Part shown: positions 1 through 64,000 of the stretch, piece after piece
How positions within the stretch are numbered: position 1 is the stretch's first letter
Layout: each line of letters opens with the position of its first letter
Assembly: GCA_002428445.1 (NCBI GenBank)
Contig: DIWJ01000054.1
Location: forward strand, 1 to 64,000
From: Syntrophaceae bacterium UBA6109
GTDB taxonomy: Bacteria; Desulfobacterota; Syntrophia; Syntrophales; UBA6109
Direction: 5' to 3'
DNA: 64,000 nucleotides
The notes under the pieces: generated by a model
The model's database searches: none
What the model was told of the DNA's origin: nothing
The model's input: the letters and a program-made list of their open reading frames with translations, nothing else
Made by a program: the position numbers and the translations under genes

Positions 1-35
1 CAAGCCGCGGGGAATGCGCTCGCTGCTGGATTCAC
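1..35. repeat. Partial copy of the hairpin-bearing intergenic repeat
   Basis: The first bases contain CCGCGGGGAATGCGCTCGCT followed by GGATTCA. The same string, with one difference, occurs at about 55940-55974 inside a longer copy of the same repeat family. The copy runs off the left edge, so its full extent is unknown. Confidence 0.7.
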
Positions 36-94
36 CGCTCATACGCCATCCCGGATCCCGTTGTGCGCGGTTCTGGTCCGAACCGGATCATTTG

Positions 95-122
95 TTGACA
101 CCTCTCCGATATGAGTTATATT
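95..122 (+). promoter_or_regulatory. Putative sigma70 promoter for the pterin operon
   Basis: TTGACA at 95-100 and TATATT at 117-122 are separated by 16 bases, about 60 bases before the first gene at 183. A CACCTCT/AGAGGTG inverted repeat (99-105 and 123-129) brackets the -10 element, and a GTTTTGTCAAAAC palindrome lies at 136-148. Both could bind a regulator. Identified by eye only. Confidence 0.55.
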
Positions 123-145
123 AGAGGTGATTTCAGTTTTGTCAA
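118..145 (-). promoter_or_regulatory. Opposing promoter sharing the same -10 region
   Basis: Read on the minus strand, TTGACA (140-145) is followed after 16 bases by TAATAT (118-123), so this promoter overlaps the plus-strand -10 element almost exactly. It would fire leftward, out of the window. No gene on that strand is visible in positions 1-117. Confidence 0.4.
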
Positions 146-182
146 AACGTAATCTCATCATCGAACCGCCGAATTTCACGCC

Positions 183-902
183 ATGGGATCGATAGCCGAA
201 AAAATTCAATCCTGTCTCGAAGAAGCGCCCGATCGGATCAACGGCGGCCGCCCTTACGTGACCCTCAGCTATGCCCAGAGCATTGACGGTTCCATTGCCC
301 AGAAGCCGGGGAGACCGCTGGCCATCAGTTGCAGGGACTCCCTCGTATTCACTCACTGGTTGCGATCCATCCACGACGGGCTCCTCGTCGGCATCGGTAC
401 GATTCTGGCCGATAATCCCGCCCTGACGGTCCGGCATGTCGACGGCAAGAGTCCCCAGCCGATCATCGTTGACGGGCGCCTGCGTTTCCCCATGGATGCC
501 CAGGCCCTGCAGCATCACCATCATGCGCCGTGGATCGCAACCGCCGAGACGTCGGACGCCGGGCGCGAGCAGGCGCTCCTGAAATCGGGCGCCAGGGTCA
601 TGCGGATACCGTCCCGCCCGGACGGCATGATCGACCTGAAGGCCCTGCTCCGGCGGCTCGCGGAGCTTAACATCGCCAGCCTCATGGTGGAGGGCGGCGC
701 GGAAATCATCACGAGTTTCCTGAAAGACCACCTGGTCGATCAGCTCGTCCTGACCATCAGCCCGATCTACGTCGGCGGCATGCACGCCGTCTGGCCCCTG
801 CAGCTCAGCCTCCGAAATCCGCCCGTTCTTCGGAACATGGAATGGGAGACCTGCGGATCGGATGTCGTCCTCCGGGCCGATGTCGCCTGGAACGGGAAAT
901 GA
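183..902 (+). CDS. RibD C-terminal-type pyrimidine/pterin reductase
   Basis: A 239-residue protein of the RibD_C / dihydrofolate-reductase-like fold, which in riboflavin synthesis reduces a ribosylaminopyrimidine with NADPH. Visible family motifs are SYAQSIDGSIA near residue 30, GLLVGIGTILADNPALTV near 62-80 and VEGGAEIITSF near 165. The deaminase half of bifunctional RibD is absent. It is first in a run of overlapping genes with a PTPS-like protein and a glycosyltransferase, so its substrate is more likely a pteridine than a riboflavin intermediate; that is inference from context. The start lies 60 bases after a good promoter. The HHHH run near residue 110 is natural sequence. Confidence 0.85.
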   Translation: MGSIAEKIQSCLEEAPDRINGGRPYVTLSYAQSIDGSIAQKPGRPLAISCRDSLVFTHWLRSIHDGLLVGIGTILADNPALTVRHVDGKSPQPIIVDGRLRFPMDAQALQHHHHAPWIATAETSDAGREQALLKSGARVMRIPSRPDGMIDLKALLRRLAELNIASLMVEGGAEIITSFLKDHLVDQLVLTISPIYVGGMHAVWPLQLSLRNPPVLRNMEWETCGSDVVLRADVAWNGK

Positions 903-1924
903 GCCGCGCCGTCCTCTATTTCACCGGCCCCGGTCTTCTCGAGATCCGTGAAGAGCCTCTGCCTTCTCCGCCCCCCGGCAAGGTCCTCGTCAAGACCCTC
1001 TTCTCGGCAATTAGCGCCGGCTCCGAACTGCTGGCGTACCGCGGTCTCTGTCCGCCGGATCTCCCCCTGGACCAATCCATCCCCAGTCTTCGGGGAAAAT
1101 GCGCATTCCCCATGAAGTATGGCTACTCCCTCGTGGGAAAGGTGGCGGCCCTGGGAAGCGGCGTACCCGGCGAATGGGAGGACCGCACGGTCTTTTCCTT
1201 TCACCCCCATGAAAGCTCCTTTATCGCCGCCGTCGACGAGCTCCTGCCGCTCCCCGCGGGCATTTCGCCGGAAGAGGCGCTCTTCCTGCCGAATCTGGAA
1301 ACGGCCGTCAACCTGGTGATGGACGGAAGGCCCCTCATCGGCGAAAAGGCGGTCGTGTTTGGTCAGGGGGTCGTGGGGCTGCTGACGACCGCCGTCCTGG
1401 GCATGCATCCCCTGGCGAGGCTTCTTGCCGCGGACCGGCACCGCTTGCGCCGCGAAACGTCGCTTCAGTTCGGCGCAAGCGCGGCTTTCGACGCCTCCGA
1501 TCCGGATCTTGCCGCCGCCATCATGGACGGGCTCGGAAAGGAGAAGGGCCGGGAAGGCGCCGATCTGACCTTCGAGATATCCGGAGCGCCGGAGGCGCTG
1601 GAGCAGGCGATTTCCGTGACGGGCTTTCACGGCCGGATCGTGATAGGTTCCTGGTATGGCGTCAAACCGGTTCGTCTGAACCTGGGGGGCGCCTTCCACC
1701 GCAGCCGCATCCGTTTGATCGACAGCCAGGTCAGCACGATCAACCCCGAGTTCTCCGGCCGCTGGACAAAAGCGAGGCGCACGGCCCTTGTCTGGTCCCT
1801 CCTGAAGAAAACGGATCCCGCGCGTCTCATTACGCGGCGTTTCCCGTTCGCAGATGCGCGCGAAGCGTATGATTTCCTGGACAGGCGGCCGGAGCGGTGC
1901 CTCCAGGTCATCTTTCAGTATTGA
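899..1924 (+). CDS. Medium-chain dehydrogenase/reductase lacking the usual zinc ligands
   Basis: A 341-residue MDR-superfamily oxidoreductase. The start ATG at 899 overlaps the previous stop (ATGA), so the longer upstream reading is rejected. The N-terminal GroES-like half is followed by a Rossmann motif GQGVVG near residue 157. The position where zinc alcohol dehydrogenases have GHE reads KYGYSLVGKV, so the catalytic zinc ligands appear to be lost, as in BchC-like or quinone-oxidoreductase-like members. It probably oxidises or reduces a side-chain hydroxyl or ketone with NAD(P). Its place between a RibD-type reductase and a PTPS-like enzyme suggests that it acts on a pterin side chain (inference). 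Confidence 0.8.
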   Translation: MSRAVLYFTGPGLLEIREEPLPSPPPGKVLVKTLFSAISAGSELLAYRGLCPPDLPLDQSIPSLRGKCAFPMKYGYSLVGKVAALGSGVPGEWEDRTVFSFHPHESSFIAAVDELLPLPAGISPEEALFLPNLETAVNLVMDGRPLIGEKAVVFGQGVVGLLTTAVLGMHPLARLLAADRHRLRRETSLQFGASAAFDASDPDLAAAIMDGLGKEKGREGADLTFEISGAPEALEQAISVTGFHGRIVIGSWYGVKPVRLNLGGAFHRSRIRLIDSQVSTINPEFSGRWTKARRTALVWSLLKKTDPARLITRRFPFADAREAYDFLDRRPERCLQVIFQY

Positions 1925-1950
1925 CGGGCCGGCGCCCGGGAGGATGTCAC

Positions 1951-2331
1951 GTGTTCAGGGTTGCAGTTCGACGACATTTCACGGCCAGGCATTTCCTGAT
2001 CGGCGGCGACTGGGGCAGCGAAAACCAGCCGCATGAGCACAGCTATGCCCTGGAGGTCCGTCTGGAGGGGCCATGCCTCGACAGGCGCGGATTCCTCATG
2101 GATATCGTGGAGGTCAAAGGCCGCATGGACGGGATCATGAACCGCCTGAAGGACAGGCTTCTCAACGGACTCCCCGAATTTGCCGGCTTGAACCCCAGCA
2201 TTGAACAGCTGGCGGACCAGTGCTGCCGCTGGTTCCTCGACGGCCTGAAGAAACCGCCGGTATCCGCCGTGGAGGTCAGGGTCTTCGAAAATGAAGACAC
2301 ATGGGCCGCTTGTCGTCGGGAGGTCCCATGA
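1951..2331 (+). CDS. 6-pyruvoyltetrahydropterin synthase / QueD-like protein, Cys replaced
   Basis: A 126-residue protein starting with GTG at 1951 behind GGGAGGA. It has the PTPS fold markers: a first zinc histidine in FTARHFL, the HEH pair in PHEHSY, and an ENEDTW stretch near the C terminus corresponding to the pterin-anchoring glutamate. The catalytic cysteine that precedes the HxH pair in QueD and PTPS is missing; a glutamate sits four residues before it (ENQPHEH). In the PTPS-III group a Glu replaces that Cys and the enzyme cleaves dihydroneopterin triphosphate to 6-hydroxymethyl-dihydropterin. Whether this protein behaves likewise is inference. The next gene overlaps it by ATGA. Confidence 0.82.
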   Translation: MFRVAVRRHFTARHFLIGGDWGSENQPHEHSYALEVRLEGPCLDRRGFLMDIVEVKGRMDGIMNRLKDRLLNGLPEFAGLNPSIEQLADQCCRWFLDGLKKPPVSAVEVRVFENEDTWAACRREVP

Positions 2332-3425
2332 ATATCAGCCTTGCGATCTACGGATCCGCGGATCAGGTCTCCGGCGGCTATCTCTACGACCGCATGATGG
2401 CGGATTGCCTCCGGCGCAGCGGTGCGGAGGTTGAAATCCTCCCGCTGCGCCCGGGGAACTATCTTTCCTGCCTTGCCGACAATTTCTTCAGCGGCCTGGC
2501 GGAAACCCTTCAGAAGAAAAGGCCCGACGTGCTGCTGCAGGACGAGCTCTGCCACCCCTCCCTTTTTCATGTGAATCCGCGGCTGAAGAAGACGCTGAAA
2601 TGCCCCCTCGTCTCCATCGTGCATCACCTGCGCACTTCCGAGGCGCATGCCGGCTGGCCGATGAGGCTGTATCAGCGGGTGGAGAGGAAGTACCTGGAGA
2701 CCGTGGACGGGTTTGTATTCAACAGCAGGACGACCCGCGCCGTCCTCGAAAATTTTCTTGGCGGGGAACGTCCGTCCGTCGTGGCCTACCCGGGAGGCGA
2801 TCATGTGCGGCCCGCCATCACCGATGCGAAGGTCCGCGAGCGAAGCCGCGACCCCCGGGGCCTGAAAATCCTCTTTGTCGGCAATGTGATTCCGCGAAAG
2901 GGCCTTCACACGCTGATCGCCGCCCTCGGCCGGCTTCGGCGGGAAAGCTGGCATCTGACCGTCGCGGGAAGCCTGTCCGCCGACATCGCTTATACGGAGC
3001 GGATTCGGGACCTGGTCGCCCGCGCCCGCATCGGGGATCAGGTGGAGATGGCGGATGCCGTCGGCAAGGACAGACTGGCGGAACTGCTGGAGACTTCCCA
3101 CTGCCTGGCTGTTCCCTCTTTCTACGAGGGATTCGGCATCGTCTACCTTGAAGCCATGGCCTATGGACTGCCCGTCATCGCTTCGACGGCGGGGGCCATC
3201 CCCGAGGTGATTGCCGACGGCATCGAGGGATTTCTTGTGACGCCCGGAGATGAGACGGCCCTTGTCGCCCGCATCGACCGGTTCATCCACGACCGCGACC
3301 TGCTTGCCGCCATGGGCCTGGCGGCGAAGAAACGCTACGCCGGACATCCCTCCTGGGCGGCCGGTGCGGCGCGCATCCATCGCTTCCTTCGGGAAATGAT
3401 TTCCCGGAAGAGGCGGGAAGATTAG
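2328..3425 (+). CDS. Glycosyltransferase family 4 (GT-B)
   Basis: A 365-residue cytosolic retaining glycosyltransferase. The C-terminal nucleotide-sugar domain shows the family start FVGNVIPRKGLH near residue 180 and the E-x7-E motif in EGFGIVYLE near residue 267, followed by AMAYGLPVIAS. The ATG overlaps the preceding stop (ATGA), placing it in the operon with the RibD-type reductase and PTPS-like enzyme. A glycosyltransferase here suggests that the pathway product is a pterin glycoside; glycosylated pterins are known from cyanobacteria and other prokaryotes, but acceptor and donor cannot be read from the sequence. An intergenic repeat begins right after its TAG stop. Confidence 0.88.
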   Translation: MNISLAIYGSADQVSGGYLYDRMMADCLRRSGAEVEILPLRPGNYLSCLADNFFSGLAETLQKKRPDVLLQDELCHPSLFHVNPRLKKTLKCPLVSIVHHLRTSEAHAGWPMRLYQRVERKYLETVDGFVFNSRTTRAVLENFLGGERPSVVAYPGGDHVRPAITDAKVRERSRDPRGLKILFVGNVIPRKGLHTLIAALGRLRRESWHLTVAGSLSADIAYTERIRDLVARARIGDQVEMADAVGKDRLAELLETSHCLAVPSFYEGFGIVYLEAMAYGLPVIASTAGAIPEVIADGIEGFLVTPGDETALVARIDRFIHDRDLLAAMGLAAKKRYAGHPSWAAGAARIHRFLREMISRKRRED

Positions 3426-3550
3426 CAGGCTGTTGGAAAACGCCCGGCTGCTGCGTTTTCTTCATCCCTCGCCATTCGACGTACCACCCAGTACGCCTCA
3501 TGGCTCAGGATTTCAGAAGCCTTGCATCCGGACATTTTTGAACAGCCTGC
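3426..3550. repeat. Type A intergenic repeat with terminal inverted repeats
   Basis: It begins at the base after the stop codon at 3425. CAGGCTGTT at the left end is the inverse of AACAGCCTG at the right end. The middle carries the shared core (TTCGACGTACC, GTACGCCTCATGGCTCAGG, GCATCCGGACATTTTT) seen again at 18375, 29160, 54766 and 57236. It interrupts an otherwise tightly overlapping operon. Confidence 0.85.
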
Positions 3551-3596
3551 GCTTAACGACTATTTCAACAACCAGTTAGAAAATCAGGCAGAGTTT

Positions 3597-4556
3597 ATGT
3601 CCGTCCCGATGCCATGCATTGATTTTCAGAAATATCTTGCCGCAAAAAAGAGTGTGGACGACCGGGCCCTGAACCGGCACGTCCTGGCTTCGCTGGCGAA
3701 AGAAACGGACGGCGGCCGCGGTCAGCCTCTGCAGGTCCTGGATGTCGGCGCCGGCATCGGCTCCATGCTGGAGCGTCTGGCGGCATGGCATATCCTCAAG
3801 AACGTCCGCTACGATGCGATCGACATCGATGCCCATAACATCCGGGAGGCCCGGCGCTTGATCCCCCTCTGGAGTGCTTCCCTGGGCCTGGAACTTGCCG
3901 ACGGTCCCGCCGGCTTCACGCTGGCGCGGGAAAACGGCGCCGTGGAGATTACCGCGCACTTCGAGACGGCCGATCTGTACGAATTTGCCGCCCGCCGCGG
4001 GAGACGGCCTTGCGATCTCGTCATTGCTCATGCCTTCATGGATCTCGTCGACGCGGACCGCGCCCTTCAGGCGCTCCTGTCGGTGTTGACGCCCGGCGGC
4101 CTCCTCTATCTGACGGCGAATTTCGACGGGTTGACCGTTCTGGAACCGCCTGCGGCGTCCATGCCGGACCGGCAGGTCCTTGCCCTCTACCACGAGAGCA
4201 TGGATTCCAGGCTCGTCGGCGGTCTCCCGTCCGGTGACAGCCGGACGGGGCGCCGTCTCTTCTCCCTGCTGCGCAGATACGGCGTCGAGCTTCTCGATGC
4301 GGGAAGCTCCGATTGGGTCGTCTACCCCGCGGGCGGCCGCTACCCGCAGGACGAGGCGTATTTCCTTCACGCCATCGTCACCCTGATCGAGACGGCGCTG
4401 AAGAATTCCCCGGCGCTTTCGCCTGCGGATTTTTCTCGCTGGATTGACGAACGCCGCTCCCAGATCGAAAGCGGCGAACTTGTCCTGATCGCCCATCAGA
4501 TGGATTTCCTCGGCCGCGCGAAACCGCGCCCGGGGCAGGAATGGAAAAGGCCATGA
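3597..4556 (+). CDS. Class I SAM-dependent methyltransferase
   Basis: A 319-residue Rossmann-fold methyltransferase with motif I VLDVGAGIGSM near residue 46 and an acidic loop DAIDIDA after the next strand, followed by DLVIAHAFMDLVD. The reading frame is open further upstream to 3522, but those residues are encoded by the end of the intergenic repeat, so the ATG at 3597 is preferred; its ribosome-binding site is weak. It is the fifth gene of the pterin-type operon and overlaps the AsmA gene by ATGA. It would be the tailoring methyltransferase of the product, by inference from position. Confidence 0.78.
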   Translation: MSVPMPCIDFQKYLAAKKSVDDRALNRHVLASLAKETDGGRGQPLQVLDVGAGIGSMLERLAAWHILKNVRYDAIDIDAHNIREARRLIPLWSASLGLELADGPAGFTLARENGAVEITAHFETADLYEFAARRGRRPCDLVIAHAFMDLVDADRALQALLSVLTPGGLLYLTANFDGLTVLEPPAASMPDRQVLALYHESMDSRLVGGLPSGDSRTGRRLFSLLRRYGVELLDAGSSDWVVYPAGGRYPQDEAYFLHAIVTLIETALKNSPALSPADFSRWIDERRSQIESGELVLIAHQMDFLGRAKPRPGQEWKRP

Positions 4557-5986
4557 ATGCAGTGCGGAAAAAGAAGCTGATTCTTGCGGGCGGCCTTGCC
4601 GCGCTCGCTATCCTCGCGGCGGCTGCTGCCCTGTCCCTTTTCGACATCAATTCCCACCGGCCGGAGATCGAAAACGCCGCCTCCGCAGCGACGGGCCTCG
4701 ATGTCCGGATCCTGGGGAAACTGGGGCTCTCTGTGTTTCCCCTCGGCCTCTCGGCAAAGGACATCCATGTCGCCGGAAGGGGCGGCGAAGTCCTTGCCGT
4801 CGAGCGCCTCAGGATCGGGCTGGAGCTGTTGCCCCTGCTGAAGGGGCAGATCAGGATCGCCGGATGCAGGCTTGTCGCGCCGTCCGTCACTGTCGCGAAG
4901 GACAGCGACGGGACGTACAATTTCGCGAAGGTCGCGGGGAAATCGCCGGCGGGATCGCCGGGAAGCGCATTCCGTTTGGATGAACTCAAGCTGTCCGACG
5001 GTTCGCTGGTCTACCTCGACGGGAAGACGGGCGAGAAGACCGCATTGAAAGGAATACACCTGGCCATACGGGATCTTTCGCTGGCGGATTCCGCGGGGGA
5101 TGTCCTCAGGACCCTCTCCTTCACTGGAACCGTCGCCTGCCGCGAGATGACAAGAAAGGACTTGAGAATCGACGACGCCAGAGGCTCCGTGAAGGCCGGA
5201 CAGGGGGTCTTCTTCCTCGATCTCCCGACTCTCGAGATATTCGGTTCAAAGGGCGAAGGAAGCGTCCGGATGGATGCGGCCGGAACCGATACCGAGTACA
5301 GAATCTCTCTGAAGGCGCCGGGGCTGGACTTCGAAAAACTGACGGGATCGTTCGGCGCGGGCAGGGTGATCGGCGGAAAGGGCGATCTCGATCTCTCCCT
5401 GACCGTGAAGGGAAAAGAGGGCCGCGCCCTCGTGAACGGCATGGACGGCACGCTGTCTCTCCGGGGCGGCAATCTCACCACGTACACCGTGGATCTCGAC
5501 AAGGCCCTTTCTTCGTACGCGGCAAGCCAGCAGTTCAACCTGACCGACATCGGCGTTTTTTTCATCGCCGGGCCCCTGGGCAGCGCTGCCCTCAAGGCGT
5601 ACCGTTTCGGGGATCTTTATTACCAGACCCAGGGCGGGAGCGGCACCATCATCCGCTTCGTCTCCCGCTGGAAGGTCACGAACGGCGTGGCCGACGCCGT
5701 CGACTGCGCGCTCGCAACGCGCGGCAACCGCGTCGCCCTGAAGGGGAGGCTCAATCTGGTGAATGAACGATACGACGGCATCACCGTCGCGCTTCTCGAC
5801 GAAAAGGGATGCGCAAGATTTTCGCAGAGCATCAGCGGTCCTTTCGGGTCTCCCCAGGTCGGTGCGGTCGGCACGCTCGAAACCCTCGCCGGCCCGGTCC
5901 TCAATATCTACAGGCAGGCGGAACGTTTCGTTCAAGGCGGAAAATGCGAGGCGTTTTACAGCGGTACCGTGCAGCAGCCCCGCTGA
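4553..5986 (+). CDS. AsmA-family inner-membrane/periplasmic protein
   Basis: A 477-residue protein with an N-terminal membrane anchor (residues about 8-30) followed by an AsmA-like periplasmic beta-rich region: FDINSHRPEIENAASAATG, then VFPLGLSAKDIHVA, typical of AsmA N termini. Family members are linked to outer-membrane assembly and phospholipid transport. The start at 4553 overlaps the methyltransferase stop; an in-frame ATG at 4541 is possible. It ends the overlapping gene run. Either it is simply co-transcribed or it links the pathway product to the envelope; the sequence does not decide. Confidence 0.78.
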   Translation: MNAVRKKKLILAGGLAALAILAAAAALSLFDINSHRPEIENAASAATGLDVRILGKLGLSVFPLGLSAKDIHVAGRGGEVLAVERLRIGLELLPLLKGQIRIAGCRLVAPSVTVAKDSDGTYNFAKVAGKSPAGSPGSAFRLDELKLSDGSLVYLDGKTGEKTALKGIHLAIRDLSLADSAGDVLRTLSFTGTVACREMTRKDLRIDDARGSVKAGQGVFFLDLPTLEIFGSKGEGSVRMDAAGTDTEYRISLKAPGLDFEKLTGSFGAGRVIGGKGDLDLSLTVKGKEGRALVNGMDGTLSLRGGNLTTYTVDLDKALSSYAASQQFNLTDIGVFFIAGPLGSAALKAYRFGDLYYQTQGGSGTIIRFVSRWKVTNGVADAVDCALATRGNRVALKGRLNLVNERYDGITVALLDEKGCARFSQSISGPFGSPQVGAVGTLETLAGPVLNIYRQAERFVQGGKCEAFYSGTVQQPR

Positions 5987-6071
5987 TCTCCCTTCCTTGA
6001 CGTTGCGAAACTTTCTCCTTAGTGGCATAGTCGATGCAGAGAAAACGACCGGACATGGAAAGAGGCATGAG

Positions 6072-6572
6072 ATGAAGGCGACGGGCGTTTACATTCACGG
6101 GCTGGACACGTCGAGCCGCGGCACGAAGGGGGTCTTCTTCGCGGAGAAATTCCCGGACGTGCTGCGCGAGGACTATGCAGGGCCATTCGAGGAGCGGATG
6201 GCCAAGCTGCATCAGGTCCTTGCCGGAAGGGAACACCTCATCCTGGTAGGGTCGAGCTACGGCGGCCTGATGGCGGCGGTTTTCGCCCTCTATCACGCCG
6301 ACCGCGTGAGAAGGATTATCCTGCTCGCCCCCGCCCTCACCCTGCCCGAATTCGAACCTTACCTCTCCATGCGCTCGGAGGTGCCTGCCGTCGTCTACCA
6401 CGGTATCCGCGACGACGTGGTGCCGCCCGCGGGCGTTGAAGCGGTCTGCCGCCGCGTCTTCACCCGCCTCGACTATTTCTCCGTCGACGACGACCATCTC
6501 CTCCACGGGACGTTCCGCGGCATTGATTGGGACAAGCTCCTGGAGACGGCGGGCGGGGAAGCGGAAAAGTAA
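6072..6572 (+). CDS. Small alpha/beta hydrolase
   Basis: A 166-residue alpha/beta-hydrolase with a complete apparent triad: nucleophile in GSSYGGL near residue 62, acid in YHGIRDDVV near 118, and histidine in DDDHLLHG near 143. It opens with VYIHGLDTSS, the oxyanion-hole HG motif, as in YcfP/UPF0227-type esterases. Substrate unknown. The start ATG at 6072 lies just after GAGGCATGAG. The next gene begins one base after its stop, so the two are probably co-transcribed. Confidence 0.8.
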   Translation: MKATGVYIHGLDTSSRGTKGVFFAEKFPDVLREDYAGPFEERMAKLHQVLAGREHLILVGSSYGGLMAAVFALYHADRVRRIILLAPALTLPEFEPYLSMRSEVPAVVYHGIRDDVVPPAGVEAVCRRVFTRLDYFSVDDDHLLHGTFRGIDWDKLLETAGGEAEK

Positions 6573-6573
6573 G

Positions 6574-7092
6574 ATGGAAAATGTCTTTTGCATCAACCGC
6601 CGGCGCGAACCGGGGCAATTCTTCCTGGCGGATGTCTATCCCGATATCCGCTCGTACGGGATCCTGGAGGACATTTTCTCCGGCACCGGAGAAATCGAAC
6701 AGGTCCTGGCGCTCATCCGCATCGTGGTGGCGGACATACCCCACGAGATGTTCGTGAACAACGACGACGGCAGTATCACCATCGGCCTCGCCCACCTGCG
6801 GAACGCCTCCGACGAATTCCTGTACCTGGACATCATCCATGAGCTTTGCCACGTAAAGCAGCACCTGCAGGGCCGGAATCTCTATGATCGCAGCAAGGCC
6901 TACGTGGACCGGGAGACCGAGATCGAGGCCTACGAGATCACCGTGCGCGAAGCGCGGCGCATCGGCATGAGCGACCGGGCAATCGCCGACTACCTCCGCG
7001 TGTCGTGGATCTCGCCGGAAGAGCACCGGCGCCTCGCCCGCAGGATGGGCCTGGCCGACGGCTTCGAAGATTGCGCCGCCTGCCGGTCCTGA
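6574..7092 (+). CDS. HExxH zinc-metallopeptidase-like protein
   Basis: A 172-residue protein without a signal peptide. HELCH near residue 90 fits the HExxH zincin motif and a downstream ETEIEAYE could supply the third, glutamate ligand, as in gluzincins. The C terminus has a helix-turn-helix-like SDRAIADYLRVSW segment and ends in CAACRS. I do not recognise a named family. It follows the alpha/beta hydrolase with one base between. Function beyond probable zinc-dependent hydrolysis is not inferable. Confidence 0.7.
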   Translation: MENVFCINRRREPGQFFLADVYPDIRSYGILEDIFSGTGEIEQVLALIRIVVADIPHEMFVNNDDGSITIGLAHLRNASDEFLYLDIIHELCHVKQHLQGRNLYDRSKAYVDRETEIEAYEITVREARRIGMSDRAIADYLRVSWISPEEHRRLARRMGLADGFEDCAACRS

Positions 7093-7141
7093 CCGCCCGC
7101 GGTGCGGGTGTAACCGTCTTTCGCAAAAAAGGTTGTGTGGA

Positions 7142-8197
7142 ATGAACGTCAAACCCCTCCTCGTCATCGCATCGATCCTCCTCTCTCTCTTCCTGCCGCA
7201 GCCTTCTGCGGCCGCCGACAGGGAAGCCCGGAAGGTGGACACGATGACCCTCTACCTGGAAAACGACCTTTTCGGCTTCAACAACCGTGATCGCTATTAT
7301 ACGCACGGGACCAAGCTTTCCTGGGTTTCCCGGGATCTCTCGAACTATCGGGAATCGCCTCTGGTTCCGAAATGGATGCACCCCTACATCGAGCAGATGC
7401 CGTTCGTCAACGAACCCGGGGACCAGCGGTCCGTTTCCCTTTCCCTGGGACAGAACATCTACACGCCCGAAGACAAGGAACGGAGCGACCTGATCGTGAA
7501 CGACCGCCCCTATGCCGGCTTCACCTATCTGGGACTGGCGCTCCACAGCAAGAGCCGGAGTCAGATGGACACCCTCGAATTTGATGTCGGCATCGTCGGC
7601 CGCCACTCCTACGCCGAGGACTGCCAGAAGGTGATCCACGGCTGGATCGGCTCCGTCGATCCCAAGGGCTGGGAGCATCAGCTCCACGACGAGCCGGTCT
7701 TCAACATCTTCTTCGAACGCAAATGGAGGGTCTTTCAGATCAAGAACGCCGAAGGCATCGGCTTCGACTGCATCCCCCATATGGGAATCGCCGCGGGGAA
7801 TGCCTACACCGGGGCCAACCTGGGCGGGCAGGTGCGTTTCGGCTGGAACCTCCCGAATGACTACGGAACCTATCTCATCCGGGCGGGGTCGGACAGCAGC
7901 GCTCCCCTGGACGATGAAGACCCGCGCCTCTCCCGGCCCTCCGAGCGCTACGGCATCCATCTTTTCTTTGCCGTCGACGGCAGCGCCGTGGCCCGGAACA
8001 TCTTCTTCGACGGGAACACGCTGCGGGACAGCCACAGCGTCGACAAGAGGCGGTTTGTCGCCGATGTCGTCGGCGGCATCGGGCTCATCGTCGACCGCTT
8101 CAAGATCACCCATTCCTACGTTTACCGGACGAAGGAATTCGAGTCCCAGCGGGACGAACAGCTCTTCGGGGCGCTCTCCCTGTCGTACACCTTTTAA
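7142..8197 (+). CDS. lpxR: LpxR-family lipid A 3'-O-deacylase (DUF2219)
   Basis: A 351-residue outer-membrane protein with a signal peptide (residues 1-24, MNVKPLLV...SAAA). LpxR enzymes are beta-barrels that remove the 3'-acyloxyacyl chain of lipid A. Family signatures are present: YLENDLFGFNNRDRYYTHG at the mature N terminus (the Asn-Asp pair of the active site), NDRPYAGF, and GRHSYAEDCQKVIHGW with the catalytic-type histidine. It ends in an aromatic C terminus (SLSYTF), as usual for barrels. ATG at 7142 is chosen over a TTG three codons earlier; AAAAAAGG precedes it. Confidence 0.85.
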   Translation: MNVKPLLVIASILLSLFLPQPSAAADREARKVDTMTLYLENDLFGFNNRDRYYTHGTKLSWVSRDLSNYRESPLVPKWMHPYIEQMPFVNEPGDQRSVSLSLGQNIYTPEDKERSDLIVNDRPYAGFTYLGLALHSKSRSQMDTLEFDVGIVGRHSYAEDCQKVIHGWIGSVDPKGWEHQLHDEPVFNIFFERKWRVFQIKNAEGIGFDCIPHMGIAAGNAYTGANLGGQVRFGWNLPNDYGTYLIRAGSDSSAPLDDEDPRLSRPSERYGIHLFFAVDGSAVARNIFFDGNTLRDSHSVDKRRFVADVVGGIGLIVDRFKITHSYVYRTKEFESQRDEQLFGALSLSYTF

Positions 8198-8252
8198 AGG
8201 CGGGGGATCTGCGGCACTTCTTCAGCGATTTCCCGGCGTAACCGGTTCCCCG

Positions 8253-9767
8253 CTACTGCGCGTTCTCCTTGTCTTTCGCCGTCCGGCGCGGCGCGGCCCG
8301 CCCGCGAAGCGCTTCTCTTTTTCTCCTGCCCTCGCGATGCAATTTCCAGCTTCTGTAGAACAGCGCGGCTCCGAACCAGACAAAGAGGAGAAAAAGCGGA
8401 TAGGCAAGCGTGCGGGGGAAGAACGCAACGAGGGCGGCCAGGATCAGGAACAATGCGCCGCCGCCCGTCATCAGGCGGGATTCAACAGGCTCCAGTACGC
8501 GTCGGCCAGTGAAGGCCGCGCCGACTGCGTTGCCGATGCGGACCGCCCCGGCCGCCGCGCGCCCGACGCTCCCGCCGCCGCTCGTCATCACCGGGCGTGC
8601 GCGGCGCGGCGCACCGCGCGCACGCACCTTCTGTTTCGCGTCCAGGACCACTTCCGTCGCGTTCGCCAGGTCCTCGAGGTACATATCCTCCATCGCCTGC
8701 GCGAAAGGTTCGTCTTCCACGACCACGTCCAGTTCGCAGTTGCCGAACCAACTGGCGATGTTGAGATTCGACGAACCGATGCGCGCCCAGCGCCCGTCCG
8801 TCACCGCCGTTTTTGCGTGCAGCATCGCGCCGTTCCATTCGAAGACGCGCACCCCCGCCTCCAGGAGCGGGCGGTATCCCGCCCGCGACAGCGGCCTCAA
8901 AATCGGGATGTCCGTCGCATTCGGCACCAGCAGTCGCACGTCGACGCCGTCCTGCGCCGCCGCCCTCAGGGCCTGCACGTAGGCGGTCGTCCCGGCGAAG
9001 TAGGCGTCCGTGAGCCACACCCTTTCCTTGGCGAGCGCCGCGATGAGATGATCGAAGCGGAACATGCCGGCGGTCGCCGCGGCGCTCGCCACGACGCGCA
9101 GACTCGTATCGCCGGCGCGCGGAAGCGCGTCTCTTTCCATCCCTTCGCCTTCCGGAATCGGCGCCCCCGTCATCGCCCAGACCTCCGCGAACGCCCGCTC
9201 GATATCCGCGACGGCGGGGCCGCGCACTTCCATGCCGGTGTCGCGCCAGGGCTCGATGCCCTTTTCGGGAATGCCCTCCCACATGCGCCCGATGCACAGG
9301 CCCGTGACGAAGCCGACCTGTCCGTCGACGGCAAGCATCTTGCGGTGGTCGCGGGAGAGCCAGCCGAGCGGGCTGTCCAGGTGCGGCGGGTTGTAGCAGC
9401 GCACGTCGACGCCGCCGGCGCGCAACCGGTTCCAGAAACGCCGCGAGGTCCTGCCGAAGCCGCCCAGCCAATCGTAGATCAGCCGCACGCGCACCCCTTC
9501 CCGCGCTTTGGCGATCAGCGCATCGGCGAAGGCCCGTCCCGTGTTGTCTTCGTGAATGATGTAGCTCTCGAAGTGGATATGCCGTTTCGCGGCGGCGATG
9601 GCTGCGAGCCACGCGGGATAGTTCTCCCACGCATTCTTGAGCAGCCGGACCGAATTGCCTCCGACGAGGGGCGCGCCGGCCGCGCGCGAGAAGGCCCGGT
9701 CGGCGAATGCCTGCGTGTCCTTGACCGTGCCCTGCCCGGGGCTGCAAAGCGGGGCGGCCGCGCTCAT
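8253..9767 (-). CDS. Phospholipase D-family cardiolipin synthase-like enzyme
   Basis: A 504-residue PLD-superfamily protein with two HKD motifs: HRKMLAVD in the first half and HAKTAVTD in the second, each followed by the usual small-residue stretch (GFVTG; GSSNLN). Such enzymes condense phospholipids into cardiolipin, like bacterial ClsB. Two hydrophobic segments lie near the C terminus (around residues 430-470), so it is probably membrane attached. The ATG at 9767 has GGAG nine bases upstream; an earlier ATG at 9845 would overlap the methyltransferase gene and is less likely. It is probably co-transcribed with the methyltransferase just upstream. Confidence 0.83.
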
Positions 9768-9834
9768 TTTCTCGAACTCCGGCACTCTTCTTTCCTCTTC
9801 GGCATCGGTGCGAAGACGGCGCGCGCCGACGCCT

Positions 9835-10503
9835 TCAGTCCGCATCCTTCCGGAAACAGGCCCGGAAGCGCCGCACCGGCGGCTCTTCGGAATCGACGAA
9901 GTCCTCGAAGAAAGTCTCCGTCAGGCCAAACGACGCGAACCGGCGGACTTCCGCCTCCGTGAGCGGCCAGGGCATGCTTCCCTTTGGATCCTCCTCCCCC
10001 CGGGCCCGGGAAACGGCCAGGAGACAGCCGCCGGACGCGACGAAACCGGCGATGTTCTCCTCCGCCTCCTGACGCAGTTCCGGCGGGAGGACCTGGAGCG
10101 TGTAAGCTTCGATGACCAGCGCGAACGCCCCTGCCCAGGCCGCGGGCGCCCGGAAAAGGTCGGCCGCGACATAGTCCACCCGGCTCCCGGGAAATCGCCG
10201 GCGGCATTCGGCGATGGCGCTCGGCGAGATGTCGAACGCGGTCACGTCGAAACCCCTTCCGGAAAGCCATTCCGCATCGTCGCCCAGTCCGCACCCGACC
10301 TTGAGGGCGCGGCCGGCGGACGGCAGTCCGTTGACCTTCGCGAAGAGTTCGACCAGACTGGGGTTGGGCTTCCGGTCGGCCCAGGGAATCGGAATCCCTT
10401 CCGACAATCCCCTGGCATACAACGATTCGAACCAGGCAAGCGGTTCCCCCCTGGAAACGGCCTCGGCGGCCAGTTTGCGGGCGTAGGCGCGTTGATCACT
10501 CAT
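9835..10503 (-). CDS. SAM-dependent methyltransferase, thiopurine-methyltransferase-like
   Basis: A 222-residue class I methyltransferase. The N-terminal part ([20 protein letters not shown]) and motif [16 protein letters not shown] resemble the TPMT-like group, followed by [11 protein letters not shown] and VDYVAADLF. Substrate unknown; in bacteria this group often methylates chalcogen compounds or halides. It is divergent from ppk1 and upstream of the PLD-family gene, 67 bases away, so the two minus-strand genes may form an operon. Confidence 0.78.
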
Positions 10504-10609
10504 GATTTTCCTTTCTGCGCATGGCGGAAAAACAAAAAACGATCCTCTTCCTTCTTAGGGGAGGATTGCGGGAAAACGGCGGACTGTCAAGAACATTTCG
10601 TGGCCTGCC

Positions 10610-10638
10610 TTGACACCGGAGAGCGCTTTTCGTATAGT
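10610..10638 (+). promoter_or_regulatory. Sigma70-type promoter of the polyphosphate operon
   Basis: TTGACA at 10610-10615 and TATAGT at 10633-10638 with a 17-base spacer, 70 bases before the PPK1 start codon. This is one of the best promoter matches in the window. Confidence 0.7.
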
Positions 10639-10707
10639 CCCAATCGTTGAAGGGCGTTACATTCGTCGAACGTTGTCGGACCTCCCCACCGCAGAAGGAT
10701 CTCGCCC

Positions 10708-13077
10708 ATGAGCAGCAAGCAAGCGGCGGCCGCCAAAAAGACCGCAGGGAAAAAGGCCGCATCCCCCAAAAAGACCTCCGCCAAGAAAGCCGCCAAGAAG
10801 AAAGCCGCGTCGCCCCGGAAGGCGGCCGCCAGGAAGACCGCAACCAAGAAGACCTCCGCGAAAAAAACCGCCGCGAAGAAACCGGAAACCGGAAAACCGC
10901 CGGAAACGAGGGAAATCCGCCTGAAGGACCCCGCCCTGTTTCTGAACCGGGAAATCGCCTGGCTGGAATTCAACTGGCGCGTCCTGGAAGAAGCCTGCGA
11001 CCCGCTGAGCCCGGCGATGGAAAAGCTCAAGTTCATCTCCATCTTCAGTTCCAACCTCGATGAATTCTTCCAGGTGCGGGTCGGCGCCCTGGCCCGGCTC
11101 CTCCAGGCCGGCGTTGTGGATCCGGACACGAGCGGCATGACGCCCCGCCAGCAGATCGAGTCCATCGCCGCCAGGGCCGGCAAGTACGTCGCCGAGCAGT
11201 ACAAGTGCCTGAAGGATATCGTCCTCCCCGAACTGAAGCGGGCGGGAATCGAGATTGTCCCCGTCTCCTCCCTCGACAAGAAAGACGCGCAGAAGCTCTC
11301 CGCCTATTTCGAAAATCAGGTCTTCCCGATCCTGACGCCGATGGCCGTTGATGCGGGTCACCCCTTCCCCTTTCTCGGCAATCTGCGGCTCAATCTCATG
11401 GTGTTCTTCAAGGAAGTGGATTCCTTTGGCGGCCAGCAGCCCTATGCCTTCGTGGAGGTCCCCTCCGTCCTCCCCCGCGTCATCCGCGTCATGGACGACC
11501 GGAAGGGGCACCACTTCGTCCTCCTCGAAGATCTCGTCGCGTCGAATATCGCCAACCTCTTCCCCGGCATGAAGATCACCAACTGCATCCCCTTCCGGGT
11601 GACGCGCAACCAGGACTACGACCTGCATGAAGATTCGGTGATGGATCTGCTGAAATCCGTCGAGGCGGAGCTCAAGGACCGCTCCAACAAGATCGCGGTG
11701 CGACTGGAGGTGCAGGAGGGCACGCCGAAAAAGATGCTCCAGATCCTCTGCCGGAATCTCGGCATGGAACCGACCAACGTCTACGCGATCCCCGGTCCCC
11801 TCAACCTGTGCGGCCTGCTGCCCCTCTACGATCTGCCCGTCTCCCCCGTCCACCGGGATCCGCCGTTCAACCCGCGCATCCCGAAGCGACTGGCGGGCAA
11901 GAGCGATATCTTCAGCGTCATCCGGGAAGGAGACATCCTCATCCACCACCCCTATGACTCCTTCGCCGTCGTCGTCGAATTCATCAATGCCGCCGCCGAA
12001 GACCCGGACGTGCTGGCCATCAAGCAGACCCTCTACCGCGTCGACCGCGACTCGCCCATTGTCGAGGCCCTCTGCCGGGCGGCGGAAAACGGCAAGCAGG
12101 TGACGGCGGTCGTCGAGATCAAGGCGCGCTTCGACGAGGAAAAGAACATCGATTTCGCGAACACGATGGTGAAGGCGGGGATCAATCCCGTCTACGGTTT
12201 CGTGAAGTGGAAGATCCACTGCAAGGCGACGCTCGTCGTCCGGCGCGAGGGCAAGCAGTTGCGCCGCTACGTGCACCTCTCCACGGGCAATTACAACTCC
12301 GTCACCGCCCAGCTTTACACGGATGTGGGGATCCTCACCGCCGATCCGGACATCGGCGGCGACGTTTCTTCGCTCTTCAACGTCATCACGGGTTTCAACT
12401 CCTGGACGGGCGGCGACATGCTCAAGCCCGAAACGGTCGAAACGCGGTTCAAGAAGATCTTCCTCGCCCCGGTGAACATCCAGGACCGGATCATCAAGCT
12501 CATCGACCGCGAGATCGGCAAGTCCACTCCGAAGAAACCGGGGCGGATCATCGCCAAGATGAACGCGCTGATCGACTGGCAGACGATCCGCGCCCTCTAC
12601 CGGGCCTCCCAGGCCGGGGTGCAGATCGACCTCATCGTGCGGGGCATCTGCTGCCTCCTGCCCGGCATTCCCGGCGTGAGCGAAAACATCCGCGTGCGGA
12701 GCATCCTCGACCGCTTCCTCGAACACTCGCGCATCTACTATTTCCATAACGGCGGCGAGCCCGAGATCTTCTCGGGAAGCGCCGACTGGATGCCCCGGAA
12801 TTTCAAGAAGCGCGCGGAGATCCTCTACCCGATCCGGGACGAGGCGATCAAGACGAGGGTCATCAACGAGATCCTCATGACCTACCTGAAGGACAACGTG
12901 AAGGCGCGCATCATGCAGCCCGACGGCAGCTACCAGCGCGTCAAACGCGCCGCGAACGACAAGGAAGTGCGGAGCCAGAGCGCGCTGATCGCCATCGCGC
13001 GCAAGGGGGGCGTCAAGTCGCCTCCGTACAGCCAGCTTGTCCGCCAGATCGGCAAGAAGAAAGGAAAGAAAAAGTGA
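10708..13077 (+). CDS. ppk1: Polyphosphate kinase PPK1 with a Lys/Ala-rich N-terminal tail
   Basis: A 789-residue enzyme that polymerises the gamma-phosphate of ATP into inorganic polyphosphate. The catalytic body (from about residue 70: FLNREIAWLEFNWRVLEEA) is complete, with the autophosphorylated histidine in YVHLSTGNYN and the second PLD-like half carrying FSGSADWMPRN. The first 65 residues are an extra tail of AAKKTAGKKA/SAKKAAKKKA type repeats, as in histone H1 or AlgP, not part of normal PPK1. It heads a run of overlapping genes all tied to polyphosphate. The start follows AAGGATCTCGCCC. Confidence 0.95.
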   Translation: MSSKQAAAAKKTAGKKAASPKKTSAKKAAKKKAASPRKAAARKTATKKTSAKKTAAKKPETGKPPETREIRLKDPALFLNREIAWLEFNWRVLEEACDPLSPAMEKLKFISIFSSNLDEFFQVRVGALARLLQAGVVDPDTSGMTPRQQIESIAARAGKYVAEQYKCLKDIVLPELKRAGIEIVPVSSLDKKDAQKLSAYFENQVFPILTPMAVDAGHPFPFLGNLRLNLMVFFKEVDSFGGQQPYAFVEVPSVLPRVIRVMDDRKGHHFVLLEDLVASNIANLFPGMKITNCIPFRVTRNQDYDLHEDSVMDLLKSVEAELKDRSNKIAVRLEVQEGTPKKMLQILCRNLGMEPTNVYAIPGPLNLCGLLPLYDLPVSPVHRDPPFNPRIPKRLAGKSDIFSVIREGDILIHHPYDSFAVVVEFINAAAEDPDVLAIKQTLYRVDRDSPIVEALCRAAENGKQVTAVVEIKARFDEEKNIDFANTMVKAGINPVYGFVKWKIHCKATLVVRREGKQLRRYVHLSTGNYNSVTAQLYTDVGILTADPDIGGDVSSLFNVITGFNSWTGGDMLKPETVETRFKKIFLAPVNIQDRIIKLIDREIGKSTPKKPGRIIAKMNALIDWQTIRALYRASQAGVQIDLIVRGICCLLPGIPGVSENIRVRSILDRFLEHSRIYYFHNGGEPEIFSGSADWMPRNFKKRAEILYPIRDEAIKTRVINEILMTYLKDNVKARIMQPDGSYQRVKRAANDKEVRSQSALIAIARKGGVKSPPYSQLVRQIGKKKGKKK

Positions 13078-13691
13078 CAACTCCCGCAACCGCGCCCGAA
13101 GCCCGGGGAAAGCGCAATGCGCTGCTCCAGGGCGTCAAGCGTCTCGCCGACGCCTTCGACCCCGATCCGCGGCACTCGGCGCAGGTCACCGCCCTGGCCC
13201 TGAGCCTCTTCGACAAACTTGCCGGCCTCCATGGATTTCGGGGCAGGCCCCGCCTGCTGCTCGAAATCGCCGCCGTGCTTCATGACATCGGTTGGTCCCG
13301 GACGAAGAACAGCGGGCACCACAAGCACAGCCGCGACATGATCCTTGACGCCGACCTTCCCGGCCTGACGCAGCGGGAGCGGAACCTCTGCGCCCTCATC
13401 GCCCGCTACCACAACAAGGCGCTGCCGGACAGGAAACGCCACAAGGCGTTCGCCGGGCTCCCCAAGCAGGACCGCGGCCTCGTCGCCTGGCTCGCCGCGC
13501 TCCTCCGCGTCGCCGACGGCCTCGACTGCCTGCACCTCGGCTTCGCGCGCGTCGCCGAATGCGTCGTGGACAGGAAACGTCTCGTAGTCTCTCTCGCCGA
13601 GCCGGGCCGCTGCGCCGCGGAGATCCAGCGCGCGCACCAGAAGTCGGACCTGCTGGAGCGCATGGCGAAACGCAAGGTGATCTTCCGCTGA
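13074..13691 (+). CDS. HD-domain phosphohydrolase, Ppx/GppA C-terminal-like
   Basis: A 205-residue HD-superfamily protein beginning with GTG that overlaps the ppk1 stop (GTGA). The motifs HSAQV, LHDIGWSR, HHKHSRDMI and RVADGLD supply the metal-binding His/Asp set. It corresponds to the HD part found at the C terminus of exopolyphosphatase/guanosine pentaphosphate phosphatase, without the actin-like catalytic half. Its position between ppk1 and other polyphosphate-linked genes suggests turnover or regulation of polyphosphate or (p)ppGpp; this is inference. Confidence 0.8.
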   Translation: MTTPATAPEARGKRNALLQGVKRLADAFDPDPRHSAQVTALALSLFDKLAGLHGFRGRPRLLLEIAAVLHDIGWSRTKNSGHHKHSRDMILDADLPGLTQRERNLCALIARYHNKALPDRKRHKAFAGLPKQDRGLVAWLAALLRVADGLDCLHLGFARVAECVVDRKRLVVSLAEPGRCAAEIQRAHQKSDLLERMAKRKVIFR

Positions 13692-14425
13692 TGATCGCCG
13701 CGCTCTTTTCCGATATCCACGGAAACCTGCCCGCCCTCAAGGCGGCCGTCGCCGATGCCGAGGCGCGGGGCGCGGAGAGATTCTTCTGCGCCGGCGATCT
13801 CACCGGGTACGGCCCCTTTCCGTCGGAGGTATGCCGATTCGTTCAGGTACGGCGCATGCAGGCGATTCTCGGGAACTACGACCAGAAGGTCCTCGAGGCG
13901 ATCGAGAACCCAGCGGCCTTTGAAAAGGCCATGAAGCCGGCCAAATGGAGAATCCTCGACTGGACGCGGGCGAACCTCGACCCGAGGGCCCGGAACTGGC
14001 TCGCCGCGCTCCCCAGGGTCTATCGGGAGACGCTGCCGGGCGGCTTCGAGCTGCTGGTCGTCCACGGAAGCGCTCAGTCGGCCGACGATGCCGTCTATCC
14101 GAGCCTCACGAGCCGGGGCCTGAAAACCAAGCTGGGCGGAGAGAGGCCGGACATCTTCGTCTGCGGCCACACGCATATTCCGTTCGCGAGAAGGATCGGG
14201 GGAATTCTGGTCATCAATTGCGGTTCCGCGGGTCATCCCGTCGACGGAGATCCGCGGCCGGCCTATGCGCTGCTGCGCCTTGCCGGCACAGCGAAACCGT
14301 CGGCGCGGATCGTGCGCTTCGATTACGCGAAAGACGAAATCCTTGCGGCGCTCGCGAAGACGCCGCTGCCGAAGAACCTCACCAAAGATTACGAAGAAGG
14401 AAACAAGAAGCGATGGATGCCGTAA
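13691..14425 (+). CDS. Calcineurin-like metallophosphoesterase
   Basis: A 244-residue metallophosphatase with all family blocks: DIHGN at residue 8, GDLTGYG, GNYD, VHGSAQ and GHTH. These bind two metal ions for phosphoester hydrolysis, as in the YfcE/MJ0936 phosphodiesterases. The ATG overlaps the previous stop (TGATG) and the 3' end overlaps the CYTH-CHAD gene by 13 bases, so it is part of the polyphosphate operon. The physiological substrate is not evident. Confidence 0.85.
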   Translation: MIAALFSDIHGNLPALKAAVADAEARGAERFFCAGDLTGYGPFPSEVCRFVQVRRMQAILGNYDQKVLEAIENPAAFEKAMKPAKWRILDWTRANLDPRARNWLAALPRVYRETLPGGFELLVVHGSAQSADDAVYPSLTSRGLKTKLGGERPDIFVCGHTHIPFARRIGGILVINCGSAGHPVDGDPRPAYALLRLAGTAKPSARIVRFDYAKDEILAALAKTPLPKNLTKDYEEGNKKRWMP

Positions 14426-16020
14426 CACCCTGCCCGGAAGCGACGGAGATCGAATACAAGTTCCTGATGGCGGAGCCGGGGGCGAAGAACGCCGTCCTGG
14501 ACCTGTTGCGCTCGAAAGGCTACCGGGTGACGCCGTTGCGAGCCGTGCATCAGCAGGACCTTTACCTGGACACCTTCGATTGGCGCCTTCTGCGAAACGG
14601 GCTTTCCCTGCGGCTGCGCCGCGCCGGCGACACCGCCATCTACGGGATCAAGAGCCTGGGGAAGCTCGAAGAGGGCCGCGCCGAACGGCGGGAAGTCGAA
14701 GTCCGCGTCAAGGGAGACGCCGCCGATCCGACGGCCGTAACGGACAGGCGGATCCGCGCCGAGATCGATCCGATCATCCATCCCCGGCGTCTTCTCGTCC
14801 AGGTAGCCGTCCGCACCGAGCGGATCCCTTACCGCCTCCGGTGCCCCGAAGGGGCTCAGGTGGAACTTGTATTTGACACGACAGGCTTTTCGGCCCAGGG
14901 CATGAACCGGTCCCGCCGGGCACAGCGGCTGTACGAGATGGAGGCCGAGCTGAAGAAGGGCTCACCGGCCGACCTCGAGGCGCTGGGCAGGCTCCTCTCG
15001 GGCTGCACCGGCCTTTCACCGTCCCGCCAGTCCAAGCTCGAAACGGCGATCGAACGCCTCGGCATCGTCTTCCCCACCAAAAATCCGCCGGCGCCGCAGC
15101 GCGTGGCGCTGGAGGACCGCCTCGACGTCGCGGTGCAGAAGATCCTCTCCTTCCAGTTCCATCGGATCGAGGAAAATCTTCCGGGCGTGCAGGCGGACCT
15201 CGACACCGAATTCGTCCACCAGGCCCGCGTGGCGACGCGCCGGATGCGGTCCGCCCTCCGTCTCTTCCGGAAGGCGATCCCGGAACGGGCGTCCGCCGAT
15301 CTTGCCGAAGACCTGTCCTGGCTCGGAGCCCTCTTCGGCGGCGTCAGGGACCTCGATGTCTTTCTGCTGAACCTCCCCGGAGCGACCGCGACCGTCGCGA
15401 AGGCTCCGGAACGCGCCGTCGCGATCCTGACCCGGCATATCGAACAGCGGCGGGCCTGCCTGCTCTCCGACCTGCTGAACGGACTCGCTTCGCCGCGCTA
15501 CCGCCGTTTCCAGGCCCGGCTCAGCGCCTACACCGGGCGCCCGCCCGCGAAGCGGCCGGCGGCGCCGCTGGCACTGACCCCCGTGCACACCTTCGCCTCG
15601 GGGCGGATCCCGGAGCTCTTCCAGGCCGTTCTCGCGCAGGGGCGCAAGGTCCTTGCCAAGCCGAAGCTCCGGAATTTCCACCGGCTGCGCATCGAATTCA
15701 AGCGGCTCCGCTACGCCTGCGAATTCGTCGCTCCCGCCTACGGAGATGCGCTGAAACCCTTCATCGGGGAGACGGTGAAGATCCAGGATTGCCTCGGGGA
15801 ATTGCAGGACACCGTCTTCACGCGGTCGCTGATCGACGGCCTGCTGGACGAATGGAAGGGAAACGTGATCGCCCCCCGGCTGCTGTTCCTGTTCGGGGAG
15901 CTCTACGAACTCCAGGGGGAACTGGCGCGGTCAAGGCAGGCGGCATTCCGGGACATCTGGGCGCGTTTCGACCGGGAGACTACGGCGGCCGAGCTTGCCG
16001 CAGGGCTGAAGCAGTCCTGA
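14413..16020 (+). CDS. CYTH-CHAD domain protein
   Basis: A 535-residue two-domain protein. The N-terminal CYTH domain carries the ExExK signature (EIEYK) near residue 9 and charged strands such as RNGLSLRLRR, which bind triphosphate groups; family members are tripolyphosphatases or class IV adenylate cyclases. The C-terminal CHAD domain (from about residue 230: FHRIEENL, FVHQARVATRRMRSALRLF, FHRLRIEFKRLRYACEF) is a helical His/Arg/Lys-rich domain known to bind polyphosphate. It is the last gene of the ppk1 operon. Confidence 0.9.
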   Translation: MDAVTPCPEATEIEYKFLMAEPGAKNAVLDLLRSKGYRVTPLRAVHQQDLYLDTFDWRLLRNGLSLRLRRAGDTAIYGIKSLGKLEEGRAERREVEVRVKGDAADPTAVTDRRIRAEIDPIIHPRRLLVQVAVRTERIPYRLRCPEGAQVELVFDTTGFSAQGMNRSRRAQRLYEMEAELKKGSPADLEALGRLLSGCTGLSPSRQSKLETAIERLGIVFPTKNPPAPQRVALEDRLDVAVQKILSFQFHRIEENLPGVQADLDTEFVHQARVATRRMRSALRLFRKAIPERASADLAEDLSWLGALFGGVRDLDVFLLNLPGATATVAKAPERAVAILTRHIEQRRACLLSDLLNGLASPRYRRFQARLSAYTGRPPAKRPAAPLALTPVHTFASGRIPELFQAVLAQGRKVLAKPKLRNFHRLRIEFKRLRYACEFVAPAYGDALKPFIGETVKIQDCLGELQDTVFTRSLIDGLLDEWKGNVIAPRLLFLFGELYELQGELARSRQAAFRDIWARFDRETTAAELAAGLKQS

Positions 16021-16059
16021 ACACTGATGTGACATTGCGGGGAGGCCGGGAGGCCGACG

Positions 16060-16275
16060 AGGCCCTTTCTTCGTGTCACCCTGAGCATGTCGAAGGGTGA
16101 CATCCCGCCTCCGCCCCTCGCAAGATCAAAGTCATTCCCGCTTTCGCGGGAATGACCCTTGTGTCATCGCGAGGCCCCCTTCGGCTGCGCTCAGGATAAA
16201 CTCCGGGCCGCGGCGATCCCGTCCCGAACTGCCGATGGCTTCGGCGACGCCTCGCAATGACAAACCCGGCATGCG
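16060..16275. repeat. Short interspersed repeats (ATTCCCGC and TCATCGCGAGG types)
   Basis: Between two convergent genes lie a CACCCTGAGCATGTCGAAGG string, a hairpin TCATTCCCGC...GCGGGAATGA and a GTCATCGCGAGGCC...GCCTCGCAATGAC pair. Related strings recur at 29395-29600, 61745-61995 and 63783-63850. Nothing else is visible in this gap. Confidence 0.7.
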
Positions 16276-16284
16276 CCGAAAGCC

Positions 16285-17763
16285 TTACAGAACCGCCTCG
16301 ATGCGGTTGACGATCGTTTTCAGCACCTTGATGCGCGCGAAGTACTTGTCATTGGCCTCGACGATTGTCCAGGGCGCCACCTCCGTGGACGTGCGGTCCG
16401 TCATATCGCACACGGCCTTATGGTAATCGTCCCACCGCTTGCGGTTCCGCCAGTCCTCCTCGGTGATCTTGAAGCGCTTGAAGGCGATCTTTTCCCGCTC
16501 CTTGAACCGCCGGAGCTGTTCCTCCTTGCTGATCTGAAGCCAGAATTTCACGAGGACCGAGTTGTTCCGCGCGAGTTGCATCTCGAAATCGTTGATCTCG
16601 CCGTAGGCGCGCATCCAGTCTTCCTCGGAGCAGAATCCCTCCACCCGCTCCACCAGGACCCGGCCGTACCAGGATCGGTCGAAGATCGTGAACCGGCCGC
16701 GGCGGGGGATATGCCGCCAGAATCGCCACAAATAGGGCTGGGCGCGCTCCTCCTCGGTCGGCGCCGCGATGGGGACGCCCTGGTAGATCCGCGAATCCAG
16801 CGCCGAGGTGACGCGGCGGATCGCGCCGCCCTTGCCGGCGGCGTCCTGGCCCTCGAAGACGAGGATGACCGACTTGCTCTTGAACTTCGGGTGGCGCGTC
16901 AGCAGGTTGAGACGGCCCTGCCAGGTCTCGAGCTCTTTCGCGTATTTCTTCTTGATCAGGCGCTGGGTCAGGTCCAGCGAACTCAGGACGTCGCGGCCTT
17001 CGACGCGCGGCGTCATCGGGGGGGTTTTGGCCGGCGGCCTGCCCGCCGGTTTGTCCTCAAGACGCTGCCGCAGGGTCCGCAGCAGTTGATTGCCCACGGT
17101 CAGGCTGCGGTAAAAGTGATCGAACCCCTCCACGATGACCCAGGGCGCCTCGGGCGTGCTGGTCTGGCGGATGAAATACTCGGAGACCTTCCGGAAGCGG
17201 TCGTACATCTTGAAACGCTCCCAGTCCGTGTCCGTGACGCGCCAGCGCGTCTTGGGGTCCTTCTCCAGCGCCTTGAGGCGCTTGCGCTGCTGTTCTTTCG
17301 ACAGGTGAAACCAGAATTTGAGGATCAGGGCGCCCTCGTCGGTGAGCATCTTTTCGAAGCGGATGTTCTCCTCGATTGCCTGGTCGAGGTTCGCCTTCTT
17401 GCACCGCCGCAGAACCCGGTCCACGATCGGCGCCGTATGCCACGCCCCGTAGAGGATTCCGATCTTTCCCTTGGGCGGCAGCGACCGCCAGAACCGCCAC
17501 ATGTACGGACGCTCCCGTTCCTCGTCCGAAGGCTCGGAAAAGGCGTGCGTGTGGATGTGGCGGGGATCCATCCATTCGTTGAGCAGGTTCACGGTCTCGC
17601 TCTTGCCGGCGCCGTCGACCCCGCCCACGACGATGATGACGGGAAAGCGTTTCTTCTGGGAAAGATCGTACTGTGCGTCCAGGAGTTCCTCGCGCAGTTT
17701 CGGTGCTTCCTTGTTGTACTGCTCCTTTTCGATCTTTTGTCCGAGTTCTGCCGATTCGAACAT
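16285..17763 (-). CDS. pap: Two-domain PPK2 (polyphosphate:AMP phosphotransferase type)
   Basis: A 492-residue protein with two PPK2 domains. Each has a P-loop: GGVDGAGKSE near residue 48 and EGQDAAGKGG near 305. The second domain keeps the DRSWYGR lid motif and the RFWRHIPRRGR segment; the first has YGAWH at the lid position and looks catalytically weakened. Double-domain PPK2 enzymes use polyphosphate to phosphorylate AMP. It is convergent with the ppk1 operon, giving the island both a synthesis and a use arm. The start has AGGAGGTGA four bases upstream and a strong promoter at 17846-17874. Confidence 0.92.
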   Translation of the reverse strand: MFESAELGQKIEKEQYNKEAPKLREELLDAQYDLSQKKRFPVIIVVGGVDGAGKSETVNLLNEWMDPRHIHTHAFSEPSDEERERPYMWRFWRSLPPKGKIGILYGAWHTAPIVDRVLRRCKKANLDQAIEENIRFEKMLTDEGALILKFWFHLSKEQQRKRLKALEKDPKTRWRVTDTDWERFKMYDRFRKVSEYFIRQTSTPEAPWVIVEGFDHFYRSLTVGNQLLRTLRQRLEDKPAGRPPAKTPPMTPRVEGRDVLSSLDLTQRLIKKKYAKELETWQGRLNLLTRHPKFKSKSVILVFEGQDAAGKGGAIRRVTSALDSRIYQGVPIAAPTEEERAQPYLWRFWRHIPRRGRFTIFDRSWYGRVLVERVEGFCSEEDWMRAYGEINDFEMQLARNNSVLVKFWLQISKEEQLRRFKEREKIAFKRFKITEEDWRNRKRWDDYHKAVCDMTDRTSTEVAPWTIVEANDKYFARIKVLKTIVNRIEAVL

Positions 17764-17845
17764 GACTCACCTCCTGAGGGTGGCGGGTAGGAAGAGAAGG
17801 ATTACGCCCCAAACAAGCTATATAACTTGCTTTTTCGATTGGTGA

Positions 17846-17874
17846 AGTATACGGAGAAGCGGACTCCGCGTCAA
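17846..17874 (-). promoter_or_regulatory. Sigma70-type promoter of the PPK2 gene
   Basis: On the minus strand TTGACG (17869-17874) is followed after 17 bases by TATACT (17846-17851), with about 80 bases of leader before the ATG at 17763. Confidence 0.65.
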
Positions 17875-17909
17875 GACGCAATTGCGCCCCGTCCGCTGCA
17901 GATAACGTC

Positions 17910-17938
17910 TTGACAAGATCCCGCCCTTTCCATAGGAT
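17910..17938 (+). promoter_or_regulatory. Sigma70-type promoter of the NIL-ferredoxin gene
   Basis: TTGACA at 17910-17915 and TAGGAT at 17933-17938, 17-base spacer, 26 bases before the start codon. It is divergent from the PPK2 promoter. Confidence 0.6.
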
Positions 17939-17964
17939 CGGGGAAATTCGGGGGAACAGAACGC

Positions 17965-18375
17965 ATGTTTACGAAAAAAGTCGTCATCCGCTACATGCCC
18001 GACGTCGTCGACCAGCCGATCATCTACCAGCTCGTCAAGAAATATGACCTGATCGTGAGCATCCTCAAGGCGCGGATCTTCCCGCGGCGGGAGGGCGTGC
18101 TCGTCGTGGAGATGAGCGGCACGAAGGAGAATTTTGACGGCGGCATCCGCTATCTGAAGGACCTGGGGCTGCGCGTCGAGCCCCTGTCGAAGAGCGTCAG
18201 CCAGAACATCGACAAGTGCGTGCACTGCGGCGCGTGCATCGCCTTCTGCCCCACGGAGGCGCTGTCCATGGACCCGGCAACGGCGAAGGTCCTCTTTGAC
18301 GCGGAAAAATGCAACGGCTGCGAGTTTTGCGTGACGGCGTGCCCGGTGAGGGCGATGGAGGTCGACCTCTTTTAA
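17965..18375 (+). CDS. NIL-domain ferredoxin with two [4Fe-4S] clusters
   Basis: A 136-residue protein with an N-terminal NIL domain (residues about 1-75), a small ACT-like fold found at the C terminus of methionine ABC transporter ATPases, followed by two cluster motifs: CVHCGACIAFCP and CNGCEFCVTACP. Such stand-alone NIL-ferredoxins occur widely in anaerobes and have been connected to sulfur or homocysteine assimilation. Monocistronic here, with its own promoter; a repeat element starts at its stop codon. Confidence 0.88.
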   Translation: MFTKKVVIRYMPDVVDQPIIYQLVKKYDLIVSILKARIFPRREGVLVVEMSGTKENFDGGIRYLKDLGLRVEPLSKSVSQNIDKCVHCGACIAFCPTEALSMDPATAKVLFDAEKCNGCEFCVTACPVRAMEVDLF

Positions 18376-18496
18376 GGCCGTTGAAAAATACCCGTCTGCT
18401 TCGTTTCCCTCATCCTTCGCCGTTCGACGTACATACAGTACGCCTCACGGCTCAGGATTTCGGGGGCCTCGCATCCAGCCATTTTTGAACGGCCTG
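18375..18496. repeat. Type A intergenic repeat, copy 2
   Basis: It starts at the TAA of the ferredoxin gene. The terminal inverted repeats read AGGCCGTT and AACGGCCT, whereas copy 1 has CAGGCTGTT and AACAGCCTG, so both ends changed together. The core (TTCGCCGTTCGACGTAC, GTACGCCTCACGGCTCAGG) matches copy 1. Confidence 0.85.
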
Positions 18497-18499
18497 AAG

Positions 18500-18640
18500 T
18501 GCTAAAGATGGCTCTTGCATCCGGCAGCGAGCGCATTCCCGCGCGTCCTCCTACGGGAATAAGCGAGCGAATGAAGACCCAGCATCCTCCCTGGGGATCG
18601 CGATTCTCCGATTCCTTCCGGAGAATCGTCAATCCTGCGT
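18500..18640. repeat. Type B intergenic repeat
   Basis: It contains GCATCCGGCAGCGAGCG, CGAGCGAATGAAGACCCAG, CTGGGGATCGCGATTCTCCG and the paired CGGAGAATCGTCAATCCTG, the same blocks as at 54539 and 57012. It ends exactly at the stop codon of the minus-strand membrane protein gene. Confidence 0.8.
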
Positions 18641-19021
18641 CTACCGCTTCTGGGGCGCGGCTTCCTCCCCTTCCTTCGGCTTGAAGAGATTGCTCACCCG
18701 TTCGCCCTTTTCCTTGCCCTTCTCGTACACCTCTTTGCCTTTTTCCACGACCTTCTTGCCCGTGTCGAGAACGACCTTCCCCTTCTCGACGGCCTTTTCC
18801 GTCGTGACCTTCGCCTTCTTAACGGCATCCATCATGTTTTCCGGCATCCGTTTGGGATCCTTGAAATAAAAATATCCCCCCACGGCAAGAACGGCGATCA
18901 ACAGGATCAGGACCAGCAGGAGAATCTTCTTGTAGATCCACCAGCAGAGGAGCAGAATCACCAGCAGGACAGCGACGCCGACGATGGGATTGTCGGTAAA
19001 CATTCGCAGCAGATTGTCCAT
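18641..19021 (-). CDS. Small membrane protein with a Lys/Glu-rich cytosolic tail
   Basis: A 126-residue protein with two closely spaced hydrophobic segments (about residues 11-30 and 32-52, IVGVAVLLVILLLCWWIY and LLLVLILLIAVLAVGGYFYF). These are followed by a KGK-repeat tail (TTEKAVEKGKVVLDTGKKV, EKGKEVYEKGKEKGE) that is probably a charged amphipathic helix. I do not recognise a named family. The ATG at 19021 has GGGAGG seven bases upstream; the open frame further upstream lacks such a site. Confidence 0.7.
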   Translation of the reverse strand: MDNLLRMFTDNPIVGVAVLLVILLLCWWIYKKILLLVLILLIAVLAVGGYFYFKDPKRMPENMMDAVKKAKVTTEKAVEKGKVVLDTGKKVVEKGKEVYEKGKEKGERVSNLFKPKEGEEAAPQKR

Positions 19022-19092
19022 AAGGCGCCTCCCTGTTTTCTGGAATTGGACTGTAACGCAACGGTTCGGCAACTTCAACAGGTTATTGCGTC

Positions 19093-19121
19093 TTGACAAA
19101 CCGGAGACGGGCCTCTACAAG
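19093..19121 (+). promoter_or_regulatory. Sigma70-type promoter of the mtaB-rnc gene group
   Basis: TTGACA at 19093-19098 and TACAAG at 19116-19121 with a 17-base spacer, 57 bases before the mtaB start. Confidence 0.6.
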
Positions 19122-19177
19122 GGGCGCTTCGCCCTGTCTCCGGCAGGGCGACAGCCATCGGAACGGAAAGGCAACGG

Positions 19178-20488
19178 ATGACGAAGCGTGTGGCCATTGC
19201 GACGCTCGGCTGCAAGGTCAACCAGGCCGATTCGGCGGCGATCGCCGAAGCGATCGAGGGGCGGGGATTTTCCCTCGTCCCCTTCGAGGAAGAGGCCGAT
19301 GTTTACATCATCAACACCTGCACGGTGACGGGCCGCACCGACTATCAGTCGCGGCAGCTTGTCCGGCGCGCCGCCCGGCGCAATCCCGCCGCCGCCGTCG
19401 TCGTGACCGGCTGCTATGCGCAGGTCGCCCCCGAGTCGCTCCGCGATCTCCCCGGCGTCGCCTTCGTTGCCGGCACGGCGGAGAAGAGCCGGATCCCCGA
19501 GATGATCGCCGGCCTTGAACACTCCCGCCCCGATCGCGTTTCCGTCGGCGACGTATCCTCCCTGCGAACGTTCGAAGGGCGGAGCGCGATTCACTTTGCC
19601 GGCCATACCCGGGCCTTCCTCAAGGTGCAGGACGGCTGCGATGCCCGCTGCCGCTACTGCATCGTGCCAACCGCCCGCGGCCGCAGCCGCAGCCTGCCCC
19701 TGCCCGAGGCGCTGGCAAGCTTGAAGGAGCTGGGCAGGGCGGGATACCGGGAGACGGTGCTTACCGGCATCCACCTCGGCGCCTACGGCCGTGACCTGCA
19801 GCCTCCCGCGAACCTCCCGCTCCTGCTTGCGTCCGCCGTACGGCAGGGCGGCATCGAGAGGCTGCGGCTGAGCTCCATCGAGCCCCGGGAAGCGACGGAG
19901 GATCTGATTGCCCTGATGCGGGAGTCGCGCATCCTCTGCCGCCATCTCCATGTCCCCCTGCAGAGCGCCGACGACGAAATCCTGCAGCGGATGGGACGGA
20001 ATTACGACGGCAATTTCTACCGCGCGCTCCTTTCCAACATCACCGCTGCGGTCCCGGACATCGCCGTCGGCGCCGACGTCATGGCGGGCTTCCCCGGCGA
20101 AACGCCCGCGCAATTCGCCAACACCTGCGAATTTCTGCAGGACTCCCCGCTCGCCTATCTTCATGTCTTCCCCTATTCCGACCGCCCCGGGACCGGGGCT
20201 TCGCGGATGGAGGGGAAGGTCGGCGATGCGGAAAAGAAACGGCGGGCGCAGATTCTCCGCGAAATCGGAAGGCAGAAGAGAAGGGCCTTCGCCGGACGCT
20301 TCCTGGGCCGCGAGATGTCCGTCCTGATCGAGGGGCAAAACGCCGGCGGCTTCGTGCGGGGGTTCTCCGACAACTACCTCCCCGTTGTGCTCCGGCACGA
20401 AGGCCTTGATCTGGCTAACCGTATCGTGCAAGTAAGAGTGGAAGGCTTCAAGGAGGAAAAGCTTCATGGCGTGCTTGCCGGAAAATGA
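19178..20488 (+). CDS. mtaB: tRNA threonylcarbamoyladenosine methylthiotransferase MtaB
   Basis: A 436-residue radical SAM methylthiotransferase that converts t6A37 to ms2t6A37 in tRNA. The N-terminal UPF0004 domain has its three cysteines (TLGCKVNQ, NTCTVTG, TGCYAQ), the radical SAM cluster motif is CDARCRYC near residue 156, and a TRAM-like domain closes the protein. The RxxxSS-type strand RLRLSSIEPRE marks the MtaB rather than the MiaB branch. GGAAAGG precedes the ATG. It overlaps rnc by 23 bases. Confidence 0.92.
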   Translation: MTKRVAIATLGCKVNQADSAAIAEAIEGRGFSLVPFEEEADVYIINTCTVTGRTDYQSRQLVRRAARRNPAAAVVVTGCYAQVAPESLRDLPGVAFVAGTAEKSRIPEMIAGLEHSRPDRVSVGDVSSLRTFEGRSAIHFAGHTRAFLKVQDGCDARCRYCIVPTARGRSRSLPLPEALASLKELGRAGYRETVLTGIHLGAYGRDLQPPANLPLLLASAVRQGGIERLRLSSIEPREATEDLIALMRESRILCRHLHVPLQSADDEILQRMGRNYDGNFYRALLSNITAAVPDIAVGADVMAGFPGETPAQFANTCEFLQDSPLAYLHVFPYSDRPGTGASRMEGKVGDAEKKRRAQILREIGRQKRRAFAGRFLGREMSVLIEGQNAGGFVRGFSDNYLPVVLRHEGLDLANRIVQVRVEGFKEEKLHGVLAGK

Positions 20489-21224
20489 GGAATGGAGGGC
20501 GAACCTCGATCGGCTGTCGGAGAATCTCGGCTATCGCTTCCGCGACCGATCCGGCCTGGAGACGGCCGTCGTCCACCGGTCCTTCCTCCACGAGAATCCC
20601 GCGGCCGCCGCCGCGGACAATGAACGGCTTGAATTTCTCGGCGACGCCGTGCTGCAGCTGATCGTCAGCGACCTGCTGATGAAGCGCTTCCCCGATGCGC
20701 AGGAGGGGCTGCTGTCGCGGCTCCGCGCCTCCGCCGTCAACGAGCAGCAACTGGCGGAATTGGCAAAGTCGATCCGTCTGGGAGACTGCCTGCTCCTGGG
20801 GCACGGCGAAGACCTCTCGGGCGGCCGGATGAAGATCTCCATCCTGGCCGATGCGATGGAGGCGCTGATCGCCGCCGTCTACAGCGACGGCGGGTTCGGC
20901 GCTGCCGCCGCCGTTGTCGAGCGCCTCTTCGAACCGTTCTTCGCCGGCATCGAGACGTCGGAACCCTGGCGCGATTTCAAGGGCGCCCTGCAGGAATGGA
21001 GCCGCGTCCGATTCGGCGAGGTTCCCCGTTACGAAATCGCCGCCGAAACGGGACCGGACCACGACAAGACCTTCGAGGTGAAGCTCTCCGTCGGAGACCT
21101 GGAAGTCCGGGGATGCGGGCGGAGCAAGAAAGAGGCCGAGCAGAATGCGGCGCGCAAAGTCCTGAAGGACCTGGAGGCCAACGGAGAAGCGCCGGCGCAG
21201 GGAAATCATGGATGCCAGAGATAA
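20466..21224 (+). CDS. rnc: Ribonuclease III
   Basis: A 252-residue double-strand-specific endoribonuclease for rRNA and mRNA processing. The signature NERLEFLGDAVL near residue 52 and the second acidic block DAMEALIAAVY near 128 hold the metal-binding residues; the dsRNA-binding domain occupies about 165-238 (DFKGALQEW, GRSKKEAEQNAARKVL). It overlaps both mtaB and the following radical SAM gene and lies one gene before era, a linkage common in bacteria. Confidence 0.95.
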   Translation: MACLPENEEWRANLDRLSENLGYRFRDRSGLETAVVHRSFLHENPAAAAADNERLEFLGDAVLQLIVSDLLMKRFPDAQEGLLSRLRASAVNEQQLAELAKSIRLGDCLLLGHGEDLSGGRMKISILADAMEALIAAVYSDGGFGAAAAVVERLFEPFFAGIETSEPWRDFKGALQEWSRVRFGEVPRYEIAAETGPDHDKTFEVKLSVGDLEVRGCGRSKKEAEQNAARKVLKDLEANGEAPAQGNHGCQR

Positions 21225-22287
21225 CCGGGCCCCGATCGCACCCCTTTTCATCCGCAACAGCGGTTGCCCGGGTCGCTGCATCTACTGCAGCGAGCGTCTG
21301 ACGGACCCGGAAGATGAGGGATGCGCCCCGGCGGACGCAGTGAGAGACGCCGTCCTGCGCCACCTCGGCCGCAGCCGGCGGAAGGCTCCCGCGCAGATCG
21401 CCTTCTACGGCGGCAGCTTTACGGGGCTGGACCCGGCACGGCAGGAAGTCTACCTGCGCGCCGCGCGCGCCTGCATCCGGGAGGGGATTGCGGTCTCGAT
21501 CCGTATTTCGGCCCGCCCCGATCAAATCGACGGGCCGATCCTGGAACGACTCGCCGCAAACGGTGTAAGAACAGTCGAGATCGGCGCAGAGTCCATGGAC
21601 GACGGGATCCTCGATCGGGCAGGACGCGGGCACACGGCCGCCGATGTCGTCCGGGCGATGGCATTTCTCCGGAGAGGCGGATTCGAAACGGGGATCCACC
21701 TCATGGCGGGACTGCCGGGGGATACGCCGGAGCGGTTCGCCGCCTCCGTCGGTCGCGTTGTCGATCTCCGCCCGGACATGGTCCGCATCCATCCGACGAT
21801 CGTTTTCGCGGAAACGGAACTTGCCGGGATGCACGAGCGGGGGGAATACGAACCGCTCAGCCTGGAAGAAGCCGTGCGCCGTTGCGCGGACGCGGTGCTC
21901 CGTTTCGAGGCCGCCGGCATCCGGGTGGTCCGGCTCGGGCTCCAGGCGACGGAGGCCCTGGAAAGGCCGGGCGCCGTCCTCGCCGGCCCCTTCCATCCTT
22001 CTTTCGGGGCCGTTGTGGAAGCGGAAATCTTCCGGCGCATGGCATCCTCGCTCCTGGCGGCCCGCGGCGGCGGCGACTTCGCCGCGTTCCGGGTATCCGC
22101 CCGGGACGTGTCGAGTTTCCGGGGGATCCGCAACGCCAATATCCGCCTGCTCAAGGAAGGATTCGGCCTGCGCAACCTGGCCGTCCGCGGGGAAACCGGG
22201 CGTGTGCGGGGGACCCTGGCCCTGGAAGCGGCGGGGACCTTCGTTGAATTGTGCCGGGGCGACATGGCCCGCGCCGTCCCGGGATGA
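21208..22287 (+). CDS. Elp3-like radical SAM protein without an acetyltransferase domain
   Basis: A 359-residue radical SAM protein. The cluster motif CPGRCIYC lies at residues 20-27, followed by AFYGGSFTGLD and VEIGAESMDD as in Elp3/COG1243 proteins. The C-terminal GNAT domain of true Elp3 is missing. The product is probably an RNA- or ribosome-linked modification enzyme, judged from its place between rnc and era with a 17-base overlap into rnc; the exact reaction is unknown. Confidence 0.8.
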   Translation: MDARDNRAPIAPLFIRNSGCPGRCIYCSERLTDPEDEGCAPADAVRDAVLRHLGRSRRKAPAQIAFYGGSFTGLDPARQEVYLRAARACIREGIAVSIRISARPDQIDGPILERLAANGVRTVEIGAESMDDGILDRAGRGHTAADVVRAMAFLRRGGFETGIHLMAGLPGDTPERFAASVGRVVDLRPDMVRIHPTIVFAETELAGMHERGEYEPLSLEEAVRRCADAVLRFEAAGIRVVRLGLQATEALERPGAVLAGPFHPSFGAVVEAEIFRRMASSLLAARGGGDFAAFRVSARDVSSFRGIRNANIRLLKEGFGLRNLAVRGETGRVRGTLALEAAGTFVELCRGDMARAVPG

Positions 22288-22332
22288 AAAAGAGACCTTT
22301 GACGGACTGAAAGACACGAAGAGAGGATCATC

Positions 22333-23229
22333 ATGTTCAAATCCGGTTTCATCGGCATTGTCGGCCGGCCGAACGTCGGAAAATCGACGCTGCTCAACGC
22401 GCTCGTGGGGGAGCGGATCGCGATCACAACCCGCAAACCCCAGACGACGCGGAATCGCATCACCGGCATACGGAACCTCAAAGGCGAACGGCCGGGGCAG
22501 ATGATCTTCCTCGATACGCCGGGGATCCACCGCGCCAAGACGCCGCTGAACCGCGCGATGGTCGAAACCGCCATGGAGGCCTTCGGCGCGTCGGATATCG
22601 TGCTCCTTCTGATCGAGGCCCACGGCCTTTTTTCCGACGACCGCTACATCCTGGAGATGATGAAGGACCGCGCCGACATGGTGATCCTCGTCATCAACAA
22701 GATCGACGCCGTCGAAAAAAAGAATCTCCTCCCGCTGATCGACGAAGCGCAGCGCCTGCGGGAATTCGTCGAGATCATCCCCCTGTCGGCCCTCACCGGC
22801 GACGGCGTCGACGTCCTGACCGACGCCCTCTGGAAGCTGCTGCCTGAGGGACCGGTCTATTTTCCTGAAGACATGATGACGGACCGGTCGGAGCGATTCA
22901 TCGCCGCCGAGATGATCCGGGAGAAGATCACGACGCTGACGCACAAGGAAATCCCCTACGCGACGGCCGTCGTCGTCGACACCTTCAAAGAAGACGAGGG
23001 CAGGAATCTCATCCGCATCCAGGCCACGATCCATGTGGAAAAGGACTCCCAGAAAGGGATCCTCATCGGCCGGAAGGGAGCGATGCTCAAGGAGATCGGT
23101 ACGCAGGCGCGCCTGGAGATGGAGCGCTTCTTCGCAACGAAGGTGTTTCTCGAACTCTTCGTCCGCGTCCAGAAGAACTGGACCCAGGACGCACGGATGC
23201 TCCGGGAATTCGGATACGCGGAGAAGTAG
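22333..23229 (+). CDS. era: GTPase Era
   Basis: A 298-residue ribosome-assembly GTPase that binds 16S rRNA near its 3' end. G1 is GRPNVGKST, G3 DTPGIH, G4 NKID, and the C-terminal KH domain shows GRKGAMLKEIGTQAR. Length and order match the family. It lies 45 bases after the radical SAM gene in the same transcription direction as rnc. Confidence 0.95.
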   Translation: MFKSGFIGIVGRPNVGKSTLLNALVGERIAITTRKPQTTRNRITGIRNLKGERPGQMIFLDTPGIHRAKTPLNRAMVETAMEAFGASDIVLLLIEAHGLFSDDRYILEMMKDRADMVILVINKIDAVEKKNLLPLIDEAQRLREFVEIIPLSALTGDGVDVLTDALWKLLPEGPVYFPEDMMTDRSERFIAAEMIREKITTLTHKEIPYATAVVVDTFKEDEGRNLIRIQATIHVEKDSQKGILIGRKGAMLKEIGTQARLEMERFFATKVFLELFVRVQKNWTQDARMLREFGYAEK

Positions 23230-23281
23230 AGACGGGGGAAGAGGTCCGCAAAAAAAGTTTTTCCCAAGAGGGTGCTGGTTG

Positions 23282-25447
23282 ATGTCTGATCAACAAGAGG
23301 ACCATCGGAGGGGACTGCCGAGTCCTGAAACATACAGTGAAGCGCAGTTGTCCGGACACGGTGCGGAGGGAATCCGCGCCGGCCTGATCCTTGTCGACGC
23401 AGAGAATCGCACGATCGTGCAGGCCAACCAGGCGGCCGTCGATCTTTTCGGCATCAACGGGAAAAGGGACGGGCTCGAAAGGGTCTGCCGCGAATTCATC
23501 TATCCCCGCACGCAGGAAATGCAATCCGGTTCGGCCATGGATTTTTCCGACGGAGAGCCGTTGGAAGAGGTGACGATCCCCCCGGATGGACGAAAAGTCT
23601 TCAAGTCCGTCATGCCCATCTCGCCGGGCGGCCGCCGGTTCCTGATCGTCAGCTTCTTCGATGTCACCGACCGTGAAGAAGTCGAGCAGGCCCTGTTCGA
23701 AAGCGAGCAGAAATTCCGGTCTCTCTTCGAATACAGCCCCGACGCGGTTTTTGCGTTCGATGCCGACGGCAGGTTTCTGAACAGCAATGTACGGACCTCG
23801 TCTCTGACCGGATATTCGTCGACGGAGCTCCGCCTCATGACCTTCGATCGCCTCATTGCCGACGGCGACCTCGAAAGAACCCGCGAACATTTCCGGAAGG
23901 CCCTGAAGGGCGAAACGCAGAATTACGAAATCACCGGCCGCAGGAAAAACGGAACGACTTTCCTGGTCCATGTCACCAACATCCCCCTGGTCGTGAACGG
24001 CCGGATCTTCGGCGTCTATGGCATCGCCCGGGACATCACCGAAGCGAAACGGGCGCTTGCCGAACTGAGCGCAAACGAGGCGCGGCTCCGCCTGATCACC
24101 GACACCATGGACGACATCGTCTGGACGCAGAACCTGAATCTGCAGACGACCTATGTCAGCCCGTCCATCGAAAAGGTCCTCGGCTATTCGAGCGAAGAAC
24201 GGATGCGGCAATCCCTGGAGGACCAGCTGACGGCCGATTCGCTGGCAAGAGTCAAGACGCTCCTGATCGAGGAGCTCCGCCGCGAGGAAGAGGGTTCGGC
24301 GGATCCGGACCGGAGCCTGACGTTCGAGGTCGAGTATCGCCGGAAAGACGGCGGCACGATCTGGATGGAAAACAAGATCAAGGGCATCCGGGACGCGAAA
24401 GGCAGGCTGACGGGCATTGTCGGGCTCTCGCGCGACATTTCGGAACGAAAAAATGCGATCGAGGCCCTGCAGGCAAGCGAGGACAAGTACCGGCAGCTTT
24501 TCGACATGGAATCGGACGCGATCTTTCTGATCGACAACGAAACCGGCAATATCCTGGAAGTCAACGAATCCGCTTCCGTGCTATACGGCTATGGCCGGGA
24601 GGAACTGCTGAGCATGAAGCAGATCGATCTGTCGGCCGAGCCTGAGAAAACGAGGCAGGCGGCCATGGAACACAGAGGATCGGTGCCGCTCAGCTATCAC
24701 AGGAAGAAGGACGGGACGGTCTTTCCCTGCGAAATCGTCGCACGGCATTTCATCCGCAATGACCGGATCGTCCACATCGCCGCCGTCCGCGACATCACCG
24801 ACCGCAAGCAGAAGGAAGACGAGGTCCTTCAGAGTCTTGCGAAATTCCGGACGGCCATGGGCGCCATCATCCAGACTGTTTCTTCCATGACGGAGGCAAG
24901 GGATCCGTATACGTCCGGCCACCAGCGCCGGGTGGCGAGTCTTGCCCGCCATATCGCCAAAGAGATGGGACTGCCGCAGGAAAGCATCGACGCCATACGG
25001 ACGGCGGGGGCGATCCATGACATCGGCAAGATTTCCGTACCGGCGGAGATCCTCAGCAAGCCGTCCAAGCTCTCGAATCCGGAGATTGGCCTCATCCGGA
25101 ATCACCCGGATACCGCTTACGGAATCCTCAAAGACATCGAATTCCCGTGGCCCGTTGCGGATATCATCCACCAGCACCACGAAAGAATGGACGGCTCGGG
25201 ATATCCCGGGGGTCTGAAAGGCGAAGAGATTCTCATCGAGGCGAGGGTTCTTGCCGTGTCCGACGTCGTGGAGGCGATCGCCTCGCATCGCCCCTACCGC
25301 CCGTCGCTTGGCATCGAGACGGCGCTCCGGGAAATCGAAGACCGGAAGGGAGTCCTCTATGACGAAAAGGTCGTCGAGGCCTGCCTGAAACTCTTCCGCG
25401 AAAAGAACTTCCGCTTCGAAGCCAACGCCTATCATCCCGCGGAATAG
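23282..25447 (+). CDS. Multi-PAS HD-GYP protein (probable cyclic di-GMP phosphodiesterase)
   Basis: A 721-residue protein with no obvious membrane segment. Three to four PAS domains precede the output; PAS starts are visible at about residues 140 (KFRSLFEYSPDAVFAFDADG), 270 (DDIVWTQNLNL) and 400 (KYRQLFDMESDAIFLIDNE), with PAC-type GIARDITE and GLSRDISE ends. The C-terminal HD-GYP domain has HD at 579-580 (HDIGKISVP), and HHERMDGSGYPGGL near 632, the full GYP signature. It should degrade cyclic di-GMP in response to PAS-bound signals. The frame is open upstream into era, but ATG 23282 is the sensible start. Confidence 0.88.
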   Translation: MSDQQEDHRRGLPSPETYSEAQLSGHGAEGIRAGLILVDAENRTIVQANQAAVDLFGINGKRDGLERVCREFIYPRTQEMQSGSAMDFSDGEPLEEVTIPPDGRKVFKSVMPISPGGRRFLIVSFFDVTDREEVEQALFESEQKFRSLFEYSPDAVFAFDADGRFLNSNVRTSSLTGYSSTELRLMTFDRLIADGDLERTREHFRKALKGETQNYEITGRRKNGTTFLVHVTNIPLVVNGRIFGVYGIARDITEAKRALAELSANEARLRLITDTMDDIVWTQNLNLQTTYVSPSIEKVLGYSSEERMRQSLEDQLTADSLARVKTLLIEELRREEEGSADPDRSLTFEVEYRRKDGGTIWMENKIKGIRDAKGRLTGIVGLSRDISERKNAIEALQASEDKYRQLFDMESDAIFLIDNETGNILEVNESASVLYGYGREELLSMKQIDLSAEPEKTRQAAMEHRGSVPLSYHRKKDGTVFPCEIVARHFIRNDRIVHIAAVRDITDRKQKEDEVLQSLAKFRTAMGAIIQTVSSMTEARDPYTSGHQRRVASLARHIAKEMGLPQESIDAIRTAGAIHDIGKISVPAEILSKPSKLSNPEIGLIRNHPDTAYGILKDIEFPWPVADIIHQHHERMDGSGYPGGLKGEEILIEARVLAVSDVVEAIASHRPYRPSLGIETALREIEDRKGVLYDEKVVEACLKLFREKNFRFEANAYHPAE

Positions 25448-25619
25448 CCGCTTCGTCCGCCGGCCGCCGCCCGTTTTCAGGACGCCGGCGGGCTTCCCCG
25501 GCACGGCGAAAAAAATCCCCGGCGTCAAAGGCGGAATCCCCCGGAGTCGGAAGAAGAGGGTGGTCCCAGCCGCTCCTTCGTGATATGAAGATGTCAACAG
25601 CAGTCAAAAGGAATCCTTC

Positions 25620-26930
25620 ATGAAACCTGTCATCGCCATCGTCGGACGGCCGAACGTGGGGAAATCGACCCTCTTCAACCGCCTGGCGGAAAAGAAAAAA
25701 GCCATCGTCATCGACGAGCCGGGAGCCACCCGCGACCGCAATTACGCGGACGGGGAGTGGTACGGTAAGTCCTTTCTGCTCATCGACACGGGCGGGTTCG
25801 AGCCCGCCTCCACGGAGGAAATCCTCACCTCGATGCGCGAGCAGGCCCTGTTCGCCGTCGAGGAGGCCGACGTCGTGATCTTCCTCCTGGACGGCCGCGA
25901 GGGGCTTCTGCCGGCGGACATCGAAATCGCCGGCATGCTGCGAAAGCTTGAAAAGCCGACCTTCTTCGCCGTGAACAAGGTGGATGCGCCCCGCCATGAA
26001 CCCCTGCTTTCCGACTTCTACCGTCTCGGCGTCGGCGCCCTCTACGGCATCTCCGCCCAGGCGGGACTCGGCCTCGACGAACTGATGGACGCGGCGACGG
26101 CCGGAATGCCAGCTGCAGAACCCGAACCGGAGGAACAGCCGGAGCGGACCCGCATCGCCGTCATCGGCAAGCCCAACGTCGGAAAGTCCTCGCTCGTCAA
26201 TCGCATCCTCGGCACGGAGCGGTCCATCGTGAATCCCGTTCCCGGCACGACGCGGGACCCCGTCGATACGCCGCTGACCATCGAGGGCAAGGATTATCTC
26301 CTCATCGACACGGCGGGGATCCGCCGCAAGAGCCGGGTCAGCCTCACCCTGGAGAAGTACAGCGTCATCCAGGCCCTGAAAACGATCGAACGCTGCGACA
26401 TCGCCCTGATGCTCATCGATGCGGAGGAAGGCGTCACCGAGCAGGATGCGAAGATCGCCGGCCTCGCTTTCGAGCGCGGCGTCGCCGTCATCATCGTCGT
26501 GAACAAATGGGACCTCGTCGAGAAGGACGAACGGACGATCGGGACGTACGTCCTCGATATCAAGGACAAGATGAAGTTCCTCGATTTCGCCCCCATCATC
26601 ACCGTCTCGGCGCTTTCGGGCCAGCGCGTCCTGAAGATCTTCCGGGAGATCGAGAAGGTCCGGGAGCAGTACGTAAAGCGGATCGAGACGGGCGAGCTGA
26701 ACCGGAAGGTGAGGCAGATCCTCGAGGAAAACCCTCCGCCCCGCCTCCACGGCCGGCCCCACAACTTCCTCTACGTGACCCAGATCGGCATCAAACCGCC
26801 CGCCTTCGCCTGGTTCGTCAAGGACCCCAAGGCCGTCCACTTCTCTTACGAGCGCTTTCTCATGAACCGCATCCGGGAGACCTTCGGCTTCGACAATGTC
26901 CCCGTCCGGATCCATTTCAAGAAGAAGTAG
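25620..26930 (+). CDS. der: GTPase Der (EngA)
   Basis: A 436-residue tandem-GTPase involved in 50S ribosome assembly. Two G domains are visible: GRPNVGKST with DTGGFEP and NKVD, then GKPNVGKSS with DTAGIRR and NKWD. A C-terminal KH-like domain follows (KVRQILEENPPPRLHGRPHNFLYVTQ, cited here by its landmarks NPPPRLHG and NFLYVTQ). The 172 bases between it and the HD-GYP gene hold no other recognised feature. Confidence 0.95.
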   Translation: MKPVIAIVGRPNVGKSTLFNRLAEKKKAIVIDEPGATRDRNYADGEWYGKSFLLIDTGGFEPASTEEILTSMREQALFAVEEADVVIFLLDGREGLLPADIEIAGMLRKLEKPTFFAVNKVDAPRHEPLLSDFYRLGVGALYGISAQAGLGLDELMDAATAGMPAAEPEPEEQPERTRIAVIGKPNVGKSSLVNRILGTERSIVNPVPGTTRDPVDTPLTIEGKDYLLIDTAGIRRKSRVSLTLEKYSVIQALKTIERCDIALMLIDAEEGVTEQDAKIAGLAFERGVAVIIVVNKWDLVEKDERTIGTYVLDIKDKMKFLDFAPIITVSALSGQRVLKIFREIEKVREQYVKRIETGELNRKVRQILEENPPPRLHGRPHNFLYVTQIGIKPPAFAWFVKDPKAVHFSYERFLMNRIRETFGFDNVPVRIHFKKK

Positions 26931-27036
26931 CGGCGCCGCTCCTTTCCTTCGACCCCGGTGTCATGATATAAGTGCGTCTCGCTCATACCATGAGCGACGA
27001 TGAGATGTGCAATGCCTGTACGAAAGGAGATGCGGT

Positions 27037-27585
27037 ATGGAGAAGGCTTCCCGGGAACAGCAGAAGAAGAAGGTCGTCGACGTCCTGAACAAGGCGCGCT
27101 CGATGGAATTGCATGCGATCCATCAGTACATGAACCAGCACTACAACCTGGACGACATGGATTACGGCGACCTCGCCGCCAAGGTCAAGCTGATCGCCAT
27201 CGACGAGATGCGCCACGCCGAGATGTTCGCGGAGCGGATCAAGGAACTGGGCGGAGAACCGACGGCGGAGCTTGCCGCCAAGGTGCAAAAGGCCCAGAAG
27301 GTCGAAGCCGTCTTCCCCTTCGACGCGGGACTGGAGGATAACACCATCGCCGTCTACAACGGCTTCCTCGAAATCTGCCGCGCCAACGGCGACAGCACCA
27401 GCCTCAAGCTCTTCGAGACGATCATCGACGAGGAGCAGCTCCACTACAACTACTTCGACAACGTGACGGACCATATCAAGAGTCTCGGCGCGGCCTATCT
27501 GGCGCAGATCGCCGGGACCCCCGCCGATACGGGAGCGCCCTCGAAAGGGTTCGTGACGGGCGGCACCCCCGGCGCCGGCGCATAG
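27037..27585 (+). CDS. Bacterioferritin-like diiron protein
   Basis: A 182-residue four-helix-bundle ferritin of the bacterioferritin group. Diiron ligands are visible as ELHAIHQY, DEMRHAEMF, and EEQLHYNYF near the expected spacing. It stores or oxidises ferrous iron and limits peroxide damage. The ATG at 27037 has AAAGGAG upstream and is preferred to the codon at 27007. The last 20 residues are a Gly/Ala/Pro-rich tail not needed for the fold. Confidence 0.85.
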   Translation: MEKASREQQKKKVVDVLNKARSMELHAIHQYMNQHYNLDDMDYGDLAAKVKLIAIDEMRHAEMFAERIKELGGEPTAELAAKVQKAQKVEAVFPFDAGLEDNTIAVYNGFLEICRANGDSTSLKLFETIIDEEQLHYNYFDNVTDHIKSLGAAYLAQIAGTPADTGAPSKGFVTGGTPGAGA

Positions 27586-27673
27586 CCGGGAACAGGTCTC
27601 TTCCTGTTGCGGACCGTTTGCGGCCAGCGAAACGTCATTGGATGGTGCTGCAACTTCTCGGGGAGGTGGGATC

Positions 27674-28021
27674 ATGATTCGGCGGGCAAGTGAATTGAGT
27701 TCCGAAGTCTTCAACAGCCGTTTCGGCGGCAAGGGCGACCTGAAAGTCACCCGCATCCTGGAACCGGACCAGTTCGAGGGCAAGGGCCGCCTCTTCGCCC
27801 GGAACCTGCTGAAGCCGGGCGCATCCATCGGCCTGCACCAGCATAAGGGCGATGCCGAGACCTACTACATCCTCAGCGGCTCCGGCACGGTTGACGACAA
27901 CGGCACCAAGACTGCCGTCGGCCCGGGCGACGTCCTGTTCACGGCCAACGGCGAACAGCATTCCATCGAAAACACCGGAACCGCCGATCTGGAATTTGTC
28001 GCCCTGATCCTTTTTGCCTGA
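27674..28021 (+). CDS. Single-domain cupin
   Basis: A 115-residue beta-barrel cupin with both motifs: GLHQHKGDAETYYILSG (His and Glu metal ligands) and PGDVLFTANGEQHSIENTG. The metal set is complete. Small cupins of this kind are common and functionally diverse. It precedes the dehydratase gene by 57 bases on the same strand and may be co-transcribed with it. GGGGAGGTGGG precedes the ATG. Confidence 0.8.
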   Translation: MIRRASELSSEVFNSRFGGKGDLKVTRILEPDQFEGKGRLFARNLLKPGASIGLHQHKGDAETYYILSGSGTVDDNGTKTAVGPGDVLFTANGEQHSIENTGTADLEFVALILFA

Positions 28022-28078
28022 TTCCTTCAAGTCCGGCAATCCGGCGAAAGCGTTTTTCTCAAAGGAGGCAAGAAATCC

Positions 28079-29032
28079 GTGGACTCCATCCCGACGCTCG
28101 ACGACATGCAGGCCGCCCGCGAAAGGATCCGGCCTTACGTTCACCGGACGCCCGTCCTGAAAAGCCGTTCCATCGACGCGGCCTGCGGGGCGGATCTGTA
28201 CTTCAAGTGCGAAAACTTCCAGAAGGTGGGCGCTTTCAAGGCGCGCGGGGCGGTCAACGCCGTTTTCAGCCTCGATCCGGAGGAGATCCGCCGCGGCGTC
28301 GCCACCCACTCCTCGGGCAACCACGCAGCCGCCCTCGCCTATGCCGCGGGCTGCCGCGGGACGAAAGCCTACGTCGTCGTACCTTCGAATGCGCCTTCCG
28401 TGAAGAAAGCCGCCGTCGCGCGCTACGGGGCTGAGATCACCCTCTGCGAGCCGACGCTGGCGGCCCGGGAGGCGGCCCTCAAGGAGATCGTCGACCGGAC
28501 CGGCGCGGTCTTCGTCCCCCCCTACAACGATGACCGCGTGATCTGCGGGGCGGCATCGGCCGCACTGGAGCTTTGCGAAGAGGTGCCGGACCTCGATACC
28601 GTCATAGCTCCCGTCGGCGGCGGAGGGCTGCTGAGCGGGACCGCACTGGCCTGTGCCGCCGTCCGGCCGCAGATCAAGGTCCTCGCCGGCGAGCCGGAAG
28701 GCGCGAACGACGCCTGGCGCTCGCTGAAGGCCGGGTCGATCCAACCCGTCGGAACGCCGCAGACAATCGCCGACGGCCTGAGGACTCAACTGGGGACGCT
28801 GACCTTTCCCATCATCCGGAAATTCGTGGCGGCGATCGTAACGGTCAGCGACGAGGCCATCATCGAGGCGATGCGATGCGTCTGGGAGAGGATGAAGATC
28901 GTCGTCGAACCTTCCGGCGTCGTGCCGCTGGCGGCCGTGATGGCGAAGCGGAACGAGGTCCAGGGAAAAAAGATCGGCATCATCCTGTCGGGCGGGAATG
29001 TGGATCTGGATCACCTGCCCTGGATGAAATAA
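28079..29032 (+). CDS. PLP-dependent serine/threonine dehydratase or serine racemase
   Basis: A 317-residue fold-type II PLP enzyme. The PLP lysine lies in VGAFKARGA near residue 53, the substrate loop in SSGNHAAAL, and the glycine-rich phosphate loop in GGGGLLSG. The length matches serine racemase and the catabolic threonine dehydratase; no ACT regulatory domain is present. It would deaminate L-threonine or L-serine to the keto acid. It starts with GTG behind AAAGGAGG. A repeat begins three bases after the stop. Confidence 0.87.
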   Translation: MDSIPTLDDMQAARERIRPYVHRTPVLKSRSIDAACGADLYFKCENFQKVGAFKARGAVNAVFSLDPEEIRRGVATHSSGNHAAALAYAAGCRGTKAYVVVPSNAPSVKKAAVARYGAEITLCEPTLAAREAALKEIVDRTGAVFVPPYNDDRVICGAASAALELCEEVPDLDTVIAPVGGGGLLSGTALACAAVRPQIKVLAGEPEGANDAWRSLKAGSIQPVGTPQTIADGLRTQLGTLTFPIIRKFVAAIVTVSDEAIIEAMRCVWERMKIVVEPSGVVPLAAVMAKRNEVQGKKIGIILSGGNVDLDHLPWMK

Positions 29033-29034
29033 GC

Positions 29035-29309
29035 GGCCGCTGCATCCGACAGCGAGTACGATTCCCGCCAATTTTTCTGCGGGAATATACGAGCGAGTGA
29101 AAGCCCATCCTCTTCCTTGGGAATCGCAGAACTCCGAAGCGCGATTCGGAGTTCTGCCAAAACGCCCGGCTGCCGCGCCCTGAGTCCATCGAAGGGCCCT
29201 CATCCTTCGCCGTTCGACCCTTCGACAGGCTCAGGGCAGGCTAAGGAGTCTGTCATGGTGAGATTGTCGAACCATCGGGAGCCTTGCATCCGGGCATTTT
29301 TGAGCGGCC
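29035..29309. repeat. Composite B/A intergenic repeat with inverted ends
   Basis: GGCCGCT (29035-29041) at the left end pairs with AGCGGCC (29303-29309) at the right. Inside are GCATCCGACAGCGAG, a perfect 13-bp stem at 29127-29158, and the type A core (CCTCATCCTTCGCCGTTCGA, GCCTTGCATCCGGGCATTTTT). It lies directly after the dehydratase stop. Confidence 0.8.
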
Positions 29310-29681
29310 CCAGGGAATGGGGTCCAGGCGGCTGTTGCATCCAACAGCGAGCGCAAGCCCCTTTTCAATTGCCGATTGCTTCGGCTTCGCCTCGCAATGA
29401 CAGAAGAAGAGTCATTGCGAGGCGGCCGCAGGCCGACGCGGCAATCTCGCCCTTGTCACCCTAAGCTTGTCAAAAGGTGTCGTCCCCGCGAAGGCGGGGA
29501 CCCAGCTCTCTGCTTGGCGCTCCAGTGACGGAACAAAATCTCCAGCCCCTGGATTCCCGCCTGCGCGGGAATGACAAAAACGGGATTGCTTCGCCGCGCC
29601 CCACACTTCGGTGGGGCTTTGCCTGCAATGACGGTAAGCAGCGGTTTCGATAGCCTCCTGCCCCGTCGTCTATTTTTCCGC
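29310..29681. repeat. Tail of short interspersed repeats, no gene seen
   Basis: This part of the 649-base gap carries another partial type B copy (GGCTGTTGCATCCAACAGCG at about 29331), several TCATTGCGAGGC-type strings and a GATTCCCGCCTGCGCGGGAATGAC hairpin near 29551, plus CACCCTAAGCTTGTC. No coding potential or RNA gene was recognised. Confidence 0.7.
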
Positions 29682-30950
29682 TCATGACGGCGTCTTCGCG
29701 GTTTCCTCCCCCGTTTCGCAACGCACCCGAATCCAGAACCAGGCCGTGCCGATCAGTCCGATCCCCCCGCCGGCCAGGAAGGTCGCCTCGGGCCCGATTG
29801 CCTGCCACAGCAGGTAGGAGACGAAGGGCGCGGGACAGAACGCGAAGGACCGCAGGCCCCAGTAGAGGCCGACGCCGCGGGCGCGGATCTCCGGCGGCAG
29901 CCCCAGGGAGATGAGCGCCTTCCGGGCCGGCTCGCCCAGTTCGCGCAGGCCGTTGAGGATGAAGACAACCGCGAGCGCCCCTATCAGCGGAACGCCCAGC
30001 GGCGCAAGAATCCGGGGCAGCAGGACGAGGGCGATGGGGAAAAGGGCGAAGAGCAGGAATGTCAGCCCGATATAGGGCTTGGGATTCGGGGCGCGGTCGA
30101 TCATCTTGCCGGCGGGGATATAGGTGGCAAGCGCGGTAAGGCTCGACAGGGCGACCAGCATTCCCGCCTCGGCGGTGCTTGCCATCAGCACGCCGACGAC
30201 GTACAGGACGGCGAAATCGCGGACGAACCAGTCCCCCCAGCGCAGCAGGATCTCCGCAGTGAGGAGGCGGCGCAGATCGGCCGGAATCCTTGCCAGGACC
30301 TGACGCAGCGGCACGAACGGAGCGGCCGACCGGGGCCGCATCCGTTTCAGGAGCAGGAACTGGACCAGGCAGGTGACCCCGATCAGTCCGAAGGCGAGGG
30401 ACAGATTAACCCAGTAGCCGACCGCCATCAAGAACCCGCCGAGGAGCGGCCCCAGGACCTTGGGCAGGCGCTTCTGGATGCTCTGGACTGCGAAGGCGAT
30501 CGTGCGCCGGTTTTTCGGGACTTCGCTGCCGACAACTTCGAAGGTCGCGGGAACGGAGAGCGGCTCCCAGTTGGTTACGAGCAGGGCTCCGACGACGATC
30601 ATCAGCGGCTCGCGGCTCGCGAGGAGCACCGTGAAACCCGCGGCCATGGGCAAGGCGGAGACGAGGAGCGCGACCCTCGCCCCCAGGCGGTGCGCGATGG
30701 TCCCGCCGGCGATGTACCCGATGCCCTCCAGGAAATTCACGAGGACGGCGAAGATCCCCATGTACTTGGCCGCCCCGAGGACGCGTGCGGCCTCCGACGC
30801 GCCCGTCACGGCATCGCGCAGATGGATGGCGAGGAAATTGCGCCAGATCTCCTCGGCGAGACCGAGGCCCCCGACGACGACGAGAACCGCCGCCGTGGCG
30901 CGGTTGATGCCGAACCAGGAGGCGATGGATTGTCGGGAGGGAATGGACAT
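29682..30950 (-). CDS. Major facilitator superfamily transporter
   Basis: A 422-residue membrane protein with about 12 hydrophobic segments, split by a basic central loop (LLLKRMRPRSAAPF) near residue 205. MFS-like loop motifs are seen at GTIAHRLGARVALL and GKMIDRAPNPK. Substrate unknown. Its ATG is 19 bases after the stop of the pseudouridine synthase gene, with GGGGAAGAG upstream, so the two are probably one operon. Confidence 0.83.
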   Translation of the reverse strand: MSIPSRQSIASWFGINRATAAVLVVVGGLGLAEEIWRNFLAIHLRDAVTGASEAARVLGAAKYMGIFAVLVNFLEGIGYIAGGTIAHRLGARVALLVSALPMAAGFTVLLASREPLMIVVGALLVTNWEPLSVPATFEVVGSEVPKNRRTIAFAVQSIQKRLPKVLGPLLGGFLMAVGYWVNLSLAFGLIGVTCLVQFLLLKRMRPRSAAPFVPLRQVLARIPADLRRLLTAEILLRWGDWFVRDFAVLYVVGVLMASTAEAGMLVALSSLTALATYIPAGKMIDRAPNPKPYIGLTFLLFALFPIALVLLPRILAPLGVPLIGALAVVFILNGLRELGEPARKALISLGLPPEIRARGVGLYWGLRSFAFCPAPFVSYLLWQAIGPEATFLAGGGIGLIGTAWFWIRVRCETGEETAKTPS

Positions 30951-30969
30951 CGCGCTCTTCCCCTGCCGG

Positions 30970-31791
30970 TTATTCCTGTTCCCCGCTTCCGGCGGCCGGA
31001 CCGCCGTCAGGGGGGACAGGCGGCATCAGCAATGCCAGTTCCTCCGGTTCCAGCTTGCGGCAGCTTCCGATCGTCAGATCGCCCAGGGCGAGGCCGCCGA
31101 TGTGCGTCCGGGCCAGTGTCAGGACCTTTCCGCCCAGCGACTCGATCATGCGCCGGATCTGGCGGTTCTTTCCCTCGTGCAGCACCATTTCCAGGATCAC
31201 CTTGCCCCGCTCCCTGCCGACGAACGCCACCGCAGAGGGCCCTGTCCGATAGCCGTCCTTCAGCACGACGCCGGTTCGCAGCGACTCGAGCTGTTCCGGC
31301 GACGGTTCGAAATTGACCGTGAGCAGATAGGTTTTGGGAACCCCGGAATCCGGATCCGCCAGGGCGTCGCCGAAATCCGCATCGTTGGTCAGGATCAGCA
31401 GTCCCGAAGTGCTCTTGTCGAGCCGTCCGACGGGGAAAACCCATCCCGTCTCGGAAGGCAGGAGTTCGTAGATCGTTCTTCTTCCTTCGGGGTCGCCGTA
31501 GGAGGTCACGAAGCCGACCGGCTTGTGGAGGGCGAAGTACACCCTCTTGCGGAAGCGGAGCTTCCTGCCGTCGCAGGCGATCCTGTCCTCGCCGGGACTG
31601 ACCCAGGTCCCGGGCTCCGTCACGATGGTGTCGTTGACAACGACGCGCCCGGCGACGATCCGGTCGACTGCGTCGCTGCGGGACATGACGCCCGCCCGGG
31701 AAAAGGCGCGGTCCAGCGTCATCCGGTCCTTGCGCCATTCCATTTCTTCCTTTGACAGCCGGCGCGGAGCGTCTCTTTTGTCGTACAACAT
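30970..31791 (-). CDS. RsuA/RluB-family rRNA pseudouridine synthase
   Basis: A 273-residue enzyme. An N-terminal S4 RNA-binding domain (LDRAFSRAGVMSRSDAVDRI) precedes the catalytic domain with the active-site aspartate in GRLDKSTSGLLILTNDA near residue 120 and HEGKNRQIRRM near 203. It isomerises specific uridines in rRNA; the exact site (RsuA, RluB, RluE or RluF type) cannot be assigned. GGGAGGAAG lies seven bases before the ATG at 31791. The C terminus is a Pro/Gly-rich extension. Confidence 0.88.
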   Translation of the reverse strand: MLYDKRDAPRRLSKEEMEWRKDRMTLDRAFSRAGVMSRSDAVDRIVAGRVVVNDTIVTEPGTWVSPGEDRIACDGRKLRFRKRVYFALHKPVGFVTSYGDPEGRRTIYELLPSETGWVFPVGRLDKSTSGLLILTNDADFGDALADPDSGVPKTYLLTVNFEPSPEQLESLRTGVVLKDGYRTGPSAVAFVGRERGKVILEMVLHEGKNRQIRRMIESLGGKVLTLARTHIGGLALGDLTIGSCRKLEPEELALLMPPVPPDGGPAAGSGEQE

Positions 31792-31849
31792 GCTTTCTTC
31801 CTCCCGAATATCTATTAATCACAAAATGCGGCGATAGGGAACACCTACG

Positions 31850-31878
31850 TTGACACCCCGGTGTCTTTCCCCTATAAG
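31850..31878 (+). promoter_or_regulatory. Sigma70-type promoter of the ABC-F gene
   Basis: TTGACA at 31850-31855 and TATAAG at 31873-31878 with a 17-base spacer, leaving a leader of about 80 bases before the start at 31967. Confidence 0.65.
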
Positions 31879-31966
31879 CAGCAGGAACAAAACAGGACTG
31901 GTCTTCGAAAAACTGAAGCGAACCCGCCCGCAGGGGCGCCCGGATGGAATTTCCGGCTCAAAAGAT

Positions 31967-33928
31967 ATGATTCACCTCAACGACATACGCCTGTCCTTCG
32001 GCAACAAGATCCTTTTCGACGGAATCAACTGGACCATCCACGAAAAGAGCCGCATCGGTCTGGTCGGCGACAACGGGACGGGGAAGACAACCCTGCTGCG
32101 TGCGATCCGGGGCGACGTATGGCTCGAAGCGGGCCGCATCGAGATCCCCAACCGGCGGAATCGGGTCATCGGTTACCTGCCGCAGGACCTCGTGGAGTTG
32201 CCGGACGTCGAGCTCCTCGCCTACCTGAGGAACAAGAGCGGCATCACGGAAATGGAGCAGGACATCCATCGTCTGGAGATGCAGATCTCTGAGACCGATC
32301 CCGCCGATCCCCTCCACGCGGAGGCCATGAAGGAATACGAGCGGGTCGCCGCCCGGTTCCAGGCGGTGGACGGCTACGCCTTCGAGGCCCGGGCCAAGCA
32401 GATCCTTTCCGGGTTCGGTTTCCGGGAGCGCGACTTCGGAAAACGCTGCACGGACTTCTCCGGCGGCTGGAAGATGAGAATTCAGCTGTCGCTCATCCTC
32501 CTTTCGCGGCCCGATGTGATGCTCCTCGACGAGCCGACGAACCACCTCGACACGGAAAGCATGGAGTGGCTCGAAAGCTACCTCAAGGACTATGCGGGCA
32601 CGCTCATCGCCATCGCCCACGACCGCTTCTTCCTCGACAAGATGGTGAATACGATCGCCGAACTGGCCGGGGGCCGGATAACGATCTACCGGGGGAACTA
32701 CTCCCGTTACCTCGAGGAAAAGGAGCGTCGGCGCGAACTGCTGCTCAAGGAAATGGAGCTCCAGAGGGCCGAGATCAAGCGGATCGAGGCCTTTGTCGAG
32801 CGCTTCCGCTACAAGGCGACCAAGGCAAGCCAGGTGCAGAGCCGCCTCAAGATGCTGGAAAAATTCTCCGCCGTCCGGCAGGACTCGAACGGGAAGACGA
32901 TCCACATGCGTTTCCCGGAGGCCCCCAAGAGCGGCAGGGAGGTGGTCGTTCTTTCCGGGACGGCCCAGCGCTACGGCGACTTCACGGTCTTCCGGAATAT
33001 TGATCTGACCTGCTATCGCGGCGAAAAGATCGCGCTCGTCGGCCTCAACGGCTCCGGAAAATCGACGCTGTCGCGCCTTCTGAGCGGGACGGAGGCGCCC
33101 GCCGAGGGCACGGTGCGATTCGGCCTGAACGTGAAAACCGCCTTTTTCTCCCAGGAGAGCGCCGAGAACCTGGACTACAGCCGGACGGTCTGGCAGGAGG
33201 CGAACGCCCCCGGCACCCGCGGCGACGACCAGCAGCGCCGGAATCTGCTGGGCGCCTTCCTGTTTTCCGGCGACGACATCTTCAAGCCCGTGTCCGTGCT
33301 CTCCGGCGGCGAAAAGTCGCGCCTCGCGCTCCTGAAGATCCTCCTGACCGATTCCAATTTCCTCATCCTGGATGAGCCCACGAACCACCTGGATCTCAAA
33401 ACCAAGGAGATCTTCCAGGAAGCGCTCCTGGCTTACAACGGCACCGTCGTCCTCGTCTCCCATGACCGTTTTTTTCTCGACCGCATGGTGAACCGGGTTC
33501 TTGAAATCCGCGACGGCCGGATCCGCGACTGGCGGGGCAACTACTCCTATTTCATCGAAAAACGAAAGGCGGAGGCCGACGGCTCCGGCGCGGCGGCAAT
33601 GCCGGCGCCCGAAGACGATGGTCAGGAAAGGGCCGTCAAGAAAACGAAAGAGGAGCGGCGCCGGGAGGCGGAAGAGCGCAACCGTCTCTCCCGGATGCGC
33701 CAGGCCCGGCAGCGCGAATTCGCGACCCTGGAGCGGCTCATCGAGGATCTTGAAAAAGAAAAGTCCTCCTGCGAGCTCTCCCTGTGCGAACCGGAGGTGC
33801 TGCGCGACGCGGAGGCCGCCCGCTCCTTGAAAAAGAAACTGTCCGGAATCGAAACGGAAATTGCCGAACGCTACCGGCGCTGGGAAAAACTGGCGGAGGA
33901 ACTGCATGTCTCCGCAGAGAACGGATAG
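31967..33928 (+). CDS. ABC-F family ATPase (Uup/YheS-like)
   Basis: A 653-residue soluble protein with two ABC nucleotide-binding domains and no membrane segments. Walker A motifs are GDNGTGKTT and GLNGSGKST; signature motifs are FSGGWKMR and LSGGEKSRLALLK; each Walker B ends in LLDEPTNHLD or ILDEPTNHLD. The linker between domains (about 240-320) is the charged P-site tRNA interaction motif of ABC-F proteins. The C terminus (from about 580) is a long coiled coil. These ATPases act on stalled ribosomes. Start chosen at MIHLNDIRLSFG since it begins the first domain; the upstream open frame contains the promoter. Confidence 0.9.
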   Translation: MIHLNDIRLSFGNKILFDGINWTIHEKSRIGLVGDNGTGKTTLLRAIRGDVWLEAGRIEIPNRRNRVIGYLPQDLVELPDVELLAYLRNKSGITEMEQDIHRLEMQISETDPADPLHAEAMKEYERVAARFQAVDGYAFEARAKQILSGFGFRERDFGKRCTDFSGGWKMRIQLSLILLSRPDVMLLDEPTNHLDTESMEWLESYLKDYAGTLIAIAHDRFFLDKMVNTIAELAGGRITIYRGNYSRYLEEKERRRELLLKEMELQRAEIKRIEAFVERFRYKATKASQVQSRLKMLEKFSAVRQDSNGKTIHMRFPEAPKSGREVVVLSGTAQRYGDFTVFRNIDLTCYRGEKIALVGLNGSGKSTLSRLLSGTEAPAEGTVRFGLNVKTAFFSQESAENLDYSRTVWQEANAPGTRGDDQQRRNLLGAFLFSGDDIFKPVSVLSGGEKSRLALLKILLTDSNFLILDEPTNHLDLKTKEIFQEALLAYNGTVVLVSHDRFFLDRMVNRVLEIRDGRIRDWRGNYSYFIEKRKAEADGSGAAAMPAPEDDGQERAVKKTKEERRREAEERNRLSRMRQARQREFATLERLIEDLEKEKSSCELSLCEPEVLRDAEAARSLKKKLSGIETEIAERYRRWEKLAEELHVSAENG

Positions 33929-33980
33929 GAAGGGCGGGCGGGCGCGGCGGAAACGCCGGGGCCGCCCGCTGCAGAATCTG

Positions 33981-34499
33981 TCACGCGCCGTCGAGGCCGG
34001 TCTTATCGAATTTCTGGTACCACATGGCCGGCTCCGTCAGGAATTCCTCCGTATCTTTCAGCGAAACGAAGTGTTCGTGTTCGATGTTCGCCAGGAGGTC
34101 GAAGAAAGCTTTCTCTTTCGGATCCGTGGACGCGTCTCGCAACTGCGCATAATGTGCGGCGCCCTTCGCTTCAAAATCAATCGCCGTGCGAATCGCCTTG
34201 AGGTCGTCGGCGTCGCCCTTGCCCGCCTTCGGAGCCTTCTTCAGGGCGCCCTTGAAGGCACTCTGGATCGCCGTATTGCTGACCTTCAGGGGGACCGTTT
34301 CGGGCCACTTCTTCTGTTTGTCCCAGGCGTCATGAAGCTGTTGAAGCCTCTCATGGTGCTCCAGTTCCTCCTTGGCGATTTGTTCGAACATCGCCTTGCC
34401 GACAGGATTGGAGGTGCGTTCGGCGTTCTTTTTGTAGAACTGATGCTCCTTCATCTCGTTGTTCAGGGCCACTTCCAGCGCATTCATCCTTTTTTCCAT
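33981..34499 (-). CDS. Ferritin-like diiron protein (rubrerythrin-type, no rubredoxin domain)
   Basis: A 172-residue helical protein with diiron-type motifs NEMKEHQFY near residue 14, EELEHHERL near 44, DFEAKGAAHYAQL near 108 and EHEHFVSL near 141. The rubredoxin Cys4 tail is absent. It probably functions in oxygen or peroxide defence. AAGGAGA precedes the ATG and a strong minus-strand promoter lies at 34593-34621. Confidence 0.82.
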   Translation of the reverse strand: MEKRMNALEVALNNEMKEHQFYKKNAERTSNPVGKAMFEQIAKEELEHHERLQQLHDAWDKQKKWPETVPLKVSNTAIQSAFKGALKKAPKAGKGDADDLKAIRTAIDFEAKGAAHYAQLRDASTDPKEKAFFDLLANIEHEHFVSLKDTEEFLTEPAMWYQKFDKTGLDGA

Positions 34500-34592
34500 G
34501 CCGTATCTCCTTCTTCATGGGATTTGCATTCGACGTTTGGAGCTTCGGGCCTGCCGACCCCCTGCGCGCCTGAAAATCAATCATCAACAGCA

Positions 34593-34621
34593 AGACTATT
34601 CACGCGAACGGGTTTTGTCAA
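34593..34621 (-). promoter_or_regulatory. Sigma70-type promoter of the ferritin-like gene
   Basis: On the minus strand TTGACA (34616-34621) is followed after 17 bases by TAGTCT (34593-34598), about 95 bases before the ATG at 34499. Confidence 0.55.
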
Positions 34622-34651
34622 CATCGGCGGACCCCAACCGCTGTTTTTTTC

Positions 34652-34684
34652 ATTATTGTAAAGAGTTTGAAATTATTGTAAAGA
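34652..34684 (+). promoter_or_regulatory. Tandem ATTATTGTAAAGA repeat with possible promoter
   Basis: The 13-mer ATTATTGTAAAGA occurs at 34652-34664 and 34672-34684, a spacing of exactly 20 bases (two helical turns), in an AT-rich patch of an otherwise GC-rich region. It also forms TTGTAA (34656-34661), a 17-base spacer and TAAAGA (34679-34684), a weak promoter match ahead of the GNAT gene. Confidence 0.45.
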
Positions 34685-34779
34685 CGGAGCCGTCTACGCA
34701 AGACGAAAGATCCGGCCCATGCAGACAGTCGTCCAGTTCCCCGGTCCGGAACTGGTGCATGTCGTAAAGTTGATCGACC

Positions 34780-35319
34780 ATGAATCTACAGGGCACCAAC
34801 ATATCCTTGCGATTGCCGCGCCTTGACGATGTCCCCGCCCGCAACGCCTGGTTCAACGACCCCGAATTCACGCGCCTCTATCTTGGACGGCCGTCCGGAA
34901 CACCCTACTCGCAGGTGGAGGAAGAGGTTCGCTTTGCGATGCTGCCGACGGCGTCGTCAGGACTGATGGAATACGCCATCGAGACGACGGCCGAACCCCG
35001 CTACATCGGAAACGTTTTCTTCCGCAAGATCAGCTGGCAGGACCGCAGCGCCGAGATCGGCGTCTTCATCGGGCCGCGTGAACTGTGGGGGAAACAACTC
35101 GGCTGTGAGGCGCTGCGCCTGATGGCCGCCTACGGGTTCCGGGAGCTCGGGTTTCACCGCATCTGGTTGACCACGCCTTCTTTCAACCAGCGGGCGATCC
35201 GCTGCTTTGAGCGGACCGGATTCCGCCGCGAAGGCGTGTTCCGCGAGGCGATATTTTCCGGCGGCGCCTTCAACGACGTCATCTGGATGTCGATGCTGGA
35301 AAGCGAATTCCCCGATTAA
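34780..35319 (+). CDS. GNAT acetyltransferase, RimJ/RimL-like
   Basis: A 179-residue N-acetyltransferase. ISLRLPRLDDV at the start, GNVFFRKISWQDRSAEIGVFIG and the acetyl-CoA loop with RELWGKQLGCEALRLM are typical, as is NQRAIRCFERTGFRREG near the end. Substrate unknown; the group acetylates ribosomal-protein N termini or amino sugars. It is first in a plus-strand gene series that ends with a sirtuin, so acylation and deacylation enzymes flank the series. The gap to the TPR gene is 75 bases. Confidence 0.83.
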   Translation: MNLQGTNISLRLPRLDDVPARNAWFNDPEFTRLYLGRPSGTPYSQVEEEVRFAMLPTASSGLMEYAIETTAEPRYIGNVFFRKISWQDRSAEIGVFIGPRELWGKQLGCEALRLMAAYGFRELGFHRIWLTTPSFNQRAIRCFERTGFRREGVFREAIFSGGAFNDVIWMSMLESEFPD

Positions 35320-35394
35320 TTTCCCGGTGGACCCTGTCTGCGTTTCGCCGGAAAGCTCATCCTCAGCAACCATCACGGAGAAAGGACAGCAACT

Positions 35395-38241
35395 ATGAAG
35401 CGACAGTGCAAGTGGAACCCCCTCATTCATGCCCTCACGCTGCTGGCGGCGGCGGTTTTCCTGACGGTTGTGACAGCGGCCGCGGCTCTGGCCGACGCTT
35501 ACGATGACGGCCTCAAGATGTGGGAAAAGAAGGAATACGAAAAGTCGATCGTTTTCCTGCAAAAGGCCCTGAAGGAGGACCCGAAGTCGGCGCCCGCGAA
35601 GCAGCTTCTCGCCTGGAACTACGTCAAGTTCGGGCGCCTGGCCGAAGCGGAAGCGCTCTTCCTCGAGATCCGCGAGGCCAAGAAAGACGATGTCCGGGCC
35701 TTCCAGGGGCTGGGCTGGGTCTACGGAGAGATGGGACGAAACGAGGAGGCGATTTCGAACTTCAGGAACGAGGCCGCCTGGGCCAAGTCGCACATCGACA
35801 GCACCAACTACGTTTATTACGGGATCGACGAGCAGAAGTACATTGAATCCCTCTACTCGGACGCGAATTACGGCCTCGGCACGGTGTACAAGCGGATGTG
35901 GAAGTACGACGATGCCGTCAAACATCTGGAAGCGGCTCTGAAGGAACAGAACACCTTCACGCCTGAATCGGACATCGAGGCCGCGCTGGGGGACGTCTAC
36001 TACGAACAGGGAAAATGGAAACAGGCGCTCCGGCCTTTCGAGCGGGCGGCCAGGGGAGACAAGAAGAATCCTTCGCTGCAACTCAAAATCGCCTGGTGCC
36101 AGTATTTCAACAAGGATTACGGCGACGCGGAAAAGACCTTCGAAAAGGCCCGCGGTCTTCAGGCGGACGCGGCGGAACCGCCGTACGGTCTCGCCCTCAG
36201 CCAGTACCAGCAGAACAAGTTCGATGCGGCGCGCAAGAATCTCGCGAAGGCGATCGCCCTCAATCCCTATTTTGTCGACAATGTCTATCTCCACGGGATC
36301 ATCGACAAGAAACCCGAGTGGAAGAGCCTCTGGAAGGATTTCGGCCTCGCCTACAAGGGAAAACCCGCCTACAATTACCGCCTGGGGAATTTCCCCGCGG
36401 CGCTCTACAAACTGGCCGGATACGTCGATCAGGTGAATCCCCGGGATGTCGAGGCTCTGATTGCGGCGGGCTGGTGCTACCGCTGGGTGGAGTCCCTGGA
36501 CAAGGCCGCGGAAACATTCAATGCGGCGATCAAACTCGACCCGAAAGCCGACGAGGCCTTCGCGGGACTCGGCTCGACCTATATGGCCTACGGAAAGCTG
36601 CCGGAGGCGCTTAACTTCTTCAACGCCGCGCTGAAGATCAACGCGAACAATCCCATCACTTACAACGGCATGGCCTATCTTTATCTCTACCAAAAAGACG
36701 AGAAGAAGGCGGAGGAGGCGCTGCGCAAGGCGGTATCGCTCAAGAAGGACTACATCGATTGCCAGGCTTTTCTCGGCAATCTCCTGTACGGACAGAAACG
36801 ATTCGCCGAGGCCGTCAGCGAATATGACAAGCTCGTGCAGATCGACAAAAAGCTTCTGACCTCCTGGAACAGCCTGGGATGGGCCGCCTATTTCGCGGGC
36901 CAGACCGACAAAGCGATCGCCGCATTCGGCGAGTCCCGGAAGCTCAACCCCTTCTTTGTCGAGGCCCACTATGGACTGGGGATGGCCTACGCCAAAAAAG
37001 GCAATCTTGCGGCGGCGAAACCCGAACTGGCCGCCGCCATCGAAATCTATCCCTACTATGCGCACACGGCGGATCTCGTGGCGCTCATCAAGGCCAACCG
37101 GAGCTGGTCGGACCTCACCCTCGGGCTTGGCTGGAGTTATTACTACAAGCAGCAGTACCAGCCTGCCCTGGGAGCCTTCAAGGAGTACCTGGCGGTCAAG
37201 CCGGACAGCGTTCCGGCAAGTCGAGGCCTGGCCTGGTCAAACTACTGGGTCGGACAGCTCGACGCGGCCTACGCGGGATTCCAGGATCTCCTGAAGAAGG
37301 ATGCCGGCGATGTTGACGCGATGATCGGCTCCGGCTGGGTCCTCTTCGCGAAAAACAAGGATAAAGAAGCGGCGGACATCCTGAAGGCCGCCCTGGCGAA
37401 GGACCCCAAGCGCACCGATGCCTTGCGGACCATCGCCGCCATTTCTTACCGCGCCAAGAACTATGAGGAGGCCAACGCCCTTTACAGGAAAATTCAGGAA
37501 ATGGAACCCCGCGCACTGGACATCCACAACAACCAGGGATGGGCGCTGTACCGCGAACGGAAGTATGCCGAGGCGATCGGCAAATTTCATGAATCGATCC
37601 GGATCTACCGCTACTACGGAGAGCCGCACTACGGACTGGGAATGTGCTACGCGAAACTGGGTGAAATCGACAAGGCGAGGGAATCCTTCACCACGGCGGT
37701 CTACCTCTATCCGGGCTACATGGACGGCCAGGATCTCTACAGTGTCCTGGACTCCAATCCGAAGCTGCGGGAGCTGTACAACGCGATGGGTTGGAGCTAC
37801 TTCTACAACTACGACTACAAGGCGGCGAAATTCCACTTCGACCGCCTGCTGAAGGCCGATCCGGGCAACCGCGACGCCCTGCTGGGGCTGGGAACCGTCT
37901 CTTACGCACTCGGCGAATACAAGGATGCCGCCGGCACGCTCGGCAAGCTCGTGGCGGGTCTTCCGGCAACGGCGGACGGGTGGGACAAATGGAGCTACAT
38001 GCTGGACAACCTCGGCTGGAGCTACTACCTCCTGAAGGACTACGACAAGGCCCGCGAGACCTTCAAACGCCTCGAGGCTTACCATCCCAAGATCCGTTAC
38101 ATCGCGCCGATCAACGGCATGGCATGGTCCGAACTGCAGAAAGGCAGCAGGGCCGAAGCGGAAAAGCTCTTCGCGGCCTCGCTGAAAACCGTTCCCGGCA
38201 ACCTCAGCGCCGAGGCGGGAATGCGTGAACTGAAGAAATAG
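35395..38241 (+). CDS. Large secreted or periplasmic TPR-repeat protein
   Basis: A 948-residue protein with an N-terminal signal peptide (residues 1-34, hydrophobic LTLLAAAVFLTVVTAAAALA). The rest is almost all tetratricopeptide repeats, with consensus pieces such as YEKSIVFLQKALKEDPKS and FAGLGSTYMAYGKLPEALNF. At least three longer units recur near residues 290, 552 and 772, each with a Pro-Tyr/Gly-Tyr stretch, an L-x-x-L/V-I/L-D/K segment and a Trp/Leu followed by GxSY or GxAY (GWSYYYKQQY, GWSYFYNYDY). It is probably a protein-interaction scaffold outside the cytosol. ATG 35395 follows GGAGAAAGG. Confidence 0.85.
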   Translation: MKRQCKWNPLIHALTLLAAAVFLTVVTAAAALADAYDDGLKMWEKKEYEKSIVFLQKALKEDPKSAPAKQLLAWNYVKFGRLAEAEALFLEIREAKKDDVRAFQGLGWVYGEMGRNEEAISNFRNEAAWAKSHIDSTNYVYYGIDEQKYIESLYSDANYGLGTVYKRMWKYDDAVKHLEAALKEQNTFTPESDIEAALGDVYYEQGKWKQALRPFERAARGDKKNPSLQLKIAWCQYFNKDYGDAEKTFEKARGLQADAAEPPYGLALSQYQQNKFDAARKNLAKAIALNPYFVDNVYLHGIIDKKPEWKSLWKDFGLAYKGKPAYNYRLGNFPAALYKLAGYVDQVNPRDVEALIAAGWCYRWVESLDKAAETFNAAIKLDPKADEAFAGLGSTYMAYGKLPEALNFFNAALKINANNPITYNGMAYLYLYQKDEKKAEEALRKAVSLKKDYIDCQAFLGNLLYGQKRFAEAVSEYDKLVQIDKKLLTSWNSLGWAAYFAGQTDKAIAAFGESRKLNPFFVEAHYGLGMAYAKKGNLAAAKPELAAAIEIYPYYAHTADLVALIKANRSWSDLTLGLGWSYYYKQQYQPALGAFKEYLAVKPDSVPASRGLAWSNYWVGQLDAAYAGFQDLLKKDAGDVDAMIGSGWVLFAKNKDKEAADILKAALAKDPKRTDALRTIAAISYRAKNYEEANALYRKIQEMEPRALDIHNNQGWALYRERKYAEAIGKFHESIRIYRYYGEPHYGLGMCYAKLGEIDKARESFTTAVYLYPGYMDGQDLYSVLDSNPKLRELYNAMGWSYFYNYDYKAAKFHFDRLLKADPGNRDALLGLGTVSYALGEYKDAAGTLGKLVAGLPATADGWDKWSYMLDNLGWSYYLLKDYDKARETFKRLEAYHPKIRYIAPINGMAWSELQKGSRAEAEKLFAASLKTVPGNLSAEAGMRELKK

Positions 38242-38340
38242 GAACGGCAACGCCGGAGGGCAAACGCCAAATCCCCCTCATTCCCCGCGGCCAGGAGGAT
38301 GCAGGGGGATTCGCTTCCCTGGAGTTCGGAGGAAATCGAT

Positions 38341-38739
38341 ATGGAACCGAAGAAAGGCCGGATGCAGTCCTGCCTCCTGGAAGAAGAGGGCCGGGCCTGT
38401 GCGCCCCCGACGGGGGATTTCCCTCTCTGCGGAGACCATGCACGGGAGATCGATCGCCGTTACGCCGTGTGTCTTGCCGAAAATGCCCGGCGCGACTTCA
38501 TGGAGCGGGGCGAGGACGCCTTCCTGTTCTCCCGGCGGGACGGCTCGGTTTACGCCCTCAACGCGGTGGCGGCGCTCATTTTCCGGCGCCTGGCCGACGG
38601 TTCCAGATTCTCCGGGATCCTTCAGGAGATCGCAGCGGCCTTCGAGGGTCCGACGCCGGCGGAATTCCTGGAAGACGCGGTCGAATTTCTCGCCCTGCTG
38701 CAGAAAGCGGGAATCGCGACGAGGGAAGATGGACCGTAA
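38341..38739 (+). CDS. PqqD-family protein (RiPP recognition element)
   Basis: A 132-residue protein whose C-terminal 85 residues match the PqqD fold: AFLFSRRDGSVYALNAVAALIFRRLADG near residues 62-90 (landmarks AFLFSRRDG and YALNAVAALI), then FLEDAVEFLALLQKAGI. PqqD-like winged-helix RREs bind leader peptides and deliver them to modifying enzymes. The N-terminal 45 residues are extra. ATG 38341 has GGAGGAAATC upstream. It overlaps the ATP-grasp gene by 11 bases, and a leader-like YxxPxL sequence appears two genes later, at the start of the decarboxylase. Confidence 0.8.
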   Translation: MEPKKGRMQSCLLEEEGRACAPPTGDFPLCGDHAREIDRRYAVCLAENARRDFMERGEDAFLFSRRDGSVYALNAVAALIFRRLADGSRFSGILQEIAAAFEGPTPAEFLEDAVEFLALLQKAGIATREDGP

Positions 38740-39784
38740 CGTCACCAAACACGTCGTCGTCACCGGACTTCTCGCAACGGACAACCCGTACCCGGGCCTC
38801 GGCATCGCGCGCTGCCTTCGGCTCGCGCCCGAGTTCACGGGAACGATTTCCGCTTTTGTATTTGAACCGTTGTCGAACGGCATCTACGACCGCGCCATCG
38901 TCGATCGCGCCTTTATCGTCCCCTACCCCGCCGCAGGCTGCGACACCCTCCTCGAGCGGATCCGCAGCATCCATGAGCGCTGTCCGATCGATGTGATCCT
39001 TCCTTCGCTCGACTCGGAAGTCTCCCTCTATGCGGAGCTCGCCGGGCCCCTGCGCGACCTCGGGATCGGAACGCTGCTCCCTCCGCCGTCGCAGGTGAAA
39101 CTCCGGGCGAAGAACCTTCTCTACGAGTTCGGTCTGGAGCAGGGCGTCCGCGTCCCCAAGACGCTCCTGCTCAACAACATCGACGAGCTCCGCCCGAAGG
39201 TCAGGGAAGTGGGAGTCCCGTTTCTCCTCAAGGGAATCCTCAATGACGCCCGCGTCTGCGCCTCCGTCGAGGAAGGCGAGCGGCGCTATGAGGAGCTCTA
39301 CGGACTGTGGGGATATCCGATCCTCCTGCAGAGTTTCGTCGTCGGAGAGGAGTTCGACGTCATCGCCCTGGCCGACCGCGAGGCGGAGGTGGTCGGCGCC
39401 GTCGCCATGAAGAAATTCGGGCTCACCGACAAGGGGAAAGCCTTTGCGGGGCTGACCGTCGAGGATGACGAGCTCCTGCGCCTTACCGCGGAGATTCTCC
39501 GCAAGCTCCGCTGGGCGGGGCCGATTGAATGCGAGTTTCTCCGCGATCGGGCCGGCGATCTTCACCTCATGGAAGTGAACAGCCGTTTCCCCTCCTGGCT
39601 GTATCTGTCGGCAGTGGCGGGACAGAACCTGCCCCTGGCAGCGGTCCGGATCGCCGCCGGAATGCCGGCGGAGCGGATGACCCGTTACGCGAGCGGCAAG
39701 CTCTTCATCCGCACGGTCGCGGACCGGATCGTCGATGCGGAACCGCTGGTGGCACTTGCCGCAACGGGGGAGGTGCGGGTGTGA
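38729..39784 (+). CDS. ATP-grasp ligase, intact catalytic residues
   Basis: A 351-residue ATP-grasp enzyme of the carboxylate-amine/thiol ligase type. An N-terminal Rossmann-like part (HVVVTGLLATDNPYPGLGIAR) precedes the ATP-grasp region with FLLKGILND, VVGEEFDVIA, and the metal-binding residues: Glu267/Glu269 in IECEF and Glu282/Asn284 in MEVNSRF. It should form an amide or similar bond through an acyl-phosphate. It lies between the PqqD gene (11-base overlap) and a degenerate paralogue (GTGA overlap). Substrates unknown. Confidence 0.82.
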   Translation: MDRNVTKHVVVTGLLATDNPYPGLGIARCLRLAPEFTGTISAFVFEPLSNGIYDRAIVDRAFIVPYPAAGCDTLLERIRSIHERCPIDVILPSLDSEVSLYAELAGPLRDLGIGTLLPPPSQVKLRAKNLLYEFGLEQGVRVPKTLLLNNIDELRPKVREVGVPFLLKGILNDARVCASVEEGERRYEELYGLWGYPILLQSFVVGEEFDVIALADREAEVVGAVAMKKFGLTDKGKAFAGLTVEDDELLRLTAEILRKLRWAGPIECEFLRDRAGDLHLMEVNSRFPSWLYLSAVAGQNLPLAAVRIAAGMPAERMTRYASGKLFIRTVADRIVDAEPLVALAATGEVRV

Positions 39785-40713
39785 ACGTCGCCGTAACCGG
39801 CCTCAGCACCGGCAGCGAAACCGCCGCCGGCATCGCCGTCCTCAAGGCCCTGCGCCTCGCCAATGTCGAGCGCCTCGTCGGACTCACGACCAGCGCCCTT
39901 GAGGTGGGCGCCTACCAGGAAGACCTCCTGGATGCCGCGTACCTCGTACCGCCGCTCCATGAGCGGAGTTCCTTTCTCGACAGGCTGGCGCAGATCAAGA
40001 CCGAGGGCGGTCTGGACGCGGTCATCCCGGCCGTCGACGACGATGTCCGGCGGATGTGCGCCATGGCCGCGGAGCTCGAAGACATCGGGATCCGGGCGCT
40101 CCTGCCCGGCGAACGGGTTCTGACGGATCTTTGGCAAGGCCGCTTTCCCGCTCCCGCTTCCGGTGACCGGAAGCAACCGGAAGGCACTCTGCGGGGCTCT
40201 CTTCCCGCCCTCGTCAAGAGTCCGGTCCAAAGCGTCAGCGGGCAGAGGAACGTTCTCGAGGACGAGTTTTCCGTCTGCGTCCTTGCCGAACGCGGTCACA
40301 GCGCGGCGGCCGTCACGACGATCAAGAAGCTGCTCACGTCCAGGGGCGGCAGCACCTGGATGGCGCTTTCCGTGGACGGCGGTGAACTGGCGGAAACGGC
40401 CGTCGCTCTCGTCGCGGATTCCGGCTGGACAGGCCCCCTGACTCTCGACTTCATCCGCAACGAAAGGGGCGCCCCCTTCCTGACGGCCCTTCACCCCCGC
40501 TTCCCTGATTGGATCAATTTCCCCGCCGCGGAGGGTCTCAACCTGCCGGGAATCCTTCTGGACATCCTCAGCGGCCGCGAAACGGAATCGCCCCGGCCGG
40601 CGCCGCCTTCGGGCAGACTGTTCGTTCGCACGGCAATCGATATCGTAACCGACATCAGCCGATTCGGCACCTTTTCTCTGACGGGAGAAATCCGCTATGA
40701 CGACCGGAAATAA
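39781..40713 (+). CDS. Degenerate ATP-grasp paralogue
   Basis: A 310-residue protein beginning with GTG behind GGGGGAGG. It aligns with the preceding gene product: GPLTLDFIRNERGAPFL against GPIECEFLRDRAGDLHL, and HPRFPDWINFPAAEGLNLP against NSRFPSWLYLSAVAGQNLP. The metal-binding positions are changed: Glu282 and Asn284 of the neighbour correspond to Ala and His here, and Glu267 to Thr. The central region is about 40 residues shorter. It looks like a tandem duplicate that lost catalysis and may serve as a partner or regulatory subunit. It overlaps the decarboxylase gene by 17 bases. Confidence 0.75.
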   Translation: MNVAVTGLSTGSETAAGIAVLKALRLANVERLVGLTTSALEVGAYQEDLLDAAYLVPPLHERSSFLDRLAQIKTEGGLDAVIPAVDDDVRRMCAMAAELEDIGIRALLPGERVLTDLWQGRFPAPASGDRKQPEGTLRGSLPALVKSPVQSVSGQRNVLEDEFSVCVLAERGHSAAAVTTIKKLLTSRGGSTWMALSVDGGELAETAVALVADSGWTGPLTLDFIRNERGAPFLTALHPRFPDWINFPAAEGLNLPGILLDILSGRETESPRPAPPSGRLFVRTAIDIVTDISRFGTFSLTGEIRYDDRK

Positions 40714-42061
40714 AAAACCCTACGTCAAACCCGCCCTGACCCGCATATCGCTGGTAGACACGGAGAGATTCAAGGGGTCCTACCTGAAGGCCAAGGTCTG
40801 CTCCGCCATCGACGGCCATCCGGTACGCCGGCTGCTGCGGGATTTCGGGTCGCCCCTCTACGTGGTCTCGGAGGCATCCCTCCGCCGCGTTTTCCGCCGC
40901 ATGCGGGACGCCTTCACGAGCCGCTGCCCCGGGGCGACAATCGCCTACTCCTACAAGACCAACTACCTGTCCGGCATCTGCGCGATCCTTCACCGCGAAG
41001 GCGCATGGGCGGAGGTCGTTTCGGGGCTGGAATACGAGATGGCGAGACGGCTGGCGGTGCCCGGCAACGAGATCGTCTTCAACGGACCGCACAAGAATCC
41101 CGCCGAGATGGGCCGGGCCTTCGCGGACGGCGCCGCCGTGAACCTGGATTCCTTCGATGACCTTCGGAAGGCAGAGCAGGTCGCCGAGACGCTGGGGCGG
41201 GAGGCGCGGGTCGGTATCCGCGTCAACATGCAGCTCAATTACCCGGCCTGGGACAAGTTCGGCTTCGGCCTGGAATCCGGGCAGGCCTACGACGCCTGCC
41301 GGATCATCGCCCGGCACCGGCATCTGCGGCTGGCCGGCCTCCACTGCCATGTCGGAACCTACGTGATCGACCTGAGCATCTACCGGCGTCTGATCGAGAA
41401 CCTCCTTTCGCTGGCGGTAAAGATCCGCGAAACCCTGGGCATCGGCCTGGAGTACCTCGACATCGGCGGCGGCTTCCCGTCCGCGAACACGCTGCACTCC
41501 CAGCTCATGCCCGGCGATACGACATCGCCGACGCCGGAGCAGTACGCCGAGACGATCTGCGATGCATTGAACCGCCGGAGCGGTGAACTGGCCGCGCCCG
41601 TGCGGCTGCTCCTGGAGCCCGGCCGCAGCGTCGTCGACGAATGCATGTCCCTGCTGTCCACCGTCGTGGCCGTCAAGGAATACAGCGGGGGACGCTTCGC
41701 CGTCATCGATGCGGGTGTCAACCTCCTGCCCACGGCGTATTATTACAGGTTCCAGATTCTGTCCGACCGGGAGGCCGCGGCGACCGAGCAGATCGACCTC
41801 GTCGGGCCGCTGTGCATGCAGATCGACGTTGTGCGCAGGGGGGCCACGCTCCCGCGGGTCCAGGCCGGGGATGTCCTGACGGTCCGCAACGTCGGCGCAT
41901 ACAACTTTTCACAGTCGATGGCGTTCATCTTCCCCAGGCCGGCCGTGGTCCTGGTCGGGGACGGCGGCGCCGAAATCCTCCGCCGGGCCGAAACCTATGA
42001 GGACATCAAGGGGCCGGAGCGGGTCCCCGAGAGGCTGTTCGGCAGGAGCACGGCCCCGTGA
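40697..42061 (+). CDS. LysA-like PLP decarboxylase with an N-terminal YxxPxL leader-type tag
   Basis: A 454-residue fold-type III PLP enzyme of the diaminopimelate/ornithine decarboxylase group. The PLP lysine is Lys87 (AYSYKTNY), followed by GLHCHVGT, GGGFPSANT, EPGRSVVDE, the dimer-interface Cys373 in GPLCMQID and AYNFSQSMAF. Before the barrel lies a 35-residue tail containing KKPYVKPALTRISL, which matches the KxxYxKPxL pattern recognised by PqqD-like RREs in lasso-peptide leaders. This tail is not part of LysA. It might recruit the PqqD protein encoded upstream (inference). The substrate is an amino acid or a carrier-bound equivalent. GTGA overlap with the next gene. Confidence 0.83.
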   Translation: MTTGNKKPYVKPALTRISLVDTERFKGSYLKAKVCSAIDGHPVRRLLRDFGSPLYVVSEASLRRVFRRMRDAFTSRCPGATIAYSYKTNYLSGICAILHREGAWAEVVSGLEYEMARRLAVPGNEIVFNGPHKNPAEMGRAFADGAAVNLDSFDDLRKAEQVAETLGREARVGIRVNMQLNYPAWDKFGFGLESGQAYDACRIIARHRHLRLAGLHCHVGTYVIDLSIYRRLIENLLSLAVKIRETLGIGLEYLDIGGGFPSANTLHSQLMPGDTTSPTPEQYAETICDALNRRSGELAAPVRLLLEPGRSVVDECMSLLSTVVAVKEYSGGRFAVIDAGVNLLPTAYYYRFQILSDREAAATEQIDLVGPLCMQIDVVRRGATLPRVQAGDVLTVRNVGAYNFSQSMAFIFPRPAVVLVGDGGAEILRRAETYEDIKGPERVPERLFGRSTAP

Positions 42062-43971
42062 ACATCCGCGACGCGACCGTTCTGACCGCGAGTCTCTGGC
42101 GGGAAATGACGTCCCGCCACGCCCCCCTCCGCTGGGTCGATATCGTTCTGCGCTCTTACGGTCAGGTCCTCTTTGCCGATTCCGCCCTGAGCGGGCTGTT
42201 TCTGATCCTGGCTCTGGGCATGCTCTCCGTAAGGACGCTTTTCTTTTCCCTGGCCGGCGCGCTGATCGCCAATGCCGCCGCCCGCCTTCTGCGAAAAGAT
42301 CCTTTTTACCTCGAGCATGGGATCTACGGCTTCAACGGCGTGATTTTCGGGCTTTTCTGGAGCTGGTACTTTGTTCTTTCGCCGGTGTCCCTGAGCCTGT
42401 TCCTTCCGGCCGCGCTTCTTCTGTGTCCCCTGCAGTCCGCCCTGACGAAGAGCTTTTCCCGGGCGAAATCCTCCCTGCCGGTCATGAGCCTCCCGGCGGT
42501 CCTTCTTCTCTACGGCTCGCTGATCGCCGCCTACTGGCTCACCTTCAGCGCAAAAGTCGTTCCCTACGTGGAGTTGTTCGCACCGGCGATGGAAGCGATT
42601 GATCCACTGCTGCCCGTCAACCCGAATGACGGCGGTCCCCTCTGGGCCTTCATCGTAACGCACGGTCTTCACGTGTGGGGCGCCATCTTCGCGGGGATTC
42701 TGATTTTTTCGCCGATCAGCTTTCTTACGGCCGCGGGGTTCGTCCTTTGCGGATACGCGGTGACGCTCCTCCTTCCGCCGTCGACCGCCTCGACCGCCGG
42801 AATTTACCTCGGCCTCAATGTCCTCCCCGCAACCGTCGGGATGTTCGGCATCCTGCTCGTGCCGAACCGCTGGGCGTTTCTGTACACGCTCCTCGGGTTT
42901 CTCGTCTGCACGGCCCTTTGGCTTCTTCTCTCCGGCCTTCTCGGTTTTCTCAACCTCCCCTTCCTGACCTTGCCGTTCAACCTGACGGTCCTTCTGCTCA
43001 TGACGGCGGCCCTGCGCATGGGTCCCCTGCATTCCGGACTGGTCCCGGTTCCCCTGGACAGGATCACGACGCCCGAAAAGGCCATCCGCTCGCGGCGGCC
43101 GCTGCTCGGACCCTACCCGCAGGCCCCGGGCATCCGGCAGGCGGCCGGTTTTTTCCGGGGGCTGCTGCCCGGCGGCAGGCCGACGCCGCAGGAAATCGCC
43201 GGCCTGGTCGAGGCAATCCGGGCCGCCCGCTCGATCGCGATCCTCTCCGGCGCCGGAACAAGCACGGAATCGGGAATCCCCGATTTCCGGGACAATCCGG
43301 CCTTCTGGCGACGCTTCGGCGCCGAGGAGATGACCTACGGAAATTTCCTCTCGCGGCCGGACGTGCGCGAACGCTACTGGGAGATGGAGCGGCAATTCCA
43401 CCGGCTGATCGAAGAGGCACGTCCGAACGACGTTCACCGCGCCGCCGTTCGTCTGGAAGAGATGGGAAAGCTTTCCTGCGTGGTCACACAGAACGTGGAT
43501 GGTCTTTTTCAGAAGGCGGGGGTATCAGCCGGGCGGGTGATCGAGGTGCATGGAAGCATCCGCACCGCCCGCTGCGTCCGCTGCGGGACGGTTCATACGG
43601 TTGCCGAGATCGAGGCAATGCTTGGGGCGGGGATCGCAGACCCCTTTTGCCGGTCCTGCCGGGAGCCGCTCAAACCGGACACGGTTTTCATGGGGGAGCC
43701 GCTCGACGAGGCGGTGGCCGGCGAGGCGCTTTTCCGCATCCTGAGCTCGGGCCTCCTTCTCGTCGTCGGCACAAGCCTGCAGGTGGACCCCGTCGCCTCT
43801 TTCGCCGATCTCGCCTGGCGGAAGGGAGTCCGGATCGCCGTCGTCAATCTCCAGCCGACCCCCAAAGACGGCCTGGCGGAGATCGTCGTCCGGAAGCCCC
43901 TGGGTCCTGTCTTCCGCAAAATCCTGAAATCGCTCGCCGGCGGGCCGGTCACAGACCCAGCCGGCCGCTGA
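42058..43971 (+). CDS. Urea-transporter-like membrane domain fused to a Sir2 sirtuin
   Basis: A 637-residue fusion. Residues about 25-335 are hydrophobic and match the urea transporter family: HGIYGFNGVIFGLFW in the first half, STAGIYLGLNVLPATVG in the inverted second half, and TLPFNLTVLLLM. After a linker, residues about 385-630 are a sirtuin: SGAGTSTESGIPDFRD near 396, TQNVDGL near 475, the catalytic EVHGS near 496, zinc pairs CVRC and CRSC, and GTSLQVDP. All NAD and zinc residues seem present, so the deacylase is probably active and tethered to the membrane. GTG start overlaps the decarboxylase stop. I know no described protein with this pairing. Confidence 0.85.
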   Translation: MNIRDATVLTASLWREMTSRHAPLRWVDIVLRSYGQVLFADSALSGLFLILALGMLSVRTLFFSLAGALIANAAARLLRKDPFYLEHGIYGFNGVIFGLFWSWYFVLSPVSLSLFLPAALLLCPLQSALTKSFSRAKSSLPVMSLPAVLLLYGSLIAAYWLTFSAKVVPYVELFAPAMEAIDPLLPVNPNDGGPLWAFIVTHGLHVWGAIFAGILIFSPISFLTAAGFVLCGYAVTLLLPPSTASTAGIYLGLNVLPATVGMFGILLVPNRWAFLYTLLGFLVCTALWLLLSGLLGFLNLPFLTLPFNLTVLLLMTAALRMGPLHSGLVPVPLDRITTPEKAIRSRRPLLGPYPQAPGIRQAAGFFRGLLPGGRPTPQEIAGLVEAIRAARSIAILSGAGTSTESGIPDFRDNPAFWRRFGAEEMTYGNFLSRPDVRERYWEMERQFHRLIEEARPNDVHRAAVRLEEMGKLSCVVTQNVDGLFQKAGVSAGRVIEVHGSIRTARCVRCGTVHTVAEIEAMLGAGIADPFCRSCREPLKPDTVFMGEPLDEAVAGEALFRILSSGLLLVVGTSLQVDPVASFADLAWRKGVRIAVVNLQPTPKDGLAEIVVRKPLGPVFRKILKSLAGGPVTDPAGR

Positions 43972-44503
43972 TCCCCTGCATCGCCGCGAGCGCGATGGCT
44001 GCGAACTCGTCCAGCGGCAATCCGATCTTCTCGCATTCCAGGACCGTATCCCGGTTCACCGAGGCGGCAAAGGCCTTCTCCTTCATGCGCTTGGTCACCG
44101 ACTTCACCTTCACGCTGGCGAGTTTCCTGTCGGGATAGACCAGCGCCGTCGCCGTAATGAGGCCCGTGACGGTTTCGCCGGCCGCCAGGGCGAAATGAAA
44201 CTCCTTTGAACGGACAGCCCCGGCCGCCGCTTCATTGTGCATCCGCACCGCTTCGATCATCTCCGGATCGCAGTTGTTTTCCGACAGGATCCTTTCTCCT
44301 TCCAGACCGTGGACCGCCAGGTCCCCGCCGACCCGTTCGATGTCGATGTCGTGCAGAAGCCCCGCCAGGCCCCACTGATCCTCATCGCGGCCGAGACGCT
44401 TCGCCAGCGCCCGCAATACCGCCTCCGCGGCCAGGCTGTGCCGTATCATATTTTCGTTCTTCACGTACTGCGCAAGAAGCGCCACCGCCTCATCCCGTGT
44501 CAT
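43949..44503 (-). CDS. HD-domain (HDIG) hydrolase
   Basis: A 184-residue HD-superfamily metal-dependent phosphohydrolase. The motif order is RHSLAAEAV, LLHDIDIERVGGD near residue 50, HGLEGE, and MHNEAA near 88, typical of the small HDIG proteins of unknown substrate in anaerobes. Its 3' end overlaps the sirtuin-fusion gene tail to tail by 23 bases. Two strands therefore code in that short stretch. Confidence 0.83.
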   Translation of the reverse strand: MTRDEAVALLAQYVKNENMIRHSLAAEAVLRALAKRLGRDEDQWGLAGLLHDIDIERVGGDLAVHGLEGERILSENNCDPEMIEAVRMHNEAAAGAVRSKEFHFALAAGETVTGLITATALVYPDRKLASVKVKSVTKRMKEKAFAASVNRDTVLECEKIGLPLDEFAAIALAAMQGISGRLGL

Positions 44504-44797
44504 GGTCTCCTCCTCCCGGTTGCCGATGATCGCAGAAACTGCGGAAGATCATAACGCATCCCGGGCATGGAACGCCAGCCGCGCTTTGGTTTTCTGGAAA
44601 GTCCCGCCTCACGGGAGGCGCAGGGCGGGGATACCGCGATGGTTGCTTCGGATGGGTCTTTTTCAGGGGTGGAACGGAGATGCGGAAATGCGGGCAAGGC
44701 TATCCGGCGAACAATCGCTGAGCAGAACAACTGCCTTGAAAACTCTTCTTGTTCAAGGAGCCGCCCTCCCGGGCGGCCGTCGGCCACTCGTGGACAG
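44504..44797. other. Gap with two hairpins, no gene seen
   Basis: Nearly 300 bases without a supported gene. A GCCGCCC-TCCC-GGGCGGC hairpin lies near 44760-44778 and a CCTTGAA/TTCAAGG stem just before it at about 44732-44760. Neither has a U-run in the expected place, so they are not called terminators. A 95-codon minus-strand open frame here lacks domain-like composition. Confidence 0.5.
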
Positions 44798-44890
44798 TTA
44801 CATGTTCATGACGTAAACGACGCCGATGACCATGCAGCTGGCAAGGAAGACCCAGGCGCCGGACAACATCTGTATCGTGCTCTTTTTCAT
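44798..44890 (-). CDS. 30-residue single-pass membrane peptide
   Basis: The minus-strand frame encodes MKKSTIQMLSGAWVF, then LASCMVIGVVYVMNM, and a TAA stop. It starts with a Lys-Lys pair and continues as one hydrophobic segment, as do many small inner-membrane regulatory peptides. An AGGGGGG ribosome-binding site lies five bases upstream. It is shorter than most gene callers accept. It follows a rho-independent terminator, so it would need its own promoter. No function can be assigned. Confidence 0.55.
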   Translation of the reverse strand: MKKSTIQMLSGAWVFLASCMVIGVVYVMNM

Positions 44891-44940
44891 GTGTTCCCCC
44901 CTGTTGCATCTCTGAACTTCACTTCAGAGAGACTGCCTGC

Positions 44941-44976
44941 AAAAAACCCCCAGTGCCCTAAAACGGGCTCTGGGGG
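44941..44976 (-). terminator. Rho-independent terminator after arsM
   Basis: On the minus strand a stem CCCCCAGAGCCCG / CGGGCACTGGGGG type (one mismatch, four-base loop region TTTTA) is followed by TTTTTT (44941-44946). It lies about 75 bases after the arsM stop and should end that operon. Confidence 0.75.
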
Positions 44977-45050
44977 CCAAAACGCCAAAACCAATTAAAG
45001 AAACTGATTTATCTATGGACCGCCTGCTCCCTCAAGTCAAGGAGTATTGT

Positions 45051-45887
45051 TCAGGAAGCCGTCGGCTTGACGGCGGAGATCTTCAGGCTCGCGACAGCGG
45101 CCGAAAGCCTCCGGGCCGCATCCTCCAGGATTCCGTGATCGATGCCGAGTTCCTTCAGCGACGGGTGGTCGATCATGTCCTGCACGGGAAAAATCGTCTC
45201 GTCGACGATCCGTATGTCCGAAAAACCGGCCGCCGCAACGGCGCGGAGGTAGTCTTCCTTCAGCGAGGCGCCGGCGACGCAGCCGACGTAAGCCTCAACG
45301 GATTCCCTCAAGTCCGCCGGCAGTTCCCGTAGGAGGACGATGTCGGAGACCATCAGGCGACCGCCGGTTTTGAGCACACGGAGCGCCTCGCGAAACACCC
45401 GCTCCTTGTCGGGAGCGAGGTTGATCACGCAATTGGAAATGACGATATCGGCCGTATTGTCCGCGACGGGGAGATTCTCGATCCCGCCCAGCCGGAACTC
45501 TACATTCCCGTAGCCGCCCTTGCGGGCGTTTGTCCTTGCCTTGTCGAGCATCTCGGGGGTCATGTCCACGCCGATCACGCGTCCGCCTTTCCCGACGGCG
45601 CGCGCCGCGAGGAAACAATCAAACCCGGCGCCGGACCCCAGATCGACCACCGTCTCTCCTTCCTTCAGAGAGGCCAGAGCGATCGGATTTCCGCACCCCA
45701 GGCCGAGATTGGCCCCCTCCGGGACGCCCTGCACGTCATCACGGCTGTAGCCAAGGCCGATGCTGATCGTCTCCGCGGCAGCGCCGCTTCCGCAGCAGGA
45801 CGCCGACGGCCCGCAGCAGCTGCTTCCGGTTTTTGCAATTTTTCCATAACTCTGACGGACATTCTTTTTGACTTCTTCTTCCTTCAT
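45051..45887 (-). CDS. arsM: Arsenite S-adenosylmethionine methyltransferase
   Basis: A 278-residue ArsM. SAM motif I is [16 protein letters not shown] near residue 84. The three functional cysteines are recognisable in [17 protein letters not shown] and [10 protein letters not shown]. An extra Cys-rich N terminus ([14 protein letters not shown]) may bind arsenic(III). The enzyme methylates arsenite stepwise to di- and trimethylarsines. ATG 45887 is preferred because GGAGGAGAG lies just upstream; an ATG at 45905 is in frame. The gene follows an AbrB-type gene by 65 bases on the same strand. Confidence 0.92.
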
Positions 45888-45952
45888 GTTTCTCTCCTCC
45901 GGCATCCGGGAAATCCCGCCTTTTCAACGGCCCGCTGTTTTCGAAATTTCCG

Positions 45953-46237
45953 CTATTTCGACGGAAATGCGTCCCTCATGACCGGACCAAGAAACCCCTT
46001 GATCTGTTCCGCGAGGGAATCGGCCTTGATCAGCGTGATGCAACAGACCGCCCCATCCTTTTCCCAGGCGACAACGGCCAGCTTGTCCCCTGCCTTGATG
46101 TCCGCTCTGTCCCGCAGTTCCTTGGGAAGGACCATCTGGCCCCGGTCGTCGACACTGACGAGCGACTCCACGCGGCAGGAACCCGCCGCCAGTCCCCCGG
46201 GAGCGCAGCAGGACTTCTTCTTCGATCCGCCTGCCAT
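45953..46237 (-). CDS. AbrB-type, HgcAB-associated protein
   Basis: A 94-residue protein. The central region CRVESLVSVDDRGQMVLPKE with LRDRADIKAGDKLAVVAW (cited in two parts) is an AbrB/MazE/SpoVT swapped-hairpin DNA-binding domain. The N terminus is Cys- and Lys-rich (KKKSCCAPGG). This matches the small protein that often accompanies hgcAB or arsM in anaerobes. No hgcA or hgcB is in the window. It may be the regulator of its own operon with arsM: a tandem 18-base repeat lies just upstream. AGGAGG precedes the start. Confidence 0.8.
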   Translation of the reverse strand: MAGGSKKKSCCAPGGLAAGSCRVESLVSVDDRGQMVLPKELRDRADIKAGDKLAVVAWEKDGAVCCITLIKADSLAEQIKGFLGPVMRDAFPSK

Positions 46238-46264
46238 CTCTTCTTGTCCTCCTGTAGGGAATTT

Positions 46265-46308
46265 TGATTATTCTGTCTATTCTGATTAGTCAGTCGGTTC
46301 TGATTATT
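46265..46308 (-). promoter_or_regulatory. Tandem 18-base operator repeats
   Basis: Minus-strand units AATAATCAGAACCGACTG (46308-46291), ACTAATCAGAATAGACAG (46290-46273) and a partial AATAATCA (46272-46265) form 2.4 copies at an 18-base period. They start at the -10 element and run into the leader, a position expected for a repressor site. Confidence 0.55.
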
Positions 46309-46330
46309 AGGATTGAGGGGATTCTGTCAA
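46303..46330 (-). promoter_or_regulatory. Promoter of the AbrB-arsM operon
   Basis: On the minus strand TTGACA (46325-46330), a 16-base spacer and AATAAT (46303-46308). The -10 overlaps the first unit of the tandem repeat. Confidence 0.5.
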
Positions 46331-46344
46331 GAGGCGAAGAGGGA

Positions 46345-47742
46345 TTATCGGGTGCGGTCTTCCGCTGCGACCCGGCGGAACTTCCTGTCCAGCCCGTTGC
46401 GGCTGTACAGGCGGTAATGCTCGGAATCCGTAAATGCGCTGCGGTAGGAGGCGTTGAACTTGTAGGCCATGACGGTCGCGGCCGGGCTTCCCGTCGTCCG
46501 AAGGGTATTCAAGGTCCTCTTCACGGTTTCCCAGCCGCCGTAATACCGCTGCCTCAGATACGTAAATCCCCCGTACACGTCGTCGATCGACATCCGCGCC
46601 GGCGTAAATACGAGCTTCGTGAGGCGATAATCATCCCAGGCCTCGGGGAAATTGTCATGCAGGATCCGTCCTTCCCGCCGGAGTTTCTCCCAGAGCCTCG
46701 TGCCCGGCAAAGGGGTGGGTTTGGTCAGTTGAAGGACGTCGATATGGGATGCCCGGACAAATTGCAGCGTGGCGTCGAAGACGTCAGGGCCGTCTTCGTC
46801 GCCTCCCAGGACGAAGGCGCCGTGAAAGGCGATGCCGCCTTTGCGGATCGCCGCGATCAATTCCTTGTAGCGGTGCTGGTGAAGACGCTGGAGATTCAGG
46901 GACTTGTTGTAAGCGCGAAGCGTATCGGCATTGATGGATTCCATCCCGACAAAGACGATCCGCAGTCCTGCCCTGGCCGCAAGCCGGATCAGATCCGGGT
47001 CCTCGCCGAACTGGATGGACGCCTGGGCGAAGAAATGCTTCCGGATCCCCCTTTCCAGGATGCGGGAGAAGAAAGCGAAGGTCCAATCCCGGTCCTCTTT
47101 GCCGAAGCCGATGATGTTGTCGTCGGTCAGCATCACCATCTTCTGCGGAATCCGTTCCAGTTCGTCGACGACGGACTCCAAAAGCCGCCTGCGAAAACGC
47201 CGGCCGTTGAATGCCGTAACGGAACAGAAGAGGCAATCCATCGGACACCCGCGCGAGGTCTGAAGACTTCCCCAGCGGTAATGATCGTTCCGGAGGAGGT
47301 CCCGGCGGGGCGTCGGCAGATTGTCCAGACTTTCCCATCCGCCTTTATACACCTTCCCGAGACGCCCCGTCTCGAAATCCGCCAGCACCTTGGGCCAGAC
47401 GGATTCGGCCTCGCCGACGACGACGGCGTCGCAGAAACGGAGGGCCTCCTCGGGAAGCATCGAGACATGGATGCCCCCCATGACGGTTGGAATACCCCGT
47501 TCGCGATAGATCTGCGCGATCTGATACCCCCGGAAGACCGAGGCCGTATAGGCGGTGATGCCGACGATGTCGGCTTCCCGGTAGACAAAAGGCGAAATGT
47601 TCTCGTCAATCAGCTCGATCTGATAGTGGCTCGGGGTTGCGGCGGCAACGTAGGAGAGGTTCAGCGGCGGCCAGGACGTCGCCTCGGCGTTGCCCAGACC
47701 CTTGTGGACATTGGATGGGTTGATCAACAACAAACGGGGCAT
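46345..47742 (-). CDS. B12-binding-domain radical SAM protein
   Basis: A 465-residue class B-type radical SAM protein. The N-terminal half is a cobalamin-binding-like Rossmann domain (LLLINPSNVHKGLG, IVGITAYTASVFRG, VMGGIHVSMLPEEAL, VVVGEAE). The radical SAM cluster motif is CPMDCLFC near residue 165, followed by FVGMESINAD. Relatives include hopanoid and (bacterio)chlorophyll modification enzymes; the substrate is not evident. ATG 47742 follows a short GAGG; the frame extends 24 codons further without a good site. No close partner genes. Confidence 0.83.
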   Translation of the reverse strand: MPRLLLINPSNVHKGLGNAEATSWPPLNLSYVAAATPSHYQIELIDENISPFVYREADIVGITAYTASVFRGYQIAQIYRERGIPTVMGGIHVSMLPEEALRFCDAVVVGEAESVWPKVLADFETGRLGKVYKGGWESLDNLPTPRRDLLRNDHYRWGSLQTSRGCPMDCLFCSVTAFNGRRFRRRLLESVVDELERIPQKMVMLTDDNIIGFGKEDRDWTFAFFSRILERGIRKHFFAQASIQFGEDPDLIRLAARAGLRIVFVGMESINADTLRAYNKSLNLQRLHQHRYKELIAAIRKGGIAFHGAFVLGGDEDGPDVFDATLQFVRASHIDVLQLTKPTPLPGTRLWEKLRREGRILHDNFPEAWDDYRLTKLVFTPARMSIDDVYGGFTYLRQRYYGGWETVKRTLNTLRTTGSPAATVMAYKFNASYRSAFTDSEHYRLYSRNGLDRKFRRVAAEDRTR

Positions 47743-47827
47743 CGGACCTCGTTGCGTCCTGAACGAAAGAGAAAGGAAAAAACGGAACGGCCGGGCTCGA
47801 AATCCCGGCCGCACAGGAAATTCCCGA

Positions 47828-48319
47828 CTATTCGACTTCGCGGAAGACCTTGCCTTTCGCGCCGCAGACCGGGCAGGTGTCCGGCGCTTCCCTTTCCGCG
47901 GTATAACCGCAGATCGGACATACGTAATAGGAATAGGCTTCGCCTGCCGGTGCCGCAGCCATGGCCTCGTAGAGCTTCGCGTGAATCTTCTCCACTTCGT
48001 TAGCGAAGGTGAAGGTCCGCTCCGCTTCCCTGTTTCCTTCGGCCTTGGCCGCCGCGATCATCTCCGGATACATCGATTTGAACTCGTGGATTTCCCCGGC
48101 CAGCGCCTCCCGGAGGTTTTCCGCCGTCGTGCGAATGCCTTTCATCGCCCGGAGGTGATTGTGGGCGTGGACGGTTTCCGCTTCCGCCGCCGCTCGGAAC
48201 AGCCGGGCAGCCTGGGGAAATCCCTCCGCGTCCGCTTTTGCGGCAAAGGCCAGATACTTGCGGTTCGCCTGGGATTCGCCCGCGAAAGCCGCCTTCAATG
48301 CTTCTTCCGATTTGGACAT
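47828..48319 (-). CDS. rbr: Rubrerythrin
   Basis: A 163-residue peroxide-reducing diiron protein of anaerobes. The ferritin-like part has AGESQANRKYLAFA near residue 13 and EVEKIHAKLYEAM near 112; the C-terminal rubredoxin domain has two cysteine pairs, CPICGY and CPVCGA. It uses NADH-derived electrons to reduce hydrogen peroxide. ATG 48319 follows AAAGGAG. Confidence 0.93.
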   Translation of the reverse strand: MSKSEEALKAAFAGESQANRKYLAFAAKADAEGFPQAARLFRAAAEAETVHAHNHLRAMKGIRTTAENLREALAGEIHEFKSMYPEMIAAAKAEGNREAERTFTFANEVEKIHAKLYEAMAAAPAGEAYSYYVCPICGYTAEREAPDTCPVCGAKGKVFREVE

Positions 48320-48415
48320 CGTCTTCTCCTTTCTGCAAATGGTTCCAATGGAAATTTCCGCCGTCTGGAACACCGTTCGCGACAAGCGGCGGCGCAATGG
48401 CACGACACCCGCCTG

Positions 48416-49222
48416 TCAGTATTTCCCCGGGAAGTTCGGTTTCCGCTTTTCCCTCTGGGCCATAATCCCTTCCCGTGCGTCCTGGCTCCCGAAAACGGGA
48501 AAACCGATCGCCACCTCGCGATCAAAGGCCTGCGGCCAGGGCATGTCTTTTGTTTCCCGCCAGCAGCGGATGATCCCCTGAACGGCCAGCGGCCCGTTGG
48601 CGGCGATCCGGGACGCCAGGTCCATCGCGGAATCCATCAGTTTTTCCCGCGGCACAACCCGGTTGAGAAAACCCCATTCGAGAAGCGTCTTCGCGTCGTA
48701 GTTGCCCGCCGTCAGCAGGATCTCCAATCCCCGGCACGGGGTCATCATCCGGGTCAGATAGACGTTGGATCCGCCGATCGGCATGATGCCGAGACTTGCC
48801 TCACGCATCTGGAAGACGGCATCCTCGGAGGCCACGCGCAGGTCCGCTCCCATGACGGTTTCGAATCCCCCGGTCAGGCAGTAACCGTGGATCGCCGCGA
48901 TGACCGGCTTCGTCACGATATTGGGTTTGAGCATCGACTCGCCCACCTGCGAACCCACCTCGATGAGCCACCGCTCCGCCTCCGTCTGCGGCTCCCGCAT
49001 CCGGGTGAGAATGGGAATGGCGGCTTTCAGATCCATGCCCGAACAGAAAATATCGGGCAGGCATGAATAGAGGATGGCAACCCGGATGGTGTCGTCCCCG
49101 TTCACATCCTTCCATGCACGGTGCAAATCCAGAAGAATTTCAGGGTCCAGGGCGTTCCTTTCCTTGGGCCGGTTCAGACCGAGTTTCGCGACGGGGCCAT
49201 CCTTCTCGTAGATCAGAGCCAT
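48416..49222 (-). CDS. Enoyl-CoA hydratase/isomerase (crotonase family)
   Basis: A 268-residue crotonase-fold protein. The oxyanion-hole regions are visible as DIFCSGMDLKA near residue 62 and IHGYCLTGGFETVMGADLRVAS near 118 (landmarks HGYCLTGG and GADLRVAS), and the C-terminal region MPWPQAFDREVAIGFP fits the family. A Glu in the usual catalytic position follows (EASLGIMP). It acts on an acyl-CoA in beta-oxidation or in an aromatic or alicyclic acid pathway; the exact substrate is unknown. GAGGAGG precedes the ATG. Confidence 0.87.
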   Translation of the reverse strand: MALIYEKDGPVAKLGLNRPKERNALDPEILLDLHRAWKDVNGDDTIRVAILYSCLPDIFCSGMDLKAAIPILTRMREPQTEAERWLIEVGSQVGESMLKPNIVTKPVIAAIHGYCLTGGFETVMGADLRVASEDAVFQMREASLGIMPIGGSNVYLTRMMTPCRGLEILLTAGNYDAKTLLEWGFLNRVVPREKLMDSAMDLASRIAANGPLAVQGIIRCWRETKDMPWPQAFDREVAIGFPVFGSQDAREGIMAQREKRKPNFPGKY

Positions 49223-49583
49223 GGCATTCCTCCTCAGTGCGCAGGGTGGACGTTGGTCGAGTTTGTTACCATGCACAATAGAATTTGACAAGTCGCGATC
49301 TTTTTGTCTAGAATCGCCCCGGTCTCTCACCCCGACACAGGGGGCTCGCCCGAGAACGACCGGCCGGTGCGTGGACGGGAAAATCGCCGTTCCAGGCGGC
49401 GCCTGCCGCAGGAATCCCAGGGACGGGAATTTTTCGGAACAAGATGAAGGACTTTTTCGATCCTGAAGAAGGGCCGTGGATTTTTTCCGCCCGCTTTCCC
49501 ACGGCATGATCGGCGGAGATGCGGCCGTTATCGGATGTCTTTTTTCCTGAAATGTCACACGCAAAGGCGGGTCTGGATGAGGG
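49223..49583. other. 361-base gap: promoter and long leader
   Basis: Apart from the promoter at 49285-49314, this stretch appears to be the 5' leader of the PilZ gene (about 265 bases). No riboswitch motif, tRNA or terminator was recognised; the length of the leader is itself unusual. Confidence 0.5.
49285..49314 (+). promoter_or_regulatory. Possible sigma70 promoter for the PilZ-kinase operon
   Basis: TTGACA at 49285-49290 and TAGAAT at 49309-49314, 18-base spacer. The leader to the start at 49584 would be about 265 bases. Confidence 0.45.
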
Positions 49584-51653
49584 ATGAAGAAAAATCCTGA
49601 AATCGGCGAAAAGACGCCTGCGAACCAAAAACAAGGACCCTCGCCTCTTCCCCTGGTCTTCCGGCACGGTGATCTCTTCTCCCATCTGGAAGAAAACCGG
49701 GAGCTGGATCGCAACGGCATCGTCAACATCCTCAATTATGCCCACTTCACGGGCCGCCCCGTCTACCTGCACCTGCGCCATCCGCGCTACGATGCGGGAG
49801 TCCTCGTTCCCGCCCAGACGGAACCCTGCAGCGAAGAACCGTTCTGCTGTCGCTGGGTCACGAACGGCAACGGCCACCGCCTCGACGCCTACTCGTTCCA
49901 CTCCCTGCTGATCCTGGACGAACCGGGAGTCGTATTCATCCCGGCGGAATCCCTGCAAAGAGGCTGCGAAACCTGGATCTTCGCTCTGCCGGAGAAGGGC
50001 TATGTCATCAACCTGCGGCAGACCCGCCGCCATGCCGTCCGGCATGCCGAAACGGAAATCATGCAATGCGGCTTTCTGGCGCGCGGGGAATTGCTGGATT
50101 TCAGCACCCAGGCTTTCCACGTCCGGGTCCGTCCCGAGAGTTCCTCTTCCTTCGCCTGGTTCAATCCCGACGCCCCGATGAACTTGCGGTTCACGGGCGA
50201 CGGGCGCGTCGTCTTTGCCGGGGAATGCCGTTTGCTCCGGCAGACCCTGGATCCCCTGGAGCGCGAAATGGTTCTGGCGCCCACCCATGATACCGTCCAG
50301 CGCTTTGCGCCCGAGCCGATCCGCAATCCGCGCCGGCAGGTCAGCCCGCCGCTGATGGCGCTGTTTCATCACCCCCTTCTGGGCAAGCGGAAGAAGCTGG
50401 AGATCTACGATATCTCCACGTCGGGCATCTCGGTCCGGGAACCAGCCAACGAGGGCATGCTTTTCCCCGGCCTCATCCTTCCGGATGTCGATATCCACTA
50501 CGCCGGCACATTCCAGATCCGCTGCTCGGTCCAGACCATCTATCGCCGGCAGACCGACCATGCCGCTCACTGCGGGCTGGCGGTCCTGGATATGGACATC
50601 CATTCATACAGCCGGCTGAACTACCTCCTCGGCAGGTCGATGGACCCGCACACCTTCATTTCCACCGAGGTCGACATGGACGCCCTGTGGGAATTCTTTT
50701 TCGATACCGGCTTCCTCTACGCAAAGAAATATCGCCTCCTCCAGTCGTACAAGGACCGGTTCAAGGAAACCTACCGGAAGCTTTACCAGGAAAACCCGGA
50801 CATCGCCCGGCACATCACCTACGAGAAGGATGGGCGGATCTACGGGCACATGTCCATGGTCAAGGCCTACGAGCGTGCCTGGATGATCCATCATCATGCC
50901 GCCCGCAACCTGGAAAACCGCCTGCCAGGATTCCAGGTGCTCAAACAGATCATGATCTTCCTCAACGGGATGTGTCATCTCCCCTCGGCAAGAATGGACT
51001 ACGTGATGTGTTATTACCGCCCGGACAACAAGTTCCCCGAGCGCGTCTTCGGCGGCTTCGCGAGCCACCTGAACAATCCCCGCGGATGCTCGCTGGACCT
51101 CTTCGCCTACCTCACGTGGCCGGTCGTCAGCGGCGTCCAGCTTCCGGCGGGGTGGACCCTGGCCGACACCACCCCGGAAGACCTCCGCGAACTCCGTCTC
51201 TTCTATGCCCAGGCCTCCGGCGGCTTGCTGCCGGATGTCCTCGATCTGGAGGGCATACAGGAAGGACAGTCGACGCTGGAGCAGGCTTACGCCCGTCTCG
51301 GTTTCCTGCGGCGATGGAAGTCGCTTGCCCTCTGGTGCAACGGGAAGCTGGCCGCCGTCCTGATCCCGAACCGGTCCGACCTCGGCATCAATCTCTCCGA
51401 GCTGCTCAACGGCGTCACGATTCTCCTTCTCGAACCCGCGCTGCTTTCCCAGGAGATTCTCTCGGCCGCAGTTTCCGGAATTTCCGGGGAATACAATCTT
51501 GACAAAGTGCCCCTTTTAATCTATCCACACACCGGGATCGGCGCCCTCGGTCTGAAGCACGAAAAGCTCTATTCGCTGTGGGTCATGGACACCCGCTTCG
51601 CCAACAACCTCATGGAATTCGTTCAGCGGAAGTTCAGGATGAAGTATGAGTAG
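49584..51653 (+). CDS. PilZ-domain protein with a GNAT-like C-terminal region
   Basis: A 689-residue soluble protein. The PilZ c-di-GMP site is visible as RNPRRQ near residue 249 and DISTSGISV near 275 (RxxxR and D/NxSxxG). The preceding region (LRFTGDGRVVFAGECRLL) fits a YcgR-N-like domain. The C-terminal 350 residues (ITYEKDGRIYGHMSMVKAYE and WMIHHHAARNLENR) look like a GNAT acyltransferase fold, so c-di-GMP may control an acyl transfer. No well-known family matches the whole. It overlaps the following hybrid kinase gene by 8 bases. Confidence 0.7.
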   Translation: MKKNPEIGEKTPANQKQGPSPLPLVFRHGDLFSHLEENRELDRNGIVNILNYAHFTGRPVYLHLRHPRYDAGVLVPAQTEPCSEEPFCCRWVTNGNGHRLDAYSFHSLLILDEPGVVFIPAESLQRGCETWIFALPEKGYVINLRQTRRHAVRHAETEIMQCGFLARGELLDFSTQAFHVRVRPESSSSFAWFNPDAPMNLRFTGDGRVVFAGECRLLRQTLDPLEREMVLAPTHDTVQRFAPEPIRNPRRQVSPPLMALFHHPLLGKRKKLEIYDISTSGISVREPANEGMLFPGLILPDVDIHYAGTFQIRCSVQTIYRRQTDHAAHCGLAVLDMDIHSYSRLNYLLGRSMDPHTFISTEVDMDALWEFFFDTGFLYAKKYRLLQSYKDRFKETYRKLYQENPDIARHITYEKDGRIYGHMSMVKAYERAWMIHHHAARNLENRLPGFQVLKQIMIFLNGMCHLPSARMDYVMCYYRPDNKFPERVFGGFASHLNNPRGCSLDLFAYLTWPVVSGVQLPAGWTLADTTPEDLRELRLFYAQASGGLLPDVLDLEGIQEGQSTLEQAYARLGFLRRWKSLALWCNGKLAAVLIPNRSDLGINLSELLNGVTILLLEPALLSQEILSAAVSGISGEYNLDKVPLLIYPHTGIGALGLKHEKLYSLWVMDTRFANNLMEFVQRKFRMKYE

Positions 51654-54528
51654 TTCCCCCGCCGCGGGTTCGCCGGATGTCATGGACGACGTTGCGCTGT
51701 ACAACAGCAAGATCACCCGGAATTACGTCGAGTACCTGAAGACCTTCCACCCCAACGTCAATGTCGACGAACTCCTGCAGTACGCGGGCATCACGTCGTT
51801 CCACCTGGAGGACAGCGGGCACTGGCTGACCCAGCGCCAGGTCGACCGTTTTCACGAGATTCTGGTCCGCAAGACCGGCAACCCCAACATCTCCCGCGAG
51901 GCGGGACGGCTCACCGGGTTTTCGAAGGCGTCGGGCGCCCTCCCCCCCTACGTCCTCGGTTTTCTCACCCCCGGATCCGTCTACTCCATGCTCGGCAAAT
52001 TTCACCCGATCCTCACGCGCGCCGCAACGATCCAGACGAAGAGTCTCGGCGCCAACCGCATGGAAGTCGTCGTTACGCCGAACCCCGGCGTGACGGAAAA
52101 ACCGTACCAGTGTGAAAACCGGATCGGGACCTTCGAATCCGTGGGAAAGATGTTCACCCCGAATTATTCGCGGATCGAGCATCCCGAGTGTGTTCATCGC
52201 GGGGGGCATCGCTGCAGGTACCTCATCAGCTGGGAGAGGACCTCGTCGTACCTCTGGCAGAGGATCCGCAACTACCTCCTCCTGGCCCTTGCCATCACTG
52301 CGCCGATCCTGATTCACACGATGCCGGGGACAAGCTGGCTGACGTCGATACTCTCGGGAAGTGTCGTGGCGCTGGCGGCCGCGTGGTATACGGAATTCCT
52401 GGAAAGAAGGCGGCTGGCGGAGAACATCAAGAGCGAGAGCGAGCTGGCCGGAAGACTGCTCGACGAGATCAATATCCGTTACAACAATGCCCTGCTCATC
52501 CACGAGATCGGCCAGGCCACTTCGATGATCCTTCATATCGAGGATCTCCTGAAGTATCTGATCGACGCCCTGCGCAAACGCCTGGATTTCGACCGCGGCA
52601 TGATCCTGCTCGCCAATCGGGAACTGACGAGGCTGACCTACAAGATCGGCTACGGCTACAGCGAGGAAGATGAAGCCTATCTGAAGACCGTCAATTTCAA
52701 CCTCACCAACCCGGAATCGAGGGGCGTCATGGTCGTCGCCTTCCGGAAGCAAACGCCCTTCCTCGTCGACAACGTCGACGCCATCGAAAAGGACCTTTCG
52801 AAGAAGAGTCTCGATTTCGCCCATCGCATGGGGGCGCAGTCGTTCATCTGCGTTCCCATCGTCTTCGAACAGGAGTCGATGGGCATCCTGCTGGTCGACA
52901 ACGTCCGATCGAAGCGGAACCTCAGCCAAAGCGACATGAACCTGCTGATGGGCCTCGCCCGCCACATCGGCATCAGCATCAACAATGCCCGCATCTATGC
53001 GCGCATCCGCGAGAGCGAGGAGAAGTTCCGCTCCCTGAGCGAAAGCGCCCCGGACATCATCTTCACTCTCGACGACAAGGGCGCCATCAGCTACGTGAAC
53101 CCCGCTTGGGAAAAGATCCTCGGATACTCCCCGGACGAAGTGGTCGGTCGGCACTTCGCGCGGTTCGCGAAGCCGGAGGAGCACGCACGCATGATCTCTC
53201 TTTTCAAACGCATCCGCAAGGAGAGGACCACGGTCCGCCAGGAGATCGGCATCATGCTTCACCGCGATGGATCGGAACGCTACTTCCTCGGAAGCGCGGC
53301 TCCGAACGTCGACTCGGAAGGGCGCTTCACGGTCGTCGGCATGCTCAGGAACGTCACCGAACAGCGGCAGTTGGAACTGAAACTCCACCATGCCTCCAAG
53401 ATGGAGGCCGTCGGAACGCTGACCGGCGGGATCTCGCACGACTTCAACAACATCATGCAGGCGATCGGCGGTTACAATCAGCTCCTGATGATGAAACGCC
53501 GGGAGTCCGATCCCGACTGGAAGTACCTCACGAGCATCGAGAAGCTCGTTCAACGCGCATCCGATCTCATCAAACAGCTGTTGATCTTCAGCCGCAAGAT
53601 GGAAAGCAAGCTCAAGGCGGTGGACCTGAACGAGGAAGTCCTCCGTTTCCACGACCTGATCGTGCAGACCATCCCGCGCATGATCACGGTCGAGACCGAT
53701 CTGGAAGAGGGCCTGTACGTTATCCAGGCGGATCCGGTTCAACTGGGCCAGATCATCATGAATCTCGCCGTCAACGCGCGCGATGCGATGCCCGAGGGCG
53801 GAATCCTCCGCATTCAGACCGCCAACGTCAGAATCGATCTCGAGATGAAGATCGGCGGCCTCGCCCTGCCGCCGGGCAAATACGTTCAATTGACGGTATC
53901 GGATACGGGAATGGGCATGACCAAGGAAGTCCTCGAACACATCTTCGAGCCGTTTTTCACAACGAAGGAGGCGGGAAAGGGGACAGGGCTCGGGTTGTCC
54001 GTCGTCTACGGCATCGTCCGGAGCCACGGCGGTACCATCGTCTGCGCCAGCGAGCCGGGAGGCGGCACGGTCTTCCAGATCTATCTGCCCGCATGGTCAC
54101 CGGTCGAATCACCGGCAGCGGCCGTTCCGGCAGCGCCGGAGGAACCGACGGCCAAGGGCTCCGAAACCATTCTGCTGGTGGACGACGAAACGCACCTTCT
54201 GGAAACGGGAAAAGACATCCTCGAGGAATACGGGTACAAGACCCTGCTGGCCCAGGACGGGGAAACGGCCATCGACCGCTATCGGCGGAACATGGGAGAG
54301 ATCGACTTGATCATCCTGGACCTCATCATGCCGGGCATGGGCGGCATCAAGTGCCTCAGCGAACTGGTCGCGCTCAATCCCAACGTCCGGGTGATCGTGG
54401 CGAGCGGCTACTCCGCCAGCGTCAAGGAAAAAGAGGTCCGGCGCATGGGAGCCCGCGGCTTCATCAACAAACCTTACAAGATCCAGGAACTCCTGAGGGC
54501 GATCCGCTCGATCCTGGACGAATCCTGA
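51646..54528 (+). CDS. Hybrid sensor histidine kinase (GAF-PAS-HisKA-HATPase-REC)
   Basis: A 960-residue kinase. An N-terminal domain (1-200) ending in HPECVHRGGHRCRYLISW resembles the sensor domain of AraC-type regulators. Two membrane segments lie near 205-245 (YLLLALAITAPILIH and SILSGSVVALAAAWY), followed by a GAF domain (about 290-450), PAS (about 460-580), the phosphorylated His598 in GGISHDFNN, the ATPase blocks NLAVNARDAMPEG, DTGMGM and GTGLGLSVVYG, and a C-terminal receiver with Asp892 in ILDLIMPGMGG. It starts inside the PilZ gene's 3' end, so the two are translationally coupled. Confidence 0.9.
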   Translation: MSSSPAAGSPDVMDDVALYNSKITRNYVEYLKTFHPNVNVDELLQYAGITSFHLEDSGHWLTQRQVDRFHEILVRKTGNPNISREAGRLTGFSKASGALPPYVLGFLTPGSVYSMLGKFHPILTRAATIQTKSLGANRMEVVVTPNPGVTEKPYQCENRIGTFESVGKMFTPNYSRIEHPECVHRGGHRCRYLISWERTSSYLWQRIRNYLLLALAITAPILIHTMPGTSWLTSILSGSVVALAAAWYTEFLERRRLAENIKSESELAGRLLDEINIRYNNALLIHEIGQATSMILHIEDLLKYLIDALRKRLDFDRGMILLANRELTRLTYKIGYGYSEEDEAYLKTVNFNLTNPESRGVMVVAFRKQTPFLVDNVDAIEKDLSKKSLDFAHRMGAQSFICVPIVFEQESMGILLVDNVRSKRNLSQSDMNLLMGLARHIGISINNARIYARIRESEEKFRSLSESAPDIIFTLDDKGAISYVNPAWEKILGYSPDEVVGRHFARFAKPEEHARMISLFKRIRKERTTVRQEIGIMLHRDGSERYFLGSAAPNVDSEGRFTVVGMLRNVTEQRQLELKLHHASKMEAVGTLTGGISHDFNNIMQAIGGYNQLLMMKRRESDPDWKYLTSIEKLVQRASDLIKQLLIFSRKMESKLKAVDLNEEVLRFHDLIVQTIPRMITVETDLEEGLYVIQADPVQLGQIIMNLAVNARDAMPEGGILRIQTANVRIDLEMKIGGLALPPGKYVQLTVSDTGMGMTKEVLEHIFEPFFTTKEAGKGTGLGLSVVYGIVRSHGGTIVCASEPGGGTVFQIYLPAWSPVESPAAAVPAAPEEPTAKGSETILLVDDETHLLETGKDILEEYGYKTLLAQDGETAIDRYRRNMGEIDLIILDLIMPGMGGIKCLSELVALNPNVRVIVASGYSASVKEKEVRRMGARGFINKPYKIQELLRAIRSILDES

Positions 54529-54538
54529 CGTATCCTGA

Positions 54539-54879
54539 CAGGCTGTTGAATCCGACAGCGAGCGAGTCCCGCAGACCTTACCGCGGGACGAGGGAACGAG
54601 TGACGGCCCATTCTTTTCCTTGGGGATCGCGATTCTCCGATTCTTTTCGGAGAATCGTCAATCCGACAGCGACCGCGCCCCGCAAGGCGGGGTAAGGAAG
54701 CGAGTGAAAAACAGACGTCCCTCCTTAGGGATCGTAGAACTCCGAGGCCTGTTTCGGAGTTCTACCAAAATGCCCATCTGCTGCGTTGCCCTCATCCTTC
54801 GCCGTTCGACGTACATCCCAGTACGACTCACGGCTCAGGATTTCGGGCGCCTTGCATCTGAGCATTTTTGAACAGCCTG
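54539..54879. repeat. Composite B/A intergenic repeat between convergent genes
   Basis: It fills the whole gap: CAGGCTGTT at 54539 is the inverse of AACAGCCTG ending at 54879. It contains two type B units with perfect stems of different sequence, one at 54630-54657 (CGATTCTCCGA arms) and one at 54735-54764 (TAGAACTCCGA arms), then the type A core (TTCGCCGTTCGACGTACATC, GACTCACGGCTCAGG). It ends flush against the stop codon of the minus-strand methyltransferase. Confidence 0.87.
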
Positions 54880-55692
54880 CTACTTTTTTCGTCCTTTGAC
54901 CATCACCACCGGCGTGTACGTGAAACGCCGCGGGTCCTGGAAAAAGGTGCGGAAATCCCGTTCGAAGGCCGCCGCGCCGCCGGGATAGCCCTTGAACATC
55001 TCGGGCAGGCGCAGCGCGGCCACTTCCATCTTCTTCGTCCAGTTGAACAGTTCCTCGTCCCGCACCTTCCCGTAGATCAGGTGATGGGCCCGGACGTCCA
55101 CGCCGATGTCCTCAAGCCCCGCATCGTACAGGTACGCATAGAGCCTGCGGCCGGCGTAGGTGTCGAAATTGAAGTCCTCGTCCACGCGCCGCATGACGGC
55201 CGCCATCACCTCCGCCATCCCCGGCGGCAACTCGAAGTGTCCGAGGCAGTTGTGGTCCAGGTCGATGAGGCACAGCGTGCCTCCGGGCTTCAGGCATTCT
55301 TTCAGATTCCGGACGATCTCCCGTCCTTCGACGCGGTTGTATTCCAGGACAAAGCGCGCCCATACGAGGTCGAAACGTCCGGAATACCGGTCCGAAAGGT
55401 CGCGAAGATCGTGCAGTTCAAATTGGAGGTTCGGTTCGCAGCGATAGTGCCGGTCCGCATAGGCGATGCGTTCCGGTGAGTAATCGACGCCGAGAACCGC
55501 GCCGCCGGGCTGAACCATGCCATGGAGGATCAGGGACGTCTTGCCGGGACCGCAGCCGGCGTCCAGCACCGACTGTCCAGGCCCGAGCCCGCACCAGCGG
55601 GCTTCCTCCTGCACCCTGCCCTGGTCTGTCTTGACTTCGAGGCGGATCGCCTCTTCGCTGTTTTCCATCAGGTATCCGGCTCTCGGCGGCAT
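54880..55692 (-). CDS. Class I SAM-dependent methyltransferase
   Basis: A 270-residue methyltransferase. Motif I VLDAGCGPGKTSLILHGM, motif II VLGVDYSPERI and LVWARFVLEYN are typical of UbiE/COQ5-like small-molecule methylases. Substrate unknown. ATG 55692 follows GAGGAG; an in-frame start at 55734 lacks a site. No neighbours on the same strand. Confidence 0.8.
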   Translation of the reverse strand: MPPRAGYLMENSEEAIRLEVKTDQGRVQEEARWCGLGPGQSVLDAGCGPGKTSLILHGMVQPGGAVLGVDYSPERIAYADRHYRCEPNLQFELHDLRDLSDRYSGRFDLVWARFVLEYNRVEGREIVRNLKECLKPGGTLCLIDLDHNCLGHFELPPGMAEVMAAVMRRVDEDFNFDTYAGRRLYAYLYDAGLEDIGVDVRAHHLIYGKVRDEELFNWTKKMEVAALRLPEMFKGYPGGAAAFERDFRTFFQDPRRFTYTPVVMVKGRKK

Positions 55693-56062
55693 GGTCGACG
55701 CTCCTCGCGCAATGCGACGACACCTCTTGCACAAATCGCCTCTGCTGTCAATTTGCGAAGGCCGGTGCCGGGCGAACTCGCCGTCCGCGGTACTCTTCGG
55801 CCTGCCCGGCTCATCCTCTCCTTGACAGCCGACAGCGGCTCTAGTATCCAGACATTTGAAGCTCTCCGGAGCAAGCTCCGGAGAATCTTCGATCCCCTAG
55901 GAAGGGATCTTGAACCTCATTCGCTCACTTACCCCGCGGCAAGCCGCGGGGAATGCGCTCGCTGCCGGATTCAGGGGCCGCGGCCGGCATGAGAAGGAAG
56001 CGGAACCAGAAGAAATCATCATCCGGCAATCCGGTTATCTCAGAGGGAAAAAGGAGGGTCTC
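55693..56062. repeat. 370-base gap with an inverted type B repeat
   Basis: A type B unit in the opposite orientation lies at about 55857-55976: CTCCGGAGC...GCTCCGGAG, then GAACCTCATTCGCTC, CCCGCGGCAAGCCGCGGGG and GCGCTCGCTGCCGGATTCA. The part before it (55693-55856) should hold the promoter of the minus-strand methyltransferase, but I see no clear promoter. No gene was recognised. Confidence 0.65.
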
Positions 56063-57007
56063 ATGCGCATCGCCGTTCTCGACGATTATATCGGCGTCTC
56101 GCGAAAACTCGCGGATTGGAGCAGCCTGGAAGGACGTGCTGAAATTACGGTATTCCAGGAACCGTTCGGCAGCGAGGATTCCGCGGCGAAGAACCTGGCC
56201 GACTTTGAGATCGTCGTCGGGATGCGCGAAAGAACGCCTTTCCCCGCCGGTCTCCTTCGCCGTCTTCCGAAATTGAAGCTCCTGATTACAACCGGGCAAC
56301 GGAATTCCTCGTTCGACATCGAAGCGGCGCGCGCTCAGGGCGTCACCGTCTGCTGCACCGGCAGCACCGGCAACGCAACCGCCGAACTTGCCATCGGGCT
56401 GATCATCGCGCTCATGCGCGATATTCCGGGGCAATTCGCTTCCATGAGGCAGGGGGGATGGCAGACGCGCCTCGGCAATGATCTGTCCGGGAAGACACTC
56501 GGCCTGCTGGGTCTGGGCAAGGTGGGAAGCGTCGTGGCCGCCGCCGCAAATGCCTTCCGCATGGAGGTGATTGCCTGGAGCCAGAACCTGTCCGATGAGA
56601 AGGCGGCGGAACACCGTGTCCGGCGCGTGGAAAAGGACGAGCTGTTTCGCCGATCCGATGTCCTGTCGGTCCACGTCATTCTCAGCGCCCGCACGACGGG
56701 CATCGTCGGCGCCAAAGAACTCGGGCTGATGAAGCCGACGGCGTATTTCGTCAATACCTCCCGGTGGCCGGTTGTCGACGGCGAAGCGCTGCTTCGGACG
56801 CTGCGGGAGAAGAAGATCGCTGGGGCGGCCATTGACGTCTACGACACCGAGCCCCTGCCGGCGGATGCCGCCATCCGGAGACTGGATAATGTACTCCTGA
56901 CACCCCATATCGGTTATGCGACCGAAAGAAACTTTGCCAGGATGTATCAGGACGCCATTGAGGACATCGTCGCGTTCTTGGACGGCAAACCGATACGCGT
57001 CATCTAG
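56063..57007 (+). CDS. D-isomer-specific 2-hydroxyacid dehydrogenase
   Basis: A 314-residue NAD-dependent oxidoreductase. The nucleotide-binding motif GLLGLGKVG near residue 147, the catalytic arginine region VNTSRWPVVD near 230, the Glu of DVYDTEPLP near 260 and the catalytic His in TPHIGYAT near 284 are all present. It interconverts a 2-oxoacid and a D-2-hydroxyacid; the precise substrate (phosphoglycerate, glycerate, other) cannot be told. ATG 56063 follows AAGGAGGG. A repeat begins four bases after the stop. Confidence 0.87.
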   Translation: MRIAVLDDYIGVSRKLADWSSLEGRAEITVFQEPFGSEDSAAKNLADFEIVVGMRERTPFPAGLLRRLPKLKLLITTGQRNSSFDIEAARAQGVTVCCTGSTGNATAELAIGLIIALMRDIPGQFASMRQGGWQTRLGNDLSGKTLGLLGLGKVGSVVAAAANAFRMEVIAWSQNLSDEKAAEHRVRRVEKDELFRRSDVLSVHVILSARTTGIVGAKELGLMKPTAYFVNTSRWPVVDGEALLRTLREKKIAGAAIDVYDTEPLPADAAIRRLDNVLLTPHIGYATERNFARMYQDAIEDIVAFLDGKPIRVI

Positions 57008-57011
57008 CCAG

Positions 57012-57393
57012 CAGGCTGTTGAATCCGACAGCGAGCGCCATTCCGCGGTATCCCGCGGGATGGACGAGCGAATGAAAACCCATTCTCTTCCTTGGGGATC
57101 GCGATTCTCCGATTCTTTCCGGAGAATCGTCAATCCGACAGCGAGGGAGTCACGCGGCTTGTACTGCGGGACGAACGAACGAATGAAAACCCAGTCCCAT
57201 CCCTGGGGATCGCAGATCTCCGATGCATCGGAGATCTGCCAAAATGCCCGCCTGCTGCGTCCTGAGTCTATCGAAGGACCCTCATCCTTCGCCCTTCGAT
57301 CCTTCGGCAAGCTCAGGACAAGCTCCCCGATTTGTCATGGTGAGCTTGTCGAACCATCGGGGGCCTTGCATCCGGGCATTTTTGAACAGCCTG
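57012..57393. repeat. Composite B/A intergenic repeat
   Basis: CAGGCTGTT (57012-57020) and AACAGCCTG (57385-57393) are the inverted ends. Two type B units follow, the second with a 28-base perfect palindrome at 57211-57238 (GCAGATCTCC arms), then a type A core enlarged by TCGAACCATCGGGGGCC. The rest of the gap up to 57436 holds nothing recognised. Confidence 0.85.
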
Positions 57394-57436
57394 CCGACGC
57401 GCCGGTCCCTTCGCGTCAGCGTCACGGGAATATCCC

Positions 57437-58210
57437 TTAGGACCTGCCCGCCGGGCAGACGGCCTCGCACCGGAAACACTCGTACTGGAATCCCATCGTG
57501 ATCGCCTGGTAGAGGCTCAGGAACAGCGGATCCTTCAGCATGTCCTTCTGCTGGTCCGGCGCCGCGGCGGCGAACTTGCGGAGGAAGGAGATGGCCGCGC
57601 CCATGCCGTAGGGCTGACTGACCCGGAGGCATTTCATGACGTCCGTCCTGCCTTCCTCGTCCAGGGCGTGGGCCGGGCACGCGGCGACGCAGGCGCCGCA
57701 GCCGTCGCACAGCTCTTCCGTGACAGGAGGATCCGAGGCCAGGGGAAGATCCGTCAGGACCGCCGTGAAGAGCACGCGCGTCCCGAATTTCGGATGGATG
57801 ACGATGTTGTGCCGGCCGAAGACTCCCAGGCCCGCTGCCACGGCGGCATGGCGGAGAGAGAGGTCCCCGATGAGTCCCATCTGCGGCGGATACATGTTCA
57901 GCGGAAAGGAAAGGGCGATGAAGGCGGCCTTCGCCTGGAAGCGATCTTCAAGGAAGCGTGCCATCAGATAGTTGTTCTTCTTGCTCAGGTCCATGACGGC
58001 GAGCCTCGCCGTCATGGCGATCCGGGGAACCGGGCTGTCCAGCGAACCGTTCGGTTCCCGGTAGGCAAGGACCACCAGGGACTTCACGCCCGGCAGGAGC
58101 GACTGCGGATCGGGCGTGCGCGGGGACTTGTAGTCCTCCACGGCGGCAAAACCCACGGCGTCCGCCCCCAGGTCCCGGCCGTACTGCCGAATCTCCTCTT
58201 TGTTCATCAT
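57437..58210 (-). CDS. QueG-like Fe-S protein without the C-terminal extension
   Basis: A 257-residue protein related to epoxyqueuosine reductase and cobalamin-dependent reductive dehalogenases. The first [4Fe-4S] motif is CDGCGACVAACP and the second CFRCEAVCP near the C terminus. The usual QueG HEAT tail is missing and the protein ends right after the second motif, so an anaerobic redox role other than queuosine synthesis is possible. GGAGG precedes the ATG at 58210 (58207 is an alternative). A putative MarR operator lies upstream at 58311-58324. Confidence 0.78.
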   Translation of the reverse strand: MMNKEEIRQYGRDLGADAVGFAAVEDYKSPRTPDPQSLLPGVKSLVVLAYREPNGSLDSPVPRIAMTARLAVMDLSKKNNYLMARFLEDRFQAKAAFIALSFPLNMYPPQMGLIGDLSLRHAAVAAGLGVFGRHNIVIHPKFGTRVLFTAVLTDLPLASDPPVTEELCDGCGACVAACPAHALDEEGRTDVMKCLRVSQPYGMGAAISFLRKFAAAAPDQQKDMLKDPLFLSLYQAITMGFQYECFRCEAVCPAGRS

Positions 58211-58310
58211 GACTTTCCTCCTTTTCACCGTCGTCGATGATCGGTCACGGGTGCCTGCTCTGCGGCGCGGGAAACAGCGGATTCAGGCACTTTTCCCGCG
58301 GGCCTTTATG

Positions 58311-58324
58311 TTTCGCATACGAAA
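58311..58324. promoter_or_regulatory. Putative MarR operator upstream of the QueG-like gene
   Basis: TTTCGCATACGAAA is a perfect inverted repeat (TTTCG/CGAAA arms, 4-base centre) between the marR stop and the QueG-like gene. Over 18 bases it shares 13 positions with the site upstream of marR at 58816-58833. Confidence 0.55.
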
Positions 58325-58340
58325 TAACCAGTCAAAAAAA

Positions 58341-58754
58341 TTACCCTTGCATGTCCCGGAGCATGCGTTTCAGGAGGAGGCGCTCCTCCGTGCGGAGGGG
58401 TTTCATGATCTCGGCGTTGGCTGTTTCCCGGATCTTCGCGAGGATCGGGAGGATGTCTCTTGCCTTGGGAGAAAGAAAGATCTTCAGGTAGCGGCGGTCC
58501 GTGTCGCCCGTTTCTTTGACGGCCCAGCCGGCTGCGGCGAGCCGGTCCAGAACGCCCGAAAGCGTGGCATAATCAAGGCCGAGCCGCTTGCTGAGGTCGC
58601 CGACGGACGCGCCCTCTTCGACGCCGAGGGCCATAAGGACGAGGGTCTGGACGGGTGTGAGATCATGCGGCTGGAGTTGCCTGCGGAATTGCCCGTGGGC
58701 CCGCTGGTAGGCCTTGGCCAGCAGAAAGAGGATGCATTCGTCATAGGGCATCAT
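58341..58754 (-). CDS. MarR-family transcriptional regulator
   Basis: A 137-residue winged-helix regulator. The fold is recognised from LTPVQTLVLMALG, then DLSKRLGLDYATLSGVLDRL (recognition helix) and the wing DTDRRYLKIFLSPKA. MarR proteins bind 16-20-base palindromes and respond to phenolic or other small ligands. It is divergent from the UPF0182 gene and upstream of the QueG-like gene on its own strand. Two similar imperfect palindromes flank it. Confidence 0.9.
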   Translation of the reverse strand: MMPYDECILFLLAKAYQRAHGQFRRQLQPHDLTPVQTLVLMALGVEEGASVGDLSKRLGLDYATLSGVLDRLAAAGWAVKETGDTDRRYLKIFLSPKARDILPILAKIRETANAEIMKPLRTEERLLLKRMLRDMQG

Positions 58755-58815
58755 CAGAGCACCTCTTCATTTTCTGTTCCGAACCTGCCGCGGCCCCTGC
58801 GGGCATCGCGCACAA

Positions 58816-58833
58816 CCATTTCGTGTACTAAAT
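58816..58833. promoter_or_regulatory. Putative MarR operator between marR and the UPF0182 gene
   Basis: CATTTCGTGTACTAAATA contains the imperfect palindrome ATTTnGTnnACnAAAT at 58818-58833. It resembles the site at 58311-58324 (shared TTTCG, TAC and AAATA). It lies in the divergent intergenic region and could control marR itself. Confidence 0.5.
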
Positions 58834-58890
58834 AGATGATTCGTTGATCGCCGTCAAGTGTCCGAGCAACGTTCGTCCGGCCCAATTCCC

Positions 58891-58919
58891 TTGACACCTC
58901 TTGCCGCTATCTCTATATA
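58891..58919 (+). promoter_or_regulatory. Sigma70-type promoter of the UPF0182 gene
   Basis: TTGACA at 58891-58896, 17-base spacer, TATATA at 58914-58919; 27 bases before the start codon. Confidence 0.65.
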
Positions 58920-58945
58920 AGCAATGGAAAAAGGAGAAAACCCCT

Positions 58946-61723
58946 ATGAACGCAAGCGGACCCTTTGGAACACCCTGGCCGGGCGGGCATCCCGGATCGC
59001 CTCTCCGGAACAGCCGTATGCTGCTCCTGGTCACCGTCCTGTTCGGCGCCGTCGCGCTGATGTGGCGGGTTGTGGAGCTGATCACCGACTGGTACTGGTT
59101 TCAGGAGGTTGGCTACCCCGTCGTCTTCGTCGTCACACTGGTGAACCAGCTGAAGGCCGCGGCGCTCTTCGGAGGCCTCTTCTTCCTGATATTTTATCCC
59201 AGTCTCCTGGCGGCCCTCCGCCTTTCGCCCGATACTCCGCCGCCTTCGGCAACGGATTTTGTCCCCCTCCCCATCCCCGTGCTGGGCAAGCGGTTCCTCG
59301 GCATCGCCATCCTGTCCATCGCGGTCGTCATGGGCATCCTGATGGCCGTCCAAGGGTCCACCCAGTGGGAAAACCTCCTGCGCTTCATCAATGCGACGCC
59401 CTTCAACCTGACGGATCCCCTGTTCGAACGGGACATCTCCTTTTACGTCTTCCAGCTGCCTTTTCTGTCGTACCTGTACGGATGGATCATGAGCGCGCTC
59501 TTCCTGACGCTCGCCGGCACCGCCTTCCTGTATTTTGTCCGCCGCTCCCTGACGTTCATCCCGCCGCAGACCTTTCATCTGCTGCCGGCGGCGCGGATGC
59601 ACCTGGCGGTGCTCGCGGTCCTGCTCCTCTTCAACGCCGCATTCGGCTTCTGGATCGACCTGAGCGAGATGCTCTCCGTCAAGCGCGGCGTCGTCTTCGG
59701 CCCGGGCTACACCGACACCACGACGCAGATCTGGGTGCTGAAGATCCTGATCGGCCTCGCGATCCTCGCCGGGATCGCCGTCATCGCCTACATCTTCATC
59801 CGGAACTGGCGGATTCCCGCCGTCGCGATCCTGGCGCTGGTCGCCGGTGTCGTCATCGGCCGGGGCATCCTCCCCGGGGTGATCCAGAAATTCATGGTCA
59901 TCCCCAACGAAATCGTCCTGGAGAAACCCTTCCTGGAACGCAACATCGCTTACACGCGGGCCGCCTACAAACTGGATGCCATCGAGGAACGGGATTTCCC
60001 CGCCGATGAAAACCTCTCCCGCGAGGACCTGCGCCGGAATGACCTGACGATCAAGAACATCCGCCTCTGGGACCATGCGCCGCTGCTGCTGACCTACAGC
60101 CAGCTTCAGGAAATCCGGACCTACTACAAGTTCGTCGACGTGGACAACGACCGCTACACCATCGACGGCGAGTACCGCCAGGTCATGCTCTCGCCGCGCG
60201 AGCTCTCCTACCGGGCGCTCCCCGCCCGGACCTGGGTCAACGAGCATCTCAACTACACGCACGGCTACGGCATCGTGATGGGGCCGGTCAACCGCATCTC
60301 CAAGGAGGGTCTGCCGGAATTCTTCATCAAGGACATCCCCCCCGTATCGACGACGGAGGTCCGCGTGACCCGGCCGGAGATCTATTTCGGTGAAATCTCC
60401 AACGAGTACGTGTTCGTCCGGACCAAGCGGCCCGAGTTCGATTATCCGGTGGGAGACAAGAACGTCTACGCGCGCTACGAAGGCAACGGCGGCGTGCCGC
60501 TCGGTTTCTGGCGGAAGCTCCTTTTCGCGGCGCGCTTCCGTTCGCTGACGATCCTCTTTTCGGACGACATCACGGCCGAAAGCCGAGTGATGTATTACCG
60601 GAACGTCCGCGAGCGCGTGTCCCGCATCGTCCCCTTCGCCCGGATCGACGCCGACCCCTACCTGGTGGTTTCGCCGGAGGGAAGGCTGCTGTGGTTCCTC
60701 GACGCCTACACGACATCCGACCGTTTCCCCTACTCCGAACCGACGCCGCAGGTCGGCAACTACATCCGCAACTCCTTCAAGGTGGTGGTCGACGCCTATG
60801 ACGGCTCGGTCAAGCTCTACGTCACCGATCCCGACGACCCGATCCTGAAGACCTATGCCCGGATCTTTCCCGGGGTCTTCCAGCTCCTCTCCGCAATGCC
60901 GGAGGCCCTGAAGAAGCACGTCCGCTACCCGGCGGGGATGCTCTCCGTCCAGGCCCGCATGTACCGCGCGTACCACATGAAGGACGCACAGGTCTTCTAC
61001 AACAAGGAGGACCTCTGGGCGATTCCCGGCAAGGCGCTCAAGGGATCCGAACAGGAGATGGAGCCCTACTACACGATCATGCGGCTGCCGGACGGGAAGA
61101 AGGAAGAGTTCATCCTGCTGATCCCGTTCACGCCGCGCAACAAGGACAACATGTCGGCCTGGATGGCCGCCCGCTGCGACGATCCCAATTACGCCCATCT
61201 GATCGTCTACAACTTCCCCAAGCAGAAACTGGTGTACGGCCCGCGCCAGATCGAGGCCCGCATCGACCAGCACTCGGAGATCTCCAAGCAGATCTCCCTC
61301 TGGAATCAGAGCGGCTCCCAGGTGATCCGGGGAAGCCTGCTGGCGATCCCGATCGAAAAGGCGCTTCTCTACGTCGAACCTCTCTACCTGGCCGCGGAAA
61401 AGGGCCAGTTGCCCGAGCTTAAGCGCGTCATCGTCGCCTTCGGCAACACGATCGAAATGGAGGAAAACCTCGAGGTCGCCCTCCAGCGCATCTTCGGCGG
61501 CGAGACGATGAAGGACCGCGGCGGCCCGAAGGCTGCCGCCGCAGCCGCAGCCGCGATCGCGGCGACGGGGAAGCCGGACCGCACGGAACGCCAACTGGCG
61601 ATCGAGGCCCTGGGCCACTACCGCAAGGCCCAGGAGCTCCTGCGTCAGGGCAACTGGTCCGGATACGGCGAGGAGCTCCGGAAAATGGAAGACCTGCTCC
61701 GGATGGCGGAAAAGAAGAAGTAG
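58946..61723 (+). CDS. UPF0182 (COG1615) large membrane protein
   Basis: A 925-residue protein of an uncharacterised family. The N-terminal third holds about seven hydrophobic segments (from MLLLVTVLFGAVALMW near residue 33 to AVAILALVAGVVIG near 300), the remaining two thirds are a soluble, probably extracytoplasmic domain with YRQVMLSPRELSY, YTHGYGIVMGPVN and LRMPDGKKEEFILLIPFTP-like blocks (here MRLPDGKKEEF). It ends in an Ala-rich, charged tail. AAGGAG precedes the ATG at 58946. The MarR gene lies divergently upstream. Confidence 0.88.
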   Translation: MNASGPFGTPWPGGHPGSPLRNSRMLLLVTVLFGAVALMWRVVELITDWYWFQEVGYPVVFVVTLVNQLKAAALFGGLFFLIFYPSLLAALRLSPDTPPPSATDFVPLPIPVLGKRFLGIAILSIAVVMGILMAVQGSTQWENLLRFINATPFNLTDPLFERDISFYVFQLPFLSYLYGWIMSALFLTLAGTAFLYFVRRSLTFIPPQTFHLLPAARMHLAVLAVLLLFNAAFGFWIDLSEMLSVKRGVVFGPGYTDTTTQIWVLKILIGLAILAGIAVIAYIFIRNWRIPAVAILALVAGVVIGRGILPGVIQKFMVIPNEIVLEKPFLERNIAYTRAAYKLDAIEERDFPADENLSREDLRRNDLTIKNIRLWDHAPLLLTYSQLQEIRTYYKFVDVDNDRYTIDGEYRQVMLSPRELSYRALPARTWVNEHLNYTHGYGIVMGPVNRISKEGLPEFFIKDIPPVSTTEVRVTRPEIYFGEISNEYVFVRTKRPEFDYPVGDKNVYARYEGNGGVPLGFWRKLLFAARFRSLTILFSDDITAESRVMYYRNVRERVSRIVPFARIDADPYLVVSPEGRLLWFLDAYTTSDRFPYSEPTPQVGNYIRNSFKVVVDAYDGSVKLYVTDPDDPILKTYARIFPGVFQLLSAMPEALKKHVRYPAGMLSVQARMYRAYHMKDAQVFYNKEDLWAIPGKALKGSEQEMEPYYTIMRLPDGKKEEFILLIPFTPRNKDNMSAWMAARCDDPNYAHLIVYNFPKQKLVYGPRQIEARIDQHSEISKQISLWNQSGSQVIRGSLLAIPIEKALLYVEPLYLAAEKGQLPELKRVIVAFGNTIEMEENLEVALQRIFGGETMKDRGGPKAAAAAAAAIAATGKPDRTERQLAIEALGHYRKAQELLRQGNWSGYGEELRKMEDLLRMAEKKK

Positions 61724-62056
61724 GCCTTCATCGGGTTGCTGCCGACGCCGACGGTCTTAAGACCGTCATTCCCGCAAAGGCGGGAATCCAGTCCTCCGTC
61801 TTCGTTGTCATGCGAGCGGAGCCCCATCGAAGCGTGGGGCGCGGCGAAGCAATCTGTCATTTCAGGGCGAGATTGCCGTGTCCCGGAGTTTATCCTGAGC
61901 GCAGCCGAAGGGGCCTCCCCGCAATGACCGCCCGCCGTCATCCCCGCAAAGGCGGAAATCCTGGTTTGTTCTGGATACCGGATCAAGCCCGGCATGACAT
62001 TTTATGTGTTTCGTTTGCGGAACAGCGGAATCATAAAGGGAAAGGGGGCTGAGATC
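61724..62056. repeat. 333-base gap of short interspersed repeats
   Basis: It contains GTCATTCCCGC...GCGGGAATCC (61766 on), TCATGCGAGCGGAGCCC, a GCGAGATTGCCG string, GTTTATCCTGAGCGCAGCC, a second CCCCGCAAAGGCGGAAATCC and CCGGATCAAGCCCGGCATGAC. These resemble those at 16060, 29395 and 63783. No gene is supported. Confidence 0.7.
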
Positions 62057-63775
62057 ATGTACGAAACGAAACCATGGCTCAAGTTCTACGGCGACGTGCC
62101 GGAGTCCCTGGACTATCCGAAGGTCACCATGTATGAGGCGCTCGCCCGTACTGTCGAGCGCTTTCCGGACGCCGTCGCCTACGATTTCTTCGGGACGACC
62201 TCGACCTACCGGCACTTCCGCGAAGAGATCGACCGCTGCGCGGATGCACTGGCCTCGCTGGGCATGAAGAAGGGAGACCGGATCACGATCTCGATGCCGA
62301 CGACCCCCCAGGGGATCATCTGTTTCTATGCAGCCAACAAACTCGGCGCCGTCGCCGCCATGATCCATCCCCTGTCGACGGCCAAGGAGATCGCCTTTTA
62401 CCTCAACAACAGCAAGAGCCGCTTCGCGCTCACGATCGATGCCTTCTACGGAAAATTCAAGGAAATCAAGACTTCGACCCCCTTGCAGACACTGATCCTC
62501 ACAAAGATCCCCGACTACCTGGGCCTCGTGAAACGGATCGGCTTCAACCTCACGAAGGGGCGCAAGATCCCGCCCGTTCCGGCCGACCCCATGGTCCGCT
62601 GGTGGAAGGATCTCATGGCCGACTCCTACCCGCCGGCACCGAAGGCGAAAATGGAGACCGGCGAGATGGCCGTCATTCTTTACAGCGGAGGGACAACGGG
62701 GGTTCCCAAGGGGATCATGTTGTCCAACATGAACTTCATCAGCGAAGGGATGCAGGTCTCCGCCTGGGGAAAATTGGGGAAAGGCGATTCCATCCTCGCG
62801 ATCCTGCCCATCTTCCACGGCTTCGGCCTGGGGGTCTGCATCAACGCCGCCTTCATGGGCGGTGCCAAGAGCATCCTCGTTCCCCAGTTTACACCGGAGA
62901 CCGTTGCGCAGCTCATCAAACAGACGCGCCCGAATTTCTTCGTCGGCGTGCCGACCCTCTTCGACGCCCTCAGCCGCAACCCGGTCTTCCGCAAGACCGA
63001 TCTGCGCTGCCTCAAGGCGACCTTCAGCGGCGCCGATACGCTGCCGCGCACCGTCAAGGAACGTTTCGAGGAGGTCGTCCGCAAGCAGGGCGGCTCCGTC
63101 TCGCTTCTGGAAGGCTACGGCCTGACGGAAGCGGTCACCGCGATCATGGCGATGCCGCTCAAGGAATACCGCGAGGGGAGCATCGGCGTCCCCTTTCCCG
63201 ATATGCTGGCCAAGATCGTCAAGCCCGCCACGATCGACGAGGCCGCCGTCGGCGAGGAGGGCGAAATCTGCCTGAACGGACCGGCCGTCATGATGGGCTA
63301 CCTCGACGCCCCGGAGGAAACGGCGAATACCCTGAAGCTCCATGCCGACGGCCGGATCTGGCTCCATACCGGCGACATCGGCACGATGGACGCCGACGGC
63401 TTCTTCTACTTCAAGCTGCGCCTCAAACGCATGATCAAGTCCTCGGGTATGAACGTCTATCCCGCGCAGGTGGAAGAGGTCCTCTACAAACACCCGGCCG
63501 TGCTGAAGGCCTGCGTCATCGGCGTCCCCGACGAGCAGCAGGTGCAGCGCGTGAAGGGCTTCGTGGTCCTGAAGGACCCGAAGCAGGCAGGTCCCGAGAT
63601 GGAAAAGGAGCTGGTCGCGCACTGCCGGAAGGACCTGATCGTCTGGAGCTGCCCGCGCGAGATCGAGTTCCGCGACAACCTGCCCACGACACTGGTCGGC
63701 AAGGTGGCCTTCAACGTCCTCGAACAGGAGGAAATCGCGAAACTCAAGGCGGCGGGAAAGTACGCCGGCGGCTGA
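62057..63775 (+). CDS. Acyl-CoA synthetase (long-chain fatty acid--CoA ligase type)
   Basis: A 572-residue adenylate-forming ligase that activates a carboxylic acid with ATP and loads CoA. The AMP-binding signature is YSGGTTGVPKGIMLS near residue 213, followed by GYGLTEAVTAI, TGDIGTMDADGF and the catalytic lysine in TLVGKVAF near the C terminus. Chain length cannot be predicted. ATG 62057 follows GGGGGCTGAG; the upstream frame is in repeat DNA. Confidence 0.9.
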   Translation: MYETKPWLKFYGDVPESLDYPKVTMYEALARTVERFPDAVAYDFFGTTSTYRHFREEIDRCADALASLGMKKGDRITISMPTTPQGIICFYAANKLGAVAAMIHPLSTAKEIAFYLNNSKSRFALTIDAFYGKFKEIKTSTPLQTLILTKIPDYLGLVKRIGFNLTKGRKIPPVPADPMVRWWKDLMADSYPPAPKAKMETGEMAVILYSGGTTGVPKGIMLSNMNFISEGMQVSAWGKLGKGDSILAILPIFHGFGLGVCINAAFMGGAKSILVPQFTPETVAQLIKQTRPNFFVGVPTLFDALSRNPVFRKTDLRCLKATFSGADTLPRTVKERFEEVVRKQGGSVSLLEGYGLTEAVTAIMAMPLKEYREGSIGVPFPDMLAKIVKPATIDEAAVGEEGEICLNGPAVMMGYLDAPEETANTLKLHADGRIWLHTGDIGTMDADGFFYFKLRLKRMIKSSGMNVYPAQVEEVLYKHPAVLKACVIGVPDEQQVQRVKGFVVLKDPKQAGPEMEKELVAHCRKDLIVWSCPREIEFRDNLPTTLVGKVAFNVLEQEEIAKLKAAGKYAGG

Positions 63776-63782
63776 AGCGACG

Positions 63783-63850
63783 CCCCTGTCATTCCCGCGC
63801 AAGCGAAAATATAGAGCACCCATGTCATTCCCGTGAAAAAGGGAATCCAG
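63783..63850. repeat. Short ATTCCCGC repeat
   Basis: GTCATTCCCGCGCAAGCG and, about 35 bases later, GTCATTCCCGTGAAAAAGGG with GAATCCAGG form imperfect hairpins like those in the other gaps. Positions 63851-63946 hold nothing else recognised. Confidence 0.65.
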
Positions 63851-63963
63851 GGTTTTTTTCATGTTTGTTTCTGTGCACAGCAGAGCGCTGGACCCCCGCC
63901 GCAGCCTGCCCTCGCGGAAGCGGCGGCGGGGACAACAGGACACGATAAAGGAGACCGCACTGC

Positions 63964-64000
63964 ATGGACCCTCTTGCTGAATTCCGCGCCGCCGTCGCGG
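63964..64000 (+). CDS. Start of a further gene, cut by the window edge
   Basis: ATG at 63964 follows AAGGAG (about 63949) at a proper distance and reads MDPLAEFRAAVA before the sequence ends. Too short to identify. Confidence 0.5.
   Translation, partial: MDPLAEFRAAVA

Follow-up and report, generated by a model that had tools for sequence, protein, structure and literature searches.

A PqqD-type RRE may dock on the N-terminus of a decarboxylase encoded in the same operon

The first 27 or so residues of a fold-type III PLP decarboxylase encoded in the window (the whole stretch of DNA analysed, 64,000 nucleotides from Syntrophaceae bacterium UBA6109) would be a docking tag for the PqqD-type RiPP recognition element (RRE) that its operon also encodes. 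This RRE would hold the tag as a lasso RRE holds a precursor leader, with Tyr and Pro in one hydrophobic cleft, the Ile or Leu of the tag in a second pocket, and the residues behind it joining the RRE sheet as an extra strand; the docked ligand would be an enzyme and not a precursor peptide. We give a probability of about 0.78 to this docking of the RRE on the decarboxylase's own N-terminus. It had been proposed in a sequence-only reading of the same DNA, and is supported by conservation of the tag, retention of a YxxP pocket in the RRE and a strand on the tag in a surrogate model. RRE domains serve to find RiPP clusters, the ligand being assumed to be the precursor peptide. No description of an RRE reading an enzyme's own N-terminus, or of such a tag, was found in the open-licence literature, and the sequence-only reading had likewise known of none.

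Gene order and domains

All features described here lie on the forward strand. The operon of the window encodes, in one direction, a PqqD-type protein, an ATP-grasp ligase, a second ATP-grasp protein, the decarboxylase, and a urea-transporter domain fused to a SIR2 domain. Every junction from PqqD through the transporter is overlapping, as the sequence-only reading had it. That reading was also right on the PqqD-like identity of the first protein (PF05402, 38.7 bits for a cut-off of 23.4, and 58.5 bits for one relative), but its start at 38341 is an alternative ATG, the gene being 38299..38739. The RRE domain (about residues 76-139, 38524-38715) lies behind a Cys/His-rich N-terminal extension. 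Two ATP-grasp genes separate PqqD from the decarboxylase, and because of them PqqD is three genes upstream and not two, as had been counted. The product of the first (38729..39784, PF15632) has its C-terminal E-x-N-x-R-F-P motif intact in the alignment. The second (39781..40713) had been counted with the ATP-grasp proteins; judging from the alignment, it lacks the central segment and the E-x-N motif, as holds for the window clade, and is probably a pseudoenzyme or scaffold.

The transporter fusion (42058..43971, PF03253 and PF02146) has its SIR2 domain in the window and in all four scanned relatives of the window clade (L001, L002, L003, L005); in the nine other relatives scanned with Pfam (9/9), the fusion partner is an M23 peptidase. 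Upstream in the same direction, Pfam identifies a TPR-repeat protein with a signal-peptide-like N-terminus (35395..38241), whose similarity cluster is present in 18 of 21 neighbourhoods, and before it comes a GNAT acetyltransferase (34780..35319), kept in the closest relatives (window, L001, L002, L003, L005). A defence role was considered and rejected, as four operon proteins gave no PADLOC match at 1e-5. Plasmid records gave no match at 1e-60, and in viral contigs 18 stretches fitted a pattern, none of which was confirmed.

The decarboxylase itself (40697..42061, 454 residues, active-site motif GPLCMQID) scores over the cut-offs of PF02784 (116.3 bits) and PF00278 (55.0 bits), which makes it a fold-type III PLP decarboxylase. 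By model cut-off it is not the diaminopimelate decarboxylase LysA, since the window protein reaches 259.7 on TIGR01048, for a cut-off of 297.9. Its active-site loop reads G[PA]LCM[NQ]xD in 47 of 50 tagged rows (three of them give no match, and there are loci that appear twice), versus GPxCExxD in 38 of 39 LysA-type rows. The nearest solved decarboxylase by sequence is the N-citrylornithine decarboxylase FslC (7kh2), which shares the GPxCMQxD loop with the window enzyme; by fold, the diaminopimelate decarboxylase of M. jannaschii comes just ahead of it. The window protein nevertheless scores far below the cut-off of the FslC model (221.5 versus 500).

Conservation of the decarboxylase N-terminus

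The decarboxylase begins with KKPYVKPALTRISL, and the open reading frame 40697-42061 opens with MTTGNKKPYVKPALTRISLVDTERFKG; both the coordinates and the N-terminal sequence had been read correctly. In a 114-row alignment of relatives, YVKPAL (residues 9-14, 40721..40738) forms the YxxPx(L/I) core of a longer conserved tag, KKPYVKPALTRISLVDTERFKG (residues 6-27, 40712..40777), which has low confidence in the model of the decarboxylase alone. The Tyr9 column holds 112 Tyr and 2 Phe, and Pro12 is invariant (114/114). The YxxP part of the proposed YxxPxL tag holds across the family; its third position is mostly Ile and not Leu (I90 V16 L3 M2 F2 A1 at residue 14). Information content at Tyr (4.26) and Pro (4.30) is at the level of the best barrel columns printed (P53 4.30, E59 3.91), and drops to 0.55-1.69 in the drifting linker of residues 28-37. 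Conservation past YxxPx(I/L), with Ser at 18, Asn or Lys at 23-24 and Gly27, goes beyond what RRE contact alone explains.

YxxPxI stands at the same place in all five genome-derived relatives (60-70% identity). A profile search returned 2821 proteins at 1e-50, and among the 120 relatives listed, 116 have the loose form [YF]xxPx[LIVMFA] ahead of the barrel. Of the four exceptions, three (P0037, P0063, P0104) have their start at a later Met; the last, P0103, is a close relative in which the motif is missing, yet whose barrel groups with the tagged family in a tree. These four were among the seven of the 120 rows left out of the 114-row alignment, and the others (P0050, P0084, P0025) do have the tag. 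When thermophile members served as the starting point, 7985 of the 8000 candidates scored passed 1e-100, and the loose tag is present in 119 of the 120 listed. Source names of the relatives include Planctomycetota, Chloroflexota, Omnitrophica, Armatimonadota, Aquificota and Campylobacterota.

Over 19 tag codons in five close pairs, 18 codon differences were synonymous and 3 non-synonymous, and therefore the tag is translated and constrained in frame. It occurs more often than chance would have it: within the first 40 residues of the other genes of at least 150 codons in the 21 neighbourhoods, the strict form Y..P.[LIV] was found in 1 of 223, and the loose form in 12 of 223. A second tag was sought in the other operon proteins, where the loose motif was present in 0 of 30 PqqD, 0 of 32 ATP-grasp proteins and 2 of 30 transporters, the last two not being tag-like by eye.

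Co-occurrence with PqqD genes

We searched 395 genomes of the phylum of L001, which we take to be the Desulfobacterota, and 17 of them hold a member of the tagged family at 1e-90; additional classes of 41, 155, 23, 63 and 8 genomes were also searched. In addition to the window, the searches yielded 33 different loci (L001-L005, L007-L022, L039-L047, L120, L121, L132). The tag is present at all 33 Desulfobacterota loci, provided that a non-ATG start is used in L016 and an internal Met is allowed for in L043 and L044. A PqqD gene lies upstream on the same contig in 31 of the 31 loci having enough upstream sequence; the contigs of L004 and L017 end too early to be counted, and L038 is the extended version of L022. 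In the L017 genome, a PqqD and an ATP-grasp gene stand at the end of another contig. ATP-grasp is present in 32 of the 33 loci, the gap falling at a contig end, and the urea-transporter fusion follows the decarboxylase in 30, the remaining three stopping at contig ends.

The control set consisted of 55 LysA-type decarboxylases: 39 were loci found by the same searches, and 16 were paralogues from genomes with a tagged enzyme of their own. None of the 55 has the tag, searched in its loose form before the barrel, and none has a PqqD gene nearby, with at least 2.5 kb of upstream sequence in 46 and 184-1887 bases in the other nine. For 13 of the 16 paralogues at least 2.5 kb was available, enough to see a PqqD gene past two ATP-grasp genes. 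The expectation that the tag would be kept where a PqqD gene is adjacent was thus borne out. In a tree of the barrel only, from which the tag had been removed, the 47 family members and the 39 LysA-type enzymes are split with a support of 1.0.

The reverse search, with a profile of 28 family PqqD sequences, gave 18 matches of at least 90 bits, spread over precisely those 17 genomes of the 395 that hold a tagged decarboxylase, and the next match at 58.7 bits; because the profile includes rows from those genomes, it is the gap in score, not the matches, that carries weight. Comparison of sequences thus firmly establishes the tag and its linkage to PqqD in the Desulfobacterota, the only phylum in which adjacency was read directly. 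Elsewhere, 18 contig sizes are equal between the 120 PqqD and the 120 decarboxylase rows listed, Phorcysia and Desulfurobacterium atlanticum included, which suggests that the two genes are co-located there too.

Pocket residues of the RRE

The lasso RREs TfuB1/FusB1, TbiB1 and PbaB1 and the LPP RRE LppB have in common with the family RREs their fold and the residues of the YxxP pocket. They read a [Y/W]xxPx[L/V/I/F/A] motif in the leader of a small precursor, whereas here the motif is in the tag, at the N-terminus of a 450-residue enzyme. The best solved matches to the family PqqD profile are TbiB1 (5v1u/5v1v, 1.1e-12) and TfuB1 (6jx3, 2.1e-11), followed by chains of 9x90 (8.4e-6) and 9x8z (1.2e-5). 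All of these are lasso or LPP RREs, and PqqD proteins of PQQ biosynthesis come only at 0.08-0.09. By sequence and by fold, the closest counterparts of the family RREs are lasso RREs whose structures were determined in complex with YxxPxL leaders, and a family member is predicted to adopt the three-strand, three-helix RRE fold.

The contacts made by LppB are described in PMC13381572: Asp70 hydrogen-bonds the leader Tyr, the leader Pro is sandwiched by Phe74 and Val35, Asn33 fixes the kink of the leader, and strand pairing begins immediately after Pro. For TfuB1, a review (PMC6784204) likewise has a cleft for YxxP and Leu. Alignment places Asn88 of the window RRE (38560..38562) at LppB Asn33, at the kink by the leader Pro, Asp126 (38674..38676) at Asp70, which bonds the Tyr, and Phe130 (38686..38688) at Phe74, the Pro clamp. 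These are kept in 27, 28 and 28 of 28 family RREs, the lone exception being a Ser in L016 at the Asn88 column, and in 119, 120 and 120 of 120 more. Ten other contact columns were compared in the 28 RREs. Hydrophobic or aromatic residues fill seven of them with few exceptions; column 35 has Thr in 21 rows, a residue that TfuB1 shares, column 32 holds V12 T9 L6 S1, and polar residues prevail in column 63, which is also the case for TbiB1 and TfuB1. In PbaB1, which reads WxxP, Gly and Gln stand where the family has Asn and Asp, so that the family RREs look like readers of Tyr, matching the tag.

Among NCBIfam models, lasso_PqqD_Strm (NF033530, lasso-peptide PqqD) gives the highest score with each of the four RREs tested. 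The window RRE (27.3) and the three relatives (45.3, 34.1 and 46.8) are below its cut-off of 70, and for that reason we do not file them as lasso proteins. The lasso B2 peptidase and C cyclase are moreover absent from the operon proteins scanned with Pfam, in the window and relatives. With TIGR03859 (PqqD of PQQ biosynthesis, cut-off 46) the window gave no match at E 0.01, two relatives scored 20.6 and 24.0, and the third gave none. On TIGR04353 (PqqD of the HPr-rel-A system, cut-off 35) the window scored 22.1, two relatives 31.4 and 28.7, and the third did not match. Several PqqD relatives are named HPr-rel-A system PqqD by their sources despite such sub-cut-off scores.

Predicted structures

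In the AlphaFold2 model of the decarboxylase alone, the blocks covering the tag have pLDDT values of 58, 56 and 45 and no strand, versus mostly 84-98 for the barrel; a short, low-confidence helix appears at residues 19-23. Pairing of the tag as a strand with the RRE had been anticipated, and a single-chain surrogate that joins the RRE of a relative to the tag is in agreement with it. In this surrogate, which carries an unnatural 340-residue linker and has low scores over the whole chain (mean pLDDT 52.4, pTM 0.34), the tag becomes confident, with a mean pLDDT of 88 over residues 421-430 and a strand at 432-435. Part of this confidence may be local, because the end of the segment that starts the barrel (451-467) is confident as well, the barrel being absent. 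Prediction thus supports the tag turning into a strand in the presence of the RRE, and the RRE would be the partner of that strand. Foldseek run on the surrogate gave no match reaching 0.001, the best being 6jx3 at 1.4e-3.

Possible role of the docking

A tagged enzyme encoded next to the gene of a tag reader suggests that the reader has been reused to dock an enzyme into a multi-enzyme assembly. Its most likely purpose would be to keep the decarboxylase beside the ATP-grasp ligase. The ligase would join a carboxylate to an amino acid, through an amide or peptide bond, the docked decarboxylase would then remove the carboxylate, with possible channelling of the substrate, and a small product would leave via the urea-transporter-like protein. 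To this purpose, taken by itself, we give about even odds.

Such chemistry has parallels. In butirosin biosynthesis (BtrI/BtrJ/BtrK), an ATP-grasp ligase and then a fold-type III decarboxylase act on an amino acid tethered to an acyl carrier protein. The operon resembles it in encoding an ATP-grasp ligase and a fold-type III decarboxylase that would work in sequence like BtrJ and BtrK, but no carrier was found among the operon proteins scanned, and it is the enzyme itself that carries a tag. The proposed succession of ligase and decarboxylase would also resemble the FslC step; we know of no RRE partner for FslC. No description of a pathway combining PqqD, ATP-grasp, decarboxylase and urea transporter was found in the open-licence literature. 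The three terms PqqD, ATP-grasp and decarboxylase do occur together in one lanthipeptide review (PMC10373908).

The docking could be right and its purpose different. The RRE might be a chaperone, an inhibitor or an anchor of the decarboxylase, for instance to the transporter, and not a bridge to the ligase. This reading overlaps with the preferred one, and the transporter fusion found in 30 of 33 loci speaks for it, as does the fact that the ligase partnership is deduced from gene order. PqqD, however, adjoins an ATP-grasp gene wherever both are seen, and the pair often overlaps; we regard a role of this kind as possible, though on balance unlikely.

If docking on the enzyme is correct, RRE-leader recognition would be a general protein docking module used outside RiPP biosynthesis, with probably thousands of tagged decarboxylases, each recruited by a dedicated RRE to an assembly of ligase, decarboxylase and transporter for the synthesis and export of a small amide or polyamine. 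We lean towards this extension, with less assurance than for the docking itself; members are named in Desulfobacterota, Aquificota, Campylobacterota, Planctomycetota, Chloroflexota and others. A large family of RREs having an enzyme as ligand would call for a different interpretation of orphan PqqD genes. It would also provide a natural tag, some 20 residues long, for tethering enzymes, and would indicate a small-molecule pathway that occurs widely in thermophilic and syntrophic bacteria.

The tag as substrate, structural element or mimic

Graspetides are RiPPs made by ATP-grasp ligases, and such a ligase and a leader-like motif are common to them and to the operon. The decarboxylase could be its own precursor, with the RRE presenting the tag to the ATP-grasp protein for modification, either by a graspetide-like cross-link or by addition of an amino acid. 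RRE, ATP-grasp and leader motif do make up a RiPP parts list, and conservation extends some 13 residues beyond YxxPx(I/L). However, conserved acidic acceptors, as in graspetides, are missing past the motif: the best column of residues 15-30 has Asp or Glu in 28 of 114 rows, and residue 10, inside the motif, is acidic in 75 of 114 but Val in the window. The operon differs from graspetide clusters also in having an RRE and no convincing separate precursor (21 neighbourhoods), and domains of a leader peptidase, a cyclase or a radical SAM enzyme are absent from the operon proteins scanned. Because of the lack of conserved acids in particular, we hold a self-modified tag to be improbable.

A structural role of the tag within the decarboxylase, for instance as a dimer contact or active-site lid, with PqqD acting elsewhere, would fit the barrel-like conservation of Tyr and Pro and the short helix at residues 19-23, but is very hard to reconcile with the low confidence of the tag relative to the barrel, the variable linker behind it, its position outside the aligned region in all 39 solved relatives among the matches listed, and its fit to the ligand motif of another domain, whose pocket is conserved in the neighbouring RRE.

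Just as poorly placed is a separate small precursor peptide served by the RRE, the tag of the decarboxylase mimicking or competing with it: small W/YxxP peptides do lie near other PqqD loci of the phylum (L105, L118, L113), but the 21 neighbourhoods gave no convincing candidate, since among 35 small loose-motif ORFs outside long ORFs only two pairs were alike by BLAST, neither of them leader-like by eye. One pair, from L035 and L036, which are close relatives, is a protein of 120 residues that looks secreted; the other consists of ORFs antisense to PqqD in L002 and L003. The three loci with a small W/YxxP peptide, out of 29 other PqqD loci scanned in the same phylum, represent the ordinary arrangement. 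The thirtieth PqqD locus scanned, L117, turned out to be a tagged locus.

Fusion partners of the urea transporter

In the operon family, the urea-transporter domain changes its fusion partner with the clade. A Pfam scan found a SIR2 domain fused to it in all five loci examined of the window clade (window fusion gene, 42058-43971), and in the nine family members scanned outside this clade an M23 peptidase takes the place of SIR2 (9/9; the urea-transporter fusion of the related locus L024 lies at 10177-12303). In the window clade, the operon with the SIR2 domain also holds a GNAT acetyltransferase gene (window 34780-35319), conserved in the clade and located upstream of a TPR gene.

Variation in the PqqD, ATP-grasp and decarboxylase genes

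In alignments, the second ATP-grasp protein (window 39781-40713) has no E-x-N motif and is missing a stretch from the middle of its chain throughout the window clade, and is probably a pseudoenzyme; the corresponding copy of the related locus L038, unlike those of the window clade, appears intact. In locus L012 (genome G274), a split ATP-grasp gene made up of two ORFs lies between the PqqD and tagged decarboxylase genes.

The N-terminal extension of the PqqD protein carries, in some clades only, a C-x(8-9)-C-x(9-10)-C-x2-H pattern (window 38299-38523; L038, 1413-1562), possibly a metal site. Among the 28 RREs mapped onto the YxxP pocket, only the PqqD protein of locus L016 (186-455) has Ser at the conserved Asn position (window Asn88). 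At 1510-1560 of this locus, the tagged decarboxylase seems to need a non-ATG start. The cassette of PqqD, ATP-grasp and tagged decarboxylase occurs twice in genome G079 (L011 and L132).

Among the matches listed, tagged decarboxylases are named alanine racemase or diaminopimelate decarboxylase by their sources, and several RREs "HPr-rel-A system"; these public names are probably misleading.

Small open reading frames

Small peptides with a W/YxxP motif adjoin other PqqD genes of the same phylum (L105, 214-378; L118, 9-188; L113, 403-504), and are candidates for ordinary RiPP precursors. Near the operon, a small, secreted-looking protein of about 120 residues is common to the close relatives L035 (3496-3870) and L036 (3067-3429).
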